A stretch of 64,000 nucleotides of DNA. It comes from a virus. The notes beneath the pieces are model-generated. The model did not search any database, was not told the DNA's origin, and saw nothing but the letters and a program-made list of their open reading frames with translations. Below are positions 1 through 64,000 of the stretch, one piece after another; position 1 is the first letter of the stretch, and every line of letters starts with the position of its first letter. A program made the translations under genes and the position numbers. The stretch is from positions 44,391 through 108,390 of IMG/VR virus record IMGVR_UViG_3300024521_000001. One strand, written 5' to 3'.

Positions 1-1275
1 TTCTCCAAGTTGGTACATGTCTTTGTCGGTTGGAGATTCATAGGCTTTCTCTATTTCTTTAGGAGTCCTTACTCCAAATTCTCCAGGTAGCTTGAAGTCG
101 AATTTAATGGCAAGTTTCTCTAACGCAGATTGGGCAATGGCTGGTGTTTGAATAACACCAGCGAAGATATTCCCAAGACCCATGGCGATTCCACCTATGG
201 ACTGTTCCACTCTCCCCAATTCCTCGGGGCCAAGGTCTATCTTGGCCATGTCTACTTCTCGTTTACCCCAATCTTTGAAGTCCTTCCATGTGGTCCTCGC
301 AAGTCCTGGAAGTTTACTCATAAGCACCATTGGGTGAGCGGCATCAATCCAATCTATGGCAAGGGGATCTTTCTCTGGTCGCTGCTCAGGAGTAGAAATT
401 TGACGATGGGTATTTAACTGCCCTTCCTTCAGAGCGGCTTGTAGTTCCGGAAAGGGTTTCCCCGCTTTTGCAAAGGCATCAATGGTTCGAGAGATATTCA
501 GATCGCCCTGCCACTTTTCATCCAGCATGGACTGGCGGCTTTTATTATCCATGCCGACATAGTCCTGGTAGTCATCTTCGGCATGGACCGCATCTTCCCA
601 CCTACCGCCTTGAAATTTACTTTCCAGCTGGTACATCCATGTTCCACCATCCTCTGTCTCAAAGGCGTACCGCGCTCCAGGTGTTCCTTCATCTATCACG
701 GGCGGTCTATTGAAGTTGAATCGACCGGGCCGACCTCCCATCACTAGAGGTGGACTGTAGCCTGACGGGAGCTTTGGTGTGACCAACTCCGCTAGATCGG
801 GTTCGGGTTTCACTCCTGAGACCGCTAGATCGGGTTCGACTCCTGGGACCGAAGGTTCCACCAGTTCTGGAACTGGTGGGATGGTTTCCCCAATTTTCTG
901 ATGAGCAGACAGCAACGCAGCAGGGGGAAGTTCCATCTCCTTTGGCTTTTCCTCTGGCGTAGGAGCTATCGTTGCAGCGGGCGCAGCCTGGATCCGTTGA
1001 GCAGCTCCAGTAGGAGCTAGACTCGGAGTCGGAGTCGGAATTGGAGCGGGTGCAGCTGGCATCCGGCCCCACTTGAGATTCCAGATCGCCGCTTTCGTGG
1101 CATCGGGTATGTCGAGAGGATCAAGAACTCCCTGTAGGTTTTTGCCAGTGTAGTTGGTCCTAAAGACATGATCGGATATCTGAGTTTTCGACCCTTCTTC
1201 GATCGCAAGGGGGCGCAGGATTCCCTGGAGTGCATCCCGACGTTTTTGCTTGGGTCCCGTCTGTTCTTCAGCCAT
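1..1275 (-). CDS. Large internal virion protein, N-terminal part (cut by left edge)
   Basis: Open frame of 425 codons with no stop before the window edge, so only the N-terminus is seen. The ATG (CAT at 1273-1275) overlaps the TAA of the gene before it as TAATG. Residues about 75-175 are proline-rich (PIPTPTPSLAPTG, repeated EPDLA segments). The rest is mixed, with helical stretches near residues 320-425. I do not recognise a family. It lies last in the late operon, after the tail genes and two Ala/Gly/Gln-rich proteins. In podoviruses that is where the large ejected core proteins are encoded, so that role is inferred from position only. A lytic or protease domain may lie outside the window. 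Confidence 0.8.
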   Translation of the reverse strand, partial: MAEEQTGPKQKRRDALQGILRPLAIEEGSKTQISDHVFRTNYTGKNLQGVLDPLDIPDATKAAIWNLKWGRMPAAPAPIPTPTPSLAPTGAAQRIQAAPAATIAPTPEEKPKEMELPPAALLSAHQKIGETIPPVPELVEPSVPGVEPDLAVSGVKPEPDLAELVTPKLPSGYSPPLVMGGRPGRFNFNRPPVIDEGTPGARYAFETEDGGTWMYQLESKFQGGRWEDAVHAEDDYQDYVGMDNKSRQSMLDEKWQGDLNISRTIDAFAKAGKPFPELQAALKEGQLNTHRQISTPEQRPEKDPLAIDWIDAAHPMVLMSKLPGLARTTWKDFKDWGKREVDMAKIDLGPEELGRVEQSIGGIAMGLGNIFAGVIQTPAIAQSALEKLAIKFDFKLPGEFGVRTPKEIEKAYESPTDKDMYQLGE

Positions 1276-3026
1276 TATTCATAGGGGTTAGGTTCAACAT
1301 CTTGGAGGTAATCTCTGAGCTTCGTAGCCGCGGCCTCATCCATGAAGTCCAGGAATGGAACGACTTGCTCTGGTCTCACAGCGCCCGTAGAAACCGACAG
1401 CATGACAAGTGCGGGATCTATGACCGCAGTTTCAACGAAGCCCATTCCGGTTGGGCTTGGACCCATTTGTTTAACCATCCAACTCTCCCAATCTATATTC
1501 TTTGGTATGAGCACGGGCTTACCATCGACCTTAACCACACCAGCCTTACCCTCAACGTCCCCACGCTGCGGGAATCTACCCATAACTGTCTGGCCGGTAG
1601 CGGGGTCTTGCATAGGCCTGTGGACCCAGACTTGCGTTGCCTGTTGCCCGCCTGGTCTCTTTTCCCAGGCTGTGATAGACAAGTCCTGCTGAGAGGTTCG
1701 TTGGTTCACAGGAGTGCCCTTGGCCTCAAAGTATTTTTGTTCCGCTCGCTGTGATGGAGTGAGACTTCCTTCCTTGGCAGTTTGCAACCACACATCGTAG
1801 GCTTGTTTAGCCTGTCTCAGTGCGGGGGGCCAATCCTTGATAGGTCGCGTCAGATCGAATCCTGTCCGTTGCGACTTATCGAGTTCTGCTGCAAAGGTTC
1901 GCTGCAATCCATCTCCAGCGTCAGGACGGTGTTGCCTCATTTCAGGGAAAGCAGCCGAGAGAGCATCTTGAAATGCTTGCCTATCCATGAGTCCCATTTC
2001 CACAGAACGTCGGCCAGCATTGTAGTGCAAGCGAAAGTTAGGATCTTGAAGGGCTTCTGTAAAGGTCTCCTGGGCTGGAGTGCTCAGGACGTATTCCAGC
2101 ATATTGTCGACCGCTCCAAATGCCTCTTGAGCCAGACGTTCCTCCTTCTGTTCAGCCGGTTCTTTGAACCGCGCGGATTGCCATGGAGGAATCTCCTCCA
2201 GCAAACCAGGATAAAGGCTCTTGGTTGTCGGAAGTACGCTCGGCGGTGCTGCTGCTGCTGGAGCTGCTGCCTGCTGGTCACCAAACACGGCCTGTCCCGG
2301 GGAAGTGAAGTCTCCGCGTGTTGGAGCTCCCGCCGGTTGCGTTCCCCCTAAAATGCTTTCCGGAGGTCCCGCTGCTCCACCAGCTGGAGGAGGAGCAGCT
2401 GACAATCCCGCCAGTGTTGACGCGGCCGGGGAGACTCCCGCTTGCATGGCTTCCCCGGTAGCGGATCCGACAGGCGGTAGCTGCGCAAAGGTTTGACCGG
2501 CTGTGGGTTCTGCGGGGGCTGATCCAGTCGGAGTCTGTGTTGCTCTGGCAATTCCCCCTTCAGGACTTCCTCCACCCCCCCCCCCCTTTCCCCCGCCAGT
2601 CATAATCGAAGAGACCATTTCTTGAAATTGCTGCCCCTGCTCTCCCCCTGGTCCCCGCCGTGTGAATGGATTAAGGAAACTCAACATTTGCATGGCAGGG
2701 TTCTGTTTCTTACCGCCTTTGGGTTTTTCGTCGATCATCCCAAAGAGTTCGCTCGCACCGGAGTAGAAACGCTCTCCCTCTTGTTCGAGCCTCTGAGCTT
2801 CTGACTCATGCTGCTCCCTGGCCTGAAGGGTGAGACTTTCATCCAAAGAAAGGGTGCGGGCCGTATCGGACTGCTTCTTTCTGGCTTCGGCAAAGTCAAA
2901 CATCGTGGAAACAGTATCGAGCCGACGGTCTTTCTCGGCCGCATTCGATGTTTCTATTTGCCCTCGCTTTTGCGAAAAGCCTTGGATGAACTCGCCAATA
3001 TTGCCTAAAGCACTCATGGCCATCAT
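1275..3026 (-). CDS. Internal virion-like protein with Gly/Pro/Ala low-complexity region
   Basis: 583 residues. Residues about 20-85 are charged and helical (probable coiled coil). Residues about 140-260 are low complexity, rich in Gly, Pro, Ala and Gln, including a glycine tract encoded by a run of 12 G. The C-terminal half is mixed with many Gln and Arg. No catalytic motif or family is recognised. ATG overlaps the TGA of the 3023-3517 gene (ATGA), and its TAA overlaps the next start (TAATG). Size, composition and position beside other Gly/Ala-rich proteins at the end of the late operon suggest a structural, possibly ejected, protein; this is inference. The homopolymer could cause slippage (see findings). 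Confidence 0.8.
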   Translation of the reverse strand: MMAMSALGNIGEFIQGFSQKRGQIETSNAAEKDRRLDTVSTMFDFAEARKKQSDTARTLSLDESLTLQAREQHESEAQRLEQEGERFYSGASELFGMIDEKPKGGKKQNPAMQMLSFLNPFTRRGPGGEQGQQFQEMVSSIMTGGGKGGGGGGSPEGGIARATQTPTGSAPAEPTAGQTFAQLPPVGSATGEAMQAGVSPAASTLAGLSAAPPPAGGAAGPPESILGGTQPAGAPTRGDFTSPGQAVFGDQQAAAPAAAAPPSVLPTTKSLYPGLLEEIPPWQSARFKEPAEQKEERLAQEAFGAVDNMLEYVLSTPAQETFTEALQDPNFRLHYNAGRRSVEMGLMDRQAFQDALSAAFPEMRQHRPDAGDGLQRTFAAELDKSQRTGFDLTRPIKDWPPALRQAKQAYDVWLQTAKEGSLTPSQRAEQKYFEAKGTPVNQRTSQQDLSITAWEKRPGGQQATQVWVHRPMQDPATGQTVMGRFPQRGDVEGKAGVVKVDGKPVLIPKNIDWESWMVKQMGPSPTGMGFVETAVIDPALVMLSVSTGAVRPEQVVPFLDFMDEAAATKLRDYLQDVEPNPYE

Positions 3027-3517
3027 TTACCTCCAAACATAGAACCAAGCCCACCGAACAAACCACCTCTCGATTGCGAAGCGGACAGGTTTCCCAATGC
3101 TTGACCACCCTGCATACCCGTACCCAAAGCCGATATCCCCGCCTGCGTTCCACCAACCCCTAGTGAGGCTAGACGTGCCAGGCTTTCCGAAAACATCTGA
3201 GGCCCGAGGCTACCAATCGTGCCAGCTTCAGCCTTGGCAAGATCCCCGCGGGATTGTTCAAGAGTACCGCCACGAGGCAAACTCCTTTCTATGGACGACC
3301 TGGCTTGACCGAACTGGTTTCGTATTCCCTGGATAGAAGGGGCCAGGGCTTGGGTCGTCGTCTCCGGATCCCCACTCACCAGAGCTCTGTATTTCGCAAT
3401 GGGTATAGTCCGTGCTGGCTCGGTCTGCTCCTCGAGTTTTTCCGACAGGGCCAAGGCCCTCTCAGTGGACTGAGTCAATGCTGACTGAGCTGCCTTTCCT
3501 GCGCTTTTACCGCCCAT
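3023..3517 (-). CDS. Small Ala/Gly/Ser-rich virion protein
   Basis: 164 residues, preceded by a good ribosome site (AAAGGGGG, 7 bases from ATG). The N-terminal half is helical and charged. The C-terminal part (about 100-164) is Gly/Ser/Leu-rich, ending in GGLFGGLGSMFGGK. This composition is common in small core or internal virion proteins encoded just before the large ejected proteins of podoviruses. No enzymatic motif. It overlaps both neighbours, so it is translated with them. Function inferred from position and composition. Confidence 0.75.
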   Translation of the reverse strand: MGGKSAGKAAQSALTQSTERALALSEKLEEQTEPARTIPIAKYRALVSGDPETTTQALAPSIQGIRNQFGQARSSIERSLPRGGTLEQSRGDLAKAEAGTIGSLGPQMFSESLARLASLGVGGTQAGISALGTGMQGGQALGNLSASQSRGGLFGGLGSMFGGK

Positions 3518-4166
3518 TGGTTTCCCCCTTTGCTAAATACTTGGCCTCGGCAATATTAAATTCTTCCTTGGTTTGAACCGCCACGAGTCCATCTACGGTT
3601 TCTCCGTGGTAGGTGGTGAAACCCGGGATCTCGGCTGCATAGTGGAATCCCAGGTTTCTGACATAGCGTTGTGCCAGCTTGTTTGGCTTCGGAGTCAGGC
3701 CGAAAACCAGATCAAACCCTTGACCTGTCGGCATGTTCTGAGCATCGAACTCCTCACCTTTCAATAGGAGCTTCCAAGGAAACCTAAACCACTGAGAGAC
3801 ACAGATCATTCCGAATCTTTGGGTGATCTTCGGATTCCAGAACTTACGAAAGAAGACGAAGGAGCCACAGCCTTTGAGCATGGAGTCAGTATGGTTGATA
3901 TCATTCAGCCAGCCGATTCCGTGATACTGATTGGTTTTCACATCGGTCAAAATGCTCAGAACCGTGTGAGGGTACATGCCCATGAAGTCGATAAACTCCT
4001 CTTTCGGTAGCTCCCGCTCGTGCATGACCTCACGATAGAGACCATCGGCATGCAGATCGTTGTAGATCCTCTCCAGCATGTCTTCCGGAAAGAGGTTCTT
4101 GTTGAAGGCGTACGGATAGACCCCGTATCGCTCCTCCTCAGCTACTTCTTCTTCAACTGCTAGCAT
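3507..4166 (-). CDS. GNAT-like acyltransferase-type phage protein
   Basis: 219 residues. After an acidic N-terminus, the central and C-terminal parts follow the pattern of phage GNAT-like proteins: a strand with GCGSFVFFRKFW, then QGFDLVFGLTPKPNKLAQRY followed by VRNLGFHYAAEIPGF, resembling the acceptor-side C-terminal part of GNAT enzymes (N..A...Y.rlGF). I cannot point to an unambiguous acetyl-CoA P-loop (R/QxxGxG/A), so activity is uncertain. Such genes are frequent near the internal-protein genes of podoviruses. The start is preceded by AAAGG and by an 18-bp palindrome at 4178-4195. This gene begins a separate transcription unit after a 157-base gap. Confidence 0.55.
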   Translation of the reverse strand: MLAVEEEVAEEERYGVYPYAFNKNLFPEDMLERIYNDLHADGLYREVMHERELPKEEFIDFMGMYPHTVLSILTDVKTNQYHGIGWLNDINHTDSMLKGCGSFVFFRKFWNPKITQRFGMICVSQWFRFPWKLLLKGEEFDAQNMPTGQGFDLVFGLTPKPNKLAQRYVRNLGFHYAAEIPGFTTYHGETVDGLVAVQTKEEFNIAEAKYLAKGETNGR

Positions 4167-4177
4167 GTTGACCTTTC

Positions 4178-4195
4178 AGTACAAACGTCTGTACT
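4178..4195. promoter_or_regulatory. Near-palindromic operator-like site (copy 1 of 4)
   Basis: AGTACAAACGTCTGTACT is an almost perfect 18-bp inverted repeat, 12 bases upstream of the leftward start at 4166. On the minus strand it directly follows TATGAG, a possible -10 hexamer, so it would cover the transcription start. Three further copies with the core GTACAGGCGTCTGTAC lie at 20714, 31132 and 46470. Protein binding is inferred. Confidence 0.55.
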
Positions 4196-4323
4196 CATAC
4201 CCCCCCTACCCCGAGGCTTGAAAATTTTTAATTTTTTTTTCTAAAGCGACCACAAGGGCCTCCAGGTTTTTGAACACCTTTTTAATAGGAGCTCAAGTCC
4301 ATTTCAGAATATCCATTTTGTCC
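4196..4323. other. Intergenic gap with AT-rich tract
   Basis: Gap between leftward genes. It holds a G-run, an A/T-rich tract (4221-4245, AAAATTTTTAATTTTTTTT on plus) and a short inverted repeat AGGT-ACCT around 4262-4277. I see no reading frame with a ribosome site and no strong terminator hairpin. Confidence 0.4.
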
Positions 4324-4755
4324 CTATCTCCATTTTAGTCGGCCCTTCAAGTAAAATGCCCCCAAATCCCACACTCTCCTCGCCAGATCGCTGAGTGATA
4401 AGCAGTTGCAGGGATTCTTTTCATTGTCCGGAGGCCAAGCCTTGGCACGATCGTACAGCGTGAATGTATCGGTCTCGGGATCGTAGGCAAACGCCGTCCA
4501 CCCTGGCCCATCCAAGTCGAGGCCCTCTTGTGTCCTACCTGTCACCTCAACAATATTCGGGGGGATCTCAGGTCCGTAACCTGGAACCCTGCGGGACTCT
4601 AGTACGGACATAACAAAAAACCCAATAACAGTTCCGTCTATCTCGATAGGTATATCCGGAACATACTGCGCAAACATTCTGTAGGTGCGCGAATACACCC
4701 TTGCCCTAGGGTTTTCTATTTCAATTCCAGTCTCAAAAGGATCCGAAGTGCTCAT
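4324..4755 (-). CDS. Hypothetical virion-associated protein
   Basis: 143 residues; unrecognised. A Pro/Gly/Tyr-containing middle and a C-terminus with two cysteines (NPCNCLSL) and aromatic residues. ATG overlaps the TGA of the 4752-5192 gene as ATGA. It is the last gene of the operon that starts with the tail genes; the 157-base gap after it suggests the transcription unit ends here. Likely a minor structural or host-contact protein from its company, but nothing in the sequence proves this. Confidence 0.7.
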   Translation of the reverse strand: MSTSDPFETGIEIENPRARVYSRTYRMFAQYVPDIPIEIDGTVIGFFVMSVLESRRVPGYGPEIPPNIVEVTGRTQEGLDLDGPGWTAFAYDPETDTFTLYDRAKAWPPDNEKNPCNCLSLSDLARRVWDLGAFYLKGRLKWR

Positions 4756-5192
4756 AGATACTCCACGAGTTTGGTAAAAAAGCGGTGCTCACAGCCATCC
4801 GTGCCATCGGGTGCCCCCGGGTTCGGGGTAGGTGAGCCACTTCTTTCCACGACAGCAGTAGTCGGACCAGTCAGTTCCAAGCGCCATTGGCTTATTTTTC
4901 CATCATTAATGACCCCCAGATCTCCTACCAAGCCAATAGGTCCCGGAGCTGGTGGAACCGCGAGACTACTGCAGCTGCTCCCTATCGAACCGTCAAAGGG
5001 AAGAACCCCCTGACACCTGAAAAAGCCGGCATTATACGCAGAGTGTTGGTGGTAGGCTCTTGTGACATCCACGGCTGAGATGACAACACCAGGCAGTATA
5101 AGGGTTGTATACGCCGCAGCCGCCGTATTGCCTGGAACAAAGCTGAAAGATATTCGCTGTACGTCTATAGGTAATGTCGTTCCGCCTGCCAT
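4752..5192 (-). CDS. Small structural protein, member of a three-gene family
   Basis: 146 residues from the ATG at 5192 (AAAAGGACAACG upstream), chosen over an upstream GTG/TTG extension that would overlap the neighbour. Contains the segment VVISAVDVTRAYHQH, matched by DLTRAYLQIQG in 6103-6471 and DVTRSWILFTG in 5204-6106, so these three adjacent genes look like diverged copies of one beta-rich fold. C-terminal part rich in Pro/Gly with a WRLELTGPTTAVVER strand. Such proteins sit beside tail-fibre genes in many environmental phages; a tail or receptor-contact role is inferred. Confidence 0.7.
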   Translation of the reverse strand: MAGGTTLPIDVQRISFSFVPGNTAAAAYTTLILPGVVISAVDVTRAYHQHSAYNAGFFRCQGVLPFDGSIGSSCSSLAVPPAPGPIGLVGDLGVINDGKISQWRLELTGPTTAVVERSGSPTPNPGAPDGTDGCEHRFFTKLVEYL

Positions 5193-5203
5193 CGTTGTCC
5201 TTT

Positions 5204-6106
5204 TTATCCAGGTGGTGGAAACCAAATCAGGGACGCATAAACACCTAAACATTGAGCACCACAAGCATTTTGAGCAAGGGTGCGAAAGTTACTTCCATGT
5301 GCATAGTTACTGTATTCAATGACCGTAGCGAAACCACTTGCAGAGTTCGGAGCAGGAATACCTGCGCTCGACCTTACAAGGTTAAGTTGGCCCTGCCACT
5401 GTTCCGGATGGAAGCGAGATGTTGGGGGGGTGCTGAAGGAAGCACCCACCTCTGTGAACTCAAGGCCCCGGAAAATGGGAACGGCGTTAGTAATCCCACT
5501 GGCGATTCCAAGATCTAGGTCCAATCCAGTTGCAGGATCTACAACCCTAGCGCCTGCGGCGGTGTTCCCAAAAATCCCGCTGGTGTTGGGCACTTTTTGA
5601 CTTGAGGTGAAATCATAAGGACCGGGATCAGATGGGCTTGGTGAAGCTGAGCAAACAGGAGGACTGGCGGCCGGGCCCACATCTGCGACTTTCACATCTA
5701 TACTAGAACCTCCTGTGCCTGTGTAAGAGACCACTGTAAAACTAACATCTAGGCTCACTCCGGCAGTGGTCCTGGTTGCTAGAACCTCATCACTGAAACC
5801 GGCAGCAATAGATGTAAAAGCCAGGTGAACGCGCCAGGTGGCGAGGTTCGTGGTGGAGCTGTTCACGAACAGTCCAGTAAAGAGAATCCAACTTCTGGTA
5901 ACGTCGACTGGAGTTGCGAGCACTAAGCTAGCGGTGAGCGAACCAGAGCCTACGACGATCTTACCTCGTTGGACCAAAACTCCAGCTCCGCTAGCAATAG
6001 CGACAAAGGGATCCGGAAAGGAACGAACCCCTGCTGCGGTTCCAGAGGTGTTGAGACCCTGTGAATTAATATCCGGAAAAGTTTGAGCTATGCGTTCTGT
6101 CGTCAT
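5204..6106 (-). CDS. Beta-rich structural protein with the DVTR motif
   Basis: 300 residues, rich in Ser, Thr, Ala, Val and Gly in alternating strand patterns. VDVTRSWILFTGLFV (about residues 68-82) matches the neighbours 4752-5192 and 6103-6471. The C-terminal 100 residues carry several cysteines (NACGAQCLG) and aromatic residues. ATG overlaps the previous TGA. No enzymatic motif. Probably a tail-associated protein from position after the hub and fibre genes; the exact role is unknown. Confidence 0.7.
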   Translation of the reverse strand: MTTERIAQTFPDINSQGLNTSGTAAGVRSFPDPFVAIASGAGVLVQRGKIVVGSGSLTASLVLATPVDVTRSWILFTGLFVNSSTTNLATWRVHLAFTSIAAGFSDEVLATRTTAGVSLDVSFTVVSYTGTGGSSIDVKVADVGPAASPPVCSASPSPSDPGPYDFTSSQKVPNTSGIFGNTAAGARVVDPATGLDLDLGIASGITNAVPIFRGLEFTEVGASFSTPPTSRFHPEQWQGQLNLVRSSAGIPAPNSASGFATVIEYSNYAHGSNFRTLAQNACGAQCLGVYASLIWFPPPG

Positions 6107-6471
6107 AGAAACTCAATCACGGCAATCTTAAGGGTTGCGAAACCCCCGCCGGAAACCTTCACGCTGCTAGTGCTCGCAAACTCCCAACGATTAGTGTGAA
6201 CCAACCCATTTTCGTCACCGCCGGCGCTAGGGATTCCATGCGGTGAACCCTGAATCTGTAGGTAGGCTCTCGTCAGGTCAGCCACGGCGGTAATGGCAAC
6301 CGTCACACTCCCAGCCACCAAAACAGCGGTGATCTCCTGAACCGCAACATCAATGTCAAATCCACCACCAGCCAGAAGCCCAGGGACGCTAGGGAACTGT
6401 TCCAGGTCACTCCCCGCCTTCGGGATACCCGGAAGAGTCTCAGCTTCATCTGTCGGGTCGTGCTGTGTCAT
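6103..6471 (-). CDS. Small structural protein with DLTRAYLQ motif
   Basis: 122 residues. An acidic N-terminus (about 1-35) is followed by a beta-rich domain with ITAVADLTRAYLQIQGSPHG and a C-terminal strand TLKIAVIEFL. Similar in layout to 4752-5192 and to the middle of 5204-6106. ATG overlaps the upstream TGA (ATGA) and its own TGA overlaps the next start. A structural role is inferred from the cluster. Confidence 0.7.
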   Translation of the reverse strand: MTQHDPTDEAETLPGIPKAGSDLEQFPSVPGLLAGGGFDIDVAVQEITAVLVAGSVTVAITAVADLTRAYLQIQGSPHGIPSAGGDENGLVHTNRWEFASTSSVKVSGGGFATLKIAVIEFL

Positions 6472-6833
6472 GCGTTCTCCATCTCGGCACAGCTGACGGT
6501 TATGGAAATGTCACCAAAGCCGCCCGATTGCTTTGCTGCTTCGATGACCCATTCTGATCCTGGCCTGATATGCAATCGCCAGATCTCGGTATTACCCGCT
6601 CGCAACTGTCCAGCTCCTCCTGTGGCCGATCCCCGCCAGAAGTGCTTATTGGCCGTGGCCTCACCTTCTGGCCTGACCTTCAAATCGTATCCAGTGTCAA
6701 TTAAGGAGAAATTACAGACGATGATCGTGATCTGGAGCGCAGTTCTCCCGGCGGTGATCGCGGTGATCTCGGTGAGGACCGTCGTCAATTCCTCTTGCGC
6801 TGGTTCTGGATAAAAAACGTCGCCTACTGCCAT
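6468..6833 (-). CDS. Small beta-rich protein, tandem copy of the next gene
   Basis: 121 residues from the ATG that overlaps the upstream TAA (TAATG at 6831-6835). It is a clear paralogue of 6833-7249: both share LTIIVCNF / ITIIVCNF, a GYDL(R/K)(L/V)(K/R)P segment, KH(L/F)(L/W)RGS, a G-T-E segment and RP.(E/S)EW. The DNA even keeps GAAATTACAGACGATGATCG in both copies (6709 and 7088 regions). The fold looks like a small all-beta module, possibly a fibre-tip or capsid-binding domain; function unknown. Confidence 0.72.
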   Translation of the reverse strand: MAVGDVFYPEPAQEELTTVLTEITAITAGRTALQITIIVCNFSLIDTGYDLKVRPEGEATANKHFWRGSATGGAGQLRAGNTEIWRLHIRPGSEWVIEAAKQSGGFGDISITVSCAEMENA

Positions 6834-7249
6834 TAGGCACACACCTCCGGGTTTCCTGAATTAAAGAGTTGAGAAGTACCGATAGTGGTTGCTACCGAAT
6901 CAGCTGCATCGGCTTCGACTAGCACTTCCCATTCTTCCCTGGGCCTCAGCCCAAACTCCATGAACTCAGTTTGTCCCGCCTGGATCTCCCGAACAAAACC
7001 GGCGGTATTTGAGCCACGCAATAAGTGTTTATCAGCATTTCCAGCCCCGCCTGGTTTCAATCTCAGGTCGTAGCCCACAGGGACGTTAGCGAAATTACAG
7101 ACGATGATCGTAAGCTGAAGACCGCTCTCTCCACCGTCAATTACGCAAGCTACGGTCAGTGCGTCTGGAATGACGAGCTGGCAGATATTCGTGAACTCAA
7201 CAAAGACAGGACCTCCTTCTGCTGCCAGGCTCGGTGGACAAATTCCCAC
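6833..7249 (-). CDS. Small beta-rich protein, tandem copy of the previous gene
   Basis: 138 residues, GTG start overlapping the TAG of 7249-7716 (TAGTG). It is a diverged duplicate of 6468-6833, with the conserved order VCNF, GYDLRLKPGG, DKHLLRGS, GQTEF and LRPREEWEV. The N-terminal 30 residues differ. Tandem duplication of a short all-beta protein directly downstream of a coiled-coil tail protein suggests accessory fibre or base proteins; unproven. Confidence 0.72.
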   Translation of the reverse strand: MGICPPSLAAEGGPVFVEFTNICQLVIPDALTVACVIDGGESGLQLTIIVCNFANVPVGYDLRLKPGGAGNADKHLLRGSNTAGFVREIQAGQTEFMEFGLRPREEWEVLVEADAADSVATTIGTSQLFNSGNPEVCA

Positions 7250-7716
7250 TAGAAAACTCCTGATACCATCGTGTGAATCTCATGAGGGTTGGACCATCTC
7301 CAGGCCCCGCGAGCCTGATTGTTGGTCACCAGCATCCGACTGTTCACGGCCTCTTCCGGTTGTGCAGAGCTTCCGTCGTTGGAAATGTCCATCGTGCGCC
7401 GATCAAAGCCCCGGCCAACATTGAACCGCGCATTGGCTCGGACGTTTAAGGGAGTATTGGGTTGATCTTGCAGCTCCGGAGGCTTAGCCAGGAAGTTGGT
7501 TTCAAGGTAGAGCTTTGTCACTAGATCCTGGTCCTCAGTCGGGTCAGCAGAATTGATGACCTTGTTACCACCAAGGTTGATGCTGTCCTGGTGGACGGTA
7601 CTCCCTCGATTTCCTCCGAGAGCGTCCAGGCGGTCCTGCACATCTCGCAGGACAAAGTTGAGGTATTCCCAATCACCTTCATTGACCTGAAAGTGACCAG
7701 CGGTTTCGTTAGGCAT
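7249..7716 (-). CDS. Tail-associated protein with N-terminal helix
   Basis: 155 residues with a strong ribosome site (AAAGGAG, 5 bases before ATG). Residues 1-35 look like a helix or short trimeric coiled coil (EYLNFVLRDVQDRLDAL). Then NLGGNKVINSADPTEDQDLVTKLYLE: GGNKI.n.adPt...Da.tk.Y is a motif common in phage tail-fibre shafts. The C-terminal half is beta-rich with aromatic residues. It follows the hub-like 7728-11426 gene. A fibre or tail-spike attachment role is inferred from this motif. Confidence 0.7.
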   Translation of the reverse strand: MPNETAGHFQVNEGDWEYLNFVLRDVQDRLDALGGNRGSTVHQDSINLGGNKVINSADPTEDQDLVTKLYLETNFLAKPPELQDQPNTPLNVRANARFNVGRGFDRRTMDISNDGSSAQPEEAVNSRMLVTNNQARGAWRWSNPHEIHTMVSGVF

Positions 7717-7727
7717 TTGTACTCCTT

Positions 7728-10700
7728 TTAAGCAGCTACGCCTGCCTCACGTCCTGAGACAAGTCTTGCTCGTTCGTAACCCCGTTCTCCTGCAAGTGGA
7801 TGCCATTCCACATCTGATTGCTCGAACCAGACCTTGAACGCACTCGGGGAAGTAAAGATAAAGCGGAACAGCTGACCCTTCAGGCCAGCGGGTAAACGAA
7901 TAGGTCCTTCTCTTTCCCATCCTGTCGTGGGATTGGTGAGGAAGGTCAGGGTATGATCAGCGGTTGCCGATTCATCCACGAAGATCTCCAAAGTGATAAT
8001 GTCGGCTCCCTGTGAAGAGATCCACAAACGTCGAATGAACTTGAACCGGCTGTAACCAAAGTCCAGCTCGTAGGTGTCCCAACGGGTAACATCGAGGGGA
8101 TCCCGGAGAAATTCAAAGTTGTGGTCGTAATAGGAGAAGGGTCCACCCTCGAATGTCAGGCGAACCAGTTTCCCAATCGTATCTGCATCCAGGGAAATGA
8201 TTTCTATCTGTCGATCACTGGTGGTAACGACAGGGGATTGAGTCACGACCCCATCGACCTCCACATTCACAGTCACGGGATTGCCCTGGGTGTCGATATC
8301 CAGCATGAGCTGTCGGAACCGTTTATCTCCGGGCCAGCTCTCTGAGGACCATTCGGTTTGGTTTGATCCAGGCGAAGCTCCTGTTGCTGGCCTGGGCTCA
8401 ACCAAGGTCTCAAAGTCATGCTTGTAGTAGATGAACTCCGTCGCTGCAGCGGTAGCCAACTTGAGACGAATCAGCGTTCCCTTGGTGTCCTTCGGGAAGG
8501 AAAGGTAAACCTTCTGCTGGCTGGTCGTGTTGACCGTGAATGGCGGGGCCAGGTCAACCCCGTCGATCTCTGGTGTCACCGTCACGTCAGCACTGTTGGT
8601 GTCGATCTCCAGCATGAGCTTGGTAAAGAACTTCTCCGTAGGTGCACCGACCTCTTCCCAAGGAGTTTGCATCCTCGTGGTCGATTCCAGGGAGTTGTCG
8701 AGCCAGTCGAAGCTGTGAGCATAGACCTTCACCGGAACGGTTGCAGAGGTTGACTCCACCAAGATCCGGGCGATCTTGCAGTCCGTGTCAAAGGGCAGCG
8801 ACAGAATCAGCCTTTCCCGGCCAGTCGACGATACAGCTGGAAACGTCTTTGCGGGTGAGCTGACCTGGGTTGAGCTGCCATCCAGGAACACGCTTACGTC
8901 AGCGGTCACTCCTCGGGTGTCGATCTCCAGGATGAGCTCTCGCAAGAACTTCCGTTTGGGTGATCCGTAATCGTCCCAATCGGTAGCGGTCTTGAGCAGC
9001 GTTCGAGGCTCGACCCAGAAGTTATAGATCACCTTGTAGAACTTCATCCGGGATGCGCCGTTATCGCCTGTCAAAGCGATTGAGCAGTTCCGGGCGTCCG
9101 TACCTATCCCTCCGTTGACAGGGAAGTGGATCTGATCCCTGGTCGCTGTGTTGAGGGTTCCCAGAACTACGCTGGTATCTCCGTTGTCGAAATGGGCGGT
9201 CACGGTCACGTCAGAACCAGCGGTATCTGCGTCCACAATGATCTCGGTAAAAGTCTTCTCCTCCTGCTTGGCCCCGAAGTCATAGAACTTCATGCGGAGG
9301 TCAAAGACGATATCTGATCCATCGTCTGTGTTTCCGGTCTCTCTCTGGAACACGAATCCAGAACTATCACCAGACTGGAACTCGCCCAGGTCGTCGAGAA
9401 GCAGATAGGAAGTGGCAGGCCTATCTGAAGGCTCCCACCTTTGCGTGACGAAGTCGTAAACGATTTCCCGGCGTACCGCTGAGGTGTCGGTGTAGGCAAA
9501 GTAGAGCTTATTGTCGAAGAACCCGAGCCGTTCGCTCTCGGCCTCTGCGGGATCAATCGGGGCAAATCCCTCTACGGTGAATCCTTCAAAGAGCGTGTCT
9601 ATCTTCTCGGTGAGCTTCTCAGCCCTACCGCTGCCTGTGAACGCATAGATCCCATCGTAGGCTCGGAAGAAGATCACTCCCGCTCCCAGGATCAGGGCGA
9701 ATCTCGAGAACAGACCTCTCTGCGCTCCCGTCTGGAGGGGTTGAAACGTAGTTGGGCCGCTACCCACTATCCGGTAAATGGTCCGATCGGTGAAGCAGTA
9801 GAGCTGATCGTTGTAGGCAAAGGGCCTTCTGACTCGATCACCGCCCTGTGAGGCCACGATAAAGCCACTGGAAGTGATCTCCTCAACCTTGATGCGCCGG
9901 GAGAAGATTAGCCTATCCGGATTGGCACTGTCGTCCATCCAGGACCGATTTTGATGGATAGCGATAACGCCTGACGTAGAAGGAATGTCGATCTGATCCG
10001 TATTAATGGATTCGCCAAGAGACAGATCTCCCAACCCATCGAAGAAAGTGTCCGTTCCTACTCCATTCGCAATGGAGTCAACGAATAGATACTCCCCGGG
10101 CAGCGTACCGCCCCTACGGTAAATGTCTACAAAGTCCACCTGGGGATCGGTCGAGAAGGTAATCAGAACCTCTGCACGGTTCCGGGTAACTGTGGTCTCA
10201 GAGCCAGCCGTGGGGGAAAGCGGGCTGATCGTTCCCGTCACGCTGTAGCGGTAAACGTATCGCCAGTCATAGTCTCCCTTGAGCCGAAAAGACAAACCAC
10301 CGACCATCTTGCCATCGTCGATGTTGACGTTTACAGCTCCACATTCAGTAGCTTCGACGACGACCCTGAAGGACATAACATCGGCCCAGGTGGTCGAAGC
10401 ACTACCTACTCTCTGGAAGTCTCTTTTCTTGATGAAGACCTCGGTCCACTGGTTCTCACCACCAACGGCCGAGAGGAAATTGAAAGATTCGAGACTGCGA
10501 GATTCGAGAGTGGTGTCGTCTACCTGCTGAATGTCGTCATCTTCGGTCAGGAAGGACTCATCCAAAGCAAATTCCCGCAGTCCTCCATCCCGACCTTCCT
10601 TGGAGGTGGCATCAAAATCAAAGACGCGAGTGAAATCGTTGGGAGCAACAGATTTGGTGTAGTAGTTCTGTGTGTAATCGTTTGTGGTCGGATCCACATC

Positions 10701-11426
10701 AAACATCAACCTGATTTCCTTCAGGTTCTTGGGAACGTCGATTCTGAGGAAGAAGTGAATAAAGTCCTCGTCGTCACTGTCACCTGGAGTAGTGAACTCA
10801 TCCAGGTCGATCACAATCCCTTTGGTCGCCGTACCCCTAACCCGCTCATCGACCGCAATATTCATCGAGAAGGTTCCCTCTTGAGGCTCGAAAGCGTCAT
10901 CGGATAGGACCGCATTGACACCTACATAGGACGCGGCAGACTCAAAGTCGTCGATGGTCTTGAACTGCTGCGTTCCCTCTACGGCCGTAGCCACTGGACC
11001 TGGAGCAATGCCAAAGCGGTGAGTGAGGCTCCCATCGTCCTTGATCCGCTTGGTCGGCTCGAAAGCGATCATTGAGGAAGTGGGCGAGTTATTGATCTTG
11101 TAGTCTTCGAAGACCACCGGAGATCCGGAATGACCCGTTGAAATGGAAACAAAGTCGCGGAAGATCTCCGTGCCGGCGCCCTGGTAGTTGATCCCCACAT
11201 CTGACACGATCTGGCGGGCCAGGGAGTGAACCACATCGGGAGCCGCGGGGATCGCTGTGACGTTCTGCTTCACGCTTCCCGCACGAGTCTCAATGAAGCC
11301 TGTGCGCCTGGAGGTCATGTTGTCCAGACGGACGTAGTGACCTTCCTCTATTACATCTCCCGGCCGGGAGAGCGTGAGGCCCAGGTTCTCCAGATCTATT
11401 GGAGCGTTGCGTTCTTCAGTCGGCAC
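7728..11426 (-). CDS. Large tail hub/nozzle-like protein with C-terminal repeats
   Basis: 1232 residues. GTG start overlapping the previous gene's end. The N-terminal two thirds carry WD/propeller-like strands typical of podovirus tail nozzle proteins (for example RPFAYNDQLYCFTDRTIYRI, GVIFFRAYDGIYAFTG, YDFVTQRWEPSDRP). From about residue 720 the protein is built of about five copies of an 85-110-residue beta module with the signature K.F..LMLEIDT followed by V.P..DG and an RL.....Y.HDFE ending before VEPR. The repeats look like carbohydrate- or partner-binding beta-sandwiches. Its place between fibres and small tail proteins supports a central tail component. The family is not identified by name. 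Confidence 0.75.
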   Translation of the reverse strand: MPTEERNAPIDLENLGLTLSRPGDVIEEGHYVRLDNMTSRRTGFIETRAGSVKQNVTAIPAAPDVVHSLARQIVSDVGINYQGAGTEIFRDFVSISTGHSGSPVVFEDYKINNSPTSSMIAFEPTKRIKDDGSLTHRFGIAPGPVATAVEGTQQFKTIDDFESAASYVGVNAVLSDDAFEPQEGTFSMNIAVDERVRGTATKGIVIDLDEFTTPGDSDDEDFIHFFLRIDVPKNLKEIRLMFDVDPTTNDYTQNYYTKSVAPNDFTRVFDFDATSKEGRDGGLREFALDESFLTEDDDIQQVDDTTLESRSLESFNFLSAVGGENQWTEVFIKKRDFQRVGSASTTWADVMSFRVVVEATECGAVNVNIDDGKMVGGLSFRLKGDYDWRYVYRYSVTGTISPLSPTAGSETTVTRNRAEVLITFSTDPQVDFVDIYRRGGTLPGEYLFVDSIANGVGTDTFFDGLGDLSLGESINTDQIDIPSTSGVIAIHQNRSWMDDSANPDRLIFSRRIKVEEITSSGFIVASQGGDRVRRPFAYNDQLYCFTDRTIYRIVGSGPTTFQPLQTGAQRGLFSRFALILGAGVIFFRAYDGIYAFTGSGRAEKLTEKIDTLFEGFTVEGFAPIDPAEAESERLGFFDNKLYFAYTDTSAVRREIVYDFVTQRWEPSDRPATSYLLLDDLGEFQSGDSSGFVFQRETGNTDDGSDIVFDLRMKFYDFGAKQEEKTFTEIIVDADTAGSDVTVTAHFDNGDTSVVLGTLNTATRDQIHFPVNGGIGTDARNCSIALTGDNGASRMKFYKVIYNFWVEPRTLLKTATDWDDYGSPKRKFLRELILEIDTRGVTADVSVFLDGSSTQVSSPAKTFPAVSSTGRERLILSLPFDTDCKIARILVESTSATVPVKVYAHSFDWLDNSLESTTRMQTPWEEVGAPTEKFFTKLMLEIDTNSADVTVTPEIDGVDLAPPFTVNTTSQQKVYLSFPKDTKGTLIRLKLATAAATEFIYYKHDFETLVEPRPATGASPGSNQTEWSSESWPGDKRFRQLMLDIDTQGNPVTVNVEVDGVVTQSPVVTTSDRQIEIISLDADTIGKLVRLTFEGGPFSYYDHNFEFLRDPLDVTRWDTYELDFGYSRFKFIRRLWISSQGADIITLEIFVDESATADHTLTFLTNPTTGWEREGPIRLPAGLKGQLFRFIFTSPSAFKVWFEQSDVEWHPLAGERGYERARLVSGREAGVAA

Positions 11427-11748
11427 TAGGCGGTTTGTCTCCGTTGGTTTGCTGTGCTTGCTGTCCAGCAGCCTGTTTCAGTTCTTCGGCGGTGATCTCC
11501 CGGACGAACATCTTCTCGGGATCCTTCATATCCAGACCCAACTTCATCCCCTTGGGAATCCCCAACTCCACTCTGAGTACGTTGACGGTATCCAGCAATT
11601 CGCGGCCGTGGTGTCTCTTGAGCATCATGACCACTTCTTGGATCTCTTTGTTCTGCTGGCCCACGATCCCCACGACCATCTGGCGTTGAGAGGCCCCCAG
11701 GTCCCACCTAGTTTGCTTTTTTGCGCTTCCTTTGCTTTTTGTTCCCAT
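11416..11748 (-). CDS. Helical basic protein, possible chaperone or tail accessory
   Basis: 110 residues from the ATG at 11748, which has AAAGGAG 11 bases upstream; a TTG 21 bases earlier is possible. A lysine-rich N-terminus (GTKSKGSAKKQTRWDLG) is followed by helices (QRQMVVGIVGQQNKEIQEVVMM and the following ML) and an acidic/Gln-rich C-terminus. Overlaps 11708-11965 by 41 bases in another frame. No family recognised. Confidence 0.6.
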   Translation of the reverse strand: MGTKSKGSAKKQTRWDLGASQRQMVVGIVGQQNKEIQEVVMMLKRHHGRELLDTVNVLRVELGIPKGMKLGLDMKDPEKMFVREITAEELKQAAGQQAQQTNGDKPPSAD

Positions 11749-11965
11749 TTTTCTTGGCTCCTTTCCCAAGTGCTTTTACGGCAGCTTTTTTCTGTTCCAG
11801 AGTTGCGTTGGCCCACTTCTGCTCGGCAAGTGTCGTTTCATAATGAGCAATCCTTCCGGACAGCAAACTCCAGAGACAGTCTTTCACTGTCATGTTTTTG
11901 TGGGAGGCCATTTCTTCGGCAATCGCCTGTTGTTCATCGTCTAAAGTGAAGGTGAATCGTGCCAT
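11708..11965 (-). CDS. Small helical protein with a Lys/Arg-rich tail
   Basis: 85 residues with a good site (AGGAG, 6 bases from ATG). N-terminal MARFTFTLDDEQQAIAEEMA resembles a strand plus helix as in ribbon-helix-helix proteins, but the second helix match is weak. The last 17 residues are almost all Lys/Arg/Asn/Gln (KKNGNKKQRKRKKAN). Such strongly basic C-termini recur in seven other late proteins of this window (see findings). DNA contact is likely from charge alone; role unknown. Confidence 0.65.
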   Translation of the reverse strand: MARFTFTLDDEQQAIAEEMASHKNMTVKDCLWSLLSGRIAHYETTLAEQKWANATLEQKKAAVKALGKGAKKNGNKKQRKRKKAN

Positions 11966-11976
11966 TATTTCTCCTA

Positions 11977-12747
11977 TTAGTCGTCGATCAATTCTCCTGC
12001 GATGATCGCGGTTACGGCTGTGCTTGCAACCGAGCCGGTTGCCGAGAGTCTCAAGTGTGTGCCAGCCACGAACGTAGGCAAGGCAATAATTTCAGTCGTG
12101 AAGTCTCCCGCTTCCAGCCCAAACGGTCCCTGGATATACCACAGTACGCCATCGCTGCTTGTCTCAATGAATACCTCAACGTCTTTATTCGATGTACCAA
12201 TGGTCGCAATGAACTGTCTTAACACCAGCGTCTTTGCGTTAGGCACGACAAAATATCCCGACAAGGAAATGTTGAATCCAATCCCCATCGACAGCATTCG
12301 TACAGCGGGAACTCCTGCCGTGAAGACTCCAGTACCGCAATAAATGGTTCCAGTGTTGGCATTGTTGCTGCCAGCAGTAAGCACTGACAGTTGATGTACC
12401 GCCGAGAAAGTTGCTACCGTATTCACGGCGGTCGTTCCGGTCATTGTTACGTCTTCAGTGGCAGGGTCTCCAGAGGCATCCAGCCCGAAAACCCTGACCG
12501 TCAGCGCGCCAGTTCCACCGCCTGTGTCATTGGTGTTATCGGTAGAGGCAACCCCCACAACGGCGGGAGTAGCAGAAATCGCACTTTGGTCAATGGTAAA
12601 AGCATTCACCCCAAACGTCGGTGATAGGGTAAACGGTCCACCATTGGGGACAGTAGGATCATGCCCTCTGACAGATACTCTTGATCGTCCTGCGACATTG
12701 CCGAGAATGACCTCAGTTGTATAATCTCTGGTAAATTGTCGGCTCAT
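11977..12747 (-). CDS. Beta-rich virion structural protein
   Basis: 256 residues, almost entirely short strands with Thr, Val, Gly, Ala and Ser; no cysteine pairs or catalytic motif. Segments such as TLVLRQFIATIGTSNKDVEVFIETSSDG and HLRLSATGS look like a jelly-roll or Ig-like sandwich. It lies between the fibre 12751-15906 and small helical proteins, in the same coupled operon. Probably a fibre-associated or decoration protein; inference from composition and place. Confidence 0.65.
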   Translation of the reverse strand: MSRQFTRDYTTEVILGNVAGRSRVSVRGHDPTVPNGGPFTLSPTFGVNAFTIDQSAISATPAVVGVASTDNTNDTGGGTGALTVRVFGLDASGDPATEDVTMTGTTAVNTVATFSAVHQLSVLTAGSNNANTGTIYCGTGVFTAGVPAVRMLSMGIGFNISLSGYFVVPNAKTLVLRQFIATIGTSNKDVEVFIETSSDGVLWYIQGPFGLEAGDFTTEIIALPTFVAGTHLRLSATGSVASTAVTAIIAGELIDD

Positions 12748-12750
12748 TTT

Positions 12751-15700
12751 TTAATACCATCCATCTGTTGAATCAAAGGTAATATCCAACGACTCACCAT
12801 CAAAAAGAGTAAAGCTGGAGTTCACGCCAAGTAAATCTTCTGCACCGTCTGGGGCCACGGTGAGTTGGTTCCCACTAGATCCCGAGTTGATAATCCTAAG
12901 CGTTTGCCCACTCACTCCAGCCGGGAGAGTAGCTGTGAAACCCGCGGAGTCCGTATTACCGAAGACCACCGAGTCTGTCACTAGAACCGTATAGGTAGTC
13001 GTCTGTCTCGTAACGGTTTTGATCCGGCCAACCGTAGTCGTTGTGCCAGCTACATCTAGATCACCGCCGAAGAACACACTTCCTGAAATTACGCGGATAG
13101 CAAAATTACTGAGACCTTCTGTGGGGGCATTGACGATCAAAAGGGTCTGCGCGTTGGTAATGTCACCCGTCAGATTGTCGCTTATGAAGGGCTCATTTAT
13201 CTCGACCTGGGAAATATTGGCAATGCTCTCGGTCTCCGTTTGTGTGGTGATGGCCGAGATAAAGGTAGTTCCAGTTAAAGACGTAGTATCCCCTGACGCT
13301 CCTACCAGGGTTTGGGTGACGAAAATTCCAGAGGCCAGTGTGCTGGAGCCATCGGAGGTGAATGTTTCGGAAATGATCAGGCCGATGATACCGGACGGTG
13401 TACCAGCAATCGCATGGGGTCCTGCACCTGAAACAGCTAGATTCCCCCCTAAGATCACATCGCCCGACACGACGCGCAAAGCGTAGTTATTGACACCTTC
13501 CGTGGGCGCAGCGACGATCAAAAGGGTCTGCGCGTTCGTGATACTCGATCCAGCACCAACGGTGATTATGGGCTCCTCAATGCGGACCTGAAAAACATCG
13601 GTAACGACCTCGGCTACCGTCTGAGTGGTAACCCTGGCTGCGAAAAGCGCCCCGCCTAAAAAGACGGTATCACCCGAAACTCCGATTACGCTCTCTTCAA
13701 TCTCGAACTTCGCTGCCCGATTGGAAGTCCCGCCTGAAGTGAAATTTCCACGGATCTGAACTTGCCAAACGTCGGTTGGAATATTGGTCCCAATGGTGAA
13801 GGGTAGGCCAATGAACATCGACCTGGCTGGTCCGGTGGACCGCAGAGCATAGTTATTGACTCCTTCCGTGGGAGAACCCGTGAGAAGCAGAGTGTGAGCA
13901 TTGGTGATCACACCTGTCAGGTTGTCGGTGATGCTAGGATCGAAGATCTTGACCTGGGCGATATCGTTAATAGTCTCGGTGGCGGTCTGGGTGACAATCG
14001 AAGCCCCGAAGAAGGCCCCATTGAGAGTGCTATCCCCTGCAACCCCGGTCAGGCTACTTTCAACTTTGAATTTATCTGCTTCACTAGCAGATCCCCCTGA
14101 AGTGAATGCTCCGCTCACCACGACTTGATGCCAGTCCTCTAGCGTGGTCCGGCCGATGGCAAGCTGGAGACCTTGAAATATAGAAGGAGCGAGTGCAGTA
14201 GATCTGATTGTCCAGTTGGCCTCGCCTGCTGTGGGTGAAGCGGTTATGAACAAGGTTTGCGCGTTTGTTATGTCACCCGTCAAATTATCGGTGATGTTTG
14301 CCCCGTCGAAGCGGCACTGGCTGATATTGGCAATGTTCTCAGTCTCGGTTTGAGTGACAAAGGTTGCGTCGAAATAAGTACCGACCATCCCGGCGGTATC
14401 TCCCGATGCTCCGGTCAATGCCCCTTCTATTCTGAGCTTGGCCGATTCGTTTGAAGATCCCCCAGAGGTGAAATTTCCAGCAAGTAGAAGCTGCCAATTA
14501 TCATCTACGGCACTTTGCCCAATCGCATGTGGCCCTGCACCAGATACGACCAAGTTGCTGGCGAGGGTGACAAGGGTGGAGTAGAGATTAATTCTCGCCC
14601 AAGGAGTACCCGATAAACCAATTTCCAAGCGGTTGGTCGGAGCGACTGACAGAGCACTTAAACTACCGCCGCCACCGTCATCAAAAAGGAATGCCGATGA
14701 ATTGTCTATTTCAATGTCCCCGGCAAGGATGCGGAAAGCGAAATTACTCTCCCCTTCTGTGGGTGCGCCTGTGATCAGAAGCGTTTGGGCGTGGGTGATA
14801 TCTCCCGTCAAGTTGTCCAGAATATTTGGCTCGTCAATGCTTACAGTGGCGATATTCGCCACATTCTCTGTGGCGGTCTGGGTTCTGATGTTGCCGCCAA
14901 ACCAGGACTGGAAAATACCTACCGTTTGCCCACTTGCACCAGTGAGCCGGTTCTCAGTCTTGAATCTGGAGGCCGTGGTCCCGCCAGAGAGCAATGAGAA
15001 ATAGTCTCCGCTGAGGGTGAGCTGGCTTGATAGGTCGATTGCAGCACCGATGGCGTGTGAGGGCAAAGGAAGAGGAAAGTTGAACCCGCCATCGTCGGTT
15101 ATCGAAAAGTTAGTGACGAAGCCGCCCCCGTTTTTGTCGTCCTGGAGGGTCCAGATCGAATCGCCTCCGACGTTTATTACGTCAACAAATGTCCTCCATG
15201 TGGCTCTGTTGGCATTCTCGCCAGCTCCAATGAGGTCGATAGAGTGAGAATCCTCAAAAGCCGCCGCGCCTTGACCGGCAATGTCGATCTTCAGAGCTAC
15301 ACCAGCAGTACCCTCCTGGGGTCCAAAAACCGCAAAGCCGCTCAGATTGAGGCTATTAGAACCCATGGAAGTGATGGAGAAAGGAGTATTGAGCGAAGCC
15401 GAGCCGGTTGACATTTGGAGCAGCGCGGAACCGACCATCAGATTTAACCTACCGTCAGCCGAGGATCCAGACCGCGCCTCAATGTCAATGGAGATGCCCT
15501 GGTTGGCAACCGTAGACTCGGCAACGAACTCAATCGTTTTGAGCGGAGGACCGCCGCCGATGTAGATTGCCAGCCTGTCGTAGTCCGAGAGGCTGACGAA
15601 TCGGTCATACAACCGCCACTCCTGGGGATTAAGCCCGCGCCGTTGGGCGATAATATCAGCGGCATCCCTGTGCATTTGGGCGTCACTGGCAGCACCGAAG

Positions 15701-15906
15701 GCCAAAAAGGTGTCATCGGAAGCTAGCCTTACCGCTTCGTTGGTCGTATCGACGATGAATATATCCTCGGTATCACCATCTTTGCGGACCAGGAGAGCTT
15801 CCGCGTTGTCCACGTCGATGATCGTTTGACCATCGAAGGTCTGCCCTCCAGTGAAGGTGCTCATGCCGAAAACGATCAGATTGGTTGAAATTACAAAATC
15901 AGTCAT
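12751..15906 (-). CDS. Repeat-built tail fibre protein (second of two)
   Basis: 1051 residues from the ATG at 15906; the frame extends further but overlaps the preceding gene. The N-terminus repeats the adhesin-like unit A.LLVRKDGDTEDIFIVDT seen in the neighbouring fibre. The centre has five copies of a roughly 115-residue unit: LTGASGDT, TQT.TEN..NI.QV.I, DNLTGDITNAQTLLI, APTEG..N.A.R. The C-terminus ends with a TLPAGVSGQTLRIINSG plus LTVAPDGAEDLLG module common at fibre ends. Such repeats form long shafts; receptor binding at the C-terminus is inferred from the general design of fibres. Confidence 0.82.
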   Translation of the reverse strand: MTDFVISTNLIVFGMSTFTGGQTFDGQTIIDVDNAEALLVRKDGDTEDIFIVDTTNEAVRLASDDTFLAFGAASDAQMHRDAADIIAQRRGLNPQEWRLYDRFVSLSDYDRLAIYIGGGPPLKTIEFVAESTVANQGISIDIEARSGSSADGRLNLMVGSALLQMSTGSASLNTPFSITSMGSNSLNLSGFAVFGPQEGTAGVALKIDIAGQGAAAFEDSHSIDLIGAGENANRATWRTFVDVINVGGDSIWTLQDDKNGGGFVTNFSITDDGGFNFPLPLPSHAIGAAIDLSSQLTLSGDYFSLLSGGTTASRFKTENRLTGASGQTVGIFQSWFGGNIRTQTATENVANIATVSIDEPNILDNLTGDITHAQTLLITGAPTEGESNFAFRILAGDIEIDNSSAFLFDDGGGGSLSALSVAPTNRLEIGLSGTPWARINLYSTLVTLASNLVVSGAGPHAIGQSAVDDNWQLLLAGNFTSGGSSNESAKLRIEGALTGASGDTAGMVGTYFDATFVTQTETENIANISQCRFDGANITDNLTGDITNAQTLFITASPTAGEANWTIRSTALAPSIFQGLQLAIGRTTLEDWHQVVVSGAFTSGGSASEADKFKVESSLTGVAGDSTLNGAFFGASIVTQTATETINDIAQVKIFDPSITDNLTGVITNAHTLLLTGSPTEGVNNYALRSTGPARSMFIGLPFTIGTNIPTDVWQVQIRGNFTSGGTSNRAAKFEIEESVIGVSGDTVFLGGALFAARVTTQTVAEVVTDVFQVRIEEPIITVGAGSSITNAQTLLIVAAPTEGVNNYALRVVSGDVILGGNLAVSGAGPHAIAGTPSGIIGLIISETFTSDGSSTLASGIFVTQTLVGASGDTTSLTGTTFISAITTQTETESIANISQVEINEPFISDNLTGDITNAQTLLIVNAPTEGLSNFAIRVISGSVFFGGDLDVAGTTTTVGRIKTVTRQTTTYTVLVTDSVVFGNTDSAGFTATLPAGVSGQTLRIINSGSSGNQLTVAPDGAEDLLGVNSSFTLFDGESLDITFDSTDGWY

Positions 15907-15911
15907 AGCCT

Positions 15912-18900
15912 TTAAGCCGCTGAGGTCTGGAGTGTCGTGTAGTGAACAGTAATTCGAACCGTACCGGCCGTGAAATCCACCCCGGTTGATGTGAGCACCA
16001 CATCGTTTGCAGCCGGGAAGGTGGTAACGGCCCCGGAGGTAAAATCTGTAATATCGGTAGTTGTCCCGATCCCAGACGCAATGGAAGCACCCCAACGGTC
16101 CACATCAATTCCGTCACCCACGTCGAAGCTAGCTGGACCGCCGACATTACTGATCACCCGAACAGTGATTCCGATTAAGAAACTTCCAGCCGGGATAAGA
16201 CTCGCTGCCGTCACCGAAGATCCAGCCGATGTTGCCACATCAACAAATGTGGTCTGCATTTGAGTTTCTGCGAGGTGGTCGGCCAAGTTTGCAACGCTGA
16301 CCAGCTGACCAACCGCTCGCACCTGAGTTCGAGAGACTCTGAAAAGCTCTTCGTTTGGAGTTAAGCTTCGAACCTGAAATGGGTTGGTGGCGTCCGTAAA
16401 AACCGTCACGTCATCGGCGGGCCTTAAATCTATCGAGCCAAGAGAGTAGATATTGACTCTCTCCCACTCTCCCGCGCCTACTCCCCCAATTTCCAAGAAG
16501 TCGGTAGGAGCGTTTGAGAGAGCGGTTAAATCCCCGCTGTTGCCGTTGTTTCGGAAAAGGATTGCCGATGAAGCAGCTACTTGGAAGTCACCGCCGAGGA
16601 TCCGCTGTGCATAATTGCTCTCCCCTTCTGTGGGTGCGCCAGTGATCAGCAGGGATTGGGCGTTGGTGATCTCCCCCGTCCCCGTCAGGTTGTCTTGAAT
16701 ATTGGGTTCATCAATTCGGACCTGGGAGATATTGGCAACATTCTCGTCGGCCTCTACCTGGGTTCTGAGTGTGCCCTCGAAAAAGGTCCCCGTAATATGG
16801 TCCGTGGTCCCATCCGTGGCTTGCAATGTTGAATGAACGTGCAGCAACATAGCCTCAGTCTGCAATCCATCGGGTTGGTAAAAATTGGTGAGGCGCATCT
16901 GGGCAGTACCCTCTATATTCTCAGCCCCAACACCGCCACCGACCAGTAACTTCATACCCTGATTAAAAGATTTTCCGATCCGTGTAAGGGCGGTCAGAGT
17001 GGTCGCTGATGAGGTGCTGTCCACAAGCAACCCATAGTTTTGGGTTGCGTTCGTGGGATGGTTCGTGACTTTCAGGGTGTACCCTATGTTGATCGTGTCC
17101 GAGCCTGGAACGAGGAATGGAGCGGTCAGGAACATTCCTCCGGCCTCATTAACAACCTCACTGTTACTTTGGGTGAAAATGTTCCCTTCGAGATCAAAGA
17201 TGGTCTGCCTATTAGTCCGTCCTGCATCTCCCGTCTGGGAACCTTGGATCTTGACCTTATGGGTGGTTGTTGGCCCCCCCCCATAGTCGTCAATGAAAGA
17301 TCCGGTGATGTTCACCTGGACGTTGTCGATGAAGGACTGAGAGCCAATGGAGACCTGTTCAGGTTGGGCGATAGCAAAGCGCCCCTCGTCGGTGACGAAC
17401 ACTAGATTCACATTGCCTCCACCATCAAAGCGAGACCTGAGCGTCCATTGACCGGCCCCGGCATTGGTCTCCATATCGACGAAGGTGATGAACTGTTGCG
17501 TGTGGGGTGTGGAGTCGAAGGATTTTCCCTCGTAGATCACACTCGGGGAATCCTCAAAACCCGCACCAGTGAGATCTGGCTGAGTGAGCACAACCCTGCT
17601 AGGTGCAAAACTCTGTCCAACGAAAAGATCCCCGGCAGAGGTATCCACGCGGAAGAGAATAAGGTTGCTGTCGTTGTTAACTTCAAAAGCCGCTGCGTTG
17701 GTATGGGTAATTCGGATTCGATTTGTGATCAAGCGACCCGCGTTGATATCCATCCTCGGTATACCGGCTTCACCGAAGAGCATCTGGTTCGAGTCGTCAA
17801 AAGAAATAATGCTCAAATCCCCGTCGTCGGCGGTGTTCCTGAAGGTGATTGAGTCAGCGTAGGACAGTCGGATCGAGCCTGCTGCCGCAGGAGTAGCACC
17901 TATCTCGAGGACCGCACCACCTCTCAGTTGAACCAGGTTGCCGGAGGTATCGACGTTGAACACATCCCCGCCATCAGCATTCTTGCGGACCAGGAAAGCC
18001 TCTGTGGAGGTAACGTCGACGATCAGGCCATCAATGGTGAAGCTGCCTGGAACCGTGAGATCTCCAGTATCAGAAAGGGTGAAGACCGTGGTGGGTCCTC
18101 CAGCGTCGATTTCAGCGGTGATCTTAAAGACCGATTGCCCATCAAAGCCTGTCCCGGTCAGAGGCTCAACGAACATCCTCCAGTTGGAATCGTGATTCAC
18201 GCCTCCAGCTTCTCTGGACTTACCAACGAGCAAAAAGGTATGAGAAAAACCCACGGTGGAGTTCACGGTCAGGTTTGGAGCGTCGATGTTGAGGCGATCC
18301 ACAGATGAGGATGGCGCAAGAGCAACACCCTCTCCGATGGTCACGTCCTGATTAACCCCATCGGCTTTGAATATGATTGGACTTAATCCAGCTCCAAGCA
18401 TAGAAAGATTACCCGTGTCGCTGGTAACGCCGATCGAATCGAAAGCTCTCAATTCTGGAACCACCCCGATAAAAGGACCGCTGGTGCTCTCTCCCAGGAG
18501 TAATTGATCCGATGCCCCAATAGAGAACCAGACGTTGTCGCCGGCGTCGCCACTGTTGCGCCAGCGAATGTCGTCCGTATTTCGAAACCGGACGGTTCCC
18601 GATTGGGCTGGCCCGTTAGCCCCGATTGGACCAAAGGCCAAGGCCCCATCAGTCGAGCCTGGGCCGATATGAGCGAGCGTGGGAGAGGTCGTAGCCGTGA
18701 TGGTAAATTCGTCCACAAAGGACGCACCATCAATCCTGGCCTGGATGGTGAAGATCGAGCCTGTGCCATCATTGGCGGTCACGTCTACAAACTGCTTCCA
18801 GTCAATGTCGTGGGGAGACCCATCGTTGGACAAGCCGGTAAGGATAATCGCCCCTGAGTCTTGCTGACCTGGAGCAGCCAGATCCGTCCCATCAATGGTT

Positions 18901-19823
18901 ATCGCATCATAGGCTGCGATCTGATCCTGGCCGAGAAAGACGCGGTTGGTGAAAACGTCCCTTACCGCTAGAAGTGTAGTTCCAATGTCGTATCTGTTGG
19001 TGATAATGGGTCTGATTTCGGCATCAAAGCCTCCACTCAAGGATCCGAAGTTCCAGCGTTGCACCCCATCAGTCCAGATCTCAACATTACCCGAGGAGGT
19101 GAAAAGTTCTAAATCGAAACGACCTCCTCCATCGGCTCGTAGAGCTGAAACCCGAGCTTGACTGGTCCCATTTGCCAATAGCTGTAGGTATCTCTCCACT
19201 CCTGGATCGTCCCTTGCGACAATACGAAGTTCGTTGTCGCTGTCTGCAAGAGGATCGGAGTTCATCTGAAGGACCCGCGCCGAAACTCTCTCCAAGATAA
19301 CGTCACTGGAACCGCCGAAGGTCAGTAAGGTCGTGTCTGAAGCCATCCTCACCGCATCGTTGACCGTATCGACGATAAAAACGTCCCCGGCATCCCCATC
19401 CTTCCGGATCAGCACGGCCTCGGTGTTGTCCGAGTCGATGATGAGCTGGTCCATGGTGAAGGTCGCACCGCTGACCGTCAGCAGCCCGTTGTCGTCGACG
19501 GTCAAAATGTCGGTGTAAGGAGCCCCATCAATGCGAGTCTGGAGGGTCCAGAGCGAACCTGTCCCATCGTCGGCGGTTACATTGACAAAGGCTTTCCAGT
19601 CAATCGTGTGAGGACTTCCGTTGTGGGAGTGGCCCTTCCACAAGAAAGCATGGGAATCGAGCTGCCCTGGCGCACCAAGGGGTAGTGCGTCGAGAATCAC
19701 CGCGTCAATGGGCGAGCTTTCCTGAGTCCCCGCTGTGAGCGAGCGTTGAACAACCTTATCCTCTGGAAAGGTTGGAGCCTCGAAATTCCCGCCAAGTATT
19801 GCTACGCCGCCTACTGCACCCAT
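15912..19823 (-). CDS. Repeat-built tail fibre protein (first of two)
   Basis: 1303 residues. It shares modules with 12751-15906: three or more LIRKDGDAGDVFIVDTVNDA-type units, a WTLQTRIDG/W..FV.VTA.DGTGS unit repeated about four times (near residues 70, 330, 540, 790), and one copy of the ENVANISQVRIDEPNI/DNLTGTGEITNAQ unit near residue 1110. The C-terminus ends in a strand-rich SFDVGDGIDVDRWG segment typical of fibre heads. Fibre or spike component. The two adjacent genes probably arose by duplication and module shuffling. Confidence 0.82.
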   Translation of the reverse strand: MGAVGGVAILGGNFEAPTFPEDKVVQRSLTAGTQESSPIDAVILDALPLGAPGQLDSHAFLWKGHSHNGSPHTIDWKAFVNVTADDGTGSLWTLQTRIDGAPYTDILTVDDNGLLTVSGATFTMDQLIIDSDNTEAVLIRKDGDAGDVFIVDTVNDAVRMASDTTLLTFGGSSDVILERVSARVLQMNSDPLADSDNELRIVARDDPGVERYLQLLANGTSQARVSALRADGGGRFDLELFTSSGNVEIWTDGVQRWNFGSLSGGFDAEIRPIITNRYDIGTTLLAVRDVFTNRVFLGQDQIAAYDAITIDGTDLAAPGQQDSGAIILTGLSNDGSPHDIDWKQFVDVTANDGTGSIFTIQARIDGASFVDEFTITATTSPTLAHIGPGSTDGALAFGPIGANGPAQSGTVRFRNTDDIRWRNSGDAGDNVWFSIGASDQLLLGESTSGPFIGVVPELRAFDSIGVTSDTGNLSMLGAGLSPIIFKADGVNQDVTIGEGVALAPSSSVDRLNIDAPNLTVNSTVGFSHTFLLVGKSREAGGVNHDSNWRMFVEPLTGTGFDGQSVFKITAEIDAGGPTTVFTLSDTGDLTVPGSFTIDGLIVDVTSTEAFLVRKNADGGDVFNVDTSGNLVQLRGGAVLEIGATPAAAGSIRLSYADSITFRNTADDGDLSIISFDDSNQMLFGEAGIPRMDINAGRLITNRIRITHTNAAAFEVNNDSNLILFRVDTSAGDLFVGQSFAPSRVVLTQPDLTGAGFEDSPSVIYEGKSFDSTPHTQQFITFVDMETNAGAGQWTLRSRFDGGGNVNLVFVTDEGRFAIAQPEQVSIGSQSFIDNVQVNITGSFIDDYGGGPTTTHKVKIQGSQTGDAGRTNRQTIFDLEGNIFTQSNSEVVNEAGGMFLTAPFLVPGSDTINIGYTLKVTNHPTNATQNYGLLVDSTSSATTLTALTRIGKSFNQGMKLLVGGGVGAENIEGTAQMRLTNFYQPDGLQTEAMLLHVHSTLQATDGTTDHITGTFFEGTLRTQVEADENVANISQVRIDEPNIQDNLTGTGEITNAQSLLITGAPTEGESNYAQRILGGDFQVAASSAILFRNNGNSGDLTALSNAPTDFLEIGGVGAGEWERVNIYSLGSIDLRPADDVTVFTDATNPFQVRSLTPNEELFRVSRTQVRAVGQLVSVANLADHLAETQMQTTFVDVATSAGSSVTAASLIPAGSFLIGITVRVISNVGGPASFDVGDGIDVDRWGASIASGIGTTTDITDFTSGAVTTFPAANDVVLTSTGVDFTAGTVRITVHYTTLQTSAA

Positions 19824-19830
19824 AATTATC

Positions 19831-20148
19831 CTAGGTCAATGCCAAATACTGCACGTTCACACCGTCTAATCCGACTTCACCGTGAATGAAGATCTCATTC
19901 AGATTGATACTCGTATTTCCCGGCCCCGGGAGCGTGGTGAAAGGCAACGTATTGCCAATCACAGGAGTTTGCAGCTCCACGCCGGCCAGTCCATCATTGA
20001 GGACCGTGCTGTCACCCACAAAGATCTTCCCGCCGTTCCCGCGCAAGACCTGGAGCAAGACCCAAACCGCTTCGATCGACAGTCCACTGAGTACCGTGGC
20101 CGCTGGAGAAGCTGGTATGGTGACATTTGAGAGCAAACGAATCGGCAC
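19831..20148 (-). CDS. Decoration-like beta domain (paralogue 2 of 3)
   Basis: 105 residues. GTG start overlapping the previous TAG (TAGTG). Contains VLLQVLRGNGGKIFVGDSTV, a G.EL.TP segment and a C-terminal I.....GLDGVNVQY. The same order occurs in 38079-38411 and at the N-terminus of 20733-21710: sticky strand, N.G.iyVGds.V, L..G, then an acidic D-A-IFI plus V.Y end. This small beta-sandwich is widespread as a structural or head-decoration domain of environmental phages; the role is inferred. Confidence 0.7.
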   Translation of the reverse strand: MPIRLLSNVTIPASPAATVLSGLSIEAVWVLLQVLRGNGGKIFVGDSTVLNDGLAGVELQTPVIGNTLPFTTLPGPGNTSINLNEIFIHGEVGLDGVNVQYLALT

Positions 20149-20447
20149 TACCTAAGTCCCCCGAGAAGATCAACGGATGGATCATCCGGTTCTTCTGGAT
20201 TTTTCCCGTCCGTGTGGGACTTGTAGATAAACCGGCTTCCACAGAAGTAATCCCCCTCATTCGGCTGCCGTACCGGGATTCCTTCTTCCCCATCGGTCTG
20301 AGAGTTGATATCCAGCGGCTTGGCCGTGGTTAAGATCCCCTCATCGTTGTCGTATTTCTCCTGGGTGGTATCGACTTCGGCGTAGTCGCTATACCTGTCT
20401 TCGTTGCCCGGAGTGACTTTCCCGGGGTTCTTTTGTGCGTGACTCAT
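20148..20447 (-). CDS. Small acidic hypothetical protein
   Basis: 99 residues, strong ribosome site (AAAGGAGG, 5 bases before ATG). Hydrophilic, rich in Asp, Glu, Asn, Pro and Gly, probably disordered, with one FCGSRFIYKSHTDG segment. No known motif. It sits between the ParB-like gene and the decoration-like gene in the late operon. Confidence 0.62.
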   Translation of the reverse strand: MSHAQKNPGKVTPGNEDRYSDYAEVDTTQEKYDNDEGILTTAKPLDINSQTDGEEGIPVRQPNEGDYFCGSRFIYKSHTDGKNPEEPDDPSVDLLGGLR

Positions 20448-20458
20448 GGTTTCCTCCT

Positions 20459-20761
20459 TTAAGGTAAAACTATGGTAACTGGAACTCTTTTCATTCCAAG
20501 TTCCCTCGCTGCTATCAGCCGATGGTTGCCGTCGATCAATAAGGCATCCACGTTCATCCTCTCAAGTCTTGGGCCGCTGCATTCAAGACGGAGTGGCTTT
20601 TTGATACCGTCCTTCTTGATCTGTTCCTTGAGCCAATCGATGGTGGCTCGATCCTTTTCTTCCGATGTGGCCACCGCGAACGGCTCCAGGAACTCAACCG
20701 GAAGCTCGTCGCCGTACAGACGCCTGTACTCATCAACCTGCTTGCGCAAATAGTCTTTCAA
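20459..20761 (-). CDS. ParB/sulfiredoxin-like domain protein
   Basis: 100 residues. The C-terminal half has the ParB-like nuclease signature: an LLIDGNHRLIAARELG segment (D-G-N-H-R as in D/GxxR), preceded by WLKEQIKKDGIKKPLRL and followed by a final strand KRVPVTIVLP. In this superfamily the motif binds nucleotide and can serve DNA segregation or nuclease roles. Its place inside a structural operon is unusual; such genes do occur in phage head regions. The start overlaps the end of 20733-21710 by 29 bases. A copy of the 16-bp palindrome lies inside its 5' end. Confidence 0.7.
   Translation of the reverse strand: MKDYLRKQVDEYRRLYGDELPVEFLEPFAVATSEEKDRATIDWLKEQIKKDGIKKPLRLECSGPRLERMNVDALLIDGNHRLIAARELGMKRVPVTIVLP
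20714..20729. promoter_or_regulatory. 16-bp palindrome (copy 2 of 4), inside a gene
   Basis: GTACAGACGCCTGTAC, the exact reverse complement of the copies at 31132 and 46470. It lies 32-47 bases into the ParB-like gene, where it encodes EYRRLY. Identity to non-coding copies argues that the DNA, not the protein, is conserved. Confidence 0.5.
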
Positions 20762-21710
20762 TGGTCCTCTGTTCTGATCTCATGAAAGTAAGCACAATGG
20801 CTACTCCTGCCTCATACCGTGCGTGACAATACTTTTCTTTGCCCAAGTCCTGGCCTTCACCTTGCTTCCCAAGCATCTTCTCGAGTACGCCGTAGAGGAT
20901 GTAGTGAAAGAACTCTGGAGTGATGTTCAAGAGGTCCCCAGAGCTCGTCAGCTTGGCGGGCAATATCGTGTAGGTCAGGGTGAAGTCCTGACCGACAGGC
21001 CCCACATCTCGATCCACTTCAAACCGCTTGGTCGTCAGGAGGTCCTGGTGGTACTGCTTGGGCACACCCGATGGCTGGTTCTTCCAGTTCCGGTCCTCCA
21101 TATCGAGCATCCAGCGATCGGTTCGGTGCAAGGGAACCTTGTTGAAGGTAATTCGATCAATACTCATAGAGTCAGTCGGCTCTGCGAACACGCGGTCACC
21201 AGCCGTAGCACCAACGGTGTCCTGTCTCTTGAAACAGCCTGTTCTGTCGAAAAAGTCCTTCTCAACATCATTGATGTAGCTGATGATCTCTGACTCGGTC
21301 CAGAAACCAGATGAGAAGGTGTCGTCCTCCTGGGTCATGAAAATGATCTGATCGAGCATGTCTTGAACCGTTTGAGGTCCCAGAGCGGCAGCGACAGATA
21401 GGGCATAGACGATATTGACCCCTTCCCCGGTTACATCTACATCAATAAAGATCGCGTCCAGGTCAATGAGAACGTCTGACCGCTTGCTTTCGAGGGCCTC
21501 AAAGGGCAGGGACATACCCACAAGCGGTGCTTCAAGGGTCACTCCGGCCAGGTCGGTATTGTCCACAGTGGAATCCCCGACGTAGACCTTTCCGGTGTTG
21601 GTCCGAAGCACCTGGATAAACACCCAATTCGTCTCAATCGACGTAGCCGAGAGTGGTACGGCTGTCCCGGCCGTGGTCGCAATAAAGTTATTGATCGTCG
21701 CCAACGTCAT
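20733..21710 (-). CDS. Decoration-like domain fused to head-tail adaptor-like protein
   Basis: 325 residues. Residues 1-107 are the same domain as 19831-20148 and 38079-38411 (WVFIQVLRTNTGKVYVGDST). From about residue 112 comes an adaptor-like part: DMLDQIIFMTQEDD and FWTESEIISYINDVEKDFF resemble 21959-22630 (FWTRPEMLLYLNEGMKELNN), both of the kind found in podovirus head completion or tail adaptor proteins. ATG overlaps the TGA of 21707-21958; the gene ends TGATGA. The fusion is notable because the other two copies of the domain are free-standing. Confidence 0.7.
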   Translation of the reverse strand: MTLATINNFIATTAGTAVPLSATSIETNWVFIQVLRTNTGKVYVGDSTVDNTDLAGVTLEAPLVGMSLPFEALESKRSDVLIDLDAIFIDVDVTGEGVNIVYALSVAAALGPQTVQDMLDQIIFMTQEDDTFSSGFWTESEIISYINDVEKDFFDRTGCFKRQDTVGATAGDRVFAEPTDSMSIDRITFNKVPLHRTDRWMLDMEDRNWKNQPSGVPKQYHQDLLTTKRFEVDRDVGPVGQDFTLTYTILPAKLTSSGDLLNITPEFFHYILYGVLEKMLGKQGEGQDLGKEKYCHARYEAGVAIVLTFMRSEQRTIERLFAQAG

Positions 21711-21958
21711 CTTCTACCGCTCACCCTTCTCGCTTTCCGCTTCATACTTCTTCTTTCCTGCTTCTTCACCCGTCCAGCTTCCTTGTAAAAACTGCGGCTC
21801 CTCATACCCCTTCTTCGCTTCTTGGCAATTTGCCCAACCTGCCTGCCCGCCAAAGTTGTGTCACCCGGGACTCCAGTCATAGCAGTAGACCCCAGAGAGC
21901 TTTGTAAACTCCCCCCCTGTCCGGAGGTCCCAGGAATATCTCCTGTATTCGATACCAT
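21707..21958 (-). CDS. Small protein with Lys/Arg-rich C-terminal half
   Basis: 83 residues. Gly/Ser/Thr-rich N-terminal half, then KKRRRGMRSRSFYKEAGR and a final RRSMKRKARRVSGRR. The basic tail resembles those of the 38415-39964 cluster. Sits between two adaptor-like genes, coupled at both ends. Probably binds DNA or an acidic surface in the head; inference from charge. Confidence 0.6.
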   Translation of the reverse strand: MVSNTGDIPGTSGQGGSLQSSLGSTAMTGVPGDTTLAGRQVGQIAKKRRRGMRSRSFYKEAGRVKKQERRSMKRKARRVSGRR

Positions 21959-22630
21959 CTATCTCCCTCGATTCGGAGTTGAGTATGAAGGCCCCGTATC
22001 CAAAGCGGGTTCTGCTGTCCAAATGACTGGCTGTTGGCTGTAAACCTTGCGGGCCACATCCCCCATTCGGTTTATGGCTGCCTTGAAAGCCGTCATAGCG
22101 TGTGCGAACTCGGGCCCGCCTTCCTTGAAACGGGAAACATGGAAGGTGTAATCCTCGATCGACTCAATGAACTCGTCGTCCATATCAATCGGATCGCCGT
22201 TGTCTTCGATAGTGGCGGGCAGCTTTAAGACAGCGAAATCCACTGTGATCGAAGCTGCTACGGTAGGCCGGGGAAAAACGGCAAAGAGGTTGCAACCGAC
22301 CGGAGCCCAACGCTTCAGGATGGCCCCTGTTTTTCCTTCCCAAAAACGATCCTCGCGGTCCAGGTCCTCCAGGGTGGCCCGTTCTAGCGACTTGTCTCCA
22401 ACTGAAGCCGCCATGACCGCTATTGTGTTGGTGGGTGGTGCGTAGAAGTTGTCGGTAGAGTCGGTAACGACTCCACTCTCCAGGTGCAGTTTAGCTGCTA
22501 AGTTGTTCAGCTCCTTCATGCCCTCGTTGAGATAGAGGAGCATTTCGGGCCGAGTCCAGAAAATAGGGGAAATCGTCTCGTCCAGTCTTTTGAGGACTAG
22601 GTCGATAACTTCCGCACCTGATATCGCCAT
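21959..22630 (-). CDS. Head-tail adaptor-like protein
   Basis: 223 residues from the ATG at 22630, just after the TAG of 22633-23799; a longer upstream frame overlaps the neighbour and is Arg-rich, so I rejected it. IFWTRPEMLLYLNEGMKELN near residue 22 is like the adaptor part of 20733-21710. The middle is beta-rich, and the C-terminal part has FHVSRFKEGGPEFAHAMTAF, a helix seen in phage adaptor proteins. It likely sits below the portal. Family assigned from pattern and place, not from a catalytic motif. Confidence 0.65.
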   Translation of the reverse strand: MAISGAEVIDLVLKRLDETISPIFWTRPEMLLYLNEGMKELNNLAAKLHLESGVVTDSTDNFYAPPTNTIAVMAASVGDKSLERATLEDLDREDRFWEGKTGAILKRWAPVGCNLFAVFPRPTVAASITVDFAVLKLPATIEDNGDPIDMDDEFIESIEDYTFHVSRFKEGGPEFAHAMTAFKAAINRMGDVARKVYSQQPVIWTAEPALDTGPSYSTPNRGR

Positions 22631-22632
22631 AG

Positions 22633-23799
22633 CTATACATGCCCTGCGTATGAATCCCAATCGTGACTTTGATGCCAATCGGCGCCGAAGCCTCCGAAGG
22701 GCCAATCCGCATACGACCACTGTTGCCGCATGATCATGGTGTTGTCGTCTTCCATTTCCATTGCTTCTATGTCCATAACGGCCTGGGATTTGAGCCGAGT
22801 GGCTTCCGCTGGATCGTAATAGATCCCCCCCTCAATTATCTTGTGCTTAGGCCAAACCAGAGCGTCCGCTGTGGTCAGTCGCACCAAAACATCGGAGCGG
22901 ATCCCATTGGGAAGAATGTCCCCGTCATCCTCCAGTGGTGGAAACTGGAAGTGATAGAAGAACGGGATAGCCTGCTGTGAAATCGGTCGGGGATAAAGCT
23001 CATAGAGCTGAGATCCAGCTGGATCAACCTCATGACTCACTACCATGTAGGTCGTCTGGGTCAGCGTACGGTGCGGATCCGCATAGTCGATCGTATCCTT
23101 GGGCATATGGATGATGATTCGATACCGCCGTTCCAGATTGACCACGGAGATCAACATCTTCAGGTCGGGTGCAAAGTTGGTGTAAACCAAGCTGAGCGAA
23201 TAGGTGGCTCCTATTTCATCAGGCTGCGCAAACACTTTGTCCATTAAGAAACGAGTTGGACTAGAGATTCCGGTTACCGTGTAGAACGGCGAATTGATGC
23301 CGACCTTCAACTGCAAGTTGCTGAGCGAAGATACCGTGACTGTTTCGGTAGCAAGGTGGGTCTTGGCGAAAGCGGCCTGAAAGGTCGTCGCGGTGGTGGA
23401 AATGACGTAAACGGCTTCTTCGTTGGCCCCTCCACCGTCGATCAACACATAGGTGTTGGGTTCGATCCCCGCCATCGAAGTGGGAGTGGCATCCAGGACC
23501 TCGGCTGAGATCACATCGGCCGCAAGGTCTGTGCTAACCAGATCACCCACAGGCCAGGCCGTAGCCGTTCCTGTGACCACATTGGAGCCACTGATAGCGT
23601 CAATCGTGCCTACGGCATAAGCAGCAGGAACGGAGAGAATCTGTACCTTGGTCAGACCACTCCACACCCGCTTGGAAGTTACAAGACGGAGGTTGTCGTT
23701 AATCTTCCTGCGTAACAGCTGTGGGGGATATTTCGGGCAGACCGAGAGAACGTGGTCTTGCATCTCCCGAAAATTCTCTTGAAACCGTCCACCTGGCAT
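22633..23799 (-). CDS. Tail/head completion protein with inserted Ig-like module
   Basis: 388 residues. The N-terminal helical part has LLRRKINDNLRLVTSKRVWSGL. Residues about 60-130 contain a beta module with the GSNVVTGTATAWP signature that is common in podovirus adaptor and stopper proteins. The C-terminal half resembles a structural fold with conserved prolines and aromatics (YELYPRPISQQ). It lies in the adaptor cluster before the capsid genes. Virion assembly role inferred. Confidence 0.62.
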   Translation of the reverse strand: MPGGRFQENFREMQDHVLSVCPKYPPQLLRRKINDNLRLVTSKRVWSGLTKVQILSVPAAYAVGTIDAISGSNVVTGTATAWPVGDLVSTDLAADVISAEVLDATPTSMAGIEPNTYVLIDGGGANEEAVYVISTTATTFQAAFAKTHLATETVTVSSLSNLQLKVGINSPFYTVTGISSPTRFLMDKVFAQPDEIGATYSLSLVYTNFAPDLKMLISVVNLERRYRIIIHMPKDTIDYADPHRTLTQTTYMVVSHEVDPAGSQLYELYPRPISQQAIPFFYHFQFPPLEDDGDILPNGIRSDVLVRLTTADALVWPKHKIIEGGIYYDPAEATRLKSQAVMDIEAMEMEDDNTMIMRQQWSYADWPFGGFGADWHQSHDWDSYAGHV

Positions 23800-23816
23800 T
23801 CAACACCCCGCAACCC

Positions 23817-24140
23817 CTATCCGATACCCAAAGCCAAGACGCGCACTGTCAGAGCCGACAGATCCGTGGCGTTGATAACCTCTGCCATAGCCTGGGCAGC
23901 ACCAGCGGATTCAAAGGCCAGTAGCAGATCGTTGTCAGGGTCGTATTGGATTACCCTTCCATCGGCGGCTCCAAGCCCACCTTGATCGGAAATCAGCTGG
24001 TTCACGCGACCCAAACCCAAATCGGCGGCTGTCAGAGCCTCACCACCGGTGGGATAGGAAGAATCGAAGGTGATATCAACCCTCACACCCCGCTCGTTTC
24101 CTACCGACAGATCTTCTCGGTTCGCAAAAGTTAAAGGCAT
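23817..24140 (-). CDS. Small structural protein
   Basis: 107 residues with a good ribosome site (AAGGAGAGG). Mixed alpha/beta, with LLLAFESAGAAQAMAEVINATD as a helix and a C-terminal hydrophobic strand LTVRVLALGIG. No motif recognised. Found between the presumed decoration protein and the adaptors, so a head-completion role is plausible. Confidence 0.6.
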   Translation of the reverse strand: MPLTFANREDLSVGNERGVRVDITFDSSYPTGGEALTAADLGLGRVNQLISDQGGLGAADGRVIQYDPDNDLLLAFESAGAAQAMAEVINATDLSALTVRVLALGIG

Positions 24141-24167
24141 AGTTACACCTCTCCTTTGTTCAAAGTA

Positions 24168-24190
24168 GGAGGGGCCACAAGGACCCCTCC
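24168..24190 (-). terminator. Hairpin between capsid-side genes
   Basis: GGAGGGG and CCCCTCC form a 7-bp stem around a 9-base loop in the 80-base gap before 23817-24140. No U-run follows on the minus strand, so it may be an attenuator or an RNA-stability or processing hairpin rather than a full terminator. Confidence 0.4.
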
Positions 24191-24220
24191 CGTTGTGCTT
24201 GCTTTACCGCTTCGCGCAGC

Positions 24221-24772
24221 CTACCAGTCGAGATTCGTGAGAATCACGGAGTTCTGGTTGCTTACACGCGCACTGATCACACCACCGTAGACGGTGTCGA
24301 TGGGTGCAGCTCCCGCTACACTCCTACCAAACACCAAATCGGTTGTGCTACCAATGACCTTGTCTCCAGCTGCTGTGGAGGCAGCGGTGTTGACCAAAGC
24401 CACACCACCCACCTGCAAGTAGCAGAAATTGCCGTCAGTGACGACATTTCCATAGACTCCAGCAACGGCGTTGACGCCACCGATACTATCGGTTTGGTCG
24501 GAAGTCACCGTATAGACACCGGTCTCGGGATCTAAAACGGAGAAATACGCGACTCCACCTACAGTAACGGCAACAGCACCGCTGCCTTCATCATGGAGGA
24601 CATAGCGGAAAAGGTTGCCCTCATGTCGGACAATCGCCCCTAAGACTCCCGGAGAGATACTTCCCGGCAAACCAGGAGACTCTTGGAATCTCTCTGCCTC
24701 GTTGACCGTTCTAGGGTCCCCGGTACTGATCTGGGTAGTCTGTGGTGAAAGTCCAAAGCGTTCGCCTGCCAT
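24221..24772 (-). CDS. Capsid decoration/cement-like protein
   Basis: 183 residues directly after the major capsid gene in the transcript, with its own strong site (AAGGAG). Beta-rich with many Gly, Val and Thr; segments like VAVTVGGVAYFSVLDPETG and GDKVIGSTTDLVFGRSVAG resemble trimeric head decoration proteins of tailed phages. No enzyme motif. Decoration or stabilising role is inferred from position and composition. Confidence 0.6.
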   Translation of the reverse strand: MAGERFGLSPQTTQISTGDPRTVNEAERFQESPGLPGSISPGVLGAIVRHEGNLFRYVLHDEGSGAVAVTVGGVAYFSVLDPETGVYTVTSDQTDSIGGVNAVAGVYGNVVTDGNFCYLQVGGVALVNTAASTAAGDKVIGSTTDLVFGRSVAGAAPIDTVYGGVISARVSNQNSVILTNLDW

Positions 24773-24793
24773 AATTTATCTCCTTTCTTTCAC

Positions 24794-25762
24794 CTATTGA
24801 GCGATATCCGTCAGAATGAAATTGAGACGAGGAGCGGGGAACAGTAGGTTTCCTGCGAACAGGTACTGGCCGGCCACGTCATCCGTGTTCTGGGCTTCCT
24901 TCCAACCGGTGAACCCAAACTGGTACTTCCGGTTGGTGGTGATCCAAAACTGCGCATGTTTCGTGTTCATGCCAATCAACTGCTGTGCAGGTTGATACTG
25001 ATCCACGACCATCTGAGCTCCATTCCATCGAAGCGACATGAACCCGATCTTTGCCACATCGGAAGATTCCTCGAGGAATCTCTGCTGAGGCTGGATTTTA
25101 TTCCAGAACAGGTTCCACACTTCTTGGTCAGAAGTCATCAGATCGACGTGCTCCGCACCGAACCAGGCCGCACCAAACGCGGTTTGCACCCCGCTCAGTG
25201 TGAGTGTCGGGAGACTAGCGAAGTAGCCATTGACCCCGGCATTCTGCGTCCCGTCAGGAACGATATCGCTCCTGTCGATGCCGCCATACGAACCAAAATT
25301 CGTCCCGTTGTCGAAAGCCGCCTCCATACCGTCCAACTGGAGAGTTGAACTGTTGGTTCCCTGGCCATCCAGGTACATATCCGTGGCTAACAACTTCGCC
25401 ATTTTGCCTGCGGCATTGACGAGCTTGCTTTCCACATAGGACATGGCTGCTTCCGGACCTCGGTTGAGAACATTGTCCGTACCGAAGAGGGTGACGTTGA
25501 CGTAGTAGTACTTGACGTTGACCTCGACAGCGGTGTCGGTCTCAACATACGACGTATCAAACGTCCCACCTCGGCTAAAGGCATCACCAGTCAGCTCGGC
25601 GTAGATAATCGGATGACGAATCGTCCGACCACCCTCAAAACGCTCAGCGTTTCGAGTACGCAAACGAGTGAAGACCGGGGAAGCCTCGTAGACGTTGTCC
25701 ACCAACCGTGGGATGATGAATCGGTTCGTTTTCGAACTAATGTCATCAAAGGTTAGTGCCAT
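24794..25762 (-). CDS. Major capsid protein (HK97-fold type)
   Basis: 322 residues, excellent ribosome site (AAGGAGG, 5 bases). The N-terminal LTFDDISSKTNRFIIPRLVDN, a VYEASPVFTRLR segment, then a GGRTIRHPIIYAEL strand and the MAKLLATDMYLDGQGT helix are typical of HK97-like major capsid proteins that are not cleaved. C-terminal FGFTGWKEAQN and a final L..PRLNFILTDI strand fit the E-loop/A-domain pattern. It follows the coiled-coil scaffold, as in other podoviruses. Assigned by context plus overall pattern. Confidence 0.8.
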   Translation of the reverse strand: MALTFDDISSKTNRFIIPRLVDNVYEASPVFTRLRTRNAERFEGGRTIRHPIIYAELTGDAFSRGGTFDTSYVETDTAVEVNVKYYYVNVTLFGTDNVLNRGPEAAMSYVESKLVNAAGKMAKLLATDMYLDGQGTNSSTLQLDGMEAAFDNGTNFGSYGGIDRSDIVPDGTQNAGVNGYFASLPTLTLSGVQTAFGAAWFGAEHVDLMTSDQEVWNLFWNKIQPQQRFLEESSDVAKIGFMSLRWNGAQMVVDQYQPAQQLIGMNTKHAQFWITTNRKYQFGFTGWKEAQNTDDVAGQYLFAGNLLFPAPRLNFILTDIAQ

Positions 25763-25946
25763 TACTTCCTCCTTGAATTAACAAATAAAACAACAAGTGG
25801 CTTGCTTTGGCACTTTCGACTTCCCGAACAGCCTTGCACTTGTGGGTTGCGGCTGTGGTTTTCGAGGCCACGGCCTTCCCACTTGGCTTGCGGCGACGGG
25901 CTGCGACGGCTGAGCCTTGCAGACCTGTCCCTTTTCCCTATCCCTT
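25763..25946 (-). ncRNA. Structured, G+C-rich untranslated leader before the capsid gene
   Basis: 184 bases without a reading frame. On the minus strand it begins AAGGGATAGGGAAAA just after the scaffold stop. It then has several complementary segments (GTGGG with CCCAC, GGCCGTGG with CCACAGCC, CAAGTGG with CCACTTG) and ends in a U-rich stretch before the capsid ribosome site. I read it as a folded leader or processing element that could set capsid expression. No known RNA family is recognised. Confidence 0.4.
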
Positions 25947-26861
25947 CTAGTCGGGGGCCACTTTCCCTTCTTTACGAAGCTCGGCAGCAGCGGCCTGTGC
26001 CGCTTGCTTGGTTGTCAAGGCGCTACCGCCATCTGCTTCCTTGCCGAGCTGCTCTAGTCTCGTTTCAACGGGGCCTTTACCCATGCTTGCCGCCCCATCG
26101 TTGTCTAATGGAAACTGCATCTTGGACTCAATCTTCGTCCGTTCATCCTTGCGGGCAGCTTCGATCTTTGCGTCCACTCGCTTGTCGCTCACATAGAGAT
26201 CGTAAGCGTTCTTGAAGTCCTCCTGGGACCCGACCATCTTCCTTTCGGTCGCATACTTGATGAACTCTTCACGGTCCAGGGCCGCACCGAACTCTGTGTT
26301 GTGGTTTTGATTGAGATCCATCAAAAGGAACACATTGTCGTAGATGTTGCCTGCGAGTCGATTACCACCCTCCATCAACATTTTTTCAGCCTCTTCCTGG
26401 GTGAAGGCATCTCCATTGGACGCGACATTTTTCAGTTCCTTGACTTCCGCACGAAGGCCTGTGAGTTCCTTCAGCATCTCGCCTTCTTCTCCAGCTTCAA
26501 AGTTCCCCGAGCGAATTTTGTCTTCAAGCTGAGTGATCTTTTCATCCCTTTCGGTCAACTTCGATTCCATGCCCTCTCGGGCAGAGACATTGTCCTTGAC
26601 GACCTTTTCCGCATCCTCTTTCCACTTGCTCCACTTTTCAGATCGGTCATTGACCTCGGTCTCTTTCTTTGTGAGTTCGTCTTCTTTGGTCTTCAGCTCC
26701 TCCTTACCCTCATTCATCTTCCGGTCGTAGTCGGACTGACGGAGCCAACCAGCCTGAAGTTCATCCGGAGCGTTCTCCATAGTCTTGAGGAGCTGGCTCC
26801 GATAAGCGTCAGTCATGTCAGTTTTTTCGATAAATTCTTTCAGTTCTGGTCTCAAAGGCAT
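25947..26861 (-). CDS. Capsid scaffolding protein
   Basis: 304 residues, strongly charged and helical. Residues about 45-150 show long heptad patterns of Glu, Lys, Leu and Asp (KEDELTKKETEVNDRSEKW), a coiled coil. The C-terminal part is helical, with a basic/alanine tail (TTKQAAQAAAAELRKEG). Position between portal and major capsid protein, lack of cysteine, and coiled coil fit a scaffold that guides procapsid assembly. No protease domain is visible. Ribosome site AAGGAG. Confidence 0.78.
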   Translation of the reverse strand: MPLRPELKEFIEKTDMTDAYRSQLLKTMENAPDELQAGWLRQSDYDRKMNEGKEELKTKEDELTKKETEVNDRSEKWSKWKEDAEKVVKDNVSAREGMESKLTERDEKITQLEDKIRSGNFEAGEEGEMLKELTGLRAEVKELKNVASNGDAFTQEEAEKMLMEGGNRLAGNIYDNVFLLMDLNQNHNTEFGAALDREEFIKYATERKMVGSQEDFKNAYDLYVSDKRVDAKIEAARKDERTKIESKMQFPLDNDGAASMGKGPVETRLEQLGKEADGGSALTTKQAAQAAAAELRKEGKVAPD

Positions 26862-26946
26862 CGTTTCAACTCCTTCAGCTTCCTTTCGCTTTCCCCGAAG
26901 GGATTGCGCGAGAGGTTGCGCATTAGGGATTAAAAATATTTAATCT

Positions 26947-27002
26947 GGAGAAGGACTATGCTAGGATGGGTTTTCCTATTACCCCATCTGGAGTCCTTCT
27001 CC
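26947..27002 (-). terminator. Nested hairpin with U-rich tail on the minus strand
   Basis: An 11-bp outer stem (GGAGAAGGACT with AGTCCTTCTCC) encloses a 6-bp inner stem (GATGGG with CCCATC). On the minus strand it is followed by AGATTAAATATTTTT, as in intrinsic terminators. It stands in the 187-base gap between the 27049-27600 gene and the scaffold. Likely a terminator or attenuator that changes expression between portal-side and capsid genes. Confidence 0.55.
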
Positions 27003-27011
27003 GGATCAACT

Positions 27012-27038
27012 GCCCTGGGGGAACCATTCCCCCGGGGC
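27012..27038. terminator. 12-bp hairpin directly after the 27049-27600 gene
   Basis: GCCCTGGGGGAA and TTCCCCCGGGGC pair fully (one T-G pair) around a CCA loop. On the plus strand it is followed by CTTTTGCGTTTTT, a good U-tract, but no rightward gene precedes it. On the minus strand it comes 10 bases after a stop codon with no U-tract. It may stabilise the leftward mRNA end or block antisense transcription. Confidence 0.5.
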
Positions 27039-27048
27039 TTTTGCGTTT

Positions 27049-27600
27049 TTACACGCTTACAGGAACCTTCGTTCCCATATTTACTGCTGGCATCGCACCC
27101 AACGGCGGTTGTTCGGGTTTAGCTCCACCGACCTGATCTCTAGTGACCTCTTCTCTCATAGTGGCGATAAAATAGCGAATATCAGGGAGAAGTTCTGGAA
27201 AGTCCACCTTCGCCAGTTCCGCTTCCAGGGCAACCGCTGTCTGAATCGCACCACCTGAATCTGGCATAGCATCCAGGGGTGTAGCCGGTACCGCAGTCCC
27301 CGATTCCGATATCTTCTTCGTCAGCTTCGTGATCAGCCCATCGGCGACGGGAGCAAGTCCCGGTTTCATTTGGACCAGTTTCGCGGCGAGCGAAGTAATA
27401 AGATTCAGATTGGGTTCTCCAGGGATTTCCCCCGGAAGTCCTGGGGGTTGCTGCGCTCCTGGCGGTGCTGGAGCTGGACCTGGAGCTGGTTGCGCACCTA
27501 ACTGCGCTCCGGGAGTTTGTTGAGCTGGTCCCGGCGGCTGCATTTGCGCTGCCACATCCAGTGACGGTGGGGGCGGGATGCCTAGATCGGTGTAAGCCAT
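27049..27600 (-). CDS. Pro/Gln/Ala-rich head-region protein
   Basis: 183 residues. Residues 1-62 are almost only Pro, Gln, Ala and Gly (disordered). From about 65 on there is an amphipathic helical domain (LNLITSLAAKLVQMKPG, then IQTAVALEAELAKVD). The C-terminus is again flexible. It lies between portal and scaffold genes. Similar Pro-rich proteins at this place are usually minor head or portal-associated components. No enzyme motif. Confidence 0.6.
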   Translation of the reverse strand: MAYTDLGIPPPPSLDVAAQMQPPGPAQQTPGAQLGAQPAPGPAPAPPGAQQPPGLPGEIPGEPNLNLITSLAAKLVQMKPGLAPVADGLITKLTKKISESGTAVPATPLDAMPDSGGAIQTAVALEAELAKVDFPELLPDIRYFIATMREEVTRDQVGGAKPEQPPLGAMPAVNMGTKVPVSV

Positions 27601-27615
27601 GTTAGAAGGTGCTCC

Positions 27616-27837
27616 CTAGTAGCCCTTCCCCATTCCCTTACCGGAGTCTCCACCTCTCTCACCGCCTGGCCGCTTCTGGTTCACAGAAATCGGCTCAGGA
27701 GAGTGCGGGCAGAACACGGCCGGGGAAGTGAATCCATCGGGAGACGACCCCGGAGGGTAGGTCCCTGGATCGTGACCGGGATAAGCGGCCGGGGTAACGA
27801 GATCGTGACCGCCGCCTTTCTTGTTGCTGTAAGCCAT
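27616..27837 (-). CDS. Small Gly/Pro/Lys-rich protein
   Basis: 73 residues; ribosome site AGGAGG 7 bases before ATG. N-terminus MAYSNKKGGGHDLV; then Pro/Gly/His/Ser-rich and ending KGMGKGY. Probably disordered. Between portal-side and scaffold-side genes; no recognisable domain. Confidence 0.55.
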   Translation of the reverse strand: MAYSNKKGGGHDLVTPAAYPGHDPGTYPPGSSPDGFTSPAVFCPHSPEPISVNQKRPGGERGGDSGKGMGKGY

Positions 27838-27843
27838 TGCTTT

Positions 27844-28062
27844 TTACCTCCTGTTGTGTCGCCCTTTTGAGCGACGGGTTTTCCGTCGCGTTTCCCGAGT
27901 CGCTTTGCGCTGCTCGGAAGCTGCTATTGCGGTAGCTACCTTTACGTCCCTGACGATTTCACCACTACCGCCATGGTGAAGTGTTCGGTTGCCATACTCG
28001 CCCATGACCCTCTTGAATTTCGGGCCAACTGGCATTTTCCCTTTGGGCGGTTGTTTAGCCAT
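27844..28062 (-). CDS. Small basic protein with Arg/Lys tail
   Basis: 72 residues, strongly basic, ending RRKTRRSKGRHNRR. The tail resembles those in the 38415-39964 cluster. The ATG lies 4 bases from the promoter-like element at 28066-28095, so the transcript leader would be very short. Likely a head protein that contacts DNA; inferred from charge and neighbours. Confidence 0.6.
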   Translation of the reverse strand: MAKQPPKGKMPVGPKFKRVMGEYGNRTLHHGGSGEIVRDVKVATAIAASEQRKATRETRRKTRRSKGRHNRR

Positions 28063-28065
28063 ACA

Positions 28066-28095
28066 CTTCTATTCTCAGCATAAATAGCTTGTCAA
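28066..28095 (-). promoter_or_regulatory. Conserved TTGACA ... TATGCTGAGAATAGA element
   Basis: TTGACA (28095-28090, overlapping the portal stop) is followed after 8 bases by ATGCTGAGAATAGA. The element at 35663-35690 has the same layout (15-mers on plus: TCTATTCTCAGCATA and TCTATTCTGAGCATA, one mismatch), and a looser copy lies at 39975-40003. All three stand directly before leftward starts. Promoter function is inferred. Confidence 0.5.
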
Positions 28096-29990
28096 GCTAG
28101 TTGCAGTAAATTCCCTATGTTTTGGGAGCCTTTTCCTCCGGGCCCGCCTGCTCCTCCTCCTGCCTGTTGAGCGAGCATTTGACTCAGAGCCATCCTGCGA
28201 ATCATGGCTACTTCTTCTTCGCCCAACTCCTTCATGACTCTCTTGTATTCGTTCTCCATTCCAAGTTTCCGGAACAACGCTTGCGTGCTGTACCTTCCTT
28301 CCTTGGCTAAGGCGAAAGCCACAAGAGCTTCTTTCTCGCGGGTAGCATTGAGTGTGCTTCCTTGCGCCATCAGAAAGACGAACTGCTTTCTGTGATCTCT
28401 GGGATGGATGCCATGGGGAACCATCGTTCCCGGATCCCAATCAAAAACGTCCTCGAAGGTCACTCCGTCAGAACCCAAAAGGAACATTCGCCGCCGCACG
28501 TCATAGAACTGCATGAAATTGGAGATCATCTGTTCGCCCATCTCCCTCAGTGCCACTTCCATGTAACGACCCCGGAGCCTCATGATGGTCTGTTGGTTTT
28601 CTCTGAGCTGCTCCAAGGTGTTTCCAGCTGGCGTGATTTTCTTGCGGGACAATCCTCCAACATCGAGTAGGCCCGAATCGTCATCCATTTCCTGCTGAGC
28701 ATAGAGAAGTGTGTTTTGAACAAAACTTGGTAGATCAGGAATCCGACCATACTGTGGCGCAGCGGGGGACTGTGGGCTGTACCCAATCTTGGCGTTGGGC
28801 ATATTCGGATCCATCTGTGCCTTGACCGCGTAGCTGAAAGCGTTGTCCGGGAAGATGAGCGGAGGGTTGACTGCCTTCTTGATCATATCCAAGATCCCGG
28901 CCAGGACCGTGTTGACGATATCCTGCATCGGGATCTTGGTACGCAATTCGCTGACACCATGAAATTGCCAGGGGACCGGCTTGAGTCGAACCGTAATGAA
29001 AGGGTAACGACCGTGCCAGTAAGGATTAGGACCATCGTACATCAGATCGAACTCGTCCCCACCCGTGATGATGAGTCTGCCACGAGGGTAGAGCTGGTTC
29101 CCAGGTTCAACTCGATAGGCCCAATTCGTATCAGTCGGACCCATGATCACAGCATTATCGCTGGTATTGAGTTGATAATCTTTAATCCAAAACTCTGTGT
29201 ATGGTGCTTGTTGAAGGACACCTGGGAGATACTGAGGGACTCCACCAATAACTCGCTTCATCTGAGGAGACAGAAGCTCAAAGGCATGCTGGCCGACATA
29301 CTTGGGCCGCGAGAACGGACGAGCGTAACTGCTGTGCTCAACGCTTGGTTTTACTTTCCATCCGGCGAGGGGAAACCGCCTTTTGAAAAAGGACAGCGAT
29401 CGGCTCGTTCTATAAACAACCCCTTCCCAATCCTGTAATTCATAGCTTGGTCCTATTGGCATCACTTCAGCGATACCAAGTGGGACCAGCTGAAAGTCAC
29501 CTTCTCCACCCATAAGGCTGGAGTTCCAGACAATTCTCAAGAAGCCGGTACTGAGGTAGGCGTGAATGGTCGCCATGGCTAGCTTCAGGTCATTGTCCTG
29601 CATGAGCCACCACGCTTTTGTGGTCTTTGAGTAAATTTCAGCTTGTTCGTGGTAGATAGAATTGAGGGCCTGGACTTCGAAGGTGGGTCGAACATCGGTC
29701 AGAACGGCTGTCACTTCCTCAAGCTGTCTCAGTAGACGGTTGTTGATTGGTGCAGCCTTATAAGAGGGTCTCTTGGTAGGCCACTGGTTCCCCATCAAGT
29801 AGGAGATGTGTTGATCTATCTGGCGTACTTCCTCAGAAGCCGACATGTATTGCCAAGCCTGTTCATGGGCGGTGTGGCAATAGTCCTTTAGCCTCTTCTC
29901 CTGCTTCACTGGATCGAGTCCTGGCTGGTACTGGAGAAGCTCCCAGGGCTGTTCTGGAATTGTGTCGTCTAAATTGTCAAATACTGCCAT
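28092..29990 (-). CDS. Portal protein
   Basis: 632 residues, the usual size of podovirus-type portals. N-terminal helical part with QIDQHISYLMGNQWP, a conserved APINNRLLRQLEEVTAVLTD segment, the clip/stem region (VPWQFHGVSELRTKIPMQDI) and a long helix (RLRGRYMEVALREMGEQM) near residue 465, then a Gly/Gln-rich C-terminal tail. Position between terminase-side genes and scaffold/capsid is the standard one. It forms the dodecameric DNA channel. Start overlaps the 29977-30357 gene by 14 bases. Confidence 0.85.
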   Translation of the reverse strand: MAVFDNLDDTIPEQPWELLQYQPGLDPVKQEKRLKDYCHTAHEQAWQYMSASEEVRQIDQHISYLMGNQWPTKRPSYKAAPINNRLLRQLEEVTAVLTDVRPTFEVQALNSIYHEQAEIYSKTTKAWWLMQDNDLKLAMATIHAYLSTGFLRIVWNSSLMGGEGDFQLVPLGIAEVMPIGPSYELQDWEGVVYRTSRSLSFFKRRFPLAGWKVKPSVEHSSYARPFSRPKYVGQHAFELLSPQMKRVIGGVPQYLPGVLQQAPYTEFWIKDYQLNTSDNAVIMGPTDTNWAYRVEPGNQLYPRGRLIITGGDEFDLMYDGPNPYWHGRYPFITVRLKPVPWQFHGVSELRTKIPMQDIVNTVLAGILDMIKKAVNPPLIFPDNAFSYAVKAQMDPNMPNAKIGYSPQSPAAPQYGRIPDLPSFVQNTLLYAQQEMDDDSGLLDVGGLSRKKITPAGNTLEQLRENQQTIMRLRGRYMEVALREMGEQMISNFMQFYDVRRRMFLLGSDGVTFEDVFDWDPGTMVPHGIHPRDHRKQFVFLMAQGSTLNATREKEALVAFALAKEGRYSTQALFRKLGMENEYKRVMKELGEEEVAMIRRMALSQMLAQQAGGGAGGPGGKGSQNIGNLLQLA

Positions 29991-30357
29991 GGGATTTCTT
30001 TGCTTGTTCCTGTCGTCGGTATTCGCCTGGGCTCATGATTATTTTTGAGCCAGGGATTTCTTCAACCTTCGGTGGTCTGGACACTTCTATCTCGGCATCA
30101 CACCCATACTGATTGCAATAGAACACAACATCTCCGTTTTCTCGGAGGTAGATCACATCGTAGGCGACTCGTTTTTGTCGACGGTCACATTTCGGGCAGA
30201 TGAAAGTCATGTACTCGGAGCCTTCTTCCTTGTACCGCATGATCCGCTTCATCATGCGACCCGTAACGGTGTCCTTATACTTTTCTTTGCGGTCGACCAG
30301 GCCCCCGCCACTGTTGGTGATTTTCAGGGCTGTCGCATGAAGAACGAGTCGCGTCAT
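29977..30357 (-). CDS. Zinc-ribbon protein next to the portal
   Basis: 126 residues. Two cysteine pairs, CPKCDRR (about residue 54) and CNQYGC (about 81), fit a zinc ribbon with a strand VAYDVIYLRENGDVVFY between. The C-terminus is basic and ends in a flexible tail. It overlaps the portal start and the 30354-30713 stop (ATGA). Such ribbons often bind nucleic acid or protein; the role here is unknown. Confidence 0.65.
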   Translation of the reverse strand: MTRLVLHATALKITNSGGGLVDRKEKYKDTVTGRMMKRIMRYKEEGSEYMTFICPKCDRRQKRVAYDVIYLRENGDVVFYCNQYGCDAEIEVSRPPKVEEIPGSKIIMSPGEYRRQEQAKKSHGSI

Positions 30358-30713
30358 CGGCCCTTTCTCCCCGCATCGAAATAGGTGCGGTTCGCTGTGT
30401 CTTTGTGCCTGAATCGCTGGTTGTGAGGTTTGGTTCCCTCGGAGATTAGGTTGGGATCAGCGATCTGCTGCACTCCAAATCTGTTTTGAAGGTGACTCAG
30501 ATCTTTTTGAGTGCGCACTTTCAGCGGTTTTCCTTCAGGATGAATGTGAGTCGTGGTGAAAGGCTCAAAGGGAGCGTTGACCGCTGTACTGAACAGCATT
30601 TCCATACGCTCCCCACAGCAGCTCGGCCAGATTGGTTCTGGGTCGAATTGCACGTTGGGAACGTCGAGTTCCTTACGTCCACATTTTGAGCACTCAAAAT
30701 CCCAAATGGGCAT
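30354..30713 (-). CDS. FmdB-like zinc-ribbon protein
   Basis: 119 residues. N-terminal MPIWDFECSKCGRKE and a second pair in WPSCCGERM form a putative FmdB-type regulatory zinc ribbon. The C-terminal half is hydrophilic, with His, Arg and Asn (FRHKDTANRTYFDAGRKGR). In phages such proteins occur near terminase genes and are of unknown function. Confidence 0.68.
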   Translation of the reverse strand: MPIWDFECSKCGRKELDVPNVQFDPEPIWPSCCGERMEMLFSTAVNAPFEPFTTTHIHPEGKPLKVRTQKDLSHLQNRFGVQQIADPNLISEGTKPHNQRFRHKDTANRTYFDAGRKGR

Positions 30714-30715
30714 GA

Positions 30716-31336
30716 TTAAGCGGTCTGTTCCGCTTGCTTGTCCTTTGGCTGCTCGATATAGAGACCCCGGAGGTACTCTTCAAATTGCTGATTGGCAAAT
30801 TCCTGAAGCGGAATCCCCATGCCCTGCGCGAAGTCCTTGAAAGACTCGGCGCACCACTCAGGCAACTGGATCACGATCTGATCATCCCGGAGAGCCAATC
30901 CATCGACCGCTGATTTCCCTTGAGCGTCTTTGATAGCACCCTGCGCGATCTTGAGCTCCTCTTTCATGGAGAAGATTGCCCCAAAGAGATCAGATGGCCC
31001 TGTCACGTCCTGTCCCAGAAGTTTCTGGATGCGATCACGGTTCTCCTGATCGACGACGAGGACCTGGCCGGCGTATTCTCGTGCTGGTTCCTTCTCCTCC
31101 TCCGGAGCTGGCTTCACTTCTTCCTGGGCCGGTACAGGCGTCTGTACTCGCTCCGGCTTTCCGAATTTCGCGTCGGCCCGCTTGATCGCGTCCTGCATAT
31201 CGCCGGTATCGTTGAACATGTGGCCTGCGTCACAGAAAGTCCCAAACACGCCCTCGCGGTTTTTGAGATAGTTGTCGTTAATGCCCCCGAAGCGGCATGT
31301 TGGACAAAGAACTTCAGATACGGTTACTCCTGGCAT
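30716..31336 (-). CDS. Hypothetical protein with N-terminal CxxC motifs
   Basis: 206 residues, strong ribosome site (AAGGAGG). CPTCRFGG and FCDAGHMF (residues 11-41) could bind one metal. A Glu/Pro-rich linker (about 65-85) leads to a helical domain with IQKLLGQDVTG and a final PEWCAESFKDFAQGMGIPLQ segment. No known family. The linker contains a copy of the 16-bp palindrome. Confidence 0.6.
   Translation of the reverse strand: MPGVTVSEVLCPTCRFGGINDNYLKNREGVFGTFCDAGHMFNDTGDMQDAIKRADAKFGKPERVQTPVPAQEEVKPAPEEEKEPAREYAGQVLVVDQENRDRIQKLLGQDVTGPSDLFGAIFSMKEELKIAQGAIKDAQGKSAVDGLALRDDQIVIQLPEWCAESFKDFAQGMGIPLQEFANQQFEEYLRGLYIEQPKDKQAEQTA
31132..31147. promoter_or_regulatory. 16-bp palindrome (copy 3 of 4), inside a gene
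   Basis: GTACAGGCGTCTGTAC, identical to the copy at 46470 and the reverse complement of that at 20714. Lies in the linker-coding part of 30716-31336 (codons for ERVQTPVP). Confidence 0.5.
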
Positions 31337-31373
31337 AGTGCCTCCTTCTTAATTGTGCGTGTCGCGTCAACCC

Positions 31374-31922
31374 CTACTCGACGATTTCCATTCTCGCCGT
31401 GGGCGCACGCAGTTTCTTTCCCTTCAGCTCACATGGAACGCCTAGGGCGATTGACGGGGTAAAAGGGTGAAGGTAATACGCCTGCTTGAAGCCCGTCTTG
31501 GAGTTTCCTGAGAGCTTCTGTCCACACTTGGGACAATAGGCATCCGGGAAAATCGGAGCGTCGATGAATTGCGGAACAGCAAGTTTTGATTCCTGTCCAC
31601 CGTACATCTTCTCGGACAACTCCTGGCGTTCCTTCCGGATCTTTTCCTGGATTCCAGTTGTGGGTGCAGCTGCTTCCTCAACGGCGGGAATGACCTCCTC
31701 GGTTGTGCTGGCCGGGGGTTCCAACTGGTCGATCTTTTTTGCCCCGTTGGTCACTGTTTCTGGCTCCGGAGCTGCTTCCGTTTCGGGGGCCGCTGCCGTT
31801 TCGACCTTCTCAGGTTCGGGCTTTGCTGCCTTGGCCTTGGTAGCCTTCTTGGTCTTTTTCTGTGGCTTTTCTCCAGCTTCTTCGGGACTGACCTGGGCCA
31901 TGTTTCCTGTCGCTTCTGCCAT
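31374..31922 (-). CDS. Lys/Ala/Pro/Glu-rich protein with C-terminal zinc pair
   Basis: 182 residues, site TAGGAGG. Residues 15-90 are low complexity (KKTKKATKAKAAKPEPEKVE), like histone-H1-type linkers. The C-terminal part has a YCPKCGQKL pair and a later cysteine (GVPCELKG). Next to the large terminase gene. Likely nucleic-acid contact; function unknown. Confidence 0.6.
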   Translation of the reverse strand: MAEATGNMAQVSPEEAGEKPQKKTKKATKAKAAKPEPEKVETAAAPETEAAPEPETVTNGAKKIDQLEPPASTTEEVIPAVEEAAAPTTGIQEKIRKERQELSEKMYGGQESKLAVPQFIDAPIFPDAYCPKCGQKLSGNSKTGFKQAYYLHPFTPSIALGVPCELKGKKLRAPTARMEIVE

Positions 31923-31931
31923 GTTTTCCTC

Positions 31932-33878
31932 CTAAAGTAGATTAAAAGTGGATTCTTTCCCGTATGCGTTGTCTGGATAGCGATCATGAATGGGAGAGTA
32001 ATCCGTGTTGTGAAAGTCCTTGCGGGGGTCCCGCATAACTACGCTCTGTTTTTCTTCCAACAGATCCGGATGGACCTGTCCGAGACATTTGGTAGCGATC
32101 ATTCCTGCAAAGAGGGCATCATCGAATGTTCCCGCTCGGGCCTCGTAGCGATTATCACCTGAGTCGATGAAGGTCCAGCACTCATTGAGCAGCCGTTGTG
32201 AGCGAATGTGGAGCAAATCTTCATCCATCATCGTCTTGAAATTGTCGATCAAAGCATTGCGGCTGCGCGTCTGAGTCACCCATCCGAAGTAGTTGGTGAG
32301 ATGCCCTTTCGTTTTATCTGCCCACCGCCAACGGTAGAGGTTAGGATACTTCAAGTGGTGAAGTAAACTTTCCAGAACCGTTTGAATGTTGTACTCGACG
32401 GAGAACTGACAGGTGTTGTAGAGAAAGCCCAGGGCTGCGATCCGTCGAGCAAAGGGAGTTCCCCCCTTGTGGCCTCTGTACTCAGCGACCTGGGGAATCG
32501 GCAAGTGGGTTTGTGTGACTCTCCACATCGAAGCAGCTGAGTAATCCTTGCCTGGAACGCCATGGCCCGGGTCAGCTCCCCCGTAATAGACCTTGTTCAT
32601 CTTTGGAAATTCCCAAATCCAAAGAGGAGCATCGTTCATATTCCCGTACTCAATCAACTGAGGCGTTTTCTGCCCATTCTTCTGTGTGACCAGCTCGATA
32701 TCTCCAAACCAGACCGGCTTGCGAATGTAACGCTTTTGGATCCTTCGCAGTTTCCTCTGTTCCCAGGGGATCGTCCCTTGGACTCGAAAGGCTGCTTCCG
32801 GAAAGGACGGATACTCCTGCTCAACCATTTCGGGGTCCTGGTCGACAGCCTCAAAGTCAGCAGCGGTTTCCCTTCTCCAGTTCAACTGCTCCCGGCTCAG
32901 CTCGACTCCGTTATCCTCTCGGATCTTGAGGACCAGGTCCCTCTCGTCCTCGGTAGCTTTGAAATCATCTCGTTCCTCTCTGTTGACAAACGGCTTGCTG
33001 TATTCCTTCTGCTTCCACCAGGGACAGAACTTCGGCCTCCAGCTCAAAGCTCCTTGCTCGGCACGCTGATAGAGACGATGGTAAGGATCTTCTATGCCCT
33101 CAGCAGTTCCTTCCATGACCCAGACAGACAGCCTGTTCGCTTTGGTAGCTGCAGGAAACAGATCTCGAGTGAGGATCTTCAGGTCGCGCCACAAGCTGAT
33201 CTCTGTCAGGTGTCCATTTTGCAGGGTGAAGCCACGACTTGATCCAGTCGGTTTATTGGCCGCATCCACGAAGAAGTTAGAACGGAGGCCTGGGCGTTCC
33301 AACCGCTGTTTCTTATCTTTCCGATCGAACCGCATGAACTCACCATGCACTTCGTACTGGATCTCGGGACGCAACCACCAGGGCAAACAATCGTAGGCCA
33401 ACCGGCTCATATCGAAGATATGAGAGGAGCGAATCCGCTCGTCGGCAATCACTAGACTATTCGTGAGTTCGTTGAAGATAGTCCGGTAGAAAATCATGGC
33501 CTGGACCATCGTAGACCAACCGATTTGACGAGCTTTGAGGAGAATCCATTTGATGGGAATGTTGGCTTCCCAGGATTCCTCAACGTCTTCCCAAAGGATC
33601 TCCTGGCTCTCCCAGAGGGGATAGAGTGTAATCAACTTAGGTGCGCTGTACTCGTCACCCTTCGTGGCGATCACATGATAGTTTTCAAGGTAGTACCGGA
33701 CGTTCTCCGGGGCATTTCCGTAGATACGTCCCAATTCCCTGTTTAGCGTTCTGCTTTCGTCTGGAAGGAGGTTCTGCCAACACGAACGAACATCCCCATC
33801 GAAGCCTTTGAGCTTCTCATCGAAATGCTCGATGATCCCTTCAACGTACTTATCTTTCCTTTGAACAACGTGCGGCAT
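31932..33878 (-). CDS. terL: Terminase large subunit
   Basis: 648 residues. ATPase domain: Walker A KARQIGWST at residues 115-123; Walker B-like LTEISLW at about 224-230 with the catalytic Glu; coupling motif around VWVMEGTAEG (about 252-261). Nuclease domain: GGADPGHG near residue 420 (metal-binding Asp) and the late FDDALFAGMIA Asp pair. It pumps DNA into procapsids and cuts it. TAATG overlap with the 33878-34486 gene. Typical length for large terminases with an RNase-H-like nuclease. Confidence 0.93.
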   Translation of the reverse strand: MPHVVQRKDKYVEGIIEHFDEKLKGFDGDVRSCWQNLLPDESRTLNRELGRIYGNAPENVRYYLENYHVIATKGDEYSAPKLITLYPLWESQEILWEDVEESWEANIPIKWILLKARQIGWSTMVQAMIFYRTIFNELTNSLVIADERIRSSHIFDMSRLAYDCLPWWLRPEIQYEVHGEFMRFDRKDKKQRLERPGLRSNFFVDAANKPTGSSRGFTLQNGHLTEISLWRDLKILTRDLFPAATKANRLSVWVMEGTAEGIEDPYHRLYQRAEQGALSWRPKFCPWWKQKEYSKPFVNREERDDFKATEDERDLVLKIREDNGVELSREQLNWRRETAADFEAVDQDPEMVEQEYPSFPEAAFRVQGTIPWEQRKLRRIQKRYIRKPVWFGDIELVTQKNGQKTPQLIEYGNMNDAPLWIWEFPKMNKVYYGGADPGHGVPGKDYSAASMWRVTQTHLPIPQVAEYRGHKGGTPFARRIAALGFLYNTCQFSVEYNIQTVLESLLHHLKYPNLYRWRWADKTKGHLTNYFGWVTQTRSRNALIDNFKTMMDEDLLHIRSQRLLNECWTFIDSGDNRYEARAGTFDDALFAGMIATKCLGQVHPDLLEEKQSVVMRDPRKDFHNTDYSPIHDRYPDNAYGKESTFNLL

Positions 33879-34486
33879 TAAGCGTCAGCTCCCACGCCCA
33901 TCTTTTCGATTTTCTCTTTCAGGTCCGTGTACTCATCATCCGACATGCTTGGGCTCTCCGCTTTCAGCTTGTCGAGTTCCTCGTGCATAGCTGCCGTTTC
34001 CTCATCAAACGGATTGAAACTGCCCTCGCTCTGGACCAGGCGCCCGTGAAACTGATCTATCGCTTTGCGGGTAACTCCAAATTCCCTGGCGAGTTGAGCG
34101 TCAAGGGATCGAGCGATTGTGATGAAATACCAGCTGGTATAGAGAATGGCTGCTATCCCGGCAAAAAAGATTCCAGCTCCTACTCCCGCAACTCCTATAG
34201 CCAAGACAAACCAACTGGCCGACGCGGGGATCGGCGGTAATTGAGCGAGGTTCATGACTATCGTCGATAAGACCGCCGGCATGACCAGCCAAGCACCATA
34301 CAGGAGGGTTCCCCAAAGGAAGCACCAAAAGGCAACTCTAGGTAGGCCCGATCTAGCTACCTCTCTACCGATAGACTTCAACCATTCCCAGGGTGTAAAG
34401 GAATACCAAGCGGTGAGGGCCACACCGAGAAGCACTTGCAATATCTGGTGTCTGGATACGAAAGCTCGTACAGCTAGAAATCCCAT
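33878..34486 (-). CDS. Four-TM membrane protein inside the packaging operon
   Basis: 202 residues. Hydrophobic segments near residues 15-32, 48-65, 68-85 and 92-118 (GVAGVGAGIFFAGIAAILYTS). An acidic, helical C-terminal half follows (KAIDQFHGRLVQSEG, then DEYTDLKEKIEK). Sits between the two DNA-binding proteins and the large terminase, with overlaps on both sides. It is not a usual packaging component. It could anchor packaging or lysis machinery at the membrane, or be a holin; undecided. Confidence 0.6.
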   Translation of the reverse strand: MGFLAVRAFVSRHQILQVLLGVALTAWYSFTPWEWLKSIGREVARSGLPRVAFWCFLWGTLLYGAWLVMPAVLSTIVMNLAQLPPIPASASWFVLAIGVAGVGAGIFFAGIAAILYTSWYFITIARSLDAQLAREFGVTRKAIDQFHGRLVQSEGSFNPFDEETAAMHEELDKLKAESPSMSDDEYTDLKEKIEKMGVGADA

Positions 34487-35124
34487 TCGGGTCCTTTCTC
34501 TTCTTCTACTTCCTCGACTGGATTGGATTCAATATCGACAACCTTGGCCGCGGCAATACTCTCTTCCTGTTCTTTGCGGAGCCTCCGAATCCGTTCCTCG
34601 AAGTCCTCGCCCTGTCCGACTATGGCGTTATTGGTCTGATTCACATTGACGACCGTGCCAACCACAGCCGGTTTCTGCTCCAGTGAGACGAGCTTCTGAA
34701 ATTCTTTTACGGCCTGGAGCATCATATTCCAGTCCTTCGCGGTAGCGGTGATGACCTTCCCTTTTGCTTGGTCAAAGAAAACGAACTTCTTATTGCCCGT
34801 CACCATATGATCCAGAGCCTTGAGAACCTTGGAGTGAAGTTTGTCGCGGATCAGCTTGCGGATTTTCTCGTTAGCCAACTCCCCGTCGAGCCGGTCCCGC
34901 ATGACTGCATTTTGAACAAGGGTCTCGAACTTCTTTTCGTAGGCAAGAATATCTGCCCTTACCGTGCCTTCCTTGACCTCGTCTGCTACGGCAATTTGCT
35001 CGATCGTTTCCCCGTTCCTGTAGCGTTGATAGCGTTTCCCGGCCATCGTGTTTTCGGCTACGCTCAGTTTTTCCAGTTCTGCGTAATCGGGGGCAAGAGC
35101 CAGGGCTTCGTTGTTTTTAGCCAT
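34474..35124 (-). CDS. Terminase small subunit-like protein
   Basis: 216 residues. Residues about 28-60 form a helix-turn-helix (RYRNGETIEQIAVADEVKEG). The centre is helical. The C-terminal part has a VNVNQTNNAIVGQGEDFEER segment and a coiled coil, as in many small-terminase-like proteins (N-terminal HTH, oligomerising middle, TerL-binding tail). The final residues are acidic. It lies in the packaging cluster, two genes from the large subunit. Good candidate for the small subunit. Confidence 0.65.
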   Translation of the reverse strand: MAKNNEALALAPDYAELEKLSVAENTMAGKRYQRYRNGETIEQIAVADEVKEGTVRADILAYEKKFETLVQNAVMRDRLDGELANEKIRKLIRDKLHSKVLKALDHMVTGNKKFVFFDQAKGKVITATAKDWNMMLQAVKEFQKLVSLEQKPAVVGTVVNVNQTNNAIVGQGEDFEERIRRLRKEQEESIAAAKVVDIESNPVEEVEEEKGPEWDF

Positions 35125-35656
35125 TCTCTCTCCTGCACTCTTTGAGCTTCCTTTTTGCGTACGTCACTTGCTTTTGCAGCAATAAGATTTTCGATTTGTA
35201 TTTCAACCGAATCTGTGTGATCAGCTCCTTCTTGTGGCGGTGGAGGATATATTCGAGAAGTCCTTCAGGTGATAGAGCCAGAGTTCCTCTCTGGCACGCT
35301 TCACTCACAGCCGTTGCTTTCATTCCCAGGATACGAGCTGCCAGGCAAACCGGAATCTTCCGTACAGTATGGGGATTGATCCAGTCAGAGCGATTCCTAC
35401 CCACGAGTCCGTTACTGCAATCGTTCTCAGTCATGAGACGATTCAGTTCTTCAAGACGAACCCGGATGAGTTTCGGTACGATTCTGTGGGGAATATGGAA
35501 AGCGCGAACGAAGCCTTCTTTGATGAGCCTCCTGAGTGTGGCGCGGGTGATTCCCAGGAGTACAGCCGCTTCTCCCTGGCTGACTGACCTATGCCTTTGC
35601 GTTACTTCAGGCGGGATCGGTTCAGGATACTCTACGTTGGTCGCCAATATGTTCAT
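35117..35656 (-). CDS. DNA-binding protein with MerR/excisionase-like HTH
   Basis: 179 residues. SVSQGEAAVLLGITRATLRR plus a wing (VRAFHIPHRIVPKLIRVRLEE) at residues 24-72 is a clear winged HTH of the excisionase/MerR type; a second HTH-like stretch (PVCLAARILGMKATAVSEA) follows at about 102. The C-terminus is a long basic helix ending KRKLKECRRENG. It is the first gene after a promoter-like element and could be a regulator or a second terminase-binding protein. Confidence 0.65.
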   Translation of the reverse strand: MNILATNVEYPEPIPPEVTQRHRSVSQGEAAVLLGITRATLRRLIKEGFVRAFHIPHRIVPKLIRVRLEELNRLMTENDCSNGLVGRNRSDWINPHTVRKIPVCLAARILGMKATAVSEACQRGTLALSPEGLLEYILHRHKKELITQIRLKYKSKILLLQKQVTYAKRKLKECRRENG

Positions 35657-35662
35657 TCAGCC

Positions 35663-35690
35663 TCTATTCTGAGCATACTGAGGCTGTCAA
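35663..35690 (-). promoter_or_regulatory. Conserved promoter-like element before 35117-35656
   Basis: TTGACA (35690-35685) followed by TATGCTCAGAATAGA on the minus strand. It matches the element at 28066-28095 in 14 of 15 downstream bases and has the same distance to the start codon within two bases. Confidence 0.5.
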
Positions 35691-35775
35691 GGGTAAACTT
35701 GAACTTGGTCAGGGGGATTGGTTAAGATAGTAATGTAAGTTCCCTAAGATATTCCCTATCCTGGGTGAACCACTG
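35691..35775. other. Gap with GGATAGGGAA motif but no gene
   Basis: On the minus strand CCAGGATAGGGAATATC lies in this gap. It is the same motif that serves as ribosome site for many genes, but no reading frame follows. The rest shows nothing recognisable. Confidence 0.35.
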
Positions 35776-35801
35776 AACAGGCTCTCTTCGGAGGGCCTGT
35801 T
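35776..35801 (-). terminator. Hairpin 12 bases after the 35813-37411 stop
   Basis: AACAGGC-T-CTC / GAG-G-GCCTGTT stem with a UUCG loop (11 bp including one T-G pair). On plus it is followed by CTAATTTT; on minus there is no U-run. Stable tetraloop hairpin at the end of a leftward operon, so a terminator or RNA-end stabiliser is likely. Confidence 0.5.
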
Positions 35802-35812
35802 CTAATTTTAGC

Positions 35813-37411
35813 CTAGCCGTAATCAACTATTGTTCCGGGCGGTGTGTGGTTCCTGGAAATTCCACCAAGCCCTGATCCCCCGATTGACGCGAAAGGATCA
35901 AATTCACCTGGAACTGGAATCCGTTGAACCTGCACAAGGGGTTCAGCGGGAAAGTCTCCACCATCGAAGGGATCGTTCTCGTAGGCTGTGCCAGGAACGG
36001 TCACAGTGATGGCTTCACCGGCGGTAATATCGTAGGCGGGTGATGCTGTCAGGGTGATTGTCACCACCGTATCGCTGGTGCGCACGACAGCCCCGACCAC
36101 TTCCTTGTCCCGAACCTCGTTATTCCAACCCGTCAGCTCCGACTGTGCGGAGTCCATACCGTCGATGATGTTCTGTCGCTGCGCCTCAAACGTGGCCCCG
36201 GCCGCAACCCAGGTCGCGTTGGTCAGGGTGATAGTGAGAACTTTCCCGCCATCGACAATATTCTGCTCCACGGTCAGGTCGGCCAGGGTCCCGCCGAGAT
36301 CCGCTAACGCGGCCAGCTCGTTGTACTTGATGACCCCGCCATCGTTGACGAAGTAGGCGAGTGTGGGTCTTCCCTCTCGGGTGAAGAAATTACCCGAAAC
36401 AAAGGTAACCGATCCGGCGAACTCCAAGGTATCTACTCCCCAACCTCCGCTGTTGGTGTTCTCGTCACGGTACAGATCACCGTCACTCTGCCTCGCGTAA
36501 AGGGCGTAGACTCGGTCCACATCGGACTTGACGAAAAGGGAAGCCATCACTTGTTCGTTGTCGACAACGGGAGAGCTGTCGCTGACCTGTTCTTGAGCTC
36601 CTGGCACTCCATCGGCGTCGATCTCTGCGGAGAACAGTTCCCCACTCGTCATGTGTGCGGTGGTGATCCGCTCCACCCCGGTTGCATCGTAAAAGGCAGG
36701 ACGAGGAAGTATGAAATCTTCGGTGTCCGTTGCCGTATCGTTGGTGTTTTCGGCAGCGGAAAGGGTATTTCCTGAAGTCAGGCTCTTGTGGACCGCATTG
36801 GAGTTGGTGTCGTCGTGATAGACGAAATGCACCTTATCACCGGCCCCTAAGACACAGCCGCAAAAGAAAAAATCGACCTCGCCTCCGTCGTCCAGGGCGA
36901 TATCCGAAGTCCACACGGCCCCGTCTTTACGAGCGAAGTTGGCTCTCTGCTTCTGCCCCATGTTTGATACGGTTGGCCCCTGGTAACCGATGACAGGCCC
37001 TCCGCTTCTCACGGCTATGTCGATGTTCTTATTGGCATCGGTGGGTGTTACGCCTTCTCCTCCAGTGTCTTCATTGCTGGTGGTGAAAGTGTCGCTGGAC
37101 ATTGAAAAGACGTGATAAAGGATCGGCTCGGTGGGACCTGTGGCACGAATCGTGGTTGCGATATGAATGTTGTCCCCAAGTTGAGTCGCAGCATAAGAGA
37201 AGATTTCAGGATTGCCTCCGGACTGAGTAAGGCTGGCTGCCAGAGTGAAGCCATCCTCCGGAGAGGCTAACTTGATGATATCCAGGTCGCCTAAGTTTGT
37301 GTCGTTCTGAAAGACGCCATAGACAGCCCCGCTGCTGGACACAAAGGGACCGCTCTTTCCAGCTGCTCTTGCGAGGGCGGTTACGCCAGTGATCGTGGTC
37401 GGAAAAGGCAT
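35813..37411 (-). CDS. Beta-propeller-like surface protein with C-terminal Ig-like module
   Basis: 532 residues. Residues about 10-340 show repeated blades ending in hydrophobic strands and Asp/Gly turns (GDNIHIATTIRATG, GDKVHFVYHDDTNSN, DRVYALYARQSDGDLYRD), as in six-bladed propellers. Residues about 370-490 form an Ig-like module (KVLTITLTNATWVAAGATF, a QRQNIIDGMDSAQSE helix and AYDITAGEAITVTVPGTAY) frequent in tail and capsid surface proteins of environmental phages. The C-terminus is flexible (Pro/Gly). Probably displayed on the virion. Overlaps the methyltransferase gene by one base (TAATG). Confidence 0.68.
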   Translation of the reverse strand: MPFPTTITGVTALARAAGKSGPFVSSSGAVYGVFQNDTNLGDLDIIKLASPEDGFTLAASLTQSGGNPEIFSYAATQLGDNIHIATTIRATGPTEPILYHVFSMSSDTFTTSNEDTGGEGVTPTDANKNIDIAVRSGGPVIGYQGPTVSNMGQKQRANFARKDGAVWTSDIALDDGGEVDFFFCGCVLGAGDKVHFVYHDDTNSNAVHKSLTSGNTLSAAENTNDTATDTEDFILPRPAFYDATGVERITTAHMTSGELFSAEIDADGVPGAQEQVSDSSPVVDNEQVMASLFVKSDVDRVYALYARQSDGDLYRDENTNSGGWGVDTLEFAGSVTFVSGNFFTREGRPTLAYFVNDGGVIKYNELAALADLGGTLADLTVEQNIVDGGKVLTITLTNATWVAAGATFEAQRQNIIDGMDSAQSELTGWNNEVRDKEVVGAVVRTSDTVVTITLTASPAYDITAGEAITVTVPGTAYENDPFDGGDFPAEPLVQVQRIPVPGEFDPFASIGGSGLGGISRNHTPPGTIVDYG

Positions 37412-38079
37412 TAGAGGAAGTCCCAGGTCCGATAGTCAATAAAACTTTGGTCAGGTTTAAGAGCCTTCCAATCTGCAAGCGATTGGCGGTTGAAGGCAGG
37501 ATCAACCTTCCAGTCATCATCCGTTGGCTCAAAAGTCTTAATCATGTGAATCACATGATCGTTGGGTGTCGGGCCAAACAGCCGAGCTGCTGAGGTATTG
37601 AAGAAGGGGATCAGCTCAATGTCGTCGTAGCTCTCCAGGACGCTCTCAGTAATCACCCAATCGAACTGAGTGCCTCCGGTCAGGGCGTTGATCTCTGCGG
37701 GTGTGATGGAGTTGATTCCCCGCTCCGCAAAGGAAACGTCAGGTCGTGCTTCAACGGCCCGGACGTTGGCAACGTGGGTACTGCTGTCCTGTCCCCAGAT
37801 GTTGGTGAAGCCCAGGTCGATGAAGGCTTCGATCAGGTAGCCCAGGCCGCAGCCCATCACCCAGATCCGGTCTGTCGCTCCAAGCCCGAACGCGCTGATC
37901 AGTTCGTTGGCTCGATCTTCGTACTCGGTGATATCGCTGTTGTAGGGATTGCTGAAGTGCTGAGCGAACAAACGCCCGTAGCCTACCCATTGCCCGAATT
38001 GAGGATGATTGGGATCCCGAATGTTTTGCCGATAGTGATCGTCAAACTCAGCTTCGGTGTCCCACGTTACACGCGGCAT
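37411..38079 (-). CDS. SAM-dependent methyltransferase (class I fold)
   Basis: 222 residues. Motif I RIWVMGCGLGYLIEAF at about 71-86 (GxGxG-like), acidic end of strand 2 in WGQDSS (Asp98), and a motif IV-like FDWVITESVLESYDD near residue 140. The substrate-recognition part is unfamiliar; no N/D-P-P-Y motif of DNA amino-methylases, so a small-molecule, protein or cap-like target is open. Located in the structural operon between a decoration-like protein and a propeller protein, so it could modify a virion part. Stop overlaps the next start. Confidence 0.75.
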   Translation of the reverse strand: MPRVTWDTEAEFDDHYRQNIRDPNHPQFGQWVGYGRLFAQHFSNPYNSDITEYEDRANELISAFGLGATDRIWVMGCGLGYLIEAFIDLGFTNIWGQDSSTHVANVRAVEARPDVSFAERGINSITPAEINALTGGTQFDWVITESVLESYDDIELIPFFNTSAARLFGPTPNDHVIHMIKTFEPTDDDWKVDPAFNRQSLADWKALKPDQSFIDYRTWDFL

Positions 38080-38411
38080 CAGTATTCTTCAAAGAGTACG
38101 GTCGCGCCATCATCAGCGGTGTCGGCGTTGATGAAATAGTCAGCCAGGTTGTAGGGATTGGGTCCAACTCCCGAAGGAGGGGGAGAATAGGACTGTCCAG
38201 TGGCTAGCCTGGTTCCAAACGCATCTTGAGGGGTCCCTGAGCCATTGCCGACGTTTTCACTACCGACGTAGATATCTCCGGTGTTCGTTCCTGGGGAAGC
38301 TCCGGTTTTACCTGCCTGGATGGTGAAGTGATTGACCGATTTCGACGTTGCCGAAAGCGGAACAGGTGTTCCCGGAGCGGTGACCACTACTTCTAATTCT
38401 CCTACTGCCAT
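38079..38411 (-). CDS. Decoration-like beta domain (paralogue 1 of 3)
   Basis: 110 residues, strong site (TAGGAGG). HFTIQAGKTGASPG followed by NTGDIYVGSENVGN, then GQSYSPPPSG and a C-terminal FINADTADDGATVLFEEY. The order matches 19831-20148 and residues 1-107 of 20733-21710. Three members in one genome suggest repeated use of this surface or head domain. Confidence 0.68.
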   Translation of the reverse strand: MAVGELEVVVTAPGTPVPLSATSKSVNHFTIQAGKTGASPGTNTGDIYVGSENVGNGSGTPQDAFGTRLATGQSYSPPPSGVGPNPYNLADYFINADTADDGATVLFEEY

Positions 38412-38414
38412 TTG

Positions 38415-38597
38415 TTACCTCCTACTTGACGATCTTCCAGTTGCGGTCCTGGTCGGTTTTCTTTTGGTGAGTCTGCTTTTCACCGGGGACAATAACTCTT
38501 TGATTGTCCTGGCCGCTCCCGTTGGCGGGGGCTTGATCGGGACCTGTTTCTTGGGTGCGCTTTTCTTTTTCCCGCCCAATAAACCAAAAAGTGCCAT
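38415..38597 (-). CDS. Basic tail protein 1 of 5
   Basis: 60 residues, site near GGAGG. N-terminus MALFGLLGGKKKSAPKKQ, then Pro/Lys-rich and a final TRTATGRSSSRR. Net charge strongly positive. Shares the Arg/Ser C-terminal tail with the next four genes. Confidence 0.6.
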   Translation of the reverse strand: MALFGLLGGKKKSAPKKQVPIKPPPTGAARTIKELLSPVKSRLTKRKPTRTATGRSSSRR

Positions 38598-39055
38598 TAC
38601 CGTCCTCCGTATCGAGTGGACCGCCTGGTGGTCCTGGTCGATTTTCTTTTGAAGGGCCTGTTTAACTCTTGGATTGTTCGTTCTGAGGCTGTAGCCAGAG
38701 GTGTTCCTGCTGTTCCAGCGATCTTAGGGATCACATCTCCTACCATTTCGCGGGTTGTTTCCCTGGTCCTGAGAGCTCCTCCGACTCCCCTTAGAGCTCC
38801 CCTGACTGCTTTCTTTCTCCTGCTGACAGGTTTCGTTCTTGCAGCCTCGATCTTCTCTTTTGTGAGCGTCGGAGTTTGCGTTTTTGCTGGTGGGGCCGGT
38901 GTGTCCTTGTTGAAGACTTCCCGGACACGCTTCACGCGGGGATCAGTTAAGACTGCTTTCTTCGCAGCACCAGCGGTCTTTTTCGCTCCCCGGCCAATGG
39001 CACGGCCCACTGTGCCGAGGAGAGTGCCCTTTTTCTTTTTTTCTTCGTCGGCCAT
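38597..39055 (-). CDS. Basic tail protein 2 of 5
   Basis: 152 residues. KKTAGAAKKAVLTDPRVKRV near the N-terminus resembles histone-like Lys/Ala segments; the middle has RKKAVRGALRGVGGALRTRE; the end is RTTRRSTRYGGR. Few hydrophobic residues, no zinc motif. Likely DNA-condensing or capsid-lining; inference from charge. Confidence 0.62.
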   Translation of the reverse strand: MADEEKKKKGTLLGTVGRAIGRGAKKTAGAAKKAVLTDPRVKRVREVFNKDTPAPPAKTQTPTLTKEKIEAARTKPVSRRKKAVRGALRGVGGALRTRETTREMVGDVIPKIAGTAGTPLATASERTIQELNRPFKRKSTRTTRRSTRYGGR

Positions 39056-39262
39056 TTAATGTCTCCTTGACTCACGACTGGACTTGCGGGCTTTCTCTCG
39101 CTTGTGGTCTTCTCTTTGTTTCTTCGCAGCGCGGCCATAGACTGTAGTCCCGGCTCGCTTCTTGAGCGATTGCACACGCTGATCCCGCGCAATTTGAGCG
39201 TCCATTCGTTTAATCACGCCCTTTTGTTCAGCGGAAAGATGTGGACTGAGCTTCTCGGCCAT
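39056..39262 (-). CDS. Basic tail protein 3 of 5
   Basis: 68 residues, site AGGGAG. Helical N-terminal part (HLSAEQKGVIKRMDAQIARD) and a basic end KREKARKSSRESRRH. Coupled to its neighbours by short gaps. Confidence 0.62.
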   Translation of the reverse strand: MAEKLSPHLSAEQKGVIKRMDAQIARDQRVQSLKKRAGTTVYGRAAKKQREDHKREKARKSSRESRRH

Positions 39263-39265
39263 GGG

Positions 39266-39607
39266 TTATCTCCCTGACTTGCGGGCTGAGTCACGACTGG
39301 ACTTGCGGGTTTTCTTTCGTAAGGGCTTAAGACCAATTCTACCCCGCTCAAAAGGAACTTTTGGACTCCTGGGTTTTCTGCCCTCCTTGGTTCGTCCTAA
39401 GCCGATATAGCTGTGCTTCTTGAGCTCTCGCTTCTTGAACTGCTTTGGAATGATCTCTTTTTTGATGAACATTGAGGCCATACTGCCAGACCCCCGAGGA
39501 ACATCGCCTTTGGGAGCAGGGCGGCTTATTCTCTCGGACTTCATCTTGAAGCCAGCCTTCTTTTGCCCTTTTTCCCTCAATGCTCTGATTGCGTCTTTCC
39601 CAGGCAT
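39266..39607 (-). CDS. Basic tail protein 4 of 5
   Basis: 113 residues, site CAGGGAGG. Lys-rich throughout; C-terminus KKTRKSSRDSARKSGR. Contains the short hydrophobic patch GSMASMFIKKEIIP. Same tail type as the flanking genes. Confidence 0.62.
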   Translation of the reverse strand: MPGKDAIRALREKGQKKAGFKMKSERISRPAPKGDVPRGSGSMASMFIKKEIIPKQFKKRELKKHSYIGLGRTKEGRKPRSPKVPFERGRIGLKPLRKKTRKSSRDSARKSGR

Positions 39608-39610
39608 AGG

Positions 39611-39964
39611 TTACCTCCCTGAGCTTCGAGTTGACTTGCGGGTGGATTTGCGAGCCTTCTTCCTCATGCCAACAGGAAGCGATTCAGTGGCTCCCCTGGC
39701 TGCTCCCCCTCTCGCTGCCTCTCTAGCTTCCTTGAGCTTCTTCTGCCTTTCTGTTTCGGCTTTGGGAAACACGGCTCCTCGAAGTGTCTGACCAATGCTT
39801 CTGCCTGCACCGAGGACAATGTCGGAAACGCTGCGCTTGGGTGGGGGATTCTTCCGGACCATTTCGTGACCGGCACGTTCACTTCGACCGGCCTGGATAT
39901 CGGCGGCTCGTTGAGCCACGGTCGCTCCTTTTGGGAGCGGTTTCCTTTTTGTTGACTCTGCCAT
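39611..39964 (-). CDS. Basic tail protein 5 of 5
   Basis: 117 residues, strong site TAGGAGG, first gene of this operon after the terminator and promoter-like element at 39975-40041. Helical middle (TERQKKLKEAREAARGGAAR) and C-terminus KKARKSTRKSTRSSGR. The five tails share the pattern R/K-K-S/T-x-R-x-S-x-R, at protein and partly at DNA level. Confidence 0.62.
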   Translation of the reverse strand: MAESTKRKPLPKGATVAQRAADIQAGRSERAGHEMVRKNPPPKRSVSDIVLGAGRSIGQTLRGAVFPKAETERQKKLKEAREAARGGAARGATESLPVGMRKKARKSTRKSTRSSGR

Positions 39965-39974
39965 GGTGACTTCC

Positions 39975-40003
39975 TCCTATGTCCAGTATCCGCAGCTTGT
40001 CAA
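39975..40003 (-). promoter_or_regulatory. Promoter-like element before the basic-tail operon
   Basis: TTGACAAGCT (40003 down), then GATACTGGACATAGGA; a looser match to the elements at 28066-28095 and 35663-35690 at the same distance. Directly after a terminator, so a transcription start here makes sense. Confidence 0.5.
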
Positions 40004-40013
40004 CACCAAAAAG

Positions 40014-40041
40014 AAAAGGAGCAGCCGAAGCCGCTCCTTTT
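40014..40041. terminator. Bidirectional intrinsic terminator
   Basis: AAAAGGAGC.GCC / GGC.GCTCCTTTT hairpin. On the minus strand the stem GGAGCGGC-UUCG-GCTGCTCC is followed by TTTTCTTTTTGG, a full U-tract. It ends the leftward unit starting upstream of 40200 and separates it from the basic-tail operon. Confidence 0.75.
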
Positions 40042-40157
40042 AATGGCGGGAGAAAAGTTCGCCATGGTGTGGGTCACCACTTTCAGTATGGCGAAGCTGT
40101 CAAGCTGTCAGGGGAGTTATGCTACACTCTCGGTGTTCGTTTGAGTTTTTCTATCCT

Positions 40158-40193
40158 AGAGGCGGTAGTTGGTTGGTCCTGGCTACCGCCTCT
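40158..40193. terminator. 11-bp hairpin with U-tract on plus
   Basis: AGAGGCGGTAG and CTACCGCCTCT pair perfectly around a 14-base loop; TTTCCTTT follows on plus. On minus it stands 7 bases after the TAA at 40200. It could end a short rightward RNA (about 40110-40200) or stabilise the leftward mRNA. Confidence 0.55.
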
Positions 40194-40199
40194 TTTCCT

Positions 40200-40391
40200 T
40201 TATGGGCCAGTCCTGGGCCACTTCCATCCAAAGCCCCATCGAAACGGAGCCGGGATAACACCCATGCCGCCGATCTGCACACCCAGGAACATAAGCGGGG
40301 CCATCACCAGTCGAGGAACGGCCTTCGGGTAGTTTCGCCAGTTGCCTAAATCACGGAGTTTTAGAAGAGGGACCCTCTTCGTTTTGAATGT
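40200..40391 (-). pseudogene. In-frame continuation of the PLA2-like gene after UGA
   Basis: 63 open codons follow the UGA in the same frame and end at TAA 40202-40200. They include FLGVQIGGMGVIPAPFRWGFGW, close to the G-V-R-x-G-G...P-x-P-x-R-W-G-x-G-W end of this family as I recall it. There is no ATG with a ribosome site at its beginning. Either a nonsense mutation has split the gene or the UGA is read through. Confidence 0.55.
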
Positions 40392-40580
40392 TCACCAAAA
40401 TAGAGCAGCGTCAGCCTTCACGCGCTGCCAGTATGTCCCGCCCATCCAGTAGGCCAGATCGTGCGCGTAACAGCATTGGCGCCAGTTCCCATCAAACCAC
40501 TTACTACAGCCATCGAAATGGAAGTCGTAGTCGGTTTTTATCAAAGCAGAATGATCATCGTTGCAATACCCGCACCCCAA
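40392..40580 (-). CDS. Phospholipase-A2-like protein, N-terminal half before an in-frame UGA
   Basis: 62 residues as called. It carries the PLA2-type signature DGCSKWFDGNWRQCCYAHDLAY: the CC-x-x-H-D-x-x-Y core with the His-Asp pair. A TTG at 40544 overlapping the previous TGA is an alternative start that keeps this core. The frame stops at TGA (40394-40392) directly after KADAALFW but continues open for another 63 codons. Bacterial and phage relatives of this PLA2-like family, as I remember them, continue with a second half that matches this downstream segment. The gene is near the holin, but a lysis role is not shown. Confidence 0.65.
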   Translation of the reverse strand: MGCGYCNDDHSALIKTDYDFHFDGCSKWFDGNWRQCCYAHDLAYWMGGTYWQRVKADAALFW

Positions 40581-40909
40581 CCGCCCAGGTCCCAGAGGGA
40601 CTTCTTCAGGGTGTAACGCGGGTCCTGCAAGGAGATGATCGCACGTTGCTCTAACTCCTGTTGACTTTCACTATTGTCGATGAGGTCTTGTAAGATCAGC
40701 CCTCTGATCTTAGCCAGCTTATTGGCATCGAAGATCTCCCGGCCGGCAATCACAGCCATCATGAAAGCTGTAGCCATGACTTTACCCAGGATGCCCGGAT
40801 CCGCATGGGACAGCGGCTCGGCCAGGAACCTCCAAACCATCATCCACACTCCGAAAGCTGAGAAGTAGTGGATTACGAATCGCTTGGCGATATGCTTTCT
40901 TTCAGACAT
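40541..40909 (-). CDS. Small membrane protein
   Basis: 122 residues. Hydrophobic stretches near residues 13-30 (IHYFSAFGVWMMVWRFL), 42-58 (GKVMATAFMMAVIAG) and at the C-terminus (GGWGAGIATMIILL). A charged helical middle. Coupled to the PLA2-like gene. Membrane role likely; family unknown. Confidence 0.6.
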   Translation of the reverse strand: MSERKHIAKRFVIHYFSAFGVWMMVWRFLAEPLSHADPGILGKVMATAFMMAVIAGREIFDANKLAKIRGLILQDLIDNSESQQELEQRAIISLQDPRYTLKKSLWDLGGWGAGIATMIILL

Positions 40910-41097
40910 ATCAGAACCTCGACGGCTTTGTAGTCTTTAAGATTATCCAGGCTTTTGTTTATTGCTCTAAATTCTTGGAGAAGTAGGTGTCTGTGAGGAC
41001 CGAGATAACGGTAGCAGATCCGCCCAACAGGATCAACGATAGACCATGCCGTAACAGGAGGCACTTCACGCTCTATCATCTGGAGCCTCACCGTCAT
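40873..41097 (-). CDS. Small hypothetical protein
   Basis: 74 residues from the ATG at 41097; an ATG 18 bases later would reduce the overlap with 41066-41371. PVTAWSIVDPVGRICYRYLG near the N-terminus, then a helix and an LICLKESISPSDS end. No family. Confidence 0.5.
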   Translation of the reverse strand: MTVRLQMIEREVPPVTAWSIVDPVGRICYRYLGPHRHLLLQEFRAINKSLDNLKDYKAVEVLICLKESISPSDS

Positions 41098-41371
41098 GGG
41101 CTTTTGCGCTTCTGAGGAAATAACCGATTTTATCGAGAATCGCGTCACCGCCCGTACAGGTGGGACACTTACACCTTTTCGATCCCGCGTCCGGATGAGA
41201 CTTCCGAAAGCGGTCAAAGGCTTCCCGATCCGATTCGCCTTCCCTCATGACGGGGATATGATGCTCGTCTTCGATGTGGTCGTAGAGATCGTTTTCAGTC
41301 TTGGGGAGATTCTTAATGTCTTCTGCTGTAAGACCCTTCAGGGCAATACAGTATTTGCAGGCAATAGGCAT
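41066..41371 (-). CDS. Small protein with C2H2- and CxxC-type zinc motifs
   Basis: 101 residues from the ATG at 41371, one base after the previous stop; an ATG at 41428 would add 19 residues but overlaps the neighbour. ACKYC ... HIEDEHH (residues 4-37) looks like a C2H2-type finger, and CKCPTC near the C-terminus is a second pair. Probably nucleic-acid binding. Confidence 0.55.
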   Translation of the reverse strand: MPIACKYCIALKGLTAEDIKNLPKTENDLYDHIEDEHHIPVMREGESDREAFDRFRKSHPDAGSKRCKCPTCTGGDAILDKIGYFLRSAKAHDGEAPDDRA

Positions 41372-41372
41372 T

Positions 41373-41705
41373 TCATCGGAAAGCGGCTGTGGCGTGATGA
41401 AAGGGCTTCGGAGATTCGATATCGCCATCCAACTGCTTCAAGATCTGTTCTCGTACAGCGTCGGGATTCAATCCCAGGACCGCTGACCAAAAGTTGAAGC
41501 CCCACTCTTTGTCGTCCATCAACCAATGCAGGGCATCGTTTTTATAAAGAGTCGATTCGGTTTGCTTGTTCTTACACTTGTGGTGGTAGGGATTCTCTTT
41601 GGCATCCTTGAAGGCTTGCATCATCACACTGACAGCCAAGTGTCGTTCGCCCTGGCTGATATTGGATTCCTTCTTGACGGTTTTAACGTAGCGTCGTTTC
41701 TTCAT
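41373..41705 (-). CDS. Phage hypothetical protein (KND.L.WL...GF type)
   Basis: 110 residues. ATG overlaps the TGA of 41702-42046. LYKNDALHWLMDDKEWGFNF followed by VLGLNPDAVREQIL is a pattern I know from many phage hypothetical proteins, in which a short helix precedes W-L and an L-G-L-x-P-x-x-V-R segment. The family has no assigned function. The N-terminus is basic. Confidence 0.65.
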   Translation of the reverse strand: MKKRRYVKTVKKESNISQGERHLAVSVMMQAFKDAKENPYHHKCKNKQTESTLYKNDALHWLMDDKEWGFNFWSAVLGLNPDAVREQILKQLDGDIESPKPFHHATAAFR

Positions 41706-42046
41706 TCTTTTGAAGATTTCATTGCCCACCGCACTATTCTCTGTCTCAAAGGATCTGTTACCCGCCATAGTCTTTCCAGTAGCCCCGGCTTCTTGTAGAT
41801 GAACGGCACTCGGATCGGCCATTGCCTACCATCTACCGCTTCCTTGCCGTGGACAATGTCTATTGGCTTAAAGGGTACATTATCGGCATGAAAGATCTGA
41901 CAGTTGGCGCAGTAGAGATTCTTCACATCTTCGATATACCAGCTGGTCCGTTCACAGACGAGGCACTTGATTCCGGTGAGTTCCCGGCCGGTGACGCTGT
42001 CAAGCTGTCGGACAATCGCGTAACTAGCTCCCAAGGTAAGCGTCAA
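41702..42046 (-). CDS. Small protein with CxxC zinc pairs
   Basis: 114 residues from a TTG at 42046 with AGGAGGG just upstream; a GTG at 42067 is an alternative. CLVCERTSWYIEDVKNLYCANCQIF is a compact zinc ribbon (pairs about 18 residues apart). The C-terminus is basic and aromatic. Start lies inside the end of the 42024-42191 gene. Confidence 0.58.
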   Translation of the reverse strand: MTLTLGASYAIVRQLDSVTGRELTGIKCLVCERTSWYIEDVKNLYCANCQIFHADNVPFKPIDIVHGKEAVDGRQWPIRVPFIYKKPGLLERLWRVTDPLRQRIVRWAMKSSKE

Positions 42047-42191
42047 TCGCCCTCCTGACAATCTCACCCTGGCTGACGTTTTTCTTTTTCGCTTCCTTCT
42101 CGAGTGTGGGCAACTGTCGAAGTTCTATGAAGTAGTTACGGCGCACCATCGTACGCCCTGGTTTGATCATGTGGACTGAGTCTTTGGTCAT
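42024..42191 (-). CDS. Ribbon-helix-helix DNA-binding protein
   Basis: 55 residues, ATG overlapping the TGA of 42188-43228. TMVRRNYFIELRQLPTLEKE is a strand with a basic N-terminal arm followed by helix A; NVSQGEIVRRAIDAYL gives the turn and helix B. This is the MetJ/Arc/CopG pattern. Such small repressors bind operators as dimers; several palindromes in this window are possible targets. Confidence 0.65.
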   Translation of the reverse strand: MTKDSVHMIKPGRTMVRRNYFIELRQLPTLEKEAKKKNVSQGEIVRRAIDAYLGS

Positions 42192-43228
42192 GCTGCTACC
42201 CGATGAACGATTGCCTGTTTCCAGAGTTTCGTTTCGTCACACTGACAGAGCATGTAGTGGATACCGACCTGATCTCCCTCGACCCAATAACCGCCAGCTG
42301 CATGAATACAGAGGCTCTCTTTCTGCTCGATCCATTTGCCCTGACGGTCCTGTTTCAGAAGTCCAATTCTCCGGTGCGCTCTGAGCCTAAAGCCTACCCC
42401 TGGCTTTTGGATGCTCGGCAAGTCCACATAGCCGTTCTTCTCGTAGTGATGGTAGAGGATATCGCCCAGGAGTTTCTTGAGGAGATTATTACCGCGGACT
42501 TCGGCAATGGCGCGGGGAGTCTCAAGGTTGGGTGGTTCGGGATGCCGTGGCTGGCCCTGGAGACCGCCTCCGAAGGGACGGTAGACGTTATCGTAATCGT
42601 TGATATTGTACCGTTGTGCCTGTAAAGCCCGATTGTCGAGAGCGTTCTGATAGTTGTCAGTATTGTACCGCTGTTGGGGCTGACCCTGAATCCGCGCTGC
42701 ATACCTCTGAGCGTCGAGTTGATCGTCGCCAAATAATTGCGCTCGCTGATTGTCGACTTGCTGATTCAGATGGTCGTTGATCCTGCCCTGGATATACTGC
42801 CCCGCTCCTCTCGCGCCTTGCTGAAAGCGGTAGTCCCACTCGGTAATCCGGAGGTTCTGGATCGCTGCGGTGGTGGTTCCATTGTTCCAGGTCGCAACCG
42901 AGTTGTCAGCCGTACCGCCAGCGTTATTGTCGAAGACAATGAGGCGATCCATGTTGTTCTGATCGTAATGAGTGCGGAGTGTTATGTCGCCGCCGAGCGC
43001 ACCTGACTGAATGGTGAGATTCGTTCCCGGCTCCAGGATGAGATTGTTGTTGGTCGCCGTCACCGCGAAATTCATGTGGTCGTCGAAGGAGATATTCGTC
43101 GGTGTTGTATCTGTAGCCGGGGTCTGAAGGCGGGCCATCCCGCCTACTGGTGGATCACCTGTTGCCACTCGACCTCCTCGACCGATAAAGCCAAAGATAT
43201 TCTCTAAAAGACTCTGCCAGAAACTCAT
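42188..43228 (-). CDS. Hypothetical protein, Gln/Asn-rich centre and conserved C-terminal domain
   Basis: 346 residues. N-terminal short helix (SFWQSLLENIFGFIGRGGR), then a beta-rich part, a Gln/Asn/Arg/Tyr-rich middle (about 150-230) and a conserved-looking C-terminal domain with LLGDILYHHYEKNGYVDLPS, RAHRRIGLL and a final CQCDETKLWKQAIVHRV. No family recognised. Coupled to genes on both sides. Confidence 0.6.
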   Translation of the reverse strand: MSFWQSLLENIFGFIGRGGRVATGDPPVGGMARLQTPATDTTPTNISFDDHMNFAVTATNNNLILEPGTNLTIQSGALGGDITLRTHYDQNNMDRLIVFDNNAGGTADNSVATWNNGTTTAAIQNLRITEWDYRFQQGARGAGQYIQGRINDHLNQQVDNQRAQLFGDDQLDAQRYAARIQGQPQQRYNTDNYQNALDNRALQAQRYNINDYDNVYRPFGGGLQGQPRHPEPPNLETPRAIAEVRGNNLLKKLLGDILYHHYEKNGYVDLPSIQKPGVGFRLRAHRRIGLLKQDRQGKWIEQKESLCIHAAGGYWVEGDQVGIHYMLCQCDETKLWKQAIVHRVAA

Positions 43229-43482
43229 CCCCCAACGGTCTGAGGGATTCCCAGGATGCTCTCAATCTTCGGGTCGAACTTGCTGATTTTCTCGCCCTTC
43301 TTCCCGCCAAAGTTCATCTTGAAGAAGGCGTAGCCTTTCTTCTTCAGCTTGTCGAAGGTCAGCTGTGTTGCGGCCACTTCGTCTTTGTCGTCCGGATCCC
43401 ATTGCAGCTTAACGTCGCCTTCTTTAATGTCCATGAAAGCCAGTGTGTGTTTCGGTTTCTCAAGGGTTGCTGTCGGTGTCAT
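43225..43482 (-). CDS. Small hypothetical protein
   Basis: 85 residues, excellent site (AAAAGGAG). HTLAFMDIKEGDVKLQWDPD at the start, then TFDKLKKKGYAFFKMNF: a single-domain alpha/beta protein. Common in phage genomes, no function assigned. It is preceded by the inverted-repeat region at 43501-43596. Confidence 0.62.
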   Translation of the reverse strand: MTPTATLEKPKHTLAFMDIKEGDVKLQWDPDDKDEVAATQLTFDKLKKKGYAFFKMNFGGKKGEKISKFDPKIESILGIPQTVGG

Positions 43483-43500
43483 TGGTTCTCCTTTTGGGGG

Positions 43501-43596
43501 TTAAGTGGCCGCTTCGGGGTGTGTCGATGTAAACACTCGTTGGGCTTTCTGACTGGAGGAGAGAAGGTCACAACGAAATGAAGCGGCCACATTCAT
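43501..43596 (-). other. 31-codon frame framed by an 11-bp inverted repeat
   Basis: ATG (43596) to TAA (43501) codes for 31 residues (MNVAASFRCDLLSSQKAQR, then VFTSTHPEAAT). It starts 4 bases after the previous stop and ends just before the next ribosome site. GTGGCCGCTTC (43505-43515) and GAAGCGGCCAC (43580-43590) are perfect inverted repeats at the two ends, so the RNA can close into one long loop. Either a micro-protein or, as likely, a structured regulatory RNA. Confidence 0.45.
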
Positions 43597-43600
43597 AATA

Positions 43601-44074
43601 CTATTTTCCGGTGAGTAGTTTCGGCATTTGCCCTGTTTCTCTCAGTTGGGTCAGTCCCGGGACCAGCTTTTCGCCCACGGTCACACCATCGGGTAGCATG
43701 ATGTGGGCCATGAACTCCTCTTGAAAGGTGCTGATCCCGGAATCTATTGCCTCCAGCTTTGCCTTGATCACCAGGGACAGGGCGCGCCACCGCTGCCGAC
43801 AGGCTTGCTCCCAACGCTTATGGGCGGTATCCGCTGCCAGGGGCTTCCGCTGCCAATCGTTTACATGGCTGCTCATGGTAAATTCTTCGCTCTTTCGATC
43901 AGGCATGGGAAGGTTAAAGGCGATCTTGAGGTTCTCGATGGTGAACTGCACCAGGGCCTTGTCGTCCTCAAGCCAGAACCCGAACCCACTGGCCCCATAT
44001 CGCTGAAGGGTCCGTTCGATTTCGTTTCGGGACTTCTCGCTTGAGACTTTGGTGTTGGAAGCATAACGGGCCAT
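43601..44074 (-). CDS. Conserved phage hypothetical protein
   Basis: 157 residues. RYGASGFGFWLEDDKALVQF and later KRWEQACRQRWRALSLVIKA, with SGISTFQEEFMAHI and DGVTVGE. I recognise this from many tailed phages as a conserved hypothetical protein of unknown role. ATG overlaps the TAA of 44074-44373 (TAATG). Confidence 0.7.
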   Translation of the reverse strand: MARYASNTKVSSEKSRNEIERTLQRYGASGFGFWLEDDKALVQFTIENLKIAFNLPMPDRKSEEFTMSSHVNDWQRKPLAADTAHKRWEQACRQRWRALSLVIKAKLEAIDSGISTFQEEFMAHIMLPDGVTVGEKLVPGLTQLRETGQMPKLLTGK

Positions 44075-44373
44075 TACAGGTCCAGGTGTCTCAATACAGT
44101 TTCGTTCTGCACAAGGATCACGCGCAGCTTTTGAACGACGGTGACCAACTGAACGGCCAGGGGGCTTTTACCGTGTACTTGTGTCGGCACAGGGGACAGT
44201 TCCTCTTTCTTTTCGATGGTAGGATTTCTCTCTCTGCTCACACCCTGGAGCCTCGTCTTGAAGGACTCAGATTGCTTCTCCAAGAGGTTGGCTGACTCAT
44301 CGAGTTCCTTTACGCAAGTCTCGATAGAACTGACTTCTACTGCTCCTGCTATGTCTGATTCACTCAATCCCAT
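44074..44373 (-). CDS. Small hypothetical coiled-coil protein
   Basis: 99 residues from the ATG at 44373 (AAAGGAG, 6 bases). GLSESDIAGAVEVSSIETCV, then VKELDESANLLEKQSESFKT, a coiled coil, and a C-terminal LVTVVQKLRVILVQNETVL helix. A longer upstream frame without a site is rejected. First gene after the tRNA region. Confidence 0.58.
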   Translation of the reverse strand: MGLSESDIAGAVEVSSIETCVKELDESANLLEKQSESFKTRLQGVSRERNPTIEKKEELSPVPTQVHGKSPLAVQLVTVVQKLRVILVQNETVLRHLDL

Positions 44374-44548
44374 ATCCACTCCTTTGAACGGTTTTGGCGT
44401 TATTCGGGGAGCCGCCGAACTCTCACCCCCGACGACTCCCCTACCTGTGAAGTCCCGGACACACGGCCTGCGTGAACAAGAACCGTGGACAGACTCCACC
44501 AGGGATACTAGCACAGACGGGTGTGTATGTCGTTAAAAGAATTTAAGA
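44374..44548. other. Gap between tRNA-like gene and 44074-44373
   Basis: On minus this is the segment downstream of the tRNA. A bulged hairpin around 44418-44446 (CGGGGAG ... CTC.CCCCCG) is the only structure I see. GGTGTGTATGT at 44519-44529 recurs at 49411. No gene. Confidence 0.35.
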
Positions 44549-44625
44549 GGGGGATCATACGGGAATCGAACCCGTGTCACCTGATTGAGCGTCAGGTATC
44601 TTTGCCAGTTAGACCAGGACCCCCC
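44549..44625 (-). tRNA. tRNA-Glu(CTC)-like, with irregular acceptor and G33
   Basis: Clear T arm (ACGGG-TTCGAAT-CCCGT) and anticodon arm (CCTGA-CGCTCAA-TCAGG) with CTC in the anticodon place, plus a D arm GTC-TAACTGGCAAA-GAT. Odd points: base 33 is G instead of U, the acceptor pairs over 8 bp (GGGGGGTC with GATCCCCC), and two bases (AT) separate acceptor and T stem. No CCA is encoded. It could be a divergent phage tRNA or a decaying one. It reads with the leftward operon. Confidence 0.65.
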
Positions 44626-44634
44626 ATGAAAATA

Positions 44635-44698
44635 GTTGTCAATAAACCGACTCGAAGTTGTCAATAAACCGACTTCAAGTTGTCAATTATAATTGACA
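44635..44698. repeat. Two and a half 22-bp tandem repeats ending in an 18-bp palindrome
   Basis: GTTGTCAATAAACCGACT plus 4 variable bases occurs at 44635-44656 and 44657-44678; a third copy starts at 44679 and turns into the perfect palindrome TGTCAATTATAATTGACA (44681-44698). The 22-bp step is two helical turns, so bound dimers would line up on one DNA face. It lies between the tRNA and the 44700-45188 stop. Candidate operator array; AT-rich centre also contains TATAAT on both strands. Confidence 0.6.
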
Positions 44699-44699
44699 G

Positions 44700-45188
44700 C
44701 TAGGGCGTTGTTCTCAAACCACTGACAAACTTCCCAACGACCTCATCCACCTGGGGCCCATTCTCTCGAATGATGAAAGTGAGCGTAGTGGTTGTCCTCG
44801 GTTTACCCGGAACATCGGGTAGCGGTTCCAGCCAGATCAGCTCAAGTTCATCCGAGAACGCGCTTTCACCCCCGCTGCCATTCAAAGCTGTGATCCGATA
44901 GAAAGTGCTTTGCTCGAACACGACCGGACCTGGATCAGTCCAGGTGATGCAATCGGGTGTGCAGACGGTGAGCGGAGTATGAGGAACCGTCGCTACCTGG
45001 GTGAAGGCCACGCAGTTTGCTGGACTCGGATTCGGGTCCGTGCATGAGGTAGAGGAACTGTACGCTCCATACGTTACCGTCACCCCATCTGTATTCGCGT
45101 CCCAAAAGAGCGGTGCGGGGAAAGTGATTTGGTCCGCTTGCCCCAACGCTGGACAGATAAAGAAAAGCAGAAGGAATAGCTTTCTCAT
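44700..45188 (-). CDS. Secreted fibronectin-III-like protein
   Basis: 162 residues. N-terminal signal peptide MRKLFLLLFFICPALG. The remainder has the FN3 strand pattern (APLFWDANTDGVTVTYGAY, later STFYRITALNGSGGESAFSD) with paired cysteines. Follows the holin gene, coupled. May act in the periplasm or on the surface during lysis; this is inference. An unusual protein for a phage to export. Confidence 0.65.
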   Translation of the reverse strand: MRKLFLLLFFICPALGQADQITFPAPLFWDANTDGVTVTYGAYSSSTSCTDPNPSPANCVAFTQVATVPHTPLTVCTPDCITWTDPGPVVFEQSTFYRITALNGSGGESAFSDELELIWLEPLPDVPGKPRTTTTLTFIIRENGPQVDEVVGKFVSGLRTTP

Positions 45189-45427
45189 ACGGTCCCTCCT
45201 GGGCCACCTGGACGAGTCTGCGTACCACCGGTGGTCGGTGTCGTCCGCTTCTCAATTTCCGACTTGATCACTTGAACCAGGCCCACAATGGCAGCACCAG
45301 CCGTACCGATGCCGAGCCAGAGCTCAGGGGATAGAAAGATCCCCGCAGCCGTGAGTATGGTTGCCAAACCCTGGTAAGTGCTTGGCTCCTTGAGCCTCGC
45401 TGCAATCCATTTCAGTAATCCTTCCAT
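45185..45427 (-). CDS. Holin
   Basis: 80 residues, two hydrophobic segments (TYQGLATILTAAGIFLS and LWLGIGTAGAAIVGLVQVI), a short polar turn between them,and a charged, flexible C-terminus (KSEIEKRTTPTTGG). N-terminal KWIAARLKEPSTYQG is typical of small class II holins that form lesions in the inner membrane at lysis. Strong site (AAAGGAGG). No endolysin is recognised next to it in this window. Confidence 0.75.
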   Translation of the reverse strand: MEGLLKWIAARLKEPSTYQGLATILTAAGIFLSPELWLGIGTAGAAIVGLVQVIKSEIEKRTTPTTGGTQTRPGGPGGTV

Positions 45428-45448
45428 GATTTACCTCCTTTTTGGTGG

Positions 45449-46468
45449 TTAATCTTTGTCTTCCTCTATTTTCCCTAGATCGTCAAGGTGTTTCTCGAAA
45501 TCTGCCGCCGCTTTCTCGATGTGCTTGTCTATTTTTTCCCTCATTCCTTCAAGGACTCCCAATTTCTCAAGGGGAACTGAGGTCCGCTGCTTCACCCAGA
45601 GGTTCGTCGCAAAAGTTCTGTCCCGGATCCGGACCAGGATCTTTTCGGAGACCTCCGCGATCTGTCCATTTAAATCCCCTCCAAGCAGCGTCAGGCACAA
45701 CCCCATGTTCGATGCAGCCCACTGTGCACACTCTGAGGGAAGCACGTCGGCCCTCATCCATTGGTGCAAGACGCAGATGGCCCGATCCTTGGCCTCCAGG
45801 TCCTGCGCCACGCCATCCAGGACCTTCAGGGATTCTTCCATGTGGGGAGTCTGGTCTTTGATCGCCTTGGCGGTCTTATCGGCCTTCTCTTTACCTCCTC
45901 CAGTGGCTCCGTGCCAGACCTGTTCGGCAATGTTCGTCACGATCTCCACATCTGTTTTATATTTGTCGTTGGCCGTGTAGCAGACCACGCCGGCCAGCAG
46001 CCAGGCCAAGAAATCAGTGGCCGAATCGTAATCTTCCTTGTAGAGCCGGTTGGTGATGAAGAACAGCTGGATTCCGTACCTCTCCGTCTTCCACTCCCGG
46101 TGCAGCGTCATGAACCTTTCCATGGATTCAATTCCCAACTGAAGCGACTTGGGCTCCGCGCACAGGATCACGCACCGGTCCCCTATCATTCGCTGAAGGA
46201 GGTCTTCCGCAATCGGACCCCCCCCGGCCGTACTCATGATCGAGGCCAGGGCCTTCGTGGATATGTCTTTTTTCGGAAGGGCGATCACTGGCGGTAGGCC
46301 TGTTACACGGTAGGACTTGGGCGGGTGAAGCATCAATTTGGATAATGCGCCTATGATCGCTGTGACAGGTAGGAAATCAATGATCAGAAGGAGCCAATGG
46401 TCCTTTGCATCCAGGAGCGCGAACATCTCATCCAGGTCGTCGCTTGGAAGGAGGTCTTTCAGGTTCAT
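45449..46468 (-). CDS. Hypothetical protein with N-terminal TM segment
   Basis: 339 residues. Hydrophobic segment WLLLIIDFLPVTAIIGALSK at about 25-44. A soluble domain of mixed alpha/beta follows, with QLFFITNRLYKEDYDSATDF and a cysteine-containing WLLAGVVCYTANDKY; the C-terminus is coiled coil (EKAAADFEKHLDDLGKIEED). No motif recognised. The ATG follows the palindrome GTACAGACGCCTGTAC with no ribosome site and only about 20 bases behind TATAAT, so the mRNA is nearly leaderless. Likely tightly repressed. Confidence 0.65.
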   Translation of the reverse strand: MNLKDLLPSDDLDEMFALLDAKDHWLLLIIDFLPVTAIIGALSKLMLHPPKSYRVTGLPPVIALPKKDISTKALASIMSTAGGGPIAEDLLQRMIGDRCVILCAEPKSLQLGIESMERFMTLHREWKTERYGIQLFFITNRLYKEDYDSATDFLAWLLAGVVCYTANDKYKTDVEIVTNIAEQVWHGATGGGKEKADKTAKAIKDQTPHMEESLKVLDGVAQDLEAKDRAICVLHQWMRADVLPSECAQWAASNMGLCLTLLGGDLNGQIAEVSEKILVRIRDRTFATNLWVKQRTSVPLEKLGVLEGMREKIDKHIEKAAADFEKHLDDLGKIEEDKD

Positions 46469-46469
46469 G

Positions 46470-46485
46470 GTACAGGCGTCTGTAC
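46470..46485. promoter_or_regulatory. 16-bp palindrome (copy 4 of 4) at a leftward promoter
   Basis: GTACAGGCGTCTGTAC. On minus it lies between TATAAT (46494-46489) and the start codon at 46468. A -35-like TTCGAC is 16 bases upstream of TATAAT. A repressor on this site would cover the transcription start. Confidence 0.6.
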
Positions 46486-46489
46486 TGAA

Positions 46490-46768
46490 TTATACCTCGT
46501 CCTGACGATCGTCGAACCGATGGACGAGCGTATCAGACGAGATAGAGTCCTTGAGGTCCTTCGCCATTTCCTCCTCTGTGGTCACATAAAACACCACAAT
46601 ATGCTTCAAATCCGTGAGTTCTCCGTGTTTGATGCCCCCCCCTGGCGATATCATTTCGTCCAGGTCGATCTTGATGGGTTTGCCTTCCTTGAGCAGTTCG
46701 ACATTGCGCTCTGAGAGACCTATCCCAAGCATGTTACCGCTCTCGCTTTTCGCCAGGAACTTAATCAT
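46490..46768 (-). CDS. Small hypothetical protein
   Basis: 92 residues from the ATG overlapping the previous TGA. SGNMLGIGLSERNVELLKEG followed by KPIKIDLDEM and a strand KHIVVFYVTTEEEM. A compact alpha/beta protein I have seen in other phages as hypothetical. Acidic C-terminus. Confidence 0.6.
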   Translation of the reverse strand: MIKFLAKSESGNMLGIGLSERNVELLKEGKPIKIDLDEMISPGGGIKHGELTDLKHIVVFYVTTEEEMAKDLKDSISSDTLVHRFDDRQDEV

Positions 46769-47106
46769 TTGGCCCTTCCTATCCCAGACTCCTCGGCCCA
46801 CTTCCTACCCATTTCAAAGATCTCCTCATCGGATGGTAAGTCTTCAGCCGATTCCACTTTACCGAATATGTAATGCTCGCAGTCAAACAGTTTGTGGACC
46901 CGGATCATGGCTTCCGTTCCGTAGTAGCCACAGTAGTACCCCAGGTTCCCTTTCTCGATGCGCTCCGCTTCCTCTCGGCTGTTGTCGAAATGCTTCATGC
47001 TTCTTTCGATGAGAGCTTCCAGATATTCCTTGGCCTTATCAGGATCGGTTATCTCCAGGGCAGGCTTGTAGCACTCTTCGGTTGTCATGTCTTTGGCTAA
47101 ATTCAT
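46765..47106 (-). CDS. Small acidic hypothetical protein
   Basis: 113 residues from ATG 47106; the TTG at 47112 overlapping the previous TGA is also possible. EECYKPALEITDPDKAKEYL, then an aromatic/cysteine stretch GNLGYYCGYYGTEAMIRVHK. Helical, no known motif. Confidence 0.6.
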   Translation of the reverse strand: MNLAKDMTTEECYKPALEITDPDKAKEYLEALIERSMKHFDNSREEAERIEKGNLGYYCGYYGTEAMIRVHKLFDCEHYIFGKVESAEDLPSDEEIFEMGRKWAEESGIGRAK

Positions 47107-47108
47107 TG

Positions 47109-47336
47109 TCAACCTACCTCTTTCTTCGTCTGTTCAACCTCGATCTTGTCTATCGCGGTCTCGATCCAGCGCAGAGTGAGTTTGTTCGCTCGAGCGACTC
47201 TTTTGTTGGCATACCGGAAGAGAGTCGTGTGGGATGGGCCTTCCTCGCCGTTGACGCGGTGCATTTCCCGGCACATCCTCTCCCAACTCCATTTGGTCCT
47301 TTTCTGTAGTCTGAGTAGCCTTCTCGTGATTTTCAT
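47109..47336 (-). CDS. Helix-turn-helix regulator (Cro/XRE-like)
   Basis: 75 residues, site GGGATAGGGA directly before ATG. RTKWSWERMCREMHRVNGEE, then SHTTLFRYANKRVARANKLT, reads as an XRE-type HTH (scaffold helix, recognition helix with S-H-T-T-L-F-R-Y). Basic. A micro-frame (MLDRLAERDRE) starting at GGGAATGTTAG ends on its start codon. Could be the regulator of nearby palindromes. Confidence 0.65.
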   Translation of the reverse strand: MKITRRLLRLQKRTKWSWERMCREMHRVNGEEGPSHTTLFRYANKRVARANKLTLRWIETAIDKIEVEQTKKEVG

Positions 47337-47361
47337 TCCCTATCCCTCTCAGCTAAGCGGT

Positions 47362-47670
47362 CTAACATTCCCCTCTCCCCTTCGACTCAATCTGAATCCG
47401 GATCACTTCTACAGCGCACTTGGAGCAAGCGACGACAAGATACTCATTGCCGTACTCAAAGCTGACGGATAGCCCTTCGTAGTCGTGGCAGCGGGCATGA
47501 AGGAACAGAGGGCCAGCGTGTTTGTGATCGCAGCCAGGGGATTGACAGCCCTGGGCAGCGGCGTTCTCCAGATCTTCCAAATAAGCGACTTTCACCCGTG
47601 TATTCCCATTTTTACCAACCAGGGAAAGCCAGCTTTTACCCATATTTGCCAGCTTTCCCCGCACAAACAC
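47362..47670 (-). CDS. Small cysteine/histidine-rich protein
   Basis: 102 residues from GTG; ATG at 47643 is an alternative. GCQSPGCDHKHAGPLFLHAR then CHDYEG, and later VVACSKCAVEVIRI: possible zinc-binding clusters. The N-terminal region lies in short repeats of TGGGTAAAA on minus, so the first codons may not be translated. Last codons overlap CTAACATTCCC. Confidence 0.5.
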   Translation of the reverse strand: MFVRGKLANMGKSWLSLVGKNGNTRVKVAYLEDLENAAAQGCQSPGCDHKHAGPLFLHARCHDYEGLSVSFEYGNEYLVVACSKCAVEVIRIQIESKGRGEC

Positions 47671-47705
47671 CCATTTTTACCCATATATGCCAACAATCCG
47701 CCGAT

Positions 47706-47723
47706 TATCACAATAAAGTGATA
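47706..47723. promoter_or_regulatory. TATCAC-6-GTGATA inverted repeat
   Basis: Perfect 6-bp arms around AATAAA, directly before the 47362-47670 gene and 6 bases after the stop of 47729-47986. Operator or short hairpin; the AT-rich centre favours an operator. Confidence 0.4.
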
Positions 47724-47728
47724 TTCCC

Positions 47729-47986
47729 CTAGAACGGCGGGTCCGGTTCATCCGGTTCCTCCTCGTCGACAGCTGGCCCCCCCTCGTAAACGACAATCCC
47801 TTCATCCAGGCTGTCGGCTATCCGCTCCAGCTGCAGGATCTGTTCCACCATCAACTGAGTGAAAGAGTCTGGGCCATCCTTGTCTACCAAGAGAGTCAAT
47901 CGTTCTTTCAATTCCATAGCTTCCTCCGGTTTAATTTTTGAACGCCTGACAAACTCATCAACATACCGTTGAATGCCGAGCTTCAT
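47729..47986 (-). CDS. Small hypothetical helical protein
   Basis: 85 residues from the ATG overlapping the TGA of 47983-48201. RYVDEFVRRSKIKPEEAMEL and FTQLMVEQILQLERIADSL are helices; the C-terminus is acidic and Pro-rich (DEEEPDEPDPPF). No motif. Confidence 0.6.
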   Translation of the reverse strand: MKLGIQRYVDEFVRRSKIKPEEAMELKERLTLLVDKDGPDSFTQLMVEQILQLERIADSLDEGIVVYEGGPAVDEEEPDEPDPPF

Positions 47987-48201
47987 GGGTCGATCACTTC
48001 GAGCTTGTCCGGATCCCCCGTCATTGGGCGACCCCACCCGTCATAGTAACCTTCCTTGGTGAAAAAATACTCCGTCCCGTTGGCGCATTTGATCTTGTCC
48101 AGGTGCTTCCCCTCCGTCACTTCCACTGGCAACTCCAGCCGAATTTTCTTGCACTTCCCATCCTCATAGACCACCACCAGGAACATTTCAAATATCCCCA
48201 A
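47983..48201 (-). CDS. Small hypothetical protein
   Basis: 72 residues. A strand LVVVYEDGKCKKIRLELP followed by KCANGTEYFFTKEGYYDGWG. Single-domain beta-rich protein, unknown. Overlaps the 48188-48316 gene by 14 bases. Confidence 0.58.
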   Translation of the reverse strand: MGIFEMFLVVVYEDGKCKKIRLELPVEVTEGKHLDKIKCANGTEYFFTKEGYYDGWGRPMTGDPDKLEVIDP

Positions 48202-48316
48202 TCCGCATTTTAATATCCGATTTCGGTGTTTTAATATCAGGTGAAGGACACCAAATCCCCGCGCCCGAGAGAACCAGCAGAAGGAACCACAAGAGCAGAG
48301 TGATGTTGATTCTCAT
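48188..48316 (-). CDS. Small membrane protein or lipoprotein-like
   Basis: 42 residues. MRINITLLLWFLLLVLSGAG is a membrane segment or signal, followed by IWCPSP (no good lipobox) and a polar end. ATG overlaps the previous TGA. Could be a small lysis or membrane peptide; unproven. Confidence 0.5.
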   Translation of the reverse strand: MRINITLLLWFLLLVLSGAGIWCPSPDIKTPKSDIKMRIGDI

Positions 48317-48549
48317 TGCTTCTTGACTTTGGTTTCCATCGTGAACACTGGAACTGGCGTCCCATCCCACATCACAAAATACCCGTACCGACAGCCCAGG
48401 ACCGGATCATCCAGCGGTCCCATGCTCCCCACGATCTTTCCTCGCTGGCCATCAGGGTGACCGTCTTTCGGTTGAGAGTTTTGCTTCTCTACCAGCGTCC
48501 CGTTCGGCATGGCCCCCTCTGCTTCCTCGTTCGAAAATACGAAGCTCAT
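48313..48549 (-). CDS. Small hypothetical protein
   Basis: 78 residues from the ATG overlapping TGA of 48546-48740. Gly/Pro/Asp-rich N-terminal half; C-terminal CRYGYFVMWDGTPVPVFTME. Beta-rich; unknown. Confidence 0.55.
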   Translation of the reverse strand: MSFVFSNEEAEGAMPNGTLVEKQNSQPKDGHPDGQRGKIVGSMGPLDDPVLGCRYGYFVMWDGTPVPVFTMETKVKKQ

Positions 48550-48740
48550 TCGTGCGGTCCTGTCGGGTTCTCCCTCTGCTCGTTGGCCCACTTCAGAAAT
48601 GCGACCATTTCGCATTCCGAAGGAATCCCCCCGGTGTGTTCGATCCAGTCTGCCAGCAATTCATCCAGCATCCGGTGTAGATACTTGTGTCGCTTTTTGT
48701 GGGATTCCAGATCTGTGACAGGTAAGTATTCGTGTTCCAT
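48546..48740 (-). CDS. Small helical hypothetical protein
   Basis: 64 residues, ribosome site GGGATAGGG next to ATG. HKYLHRMLDELLADWIEHTG and CEMVAFLKWANEQREN are two amphipathic helices. Similar short helical proteins are frequent in early/regulatory regions of phages. Unknown. Confidence 0.58.
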   Translation of the reverse strand: MEHEYLPVTDLESHKKRHKYLHRMLDELLADWIEHTGGIPSECEMVAFLKWANEQRENPTGPHE

Positions 48741-48896
48741 CCCTATCCCAATGTTTCCGCTCTAACATTCCCTGAGTAGGTCCCTCACTGAATCGCCCCG
48801 GCCCCGCCCACATTGAGGGGTATGGTTGGGGTTTAACCCGCGCGAGGCCCAGGGCGAACTTAAATCATCTGCGCTGCGTATGCTAACAATCCCCAA
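48741..48896. other. Gap with two CTAACA-type motifs
   Basis: Holds CTAACATTCCC at 48762-48772 and the variant CTAACAATCCC at 48883-48893, a G+C-rich middle, and no gene. See findings for the repeated motif. Confidence 0.4.
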
Positions 48897-49145
48897 TCAA
48901 GAAACGTACTTCAGTTCCTCGAACTGCTCGAAGATCGCCCTCGCTATCTTCTCAGGCAGCTTCGATCCGTTGTCCAAAGTGAATTTCTCATCATGCGAGA
49001 TCGACTGGCCCTGCACCGCTGCACAGTAAGCCGACCACGCTCCCTCGATCCGCGTCCGCGCTACCACCATCACGTTCGGTCCCAAGCTGTACCTCGCTAT
49101 CACTGGCTTAAATTCGGAGCCTGTAACTTCACTCGTTTCAACCAT
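48897..49145 (-). CDS. Small hypothetical protein, first gene of the leftward arm
   Basis: 82 residues, site AAAGGAGTGAAAGA before ATG. GSEFKPVIARYSLGPNVMVV, then a helix near residue 66 (AIFEQFEELKYV). No motif. Its upstream region has three CTAACATT(T)CCC copies (49176, 49202, 49227), so this is the start of the long leftward transcription unit. Confidence 0.62.
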   Translation of the reverse strand: MVETSEVTGSEFKPVIARYSLGPNVMVVARTRIEGAWSAYCAAVQGQSISHDEKFTLDNGSKLPEKIARAIFEQFEELKYVS

Positions 49146-49175
49146 TCTTTCACTCCTTTCAGTTCCTCTCTCGTG

Positions 49176-49237
49176 CTAACATTTCCCCGGAAGCCTACTG
49201 CCTAACATTCCCCGCATGACAAACAACTAACATTCCC
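49176..49237. repeat. Three tandem CTAACATT(T)CCC motifs
   Basis: CTAACATTTCCC at 49176-49187, CTAACATTCCC at 49202-49212 and 49227-49237, spaced 25-26 bases. More copies at 47362, 48762, 48883 (one change) and 63867. Confidence 0.6.
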
Positions 49238-49536
49238 TTGATTAAATAACCGCCCTGGCCGATCCTTTCGGAACACCCCATTGTCAAAGACCAAGGAGCG
49301 ATCCACGACCAGGGCGAAAAAGAGATGTTCTTATGACTCGCGCAGTTTCCCTTTCAGGCTCGGAGTCAAGCACACACCCCAGGAAGCGCAGAAAGAGGAT
49401 AACACGTCCAGGTGTGTATGTGTAGGTCAAAGCGGAGAGAAAAAAAATAAAATTACTGATACGCGGTTACAGGGTAAGCATAGAGCATGGAGTTAGGGAC
49501 TCCTGCTCCGCTGGAGGATTCCGAGGATTCGGACCC

Positions 49537-49636
49537 CTTCCTTACTCCCTTCCTTCCTTCTTTCTTCGGTCTGGTCTGGTCGGCCTGGTCTGGGTGGTGG
49601 TGGTCTGGTCTGGCTGGTCTGGTCTGGTGGACTGGC
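49537..49636. repeat. Polypyrimidine tract plus TCTGG-type microsatellite
   Basis: A 30-base C/T tract runs into about 65 bases made almost only of CTGGT, TCTGG and GGTGG units. Low complexity like this between phage arms can be an origin, a recombination hot spot or simply a slippage product. Confidence 0.6.
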
Positions 49637-49780
49637 CGATGGTGAGCCGCCGACAAATATGCTCCCCGCGTCACCGGCCAGTCCGTTTCGTTTGAGCGTG
49701 AACCATCCTATACTATCCCCTTGCCTACTTCGAGTAAACGCTGTCACGGCCATCCTCGTCGCATCTATTCGTGAGATCGG

Positions 49781-49808
49781 TGTCCCGTAGACTCCTGACT
49801 ACGGGACA
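49781..49808. repeat. Perfect 10-bp inverted repeat
   Basis: TGTCCCGTAG, an 8-base loop (ACTCCTGA), then CTACGGGACA. No U-run on either side, so not a terminator. Cruciform, origin or operator element. Confidence 0.55.
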
Positions 49809-49915
49809 GGCCAATTCGAGGATTTGACCGCTGGTTCCACTGGCTTGTGGCCTGCACATTCTCAAGGGTTTGCGGGACACCATCGAGCGAAATCGAGCGG
49901 CCAGTCATTTGGACG

Positions 49916-49945
49916 TTGACCATGGTCATACGATCATGGTAATAT
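49916..49945 (+). promoter_or_regulatory. Rightward promoter with 20-bp repeated element
   Basis: TTGACC (-35) and TAATAT (-10) with 18 bases between; the spacer is ATGGTCATACGATCATGG, part of the 20-bp element repeated at 54337. CCATG...CATGG makes an inverted repeat over the spacer. A repressor there would block polymerase. First gene starts at 49970. Confidence 0.65.
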
Positions 49946-49969
49946 GAATATAAGAAAGGATAGGGAAAT

Positions 49970-50152
49970 ATGAGAACACCAAAAGACCAGCAAGTTTCAA
50001 CACTCCACACCGAGCGAATCACCAAGGCAATCAAAGCCGAGCCAGTCACTGAGGAGGAGATTGATATCTTCGCTCAGTATGCTCCGCACCAAGTCGAGAG
50101 CCACTGGGATGCTATCGCCAATCACATCTACACCATGGGTTTAGGGGAATAG
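49970..50152 (+). CDS. First rightward gene, small hypothetical protein
   Basis: 60 residues, site AAAGGATAGGGAAAT. TLHTERITKAIKAEPVTEEE, later HWDAIANHIYTMG. Helical, charged; no motif. Starts the early rightward unit. Confidence 0.58.
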   Translation: MRTPKDQQVSTLHTERITKAIKAEPVTEEEIDIFAQYAPHQVESHWDAIANHIYTMGLGE

Positions 50153-50229
50153 TTCCCCCCCCCTGGTTCGTGTTTTCCTCTACCTGGACACGGACCCGGC
50201 TGCAAGGTAGGGAGAAGGATAGGGAATCC

Positions 50230-50493
50230 ATGTTTGACGAAAGCCTAGACAAAGAAATCGCAACCAAGGAAGTCTACTCCGTGGGTGGGGTCAGATTGAC
50301 GGTCGGGATTTACCAGTACAACGGAAGCACACCCAAGGTCCAGATCAAAAGAGAACGCAACACCAAGAACGGTTCTTGGAAGTTTGCCAAGCTGGGCAGA
50401 CTGACAGCCGACGAGGTGAGACAGGTCACCACTGGCTTACAGTGGGCAGCCGAAACGCTGGACACAATGGACGGAGAAGGGAGCCAAGTATGA
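50230..50493 (+). CDS. Small hypothetical protein ending EGSQV
   Basis: 87 residues from the ATG at 50230 (AAGGATAGGGAATCC before it), not the upstream ATG. EVYSVGGVRLTVGIYQYNGS, then KVQIKRERNTKNGSWKFAKL: a small beta-rich fold. Ends EGSQV, the stop overlapping the next ATG. Confidence 0.58.
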   Translation: MFDESLDKEIATKEVYSVGGVRLTVGIYQYNGSTPKVQIKRERNTKNGSWKFAKLGRLTADEVRQVTTGLQWAAETLDTMDGEGSQV

Positions 50494-50783
50494 AAAACCA
50501 GTACGCAGTTACACCGGCACAAATGAGGGAGAAGTTAGCTCCCATGTATCGGGATGCAATGGCAGTTCAGGACGCGTGTAATCTTTCGGGAGTCGTTTCC
50601 TCGTTTGCTCGTCACATGCACACGCTATGCGAAATGGGATTCGATACGGACCAGAGGAACCGGCATCCGGTTAGCATTCTCTTCTCCAGCAAGATCGCCA
50701 GTCTGACAGGGAGCGAGTCACTGACTGCATTCTCCGAAGCGTACGAACGTGCAACGGAAGTAAATGAAGGGAGCCAAGTATGA
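50490..50783 (+). CDS. Small hypothetical protein ending EGSQV
   Basis: 97 residues from the ATG at 50490 (ATGA overlap). TPAQMREKLAPMYRDAMAVQ and HPVSILFSSKIASLTGS suggest a mostly helical protein. The last codons again spell EGSQV at the coupling box GAAGGGAGCCAAGTATGA. Confidence 0.58.
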   Translation: MKNQYAVTPAQMREKLAPMYRDAMAVQDACNLSGVVSSFARHMHTLCEMGFDTDQRNRHPVSILFSSKIASLTGSESLTAFSEAYERATEVNEGSQV

Positions 50784-51019
50784 AAGCACCAGCAATCCAG
50801 TTTGCCAAGATCCCCAACAATATCATCGGTCATTTGTTCCTTTGGGTTTTACGTCGATGGTTAAACAGTGACCGCTACTCACTCGTGACCAGAGGAAGAA
50901 AACCCAGACGTGTTATCCGCTACTCCTATGACGTGCCAAAGGCGAACGCGCAACAGTTGGGAATCTACATCGTTGACCGATGGGAGAACAAGATGAGGAT
51001 GGAAGGGAGCCGAGTATGA
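50780..51019 (+). CDS. Small basic hypothetical protein ending EGSRV
   Basis: 79 residues. NNIIGHLFLWVLRRWLNSDR includes a short hydrophobic stretch; VTRGRKPRRVIRYSYDVPK is basic. Ends EGSRV at the third copy of the coupling box. Confidence 0.56.
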   Translation: MKAPAIQFAKIPNNIIGHLFLWVLRRWLNSDRYSLVTRGRKPRRVIRYSYDVPKANAQQLGIYIVDRWENKMRMEGSRV

Positions 51020-51441
51020 TCCAAGCGAATTTTGTGAACGATCAACACATCACACCAGACGACAGGGACCACGATATTCTGACCGCTCGTGTCTACCAGT
51101 GGGACAAAAGAGAAGGCGCAAGGGTAGGGGATTATATCGAGTTTGCCGATGGTGTCACACACCGATTCTCACACGATTGGGGTAAGGAGGAGGGGATGGG
51201 AATCCAGACCAGTCCCATCGGAGGTAGCTTCTACTTCGGTGACGGTTACCTGAGTTATTCGGGTGGACTGGAGCCTTGCATCCAACACGATCAACTGGAA
51301 GACACCGGAGAGCAGCGGTTAGGATCGGTCTGGTTCTTCCATCGTGATTACCACACGGCCCACAATGGAATCAATGCGGTGATCCCTTGCAGAGTGTTCA
51401 AGACTTCGGCCAATAGCGACCACTGGAAGGGAGGAGAATGA
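51016..51441 (+). CDS. Hypothetical beta-rich protein
   Basis: 141 residues from ATG 51016. ARVYQWDKREGARVGDYIEF, GVTHRFSHDWG, and SFYFGDGYLSYSGGLEP. Looks like a small all-beta enzyme-like or binding protein, but no catalytic motif is clear. Coupled to 51438-51791. Confidence 0.6.
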   Translation: MIQANFVNDQHITPDDRDHDILTARVYQWDKREGARVGDYIEFADGVTHRFSHDWGKEEGMGIQTSPIGGSFYFGDGYLSYSGGLEPCIQHDQLEDTGEQRLGSVWFFHRDYHTAHNGINAVIPCRVFKTSANSDHWKGGE

Positions 51442-51791
51442 TGCACGTTATCCACCTACCAGCTAGTACCAAAACGGTGAGTGTCGGTCACTACGTCCAA
51501 GCCTGGAAGGATTGCAAGGCTGCACCAGTTGGCACGGCCTACAGTCACGGCCTATGTGGATGGTCACCGACAACACGCGAGAGAATACTGCGCGAGTTTG
51601 AGGAAGGGATGCACGATAGGATCAACAGGAAGATCGAAGGCTATGGAGTCGGCAGGAAATGGGACAGCGATTACCAGAGGGACATGGGACACGCTGCCAG
51701 GGCTGTGAATACTGCGCGTCTGATTGTTCGGTATGTCCCCATGGATCTTCGCAAACGGTTAGCACATCGGCTCTATAAGGAGGAAGAATAA
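51438..51791 (+). CDS. Small hypothetical protein
   Basis: 117 residues. YVQAWKDCKAAPVGTAYSHG, FEEGMHDRINRKIEGYGVG, VRYVPMDLRKRLAHRLYKEE: a helical, basic protein. Seen as hypothetical in early phage regions. Followed by the first structured RNA element. Confidence 0.58.
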   Translation: MMHVIHLPASTKTVSVGHYVQAWKDCKAAPVGTAYSHGLCGWSPTTRERILREFEEGMHDRINRKIEGYGVGRKWDSDYQRDMGHAARAVNTARLIVRYVPMDLRKRLAHRLYKEEE

Positions 51792-51810
51792 CCATAGCGT
51801 GGCAACACCG

Positions 51811-51855
51811 CTTCGTGACTCCGTCGCGGGGGGGTGTGGCTGCACTAAAGCAGTC
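51811..51855 (+). ncRNA. Two-hairpin intergenic RNA element, copy A
   Basis: Hairpin 1 (51811-51831) CTTCGTGAC-TCC-GTCGCGGGG, 9 bp with three U-G pairs. Hairpin 2 (51838-51855) GGCTGC-ACTAAA-GCAGTC. Lies between a stop and the next ribosome site. Copies B and C keep both stems with changed pairs. Confidence 0.6.
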
Positions 51856-51869
51856 AGGAAGGGGATAGG

Positions 51870-52067
51870 ATGAGACAATTAAGCAAACGCGAACAACGTC
51901 AACGTCAGGCTTGGATGAGTCGGTTCGATACTCTGATGACCGAGCGAAAACCAGAGACAGCGGGAAGGCAGGATTGGGACACCGCTCTGTTTTACTACCT
52001 CCAAGGTGTGACACCGCTAGAGGCAGTCGAGTTTATATGCCAACCAAAACCGGAAGGGATCGAATAA
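51870..52067 (+). CDS. Small helical hypothetical protein
   Basis: 65 residues, site GGGGATAGG. QLSKREQRQRQAWMSRFDTL and DTALFYYLQGVTPLEAVEFI. No motif. TAATG overlap with the PAPS-reductase-like gene, so likely expressed together. Confidence 0.58.
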   Translation: MRQLSKREQRQRQAWMSRFDTLMTERKPETAGRQDWDTALFYYLQGVTPLEAVEFICQPKPEGIE

Positions 52068-52900
52068 TGACACCGATAGTCGAAGTGAAGCTATGGAAGT
52101 ATGACGCGATCATGGTCAACACGTCAGGCGGGAAGGATAGCCAGACCGCGTTGAGGGCTGTTGTCCAGTTGGCAAAGCGTCAAGGCTATCCCTTGTCACG
52201 CATCGAGGCAGCACACGCGGATCTTGATAAGGTCGAGTGGGAAGGCTGTCCAGAATTAGCCCGAGAACAAGCAGAGCATTATGGCGTGAGGTTTAGCGTG
52301 GTCAGGCGAAGAACCAAAGACGGTGATGAGAGTACGAATCTTCTGGACTACGTCAGACAGCGAGGAATGTGGCCTAGCAACACGGCACGATACTGCACCA
52401 GTGACTTTAAGAGAACGCCATGCAGCCGAGTGTTGACCGCGCTGGACAGGAAAGTACGCAGGGACAGGAGACACCACACCAAGATCCTGAACGTCTTTGG
52501 GTTCAGAGCGGAGGAATCACCAGCACGGAAGAAGAAGCCAGTCTTTGAGAGGAACAAGACCGCGAGTACCAAGAGCCGCACGGTTTACAACTGGCTACCG
52601 ATTCACAACTGGACGGAGGTCGAAGTCTGGGCAGATATCAAGGCTTCGGGAGTACGACACCATCGAGCGTATGACATTGGAATGCCGAGGCTGTCTTGTT
52701 GCTTTTGCATCTTCGCGCCAAAGGCTGCCTTGGTGATCGCGGGGAAGGATAAGCCAGAGCTACTCCAAGAGTACGTCGATGTGGAAAGGGAGATCGGTCA
52801 CACGTTCAGGGTTAACCTGTCACTGGCCGAAGTTCAAAGAGCAGTACAGGAAGATGAGCAGCCAGACTTAGTCGCGCTAGACGGAGCCTGGAACATGTAG
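52067..52900 (+). CDS. PAPS-reductase-family (DndC/PP-loop) protein
   Basis: 277 residues. PP-loop TSGGKDSQT at 19-27. ARYCTSDFKRTP with a cysteine (Cys110), VFGFRAEESPARKK, and a late RLSCCFCIFAPK cluster are typical of the phosphoadenosine-phosphosulfate reductase family found in phages. In cells such enzymes activate or reduce sulfate; relatives in phage and DNA-modification loci (DndC-like) handle sulfur chemistry on nucleic acids. No Dnd partners are visible, so the substrate is open. Followed by RNA element B. Confidence 0.82.
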   Translation: MTPIVEVKLWKYDAIMVNTSGGKDSQTALRAVVQLAKRQGYPLSRIEAAHADLDKVEWEGCPELAREQAEHYGVRFSVVRRRTKDGDESTNLLDYVRQRGMWPSNTARYCTSDFKRTPCSRVLTALDRKVRRDRRHHTKILNVFGFRAEESPARKKKPVFERNKTASTKSRTVYNWLPIHNWTEVEVWADIKASGVRHHRAYDIGMPRLSCCFCIFAPKAALVIAGKDKPELLQEYVDVEREIGHTFRVNLSLAEVQRAVQEDEQPDLVALDGAWNM

Positions 52901-52934
52901 GGAGGAGGATAACAATGTATCCGTGACGCAATAA

Positions 52935-52997
52935 CGCTCCGTGACTTGTCGCGGGGCGTGGTGGCTGCACGGAGTAGCCAAATGGCGGTAGACCGCC
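52935..52997 (+). ncRNA. Two-hairpin intergenic RNA element, copy B
   Basis: Hairpin 1 (52935-52958) CGCTCCGTGA.../...TCGCGGGGCG, about 10 bp. Hairpin 2 (52963-52979) GGCTGC-ACGGA-GTAGCC. An extra stem GGCGG-TAGA-CCGCC (52984-52997) follows before the ribosome site. Confidence 0.6.
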
Positions 52998-53015
52998 GGA
53001 AAGGATAGGGAAACC

Positions 53016-53219
53016 ATGGGAACATCAACACAGCTTCCCACACTGGACCAAGCGAGGATGGACACCGGCCAACTGGCCGAGGCTGTCTTGTTTCGTCCGG
53101 GTCAAGGCCAGGGAGTACCGTTTTATCGCGGTTACTGGTGTCACGAGTGTGGCTCCAACTTCAGGCCAGCAATCAAGGCGCAGCGAGTCTGCGTGTGTTG
53201 TGCAAGGACCGAAGTCTAG
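53016..53219 (+). CDS. Small zinc-ribbon protein
   Basis: 67 residues, site AAAGGATAGGGAAACC. WCHECGSNFRPAIKAQRVCV then CCARTEV: two CxxC pairs about 17 apart. Compact zinc ribbon; nucleic acid or protein contact likely. Confidence 0.6.
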   Translation: MGTSTQLPTLDQARMDTGQLAEAVLFRPGQGQGVPFYRGYWCHECGSNFRPAIKAQRVCVCCARTEV

Positions 53220-53232
53220 CATGGCAGAACCG

Positions 53233-53280
53233 CTCCCCGCGACTTCGTCGCGGGGGGTGTGTCGGCTGTACTATCAGTCG
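53233..53280 (+). ncRNA. Two-hairpin intergenic RNA element, copy C
   Basis: Hairpin 1 (53233-53257) CTCCCCGCGAC-TTC-GTCGCGGGGGG, 11 bp. Hairpin 2 (53263-53280) CGGCTG-TACTAT-CAGTCG. Where copies A and B have U-G pairs, this copy has C-G pairs, so the stems are conserved over the sequence. Confidence 0.62.
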
Positions 53281-53299
53281 GGAAAGAAAGGATAGGGAA

Positions 53300-53626
53300 A
53301 TGATTCACTACCAAAGAAAGTACCAAGTAAAGAAGTACCTCACCGTTGACGAGTTGACGGAGGCTCTGATTGAACGCACATGGACGGTGTCCAGTGGCTT
53401 CGAGTTGGAGGGTCTACTGTTTTTCAATGACGCGTTCAGTGAAGACGGAGCGCAGGAGTACGCAGTCTACCGCGACGGCCAGCAGATCGAGAGCATTACA
53501 TTCAGTTGGTGCAACTACGACAGAGCCAAGGAGATCATCTTGGAACTGGTCGAAGGTACGCTCGATACTGCTGATATGTTTACCGGCAGGATTCAACCAC
53601 AGTTCACCATAGTGGGGAGCCTGTAA
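53300..53626 (+). CDS. Hypothetical protein before RadC-like gene
   Basis: 108 residues from the ATG at 53300 (AAAGGATAGGGAA). YLTVDELTEALIERTWTVSS, then YAVYRDGQQIESITFSWCNY: alpha/beta, single domain. Its TAA overlaps the RadC-like start (TAATG). Confidence 0.58.
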   Translation: MIHYQRKYQVKKYLTVDELTEALIERTWTVSSGFELEGLLFFNDAFSEDGAQEYAVYRDGQQIESITFSWCNYDRAKEIILELVEGTLDTADMFTGRIQPQFTIVGSL

Positions 53627-54090
53627 TGACGAAGGGGAAAGCCTACTCAATCAAGGAAGTGTTTCTCACCGTCAGGGATAAGCCAGTGGTTCCCGTCGTC
53701 TTGGGGAAGTTCAAGGCAAAGGTGGTCAATAGTCAGGAAGTCTTTAGAGCATTTGTCTCCCTGAATGAGCGGGACGTTGAGCAGTTCATAGCTCTCCACC
53801 TGGATACGGGTAACTCTGTACGCTCGATTCATGTGGTGTCCAGTGGCATTGTCAATGCTGCCTTGGTTCATTGTCGGGAAGTATTCCGCGCGGCAATCGT
53901 CAACGGAGCCACTAAGATCATCGTGCTACACAATCACCCGAGCGGATCCCCATCACCGAGCGAAGAAGACGTGAGCATCACGGAGAAGCTCGTAAAGGCG
54001 GGAAAGATCATCGGTATCCCTGTGCTGGATCACATCATAGTGGGTGGTTCAACCTACTACAGTTTTGCTGACAAAGGGAGGATGGGATAG
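53626..54090 (+). CDS. RadC-like JAB/MPN domain protein
   Basis: 154 residues. JAB metal site IIVLHNHPSGSPSPSEED at 98-115 (His102, His104, Asp115) and DHIIVGG near 135, the classical RadC family signatures. Only the JAB domain is present; the helix-hairpin-helix N-terminus of cellular RadC is absent. Phage and plasmid forms are often anti-defence or DNA-transfer genes of unclear function. TAGTG overlap with the next start. Confidence 0.85.
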   Translation: MTKGKAYSIKEVFLTVRDKPVVPVVLGKFKAKVVNSQEVFRAFVSLNERDVEQFIALHLDTGNSVRSIHVVSSGIVNAALVHCREVFRAAIVNGATKIIVLHNHPSGSPSPSEEDVSITEKLVKAGKIIGIPVLDHIIVGGSTYYSFADKGRMG

Positions 54091-54326
54091 TGGCATACAA
54101 CAAGAAGAAAGCCTACAAGCTGAGTGACGCGGAGAAACAGATGGCAAGCGGGTATGTTGGATGCCCTATCAAGCGAACGCGGATTCAGGTCGCGTTATGC
54201 GGAAAGATGCAAGCCGAGTGCCGAAAGAAGTGTGAGCAGATGAACATGGGGAATGGTTGCCAACACCTTGATTACACCGAGGCAACGGACGCATGGACCG
54301 AGTATCAACGAGCGAAACAGGGCTAA
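54090..54326 (+). CDS. Small cysteine-rich protein
   Basis: 78 residues, GTG start. CPIKRTRIQVALCGKMQAEC then RKKCEQMNMGNGC: five cysteines in a short span, likely one or two metal sites. Basic N-terminus. Unknown. Confidence 0.55.
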   Translation: MAYNKKKAYKLSDAEKQMASGYVGCPIKRTRIQVALCGKMQAECRKKCEQMNMGNGCQHLDYTEATDAWTEYQRAKQG

Positions 54327-54336
54327 AAGTGTGTGT

Positions 54337-54360
54337 ATGGTCATACGATCATGGTACACT
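54337..54360 (+). promoter_or_regulatory. Second copy of the 20-bp early promoter element
   Basis: ATGGTCATACGATCATGGTA (54337-54356), identical to 49922-49941, with TACACT as a possible -10 (54355-54360). The -35 is weaker here (GTGTGT). Drives the 54384 gene, presumably under the same regulator. Confidence 0.6.
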
Positions 54361-54383
54361 AACAGAAAAGGAGGATAGGGAAT

Positions 54384-54644
54384 ATGCCGAAGGCTACGTT
54401 TGAGATCCAAAAGCAACCCAAACCCACAAAGGAAATGCCCTGGACGTTTTCGATTCTGGAGGAGAACGACGAGGGTGACCCCAACCCTGACACATGGGTG
54501 GTCGCCAAAGATGAGGGTGAGTACATTCACGGTATCTGCACCGAGAGGGGCTTGGAACATGCCCACGATTGGGCCATGTGGAACTACGGTTACACCGGCT
54601 TCCGAGCGCACCTTCCGGGGGAGCCTTGGGAGCCAGTATTTTGA
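54384..54644 (+). CDS. Small hypothetical protein
   Basis: 86 residues, site AAAGGAGGATAGGGAA. WTFSILEENDEGDPNPDTWV, CTERGLEHAHDWAMWNYGYT; Trp/Gly-rich, no motif. Starts a new early transcription unit. Confidence 0.56.
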   Translation: MPKATFEIQKQPKPTKEMPWTFSILEENDEGDPNPDTWVVAKDEGEYIHGICTERGLEHAHDWAMWNYGYTGFRAHLPGEPWEPVF

Positions 54645-54660
54645 AAGGAGGTAAGCAATA

Positions 54661-54720
54661 GCGAAAAGGCCAGGGGTAACCTTGGTCTTTGCTCCGTGAG
54701 TCAACCTAGTCGGAGCCTGA
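54661..54720 (+). ncRNA. Structured leader before 54755-55459
   Basis: GGCCAGG-GGTAA-CCTTGGTC (with two wobble pairs) then GCTCCG...CGGAGC (54691-54716). It follows a perfect ribosome site (AAAGGAGG) that leads only to an ATA codon and a 13-codon frame. Possible leader-peptide attenuator or a relative of elements A-C. Confidence 0.4.
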
Positions 54721-54754
54721 CGAGCATGGTTGAGGAAAAAAAGGAGGATAGGAA

Positions 54755-55459
54755 ATGGGTAAAGCAAAGGCCGTAACAGCGGAAGCATTGTTCAATGCTC
54801 CCGAGATCCAAACCGCACCGAAGCCGAAGAAGGGCAAAAGCACAAACAGACTGGTGGTTCCCTTCATTGACTTCGACCTTGTCGCTGCACTTGGCATAGT
54901 TGAGAAGGCGATCAAGTCTGTATCGGTGCAGATGAAAGACGCGATCAAGGAACTGGCTACGGATGAGTTCGTAACGCAGATCCTTGCGACAGGGACCAAG
55001 CCTGACAGCTTCACCGCGAGGGGTGACCATGCTACGGGTCTGGTAAGTCTGCGTAAACGTGGAAGCAACACCAGACTGGACGAGGAAACCGCGCTCAAGC
55101 TGATCGAGAAGGGCATCCATGTTGACGAGATCGAAGCAGTACCGGAGCGTTTGGTTATCAACCCTGAAATTCTGAAGGACCAGAAGATCATCGGAGCGGT
55201 AGCCGAAGCAATCCAGAACCACCCGAAGCTGAAAGGCGTGACGGTGGTAATGAAGCAGACCGCCGAGAAGCACTACGCGGTGAGTGAGCAGACGCTCCCA
55301 CAGTTGGCACACGCAGCAGAGAAGGAAGACGAGTTGCGTGAAGTGTTGGGCAAGCTGGCCGTGATAAGTGTTGGCCGGTTCGTGCTGGAAGACTGCAAGG
55401 ACAGCGGAGAGCAGAAAAAGAAGGCTCTCAAGATTCTGTTTGACGCGGAGATCCTGTAA
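54755..55459 (+). CDS. Hypothetical early protein
   Basis: 234 residues, site AGGAGGATAGGAA. Basic N-terminus (KPKKGKSTNRLVVPFIDFD), a GTKPDSFTARGDHATGLVSL segment, then KRGSNTRLDEETALKLIEKG, a middle with VVMKQTAEKHYAVSEQTLPQ and a helical C-terminus. Size and place next to the ligase-like gene suggest a role in DNA metabolism, but no family is recognised. Confidence 0.6.
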   Translation: MGKAKAVTAEALFNAPEIQTAPKPKKGKSTNRLVVPFIDFDLVAALGIVEKAIKSVSVQMKDAIKELATDEFVTQILATGTKPDSFTARGDHATGLVSLRKRGSNTRLDEETALKLIEKGIHVDEIEAVPERLVINPEILKDQKIIGAVAEAIQNHPKLKGVTVVMKQTAEKHYAVSEQTLPQLAHAAEKEDELREVLGKLAVISVGRFVLEDCKDSGEQKKKALKILFDAEIL

Positions 55460-55462
55460 GGC

Positions 55463-56089
55463 ATGAGCTTCAGCGAGTGGCGGTATCTATTCCCCCCCCG
55501 GCCAGAGTCGGCGGTGACGTGCGACTTGATACGCATGTATCAACGGCGGGGGTGGGTTGGTCAGTTCAAGAAGAACGGGACCTGTGCTGTTATTGGCATC
55601 GGTCCCGAGCAGACCTTCCAGTGGTTCAACAGACACCAAGACACGCTGAAGTGGGAGCCTCCACCAGACACGGTCCAGTTGCTTTGGGAAATGTTCGGAA
55701 GCAAGGCATGGACCGTGTTGATAGGGGAGTTAATCCATTCCAAGGTGAAGGACATTAGGAACCGGCTGTACCTCTTTGATTACGTTGTGTTGGAGGGTCA
55801 CTACGCCCTTGGTTCGACGTTTACGGAGCGTCAGAGCGTGTTGTATGAGCGGGTTGAGCCGTTTATTGCAGCCGAATCGAAGTCACACTACTTGGCTTCG
55901 CGGAATGTCTGGTTAGCCAGGACGATCAAGAAGGAACTTACGAGCGTGTTTCATGCGATCACCAGTCCAGAGGACGAAGGGCTAGTGTTGAAAGATCCAT
56001 GGGGCAAGCTGCGCGATTGCGAGCGGGAGAATACCAACGGCCATTGGCAAGTGAAGGTAAGACACCCGAGAACCAACTTTGCATTTTAG
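55463..56089 (+). CDS. Minimal ATP-dependent ligase-like nucleotidyltransferase domain
   Basis: 208 residues. Ligase motifs in order: I KKNG (Lys36, Asn in place of the usual Asp), GEL (88-90), III RLYLFDYVVLEG (101-112), IIIa TERQ (121-124), IV EGLVLK (172-177), V WQVKVR (195-200). The OB domain and C-terminal extension found in most DNA ligases are missing. It could seal nicks with help or be an RNA-ligase or capping-type enzyme. Follows 54755-55459 with 3 bases between. Confidence 0.72.
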   Translation: MSFSEWRYLFPPRPESAVTCDLIRMYQRRGWVGQFKKNGTCAVIGIGPEQTFQWFNRHQDTLKWEPPPDTVQLLWEMFGSKAWTVLIGELIHSKVKDIRNRLYLFDYVVLEGHYALGSTFTERQSVLYERVEPFIAAESKSHYLASRNVWLARTIKKELTSVFHAITSPEDEGLVLKDPWGKLRDCERENTNGHWQVKVRHPRTNFAF

Positions 56090-56100
56090 GAGGATAGGGA

Positions 56101-56439
56101 ATGATTTTAGAACCAGATGAAAAGAGTGTGCTAGAGGACTTGCGACACGACACAGCGTTGCAGGATATGGCACGTTTCGCGGGTGAGGAAGGAAGCGAGT
56201 ACGTTGACCATTGGGTGAGCTACTACGCTTGCCAGTACACCGACGCAATCGGCATCAAAGATGCCAGGGTGTACGAGATCCTGAACGCGATCTTGGCCGA
56301 CGATTACTTTGAGTTTGAGGGAGAGGACCCAGAGCCAGCAGCCTGGGATAATCCCAACAACACCTTTGAGGAGAACAAGCGCGAGTATCTGTTGAGCTAC
56401 GGACCTGACACCTACTTTGAAGCAGGATTGGAGGACTGA
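56101..56439 (+). CDS. Small acidic hypothetical protein
   Basis: 112 residues, site GGAGGATAGGGA. GSEYVDHWVSYYACQYTDAI, later an acidic EFEGEDPEPAAWDN. Such short acidic proteins are frequent in early phage regions. TGATG overlap with the next gene. Confidence 0.58.
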   Translation: MILEPDEKSVLEDLRHDTALQDMARFAGEEGSEYVDHWVSYYACQYTDAIGIKDARVYEILNAILADDYFEFEGEDPEPAAWDNPNNTFEENKREYLLSYGPDTYFEAGLED

Positions 56440-56672
56440 TGAAGGTTCACGTTGTAATGATTCACCACAAACACGGAATCAACCTATCGGCTCACGACAC
56501 GGCCAAGGGAGCAGAGGAAGAAGTGGGCCGGTATGTTGCCGACGAATGGAGTGCGGAGATCGAACCCAAGGAGCCGTACCCCGAAGACAATCAAGTGGAA
56601 GCCTACTTTGAGAAAGTGGAGTCGGAGTATTACGAGATCGAGGAATTAACCATCCAAGCGGAGGGGCAATGA
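56439..56672 (+). CDS. Small acidic hypothetical protein
   Basis: 77 residues. MKVHVVMIHHKHGINLSAHD, then a helix EEEVGRYVADEWSAEIEP. It resembles 59264-59545 in length and outline (strand, then helix, acidic), so these may be distant copies. Confidence 0.56.
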   Translation: MKVHVVMIHHKHGINLSAHDTAKGAEEEVGRYVADEWSAEIEPKEPYPEDNQVEAYFEKVESEYYEIEELTIQAEGQ

Positions 56673-56956
56673 AACACAGACTTGAGTTTTACGAGTGCGA
56701 ACACAGCGGTGACGAGCAAGGGTATGTCGATAACCTCAACGATCATCCTATGATCCAGACCGTCACGGTAGTCCAACGGCCTTACAACATGGAGTACGGC
56801 GAGGAAGTCGTGATTATCGAGGTCGAATCAGACCTGACTCACAATGAAATCCACGACATAGGGTGGGGGGTTGAAGACGAACCGCCGTACGCGCACCAGT
56901 CACCAGGGATAGTCCGAGAAGATATGGCCGACAAACTAGGAAAGGAGAAAGAGTAA
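56669..56956 (+). CDS. Small acidic hypothetical protein
   Basis: 95 residues, ATGA overlap. FYECEHSGDEQGYVDNLNDH and EEVVIIEVESDLTHNEIHD. Beta-rich and acidic. Unknown. Confidence 0.56.
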   Translation: MKHRLEFYECEHSGDEQGYVDNLNDHPMIQTVTVVQRPYNMEYGEEVVIIEVESDLTHNEIHDIGWGVEDEPPYAHQSPGIVREDMADKLGKEKE

Positions 56957-57318
56957 TGCCTTACATTTATGAATGGGTAGAGCCTGACTTGTTCTTGGAA
57001 CACAAGGGAGTGGAGGTCTACCACAGCTACAGAAACGACGACTACGGTAACGGACCTTGGGAGTATTGGTTTCAGGTCCAGTTGACTGACGACACCGAGG
57101 GAACCACAGAAGACGATATGCGCGAGTTTGACGTGCGGGACCTGGATGCCTGGAAGGTTATTTCCCGGCGTTGCCGTGTCGAGCCAAAGGAAGCTATTCG
57201 GAAAGCCTTAGACAAAGGCGGGAGACAGGAGCTTCTGAAACCCGTACCAAACCGTTGCCGATTTTGCAGGGAAATCCCTGAAGATTGCGAGTGTGCAGCA
57301 GGAAGGATGGCGAAATGA
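56956..57318 (+). CDS. Hypothetical protein with C-terminal cysteines
   Basis: 120 residues, TAATG start. YIYEWVEPDLFLEHKGVEVY, VQLTDDTEGTTEDDMREFDV, then RCRFCREIPEDCEC (zinc-binding likely). Coupled to 57315-57782. Confidence 0.57.
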   Translation: MPYIYEWVEPDLFLEHKGVEVYHSYRNDDYGNGPWEYWFQVQLTDDTEGTTEDDMREFDVRDLDAWKVISRRCRVEPKEAIRKALDKGGRQELLKPVPNRCRFCREIPEDCECAAGRMAK

Positions 57319-57782
57319 AAGAACACTTTGAGTGCGACAACTGCGCCAAGCAGTTCACCGAGGACCAGTGCAACGAGGCCAAGGATATTCTCATGCGTAT
57401 GGAGCGCGGGAGTATCTTCACGGACCTGGAGTGTCCAGAGTGCGGAGCCTTGTGCTATTCGGTTGGAGAGAAGGCCGAGCCAGACGAGCCAATGACAGCG
57501 AAGCGGTGGGATTCAATGACACCAGTAGAGCGCGAGGACTTCGTTGACGAATCAGGACTGGACGAAAGGTTCACGCGCTACTACCTGTCAGGGGAGCGCG
57601 TCGAAGTCACCGAAGAAGACGGAAACAAGAAGCGATTCTATGTGGGGAAGTCTACGGGTTGGAAGCCGATCTACCTGGAGATACTCCGCAGGGATTCAAG
57701 CGGAGGCGCGGGGATCCTCTCCAGTTGGGTTACCAGTATCAGGGGGGTTGGGGTCTACGACGACAGGAGGCGAAGACTATGA
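57315..57782 (+). CDS. Zinc-ribbon protein
   Basis: 155 residues from ATG 57315. FECDNCAKQF and LECPECGALC (about residues 5-50) form a zinc ribbon. C-terminal YVGKSTGWKPIYLEILRRDS is a conserved-looking pattern. Overlaps neighbours by ATGA. Confidence 0.6.
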   Translation: MKEHFECDNCAKQFTEDQCNEAKDILMRMERGSIFTDLECPECGALCYSVGEKAEPDEPMTAKRWDSMTPVEREDFVDESGLDERFTRYYLSGERVEVTEEDGNKKRFYVGKSTGWKPIYLEILRRDSSGGAGILSSWVTSIRGVGVYDDRRRRL

Positions 57783-57976
57783 TGAGGCAATCGCTAATCA
57801 CCCAAGGCAAAATCTCCAAGCTGCAAACGGCCTTGTCCAGAAAGATGGAAGGCAACGGAGAGGACATTGATACGGAGATCCTTGAGGCCATGAGGGAGCT
57901 ACACCGATACATTCAGTTGGTGGAACACAAGCTGGATGAAGTAGAGGTCCAAGCGAACCGGCGACGATTTTATTAA
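57779..57976 (+). CDS. Small helical protein
   Basis: 65 residues from ATG 57779 with GACAGGAGG upstream. TQGKISKLQTALSRKMEGNG, IDTEILEAMRELHRYIQLVE: amphipathic helices, possibly a coiled coil. Unknown. Confidence 0.57.
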   Translation: MMRQSLITQGKISKLQTALSRKMEGNGEDIDTEILEAMRELHRYIQLVEHKLDEVEVQANRRRFY

Positions 57977-57992
57977 CCAGAAAGGAGGACGA

Positions 57993-58409
57993 ATGAAAGA
58001 CCTGTATTTGATCTACGTCAGGCAGTCTGACGACAACCGAAGGGGTTTTGCTGGTGAGGTTCGGGCCAACTCCAAGCAAGAAGCGTTCCTGAAGGCCAGG
58101 GATGATCTTGGGGTGACCGCTCCAACGAAGCAAGTGGACGTTGTGCGGGGAGTCCCGCAGGTCGAACACCAGCTTGACGACAATTTTGCCAGGACGAAAG
58201 AAGAACTGGTTGTGCGGGGACTTCTTGAGACAGAGCTATACCAATGGGACGACGACAGCCTTGATACGTTGGTTCACGAGTTGGCATTGACGCAGATATC
58301 AGAAATCAACACCAGAGGGAAGGTAGCGCAGGTTGAGTACGTCATAAGAAGACTGCGCGGGACACGGACAGAGGTCGAGATTCTCAAGATGAGAAGGGAG
58401 GCATCGTGA
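57993..58409 (+). CDS. Hypothetical protein
   Basis: 138 residues, site AAAGGAGG. LYLIYVRQSDDNRRGFAGEV (strand), then SKQEAFLKARDDLGVT as a helix; C-terminal TRTEVEILKMRREAS is helical and basic. It resembles phage proteins with a strand plus A-helix start, of unknown role. Confidence 0.58.
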   Translation: MKDLYLIYVRQSDDNRRGFAGEVRANSKQEAFLKARDDLGVTAPTKQVDVVRGVPQVEHQLDDNFARTKEELVVRGLLETELYQWDDDSLDTLVHELALTQISEINTRGKVAQVEYVIRRLRGTRTEVEILKMRREAS

Positions 58410-58525
58410 GCGAATTGCAAGTTTTCGTGTGGGCTGCGCTCATACAGTTCGTTGTCCTCGTTGAAGTGGCGGTGATTGTCAGTGTGGCGAGATTCGCCTG
58501 GATAGGAGGGTTCAATGACTTTTGA
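58406..58525 (+). CDS. Small membrane protein
   Basis: 39 residues; GTG start overlapping the previous TGA (GTGA), with AGGGAGG upstream. LQVFVWAALIQFVVLVEVAV followed by IVSVARFAW is one TM segment. Short frames like this are easily missed. Overlaps the next gene by 11 bases. Confidence 0.5.
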   Translation: MSELQVFVWAALIQFVVLVEVAVIVSVARFAWIGGFNDF

Positions 58526-59009
58526 AGGAATGTTTGAACAGGCCAAAGAGCGGTTACTGCCTCATCTTGGTCACAACATCGAGATAGGAAATTACGGGAC
58601 CGAGAAGTTCCCAATAAACATCGCCATCGAGTGTATGGATTGCAATGAGGTTTTGATCGACTTCACCGATGAGCCAAAGAAAGGCGACGAGGCTGCCCAA
58701 GATCCGCAGCGGCCAACGGAGTCTGAGGTACGACTGCTTGCCTATGCGTACACAGACAGTTCTTTGGTCGCAGAAGACTCTGAGGATCGTGAACAAGCGA
58801 TTGAAGATGAGGTCCAAGGGCCGGGGGGTGGACTGGAACAGGTGCAATCGGCCTATATCGCGGTGTTTCGGAACTACATCACTGGTGGGCCAGGATACAT
58901 GGGAGCGGTCTACGCGATTGTTTGGGACGGTGCGCCAGAGTTCGTGTCGGTTGCCTATTGGGAGAAGGAGCCGAAGCGACTCAAGATGATTCACTACGGC
59001 GACGTGTGA
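58515..59009 (+). CDS. Acidic hypothetical protein
   Basis: 164 residues, site GGATAGGAGGG. Helical N-terminus (EGMFEQAKERLLPHLGHNIE), a CMDCNEVLIDF pair, and C-terminal FRNYITGGPGYMGAVYAIVW, VSVAYWEKEPKRLKM. Single alpha/beta fold; unknown. Confidence 0.57.
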   Translation: MTFEGMFEQAKERLLPHLGHNIEIGNYGTEKFPINIAIECMDCNEVLIDFTDEPKKGDEAAQDPQRPTESEVRLLAYAYTDSSLVAEDSEDREQAIEDEVQGPGGGLEQVQSAYIAVFRNYITGGPGYMGAVYAIVWDGAPEFVSVAYWEKEPKRLKMIHYGDV

Positions 59010-59039
59010 GAACAGGATAGGGGGAAGAAAGGATGGGGA

Positions 59040-59267
59040 ATGAACAACGTAGGTAAATGGGTATCGGTAAACGGTTCGATTGAACTGCCTTATGAAAGCG
59101 ACTTCGTGTTGGTGAAGGCTGCGTTCATAGGGGAAGACGGTTGCACGGTCAAGAGTCTAGGAGGACGGTACTACTTCGTGAGAAAGGGCCGCTTCGCAGA
59201 CTTCCCAGGTCCAAAGTTCGTGATTGACGCAACGAAGGATACGTTTCTTAAAAAGGGGGGACTATGA
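59040..59267 (+). CDS. Small hypothetical protein
   Basis: 75 residues, site AAGAAAGGATGGGGA. VSVNGSIELPYESDFVLVKA, then GRYYFVRKGRFADFPGPKFV: SH3- or OB-like strand pattern. Unknown. Confidence 0.56.
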   Translation: MNNVGKWVSVNGSIELPYESDFVLVKAAFIGEDGCTVKSLGGRYYFVRKGRFADFPGPKFVIDATKDTFLKKGGL

Positions 59268-59545
59268 AGCACAACGTCCACTTTTATGTGACGGTCAGGG
59301 TTGTGGTTGAGGACGTGGAAGCTGACTCGCAGCGGGAAGCTATTGACGAGGCTGAAAAGATCCTACTGCCCAAGCTCAATCACGGAATGTTGGACAATTA
59401 TTCTGGTCACCCAACGGAGTACGCCGACGAGGTCATCGGCTATCTGGTGGACGAGCAAGGCGACGAGGAGTATCTCCAGACCAGGGCTTATGACCAGAAC
59501 AAAAACCCAGGGAAACTATCGCCCACAACCGGGCAACCGATATGA
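59264..59545 (+). CDS. Small hypothetical protein
   Basis: 93 residues. HFYVTVRVVVEDVEADSQRE followed by helix EAIDEAEKILLPKLN; acidic. Very common pattern of small phage early proteins. Coupled to the next gene by ATGA. Confidence 0.57.
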   Translation: MKHNVHFYVTVRVVVEDVEADSQREAIDEAEKILLPKLNHGMLDNYSGHPTEYADEVIGYLVDEQGDEEYLQTRAYDQNKNPGKLSPTTGQPI

Positions 59546-60294
59546 CACCGCGCGGGGGCAAGAGAAAGTATTTCTGGACCGAGGAGCAGGACGAGTTCAT
59601 GCGCCAGCACTACAACGGAAAGGTTGCAGGTCGAGCAGCCTGGATTGCCAAGGAGTTTGACGACTGGTATCCAGTTTGGCAAATCAAGAAACGTGCTGGA
59701 GTGTTGGGCCTGACAGTAGCAGCAGACCGGCGCAACTGGACGGAGGTTGAGGAGAAGTTCCTCCGTGATTACCTATGCTCTGCCAGTGCGCAGTACATAG
59801 CCAAGAAGCTCAAACGCAGCCTTGCTGCGGTCATGCTCAAGGCCAAGCGGGAGAAGATTCGGCGCGTAGCGATCAGGGAAGGCTACACCTTGCACCTATT
59901 GGAGCAATGCTTCGGGATGGATCACAGAGTTATCCAGCGTTGGATGAAGGAGAAGAAGCTCAAAGGGAAACGGCGCGGAGAGAACGGAGATCGAAGCACT
60001 TGGCATTTCACCGAGCGGGACGTGCTGGAGTTCGTGATTGCCTATCCGTTGGAGTTTCGGTTGGACAAGGTCAATCAGGCTTGGTTCATGGACTTGCTTA
60101 CTGGAGGCCGGGAGAACGCGGAGCGGTCAACGGTCTGTGTCATGTGTGAAAGATGGCCGGGGGATGATCCTTATGTGCATCACAGGCCGACAGGCGACAA
60201 CGAGGCCATGGAGATCTGGATTTACTGTCGAGGGTGCAGCGTTGTACCGAAGAAAATGGCGAAGAAGGAGGAACAGAATGGGTTTAACGATTGA
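59542..60294 (+). CDS. Multi-HTH DNA-binding protein with zinc-binding C-terminus
   Basis: 250 residues. Two SANT/Myb-like helical repeats: YFWTEEQDEFMRQHYNGKVA and NWTEVEEKFLRDYLCSASAQ, each followed by a helix and basic residues. A third HTH-like part is EQCFGMDHRVIQRWMKEKKL. Near the C-terminus VCVMCERWPG and YCRGCSVV give a zinc site. Architecture fits a transcription regulator. Confidence 0.7.
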   Translation: MTPRGGKRKYFWTEEQDEFMRQHYNGKVAGRAAWIAKEFDDWYPVWQIKKRAGVLGLTVAADRRNWTEVEEKFLRDYLCSASAQYIAKKLKRSLAAVMLKAKREKIRRVAIREGYTLHLLEQCFGMDHRVIQRWMKEKKLKGKRRGENGDRSTWHFTERDVLEFVIAYPLEFRLDKVNQAWFMDLLTGGRENAERSTVCVMCERWPGDDPYVHHRPTGDNEAMEIWIYCRGCSVVPKKMAKKEEQNGFND

Positions 60295-60496
60295 AGAAAA
60301 GGTCCCTGAAACCGTCAGTGGTGAGTGTCCGTTCTGCAAATGCGACGACATACAGGGAGACTCGTTTGACGTTGAAGGGAACCACGTCTACCAGAGAATG
60401 TTTTGCCTTGGGTGTGAATCATCATGGGACGACGAGTACAGGTTGGTGCGCCAAGCGAACACGGACGGGCGCACGATCACAAAGGAGGACAAATGA
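60278..60496 (+). CDS. Small zinc-ribbon protein
   Basis: 72 residues from ATG 60278 (AAGAAGGAGG upstream). ECPFCKCDDIQGDSFDVEG then FCLGCESSWDDEYRL: zinc ribbon of the TFIIS/transcript type. Acidic C-terminal half. Confidence 0.6.
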   Translation: MGLTIEEKVPETVSGECPFCKCDDIQGDSFDVEGNHVYQRMFCLGCESSWDDEYRLVRQANTDGRTITKEDK

Positions 60497-60627
60497 AACA
60501 GATAACAGTGGATGAGATCAAAGAGGAGATCCGCTTTCAGATCAAAGCATTGGAAGCGAACGTCAACCTGGAATTACCCCAAACCGTATACGCTCGGCTC
60601 TTGGAGTGGATTGAACTGAAACGCTAG
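60493..60627 (+). CDS. Very small helical protein
   Basis: 44 residues, site AAAGGAGG. TVDEIKEEIRFQIKALEANV, then PQTVYARLLEWIELK. Amphipathic helices. Unknown. Confidence 0.52.
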   Translation: MKQITVDEIKEEIRFQIKALEANVNLELPQTVYARLLEWIELKR

Positions 60628-60635
60628 GAGGTTGA

Positions 60636-60767
60636 TTGGAACTGTTTTTGTTTATCACTGGACTCTCACTGGCTGTGTGTACCGATGGTGGACCAGAGTG
60701 GGTGAGGAAACTGGCATTGCATGGATGGGTGGTCGCATGGCTGCTGCACGTCTATTGCTGTGCATGA
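60636..60767 (+). CDS. Possible small membrane protein (TTG start)
   Basis: 43 residues after AGGAGG-TTGA. ELFLFITGLSLAVCTDGG and LHGWVVAWLLHVYCC are hydrophobic. No ATG in frame. Weak but complete frame in a 152-base gap. Confidence 0.35.
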   Translation: MELFLFITGLSLAVCTDGGPEWVRKLALHGWVVAWLLHVYCCA

Positions 60768-60779
60768 GAAAGGACCGGA

Positions 60780-61385
60780 ATGCCACTGGATAGCCTGAAG
60801 TCGGCCAAGGAACTGGCGAAGAACAAGCCTCACGGTACGAGGATGAAGTATCTAGGCGGGTGTCGTTGTCTGCCTTGCAGGGGAGCCTACTCGCAGTACG
60901 AAACGGATCGGCAGCGGGAGATCCGTGAGAGTGGACGAAGTACAGGTTGGGTTTCTGCTTCCAAAGCCAGAGAACACCTGATCGGGCTGTCAAAGAATGG
61001 TGTCGGCAGAAGATCCGTGCATCATGCCAGTGGAGTGGCTGACTCGATTTTGCACGAAATCAAAATGGGTAGGCGCAAGCGGATCTTTGCGAAGACGGAA
61101 CATCGGATTCTACAGGTTGACGAAACAGCCAAGGGTGCAGCGGGGATCGTACCAGCTGGACCGACGTGGGAACTTATCAACGAATTACTCGAAGAAGGCT
61201 TTACCAAGTCGTACTTGGCGAAGCGTCTAGGGCGCAAGGTTCCTGCACTTCAGGTACACAAGGAGAGGGTAACGGTAAAGACCGCAGTCGCAATCGAGCG
61301 GCTGTACGGCGACATTATGAGGAACGGGAGATCGGAAGGGCCAGAGGCCAGACAGATACGGAAGAATTACCATGACCGACGTTAG
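60780..61385 (+). CDS. DNA-binding protein with cysteine motif and HTH
   Basis: 201 residues. HGTRMKYLGGCRCLPCRGAY at 18-37 is a short zinc-like motif known from phage regulators (GCRCxxCR). Basic middle. LINELLEEGFTKSYLAKRLG (about 132-151) plus an AVAIERLYGDIM helix forms an HTH. Likely a regulator of the early operon. Follows AAAGGACCGG. Confidence 0.65.
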   Translation: MPLDSLKSAKELAKNKPHGTRMKYLGGCRCLPCRGAYSQYETDRQREIRESGRSTGWVSASKAREHLIGLSKNGVGRRSVHHASGVADSILHEIKMGRRKRIFAKTEHRILQVDETAKGAAGIVPAGPTWELINELLEEGFTKSYLAKRLGRKVPALQVHKERVTVKTAVAIERLYGDIMRNGRSEGPEARQIRKNYHDRR

Positions 61386-61404
61386 ACAAAAGAAAGGAGG
61401 GCCA

Positions 61405-61503
61405 TTGGATGAACGAAAGAAAATGACCAGGACAGACGTTTTTGAACGAATCGTGCTGCTAGGCCTGTCGGTAGCGGCAGCGGTAGCACTCAACGGTTGC
61501 TGA
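61405..61503 (+). CDS. Possible small membrane/lipoprotein-like peptide
   Basis: 32 residues from TTG after AAAGGAGGGCCA; ATG inside at 61423. IVLLGLSVAAAVALNGC is hydrophobic and ends in Cys. Tiny, but ribosome site is excellent. Confidence 0.4.
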   Translation: MDERKKMTRTDVFERIVLLGLSVAAAVALNGC

Positions 61504-61514
61504 AAGGAGGACAA

Positions 61515-61694
61515 ATGAAACAGCCAATCAAGATCACGGTCGAGAAATCGGTACTGATTGCAGCGAGACAGAAGGCCATGGGGAAGGAGACTGTAATCAG
61601 CAACATCATTGAGGGGTTCTTGTCCCTGTGGATTGCGGGGAAGCTCGCGGATCCGGAGGAGTTGATGAGGGAAGTGGAGGAGGCCCAGGTATGA
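61515..61694 (+). CDS. Ribbon-helix-helix-like protein
   Basis: 59 residues, site AAAGGAGG. PIKITVEKSVLIAARQKAMG, then KETVISNIIEGFLSLWIAGK: beta strand, helix, turn, helix as in CopG/Arc repressors. Directly upstream of and coupled to the serine recombinase, whose expression it may control. Confidence 0.65.
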   Translation: MKQPIKITVEKSVLIAARQKAMGKETVISNIIEGFLSLWIAGKLADPEELMREVEEAQV

Positions 61695-62275
61695 AACGCG
61701 CTGCGATTTACGCACGGATCTCAACGGTGCGCCAAGACGAAGGCATGCAGTTGGAGGACTTGCGGGAGATGGCGAAACGGCGCAAGTGGGAGGTCGTCGA
61801 GGAGTACGTTGACCGAGGGGTGAGCGGAACCAAGGAGTCCCGAGAGGCTCTGGATCGAATGATGGCAGACGCGAAGCGGGGGAAGTTCGACATTGTCATG
61901 GTGTGGAAGTTTGACCGCTTTGCGCGAAGCCTACACCATCTGGTTTCTGCCTTGAGGGAGTTCAGCGAATTGGGGGTCCAGTTCGTTTCACACCAGGAAG
62001 CCGTGGATACGTCAACACCGATGGGCCGAGCTATGTTCGGGTTAATAGGCATCATGGCCGAATTTGAGCGCGAGCTTATTAACGAACGGGTATTGGCTGG
62101 ACTGGACAGAGCCAGAAGGAACGGGACTCAACTTGGTCGCAGGGAGACACAGTTCGACGAGGCTTGGGCTCTTGTGCTGCGCCACGAAGGGAAATCCTGG
62201 AGGAAGATCGCTGAACTGGTAGGGGTCTCAAAGTCTGTGCTGCACCGAAGGATGAAAGAGAAAGGAGTGATATGA
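61691..62275 (+). CDS. Serine recombinase (resolvase/invertase family)
   Basis: 194 residues from ATG 61691. Catalytic domain with YARIS (Ser11 nucleophile, Arg9), DRGVSGTKESR, VWKFDRFARS (Asp75, Arg76, Arg79), the TSTPMGRAMFGLIGIMAEFE helix with AEFERE, and a C-terminal HTH (SWRKIAELVGVSKSVLHRRM). Size and layout fit small resolvase/invertase, not a large integrase. Could resolve genome dimers or invert a fibre region; no recombination site is identified here. Confidence 0.9.
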   Translation: MKRAAIYARISTVRQDEGMQLEDLREMAKRRKWEVVEEYVDRGVSGTKESREALDRMMADAKRGKFDIVMVWKFDRFARSLHHLVSALREFSELGVQFVSHQEAVDTSTPMGRAMFGLIGIMAEFERELINERVLAGLDRARRNGTQLGRRETQFDEAWALVLRHEGKSWRKIAELVGVSKSVLHRRMKEKGVI

Positions 62276-62685
62276 AACCAAAGAAAGAGGAATGGAGATA
62301 TCTAGGAAGGCGTCTCGACCCGAAGAATAAAGTCTTCCATGTCTGGCACGACGGCGACGAAGAGCGTCACTTCAACAAGCTCCCGTCAAGCTCGCCCGGA
62401 TCCTTTTACGAAGTCGAGGTCTCGCGGAAAGGAGATTCGGTAGTCGTTCATGGGAAACCCACCTTCTTGATGATCGCAGAGAAGGACGACCCCATTAGCC
62501 TGAAGGCATGCGCGGATGATCGAGCCGTGTCGATAGAGGTCGAGTCGAAACGCGCTGAGAAGGCTGGAGCGTATAAGGAGCTAGAGGAAAACCTGGAGGC
62601 TTTGCGATCTCTATATTTTCGACAAACAGGAGGCCGACGTGCTGCGTTTCTGGCTCACGTCATCCAAAGATTAACGAAACGATAG
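62272..62685 (+). CDS. Hypothetical protein
   Basis: 137 residues, ATGA overlap. YLGRRLDPKNKVFHVWHDGD, HFNKLPSSSPGSFYEVEVSR, then a helical C-terminus. N-terminal beta part may bind a partner. Unknown. Confidence 0.58.
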   Translation: MKPKKEEWRYLGRRLDPKNKVFHVWHDGDEERHFNKLPSSSPGSFYEVEVSRKGDSVVVHGKPTFLMIAEKDDPISLKACADDRAVSIEVESKRAEKAGAYKELEENLEALRSLYFRQTGGRRAAFLAHVIQRLTKR

Positions 62686-62696
62686 GAGGGACGAAG

Positions 62697-63317
62697 ATGA
62701 AAGTATACCAAGGCCGAAGGGGAGAGAACGGAATTTTTGTTGTTGTTAAAAACGTGACGGAGAATCTACACGATAATTTACCCCACGTTGAGTGCCACTC
62801 ACCGGATGGGTTCGAGTGGGGTTACGGGGGCAGCGGACCAGCGGATCTGGCTCTGGCGATCCTGACCGACTGGTTTGAGGAAGATCCAGTCAAAGTACAG
62901 ACGTATGCACGAACAGGCGAGGGTGATCCGTCGTCGTCGGTCCACTTCCACCAACAGTTCAAGGAAAAGCTCATCGTGGGGTTGCCAAGGAAAACCTGGA
63001 CGATCACGGACGAGGAGGTCAAGAAGTGGTTCGGTAAGATCGGTGCGCTGTGCAAGGACTGTAAGCGGGGCATGTACGAGTCGGACGGGTGTCGGGAGTT
63101 TGTTATCCCGATGAAAGACGGGACCAATGCACCGCCGGTCAAGCACGGCGAGGAAACCAGAGCGGATTGGGGAAGTGACGGAGGTCGCTGCCACGACTGT
63201 GGCGCGAAGGTTGGGCAGTTTCATCACCCAGGCTGTGACGTGGAGGAATGCCCGAAGTGCGGGGGTCAGTTAATTGGCTGCAGCTGCGTGAAATACGCGG
63301 ACGAGGAGGAAGAGTGA
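62697..63317 (+). CDS. Phage protein with DUF6166-like N-terminus and zinc C-terminus
   Basis: 206 residues, site AGGAGGG. N-terminal DGFEWGYGGSGPADLALAIL matches what I remember of a phage/plasmid domain of unknown function (DUF6166 type). C-terminal CHDCGAKVGQFHHPGCDVEE, then CPKCGGQLIGCSC: two zinc sites. Common combination in phage and plasmid early genes; function unknown. Confidence 0.68.
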   Translation: MKVYQGRRGENGIFVVVKNVTENLHDNLPHVECHSPDGFEWGYGGSGPADLALAILTDWFEEDPVKVQTYARTGEGDPSSSVHFHQQFKEKLIVGLPRKTWTITDEEVKKWFGKIGALCKDCKRGMYESDGCREFVIPMKDGTNAPPVKHGEETRADWGSDGGRCHDCGAKVGQFHHPGCDVEECPKCGGQLIGCSCVKYADEEEE

Positions 63318-63547
63318 TTGATTTTATAGTGGAAATCCACGATCAATATGGTGCTTCGCATATTCTTGGTGTGATCGGTGTCGGGCTTTACGTCACCGCT
63401 TTAATACTGAGGCCTTTAGTGGTGCGCTACTGGCCCGACGCTAAAGAAAAGTTTGTTGACCCCTGCCCGTTCGCGGACCCGCGAGGAAGTTCTGCCCAGG
63501 TCAGAGCTTGGGAGAAATTAGAAGAGAATGAAAAAACACGCCATTAA
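63314..63547 (+). CDS. Small membrane protein
   Basis: 78 residues from GTG overlapping the previous TGA (GTGA). ILGVIGVGLYVTALILRPLV is one TM helix; a polar C-terminus follows. No motif. Confidence 0.55.
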   Translation: MIDFIVEIHDQYGASHILGVIGVGLYVTALILRPLVVRYWPDAKEKFVDPCPFADPRGSSAQVRAWEKLEENEKTRH

Positions 63548-63656
63548 GCCTGGATCGAACGGGAAGGAAGGTTGGTGGTATGAGATCATGCCACTGACCT
63601 TCGACCGTGCCAGGATCGTCCTGACCGATGGGTACTCTGTTGACGATGGATGGTGA
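63528..63656 (+). CDS. Phage conserved protein, part before an in-frame UGA
   Basis: 42 residues ending GYSVDDGW at TGA (63654-63656). GWWYEIMPLTFDRARIVLTD, then GYSVDDGW is a start I recognise from many phage hypothetical proteins, which then continue with a Y-E/D-S-P...GW.R...RRRP.GDP.KEY end. The expected end is present here, in the same frame, after the UGA. Confidence 0.6.
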   Translation: MKKHAIKPGSNGKEGWWYEIMPLTFDRARIVLTDGYSVDDGW

Positions 63657-63800
63657 TACGACTCACCAGGGTTGGCAGTTGTCGGCCTTGCGACATTTGA
63701 TCCTAAGACGATGGATGAACCGGAAGGATGGATGCGAAACCTGTCAACGGCTCGACGCCGGCCAGGGGGTGACCCCAAAAAGGAATATATTCGACGATGA
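63657..63800 (+). pseudogene. In-frame continuation after UGA
   Basis: 47 open codons (YDSPGLAVVGLATFD, then EPEGWMRNLSTARRRPGG and DPKKEYIRR) and TGA at 63798-63800. Together with the preceding 42 codons it makes one protein of usual length for this family as I remember it. No separate start with a ribosome site. Nonsense mutation or read-through. Confidence 0.6.
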
Positions 63801-63926
63801 GGTTGGCCGTGACGCGGTTAACCGACAGTCCCGCAAGCTCTTACACCCCTCAAAGTAAAGAGTACCCTAACATTCCCATCCGTGACTGAACGGCTCAAAA
63901 AACCCTAGCAAGGCTCACTGAGAGTA
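63801..63926. other. Convergent gap
   Basis: Between the end of the rightward arm and the leftward gene at the right edge. Holds CTAACATTCCC at 63867-63877. I see no clear terminator; GGTTGGCCGTGACGCGGTTAACC at the left end is only a weak inverted repeat. Confidence 0.4.
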
Positions 63927-64000
63927 TCACTCCTCCGGAGGATCTACCAGTTCTGCTTCCGGGGTTTCCTCCGGGGGGCCCGCCTGTCGTGGAGGAAACC
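63927..64000 (-). CDS. C-terminal end of a leftward gene (cut by right edge)
   Basis: Last 23 codons before TGA (63929-63927), coding for a Pro/Glu-rich end (PPEETPEAELVDPPEE). It reads leftwards like the structural arm. It may be the end of the large Pro-rich protein that leaves the window at position 1, if the genome is circular or terminally redundant and longer than the window. Confidence 0.45.
   Translation of the reverse strand, partial: FPPRQAGPPEETPEAELVDPPEE

What the first reader, a model, noticed from the sequence alone, without database searches (positions are those of the whole stretch)
51811..53280. Three-copy structured RNA element between early genes
Copies at 51811-51855, 52935-52997 and 53233-53280 each form hairpin 1 (core CGYGAC/GTCGCG with G-rich 3' side) and hairpin 2 (GGCTG/CAGYC type). 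Several U-G pairs in copies A and B become C-G in copy C, and hairpin 2 tolerates G-U to G-C swaps. Loops and flanks differ. Each copy sits between a stop codon and a GGATAGG ribosome site. I know no matching RNA family.
Basis: partly seen in the sequence, partly recalled or inferred. Interest (0 to 1): 0.78.

Follow-up and report, generated by a model that had tools for sequence, protein, structure and literature searches.

The report
Three-copy phage intercistronic RNA hairpin
An uncultured phage and three close relatives carry three diverged copies of one long RNA hairpin, each wedged between the end of one small gene and the start of the next; it is real and has no match in Rfam, and it most likely marks where the shared message is cut into smaller messages, much like the known hairpins of phage T7.

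Summary
In detail: three related structured RNA copies lie in one rightward gene cluster of a 108-kb IMG/VR phage record, each between a stop codon and a GGATAGG ribosome site. All copies can close into one imperfect hairpin (53-57 nt, 19-22 predicted pairs for the isolated RNAs), because the 5' flank (UAGCRUGGC / UCCGUGACGC) pairs with GCUGYAC beyond hairpin 1. Nine distinct copies from four genomes show seven pairs changed on both sides (0-1 when partners are slid), paired C/G insertions, and stronger folding on the coding strand. The copies lie in three of the four most stable 57-nt regions on that strand. Rfam gave no match. Covariance models found exactly three copies in each of four related phages and nothing convincing elsewhere. 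Best explanation, inferred: an RNase III-type intercistronic processing signal, as at T7's early sites. A ribosome-sensitive two-state switch is the main rival. Structure is well supported; mechanism is untested.

The parts
51795..51847 (+). Copy A, long imperfect hairpin (UAG.GUGGC.ACACC.CUUCGUGAC-UCC-GUCGCGGGG.GGUGU.GCUGC.CUA); its first codon TAG is the second in-frame stop of the upstream gene
51838..51855 (+). Copy A alternative hairpin 2 (GGCUGC-ACUAAA-GCAGUC), mutually exclusive with the foot of the long hairpin
51863..51869 (+). GGATAGG ribosome site of gene 1
51870..52067 (+). gene 1 (65 aa, no Pfam or PHROG match)
52915..52926 (+). four-codon ORF AUG-UAU-CCG-UGA preceded by GGAGGAGGATAACA; its stop lies in the 5' foot of copy B
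52920..52973 (+). Copy B, long imperfect hairpin (UCCGUG..GC....ACGCUCCGUGA-CUUG-UCGCGGGGCGU....GC..CACGGA)
52962..52980 (+). Copy B alternative hairpin 2 (UGGCUGC/GUAGCCA)
52984..52997 (+). extra hairpin present only in copy B (GGCGG-UAGA-CCGCC; UAAA loop in L007)
53003..53009 (+). GGATAGG ribosome site of gene 2
53016..53219 (+). gene 2 (67 aa, weak zinc-ribbon match below the Pfam cut-off)
53217..53273 (+). Copy C, long imperfect hairpin; its first codon TAG is the stop of gene 2
53263..53280 (+). Copy C alternative hairpin 2 (CGGCUG/CAGUCG)
53290..53296 (+). GGATAGG ribosome site of gene 3
53300..53626 (+). gene 3 (108 aa, no Pfam or PHROG match)

Best explanation
A cis-acting structured RNA that works on the + strand transcript. 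In each copy, the stretch between the stop codon of one gene and the ribosome site of the next can fold into one imperfect hairpin of about two helical turns with a 2-4 nt tip and small internal mismatches. The most likely role is that of a processing signal: a double-strand-specific ribonuclease (host RNase III) cuts the polycistronic message at each hairpin, separating the transcript into units for genes 1, 2 and 3 with defined ends just upstream of their ribosome sites. Shown here: existence, three copies per genome in four genomes, RNA-level structure on the + strand, covariation, and intercistronic placement. Inferred: cleavage, the enzyme, and the effect on expression.
For: Seven pairs with changes on both sides, 16 such cells, 0 of 500 shuffles as high for covariation score or percent paired; slid versions have 0-1. 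Foot alone: four such pairs, slid versions none; among 1,827 ten-pair windows of the alignment the foot ranks first and the dozen top windows all lie on the same diagonal. Copy C varies in length by paired C/G insertions. + strand pairing 171 of 189 cells versus 138 on the minus strand, 33 of them G-U; minus-strand folds are weaker by 6 to 13 kcal/mol. Isolated hairpins have 19-22 predicted pairs and -31 to -33 kcal/mol, compared with 20-26 pairs and -21 to -26 kcal/mol for 80-nt stretches around five T7 early RNase III sites (positions from memory) folded the same way. [quoted passage not shown] R1.1 is a 60-nt irregular hairpin between genes 1.0 and 1.1 (PMC6121014). No U-tract terminator was listed at the copies.
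Against: No transcript or cleavage data. Perfect stretches are 9-13 bp and, unlike R1.1, there is no 4/5 internal loop. The 3' arm GUCGCGGGG is invariant in all copies, more sequence conservation than RNase III needs. The conserved competing hairpin 2 is unexplained by processing alone. For the isolated copy C hairpin the predicted minimum uses a shifted foot register. The host is unknown.
Confidence: 0.45

Rival explanations
1. Two-state RNA that senses translation of the upstream gene. A ribosome finishing at the stop codon in or next to the 5' foot covers that strand, so the long hairpin cannot close and GGCUG pairs instead with CAGUC/UAGCC (hairpin 2); without a ribosome the long hairpin forms. 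The states give different stability or translation of the downstream gene.
For: Both competing helices are kept in all copies. Their energies differ by only -3.5 to +2.4 kcal/mol in nine copies. CAGUC is kept while the spacer beside it varies by insertions. In all 12 copies a stop codon lies immediately before or within the foot; where the PAPS-reductase gene intervenes, a four-codon ORF with a good ribosome site ends at the same UGA.
Against: Hairpin 2 has only one pair with changes on both sides, and that column is also explained by the long hairpin. Against shuffled downstream sequence hairpin 2 is only mildly unusual in A and C (p 0.019 and 0.068) and not against genomic segments (0.13 and 0.26); the value for B is inflated by its extra hairpin. 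No conserved sequestration of the ribosome site was seen. Tight gene packing would put stops there anyway.
Confidence: 0.2
2. Binding site for a phage or host RNA-binding protein, or for RNA polymerase (as with HK022 put), controlling the three genes as a regulon.
For: The core arms and GGCUG are nearly invariant beyond what pairing needs. Unrelated small genes share the element. put RNAs are about 70 nt, come in two copies and act in early phage transcripts (PMC9378689).
Against: put elements lie near promoters as two adjacent stem-loops (PMC9378689); here the copies are about 1.8-3.3 kb downstream of the promoter-like site and repeat within one unit. No candidate binding protein identified.
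Confidence: 0.15
3. Hairpin that only stabilises mRNA ends or slows exonucleases, with no specific cut.
For: Strong hairpins directly behind stop codons.
Against: Does not explain the conserved loop-proximal sequence and the conserved competing helix.
Confidence: 0.1
4. A repeated linker that helps gene gain and loss by recombination, or a DNA-level recombination site.
For: In L007 the PAPS-reductase gene directly upstream of copy B is absent and another small ORF sits directly upstream of copy A. The 5' half of B in L007 is A-like, suggesting exchange between copies.
Against: G-U pairs and much weaker minus-strand folding show selection on the RNA strand. The RadC gene difference does not lie beside a copy.
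Confidence: 0.1

Closest known systems
RNase III processing sites of phage T7 early mRNA (R0.3, R0.5, R1, R1.1, R1.3)
   Same: Several hairpins in one phage transcription unit, each between genes, imperfect, about 20 pairs, small tip, just upstream of the next gene (PMC4858673, PMC6121014).
   Different: No sequence match: R2 reported nothing in T7 1-7600 at E up to 1; no 4/5 internal loop; more stable here; an additional conserved competing hairpin; cleavage not shown.
HK022 put RNAs
   Same: About 70 nt, multi-copy, structured, in phage early-type transcripts, two-hairpin reading possible (PMC9378689).
   Different: Not near the promoter; best-supported fold is one long hairpin; three copies in one unit; antitermination untested.
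Intrinsic terminators with GTCGCGG stems (for example Bradyrhizobium, L137)
   Same: Similar core stem CCCCGCGAC/GTCGCGGGG.
   Different: Here no U-tract and a long conserved foot; the copies lie inside a gene cluster.

Membership tests
T7-type RNase III processing site | Irregular hairpin of about two helical turns in an intercistronic region | tested here: met
   19-22 predicted pairs over 53-57 nt, between stop codon and ribosome site
T7-type RNase III processing site | Several related copies along one phage transcript | tested here: met
   three copies, 74-86 bits with R2; same in three relatives. That they share one transcript is inferred from gene order.
T7-type RNase III processing site | Internal loop at the cut site as in R1.1 | tested here: not met
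   mostly 1x1 or small symmetric mismatches; R1.1 has a 4/5 loop (PMC6121014). Not required of every RNase III substrate (own knowledge).
T7-type RNase III processing site | Cleavage by RNase III in cells or in vitro | not testable with these tools
   no RNA data
HK022 put RNA | Located close to an early promoter | tested here: not met
   copies about 1.8-3.3 kb from the promoter-like site at 49916-49945; put sites lie within about 270 nt of the start (PMC9378689)
HK022 put RNA | Two stem-loops binding RNA polymerase | tested here: inconclusive
   two-hairpin state possible but near-isoenergetic with one long hairpin; binding not testable
Intrinsic terminator | G+C-rich stem followed by a U-run | tested here: not met
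   no terminator-like site listed at the copies
Any Rfam 15 family | Covariance model match | tested here: not met
   no match at gathering score; only a chance minus-strand miRNA match, E 4.4, at permissive threshold

The most novel reading that the evidence does not exclude
A reusable two-state RNA module in phage operons in which the ribosome terminating on the upstream gene sits on the hairpin's 5' foot, whose first codon can be the stop codon, and thereby decides between the long hairpin and a competing hairpin, linking expression of each gene to translation of its neighbour; the same module precedes three unrelated genes.
Probability: 0.18. Interest if true: 0.7.

Novelty: new member of a known kind. 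Interest (0 to 1): 0.42.

Why it matters
It adds a small structured RNA family, supported by covariation and without an Rfam match, to phages known only from metagenomes. If processing is right, it shows T7-like cutting of a phage message by an unrelated hairpin sequence in an unrelated phage. If the two-state reading is right, it would be a compact way to couple neighbouring genes that could be tested with a simple reporter.

Tried and rejected
Rfam at gathering and permissive thresholds: nothing. Pattern scans of IMG/VR and of bacterial and archaeal genomes: related phages plus chance core-stem hits; the Bradyrhizobium hits I read are intrinsic terminators. Terminase relatives: 22 contigs, none with a copy at E below 0.03, but all are fragments that may lack the region. 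Early-region proteins reached the same few genomes plus short contigs without copies. Phage (except one 46-base match inside the PAPS-reductase gene, E 0.5) and plasmid DNA collections: no match to the element. Terminator, DNA recombination site and DNA-level palindrome: disfavoured by missing U-tract and by strand asymmetry of pairing. Two literature searches for T7 intercistronic sites and phage RNA motifs gave little.

Full report
What the window is. The window is bases 44391-108390 of a 108,390-base IMG/VR virus record. Terminase, portal and major head protein matches and a late block on the minus strand mark it as a tailed phage. At about 49.9 kb the strand bias flips and small rightward genes follow. 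The three copies lie in this rightward block. 'Early' is inferred, not shown.

The observation. The three copies are real. Model R1 finds A, B and C at 75-83 bits in G000; the next best is 15 bits. Three further IMG/VR contigs (L003, L004, L007) carry the same three copies upstream of the same three genes and no others.

The fold. In nine distinct copies 87.7% of cells pair, seven pairs change on both sides and 16 cells do so; sliding partners by 1-3 columns gives 0-1 such pairs. The foot alone has four such pairs, slid versions none, and it ranks first among 1,827 ten-pair windows in the alignment. Examples: G-C in A and B is A-U in C (columns 6-54); A-U in A and B is G-C in C (12-48); within orthologous B copies U-A in the window is A-U in L007 (1-59). 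Copy C varies in length by matched C and G insertions: +2/+2 in the window and +1/+1 in L003 and L004 relative to L007. Sequences are few and related, so shuffle counts are not probabilities.

Strand. The isolated + strand hairpins fold to -31.4, -31.7 and -33.1 kcal/mol against -18.2, -22.2 and -26.9 for their complements. The copies lie in three of the four most stable 57-nt regions on the + strand. This points to RNA, not DNA. For isolated copy C the predicted minimum has a shifted foot register, with the shared register close in energy.

Hairpin 2. GGCUG pairs with CAGUC (A, C) or UAGCC (B) in 95% of cells, but uses the same bases as the foot. Constrained folding gives near-equal energies for the two states, differences from -3.5 to +2.4 kcal/mol. 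Hairpin 2 is only mildly unusual against shuffled downstream sequence in A and C. I regard it as probable but not proven.

Surroundings. In all 12 copies a stop codon lies immediately before or within the first seven bases of the hairpin. L007 lacks the PAPS-reductase gene that precedes copy B here; its gene 1 then ends at the UGA inside the foot. Where that gene is present, a four-codon ORF with a good ribosome site ends at the same UGA. L007 also has another small ORF directly upstream of copy A and lacks the RadC gene downstream of gene 3. The B copy of L007 has an A-like 5' half, so copies may exchange sequence.

Function. [quoted passage not shown] R1.1 is a 60-nt irregular hairpin between genes 1.0 and 1.1 (PMC6121014). 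Folding 80-nt stretches of the T7 record at the five sites (positions recalled from memory, sequence from NC_001604) gave 20-26 pairs and -21 to -26 kcal/mol; the present hairpins, folded in isolation, have 19-22 pairs and -31 to -33. There is no sequence homology, so this is an argument about how it works, not about descent. I commit to RNase III-type processing at 0.45, with a ribosome-sensitive two-state switch next at 0.2.

Novelty. No Rfam family matches and no copy was found outside this phage group at the sensitivity used. Intercistronic structured RNA in phage operons is a known kind; this is a new member, with an unusual competing helix that may deserve more if probing confirms it.

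Noticed in passing
window 49922-49941 and 54337-54356: Exact 20-base repeat ATGGTCATACGATCATGGTA, the only two in the 108-kb record at up to 3 mismatches and kept in L003, L004 and L007/L068, each just upstream of a gene; the first overlaps a -35/-10-like pair. Probably a promoter or operator pair bracketing the unit that holds copies A-C.
   Followed up: partly
window 50476-50495, 50766-50785, 51002-51021: Repeated gene junction GAAGGGAGCCAAGTATGAAA (the third copy 85% identical), giving successive proteins ending EGSQV or EGSRV.
   Followed up: no
window 52070-52900 and 53626-54090: PAPS-reductase-like and RadC-like genes present here but absent at the same place in L007; the first lies directly upstream of copy B.
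   Followed up: partly
window 26983-27050: Very stable + strand hairpin between late minus-strand genes, followed by CUUUUGCGUUUUU; looks like a terminator for antisense transcription.
   Followed up: partly
window 55463-56089: 208-aa protein whose only matches in the phage collection are 25-28% identical stretches in uncultured phage records of 595-735 kb.
   Followed up: no
window 61628-62275: Serine recombinase (Resolvase domain) gene in the rightward block.
   Followed up: no
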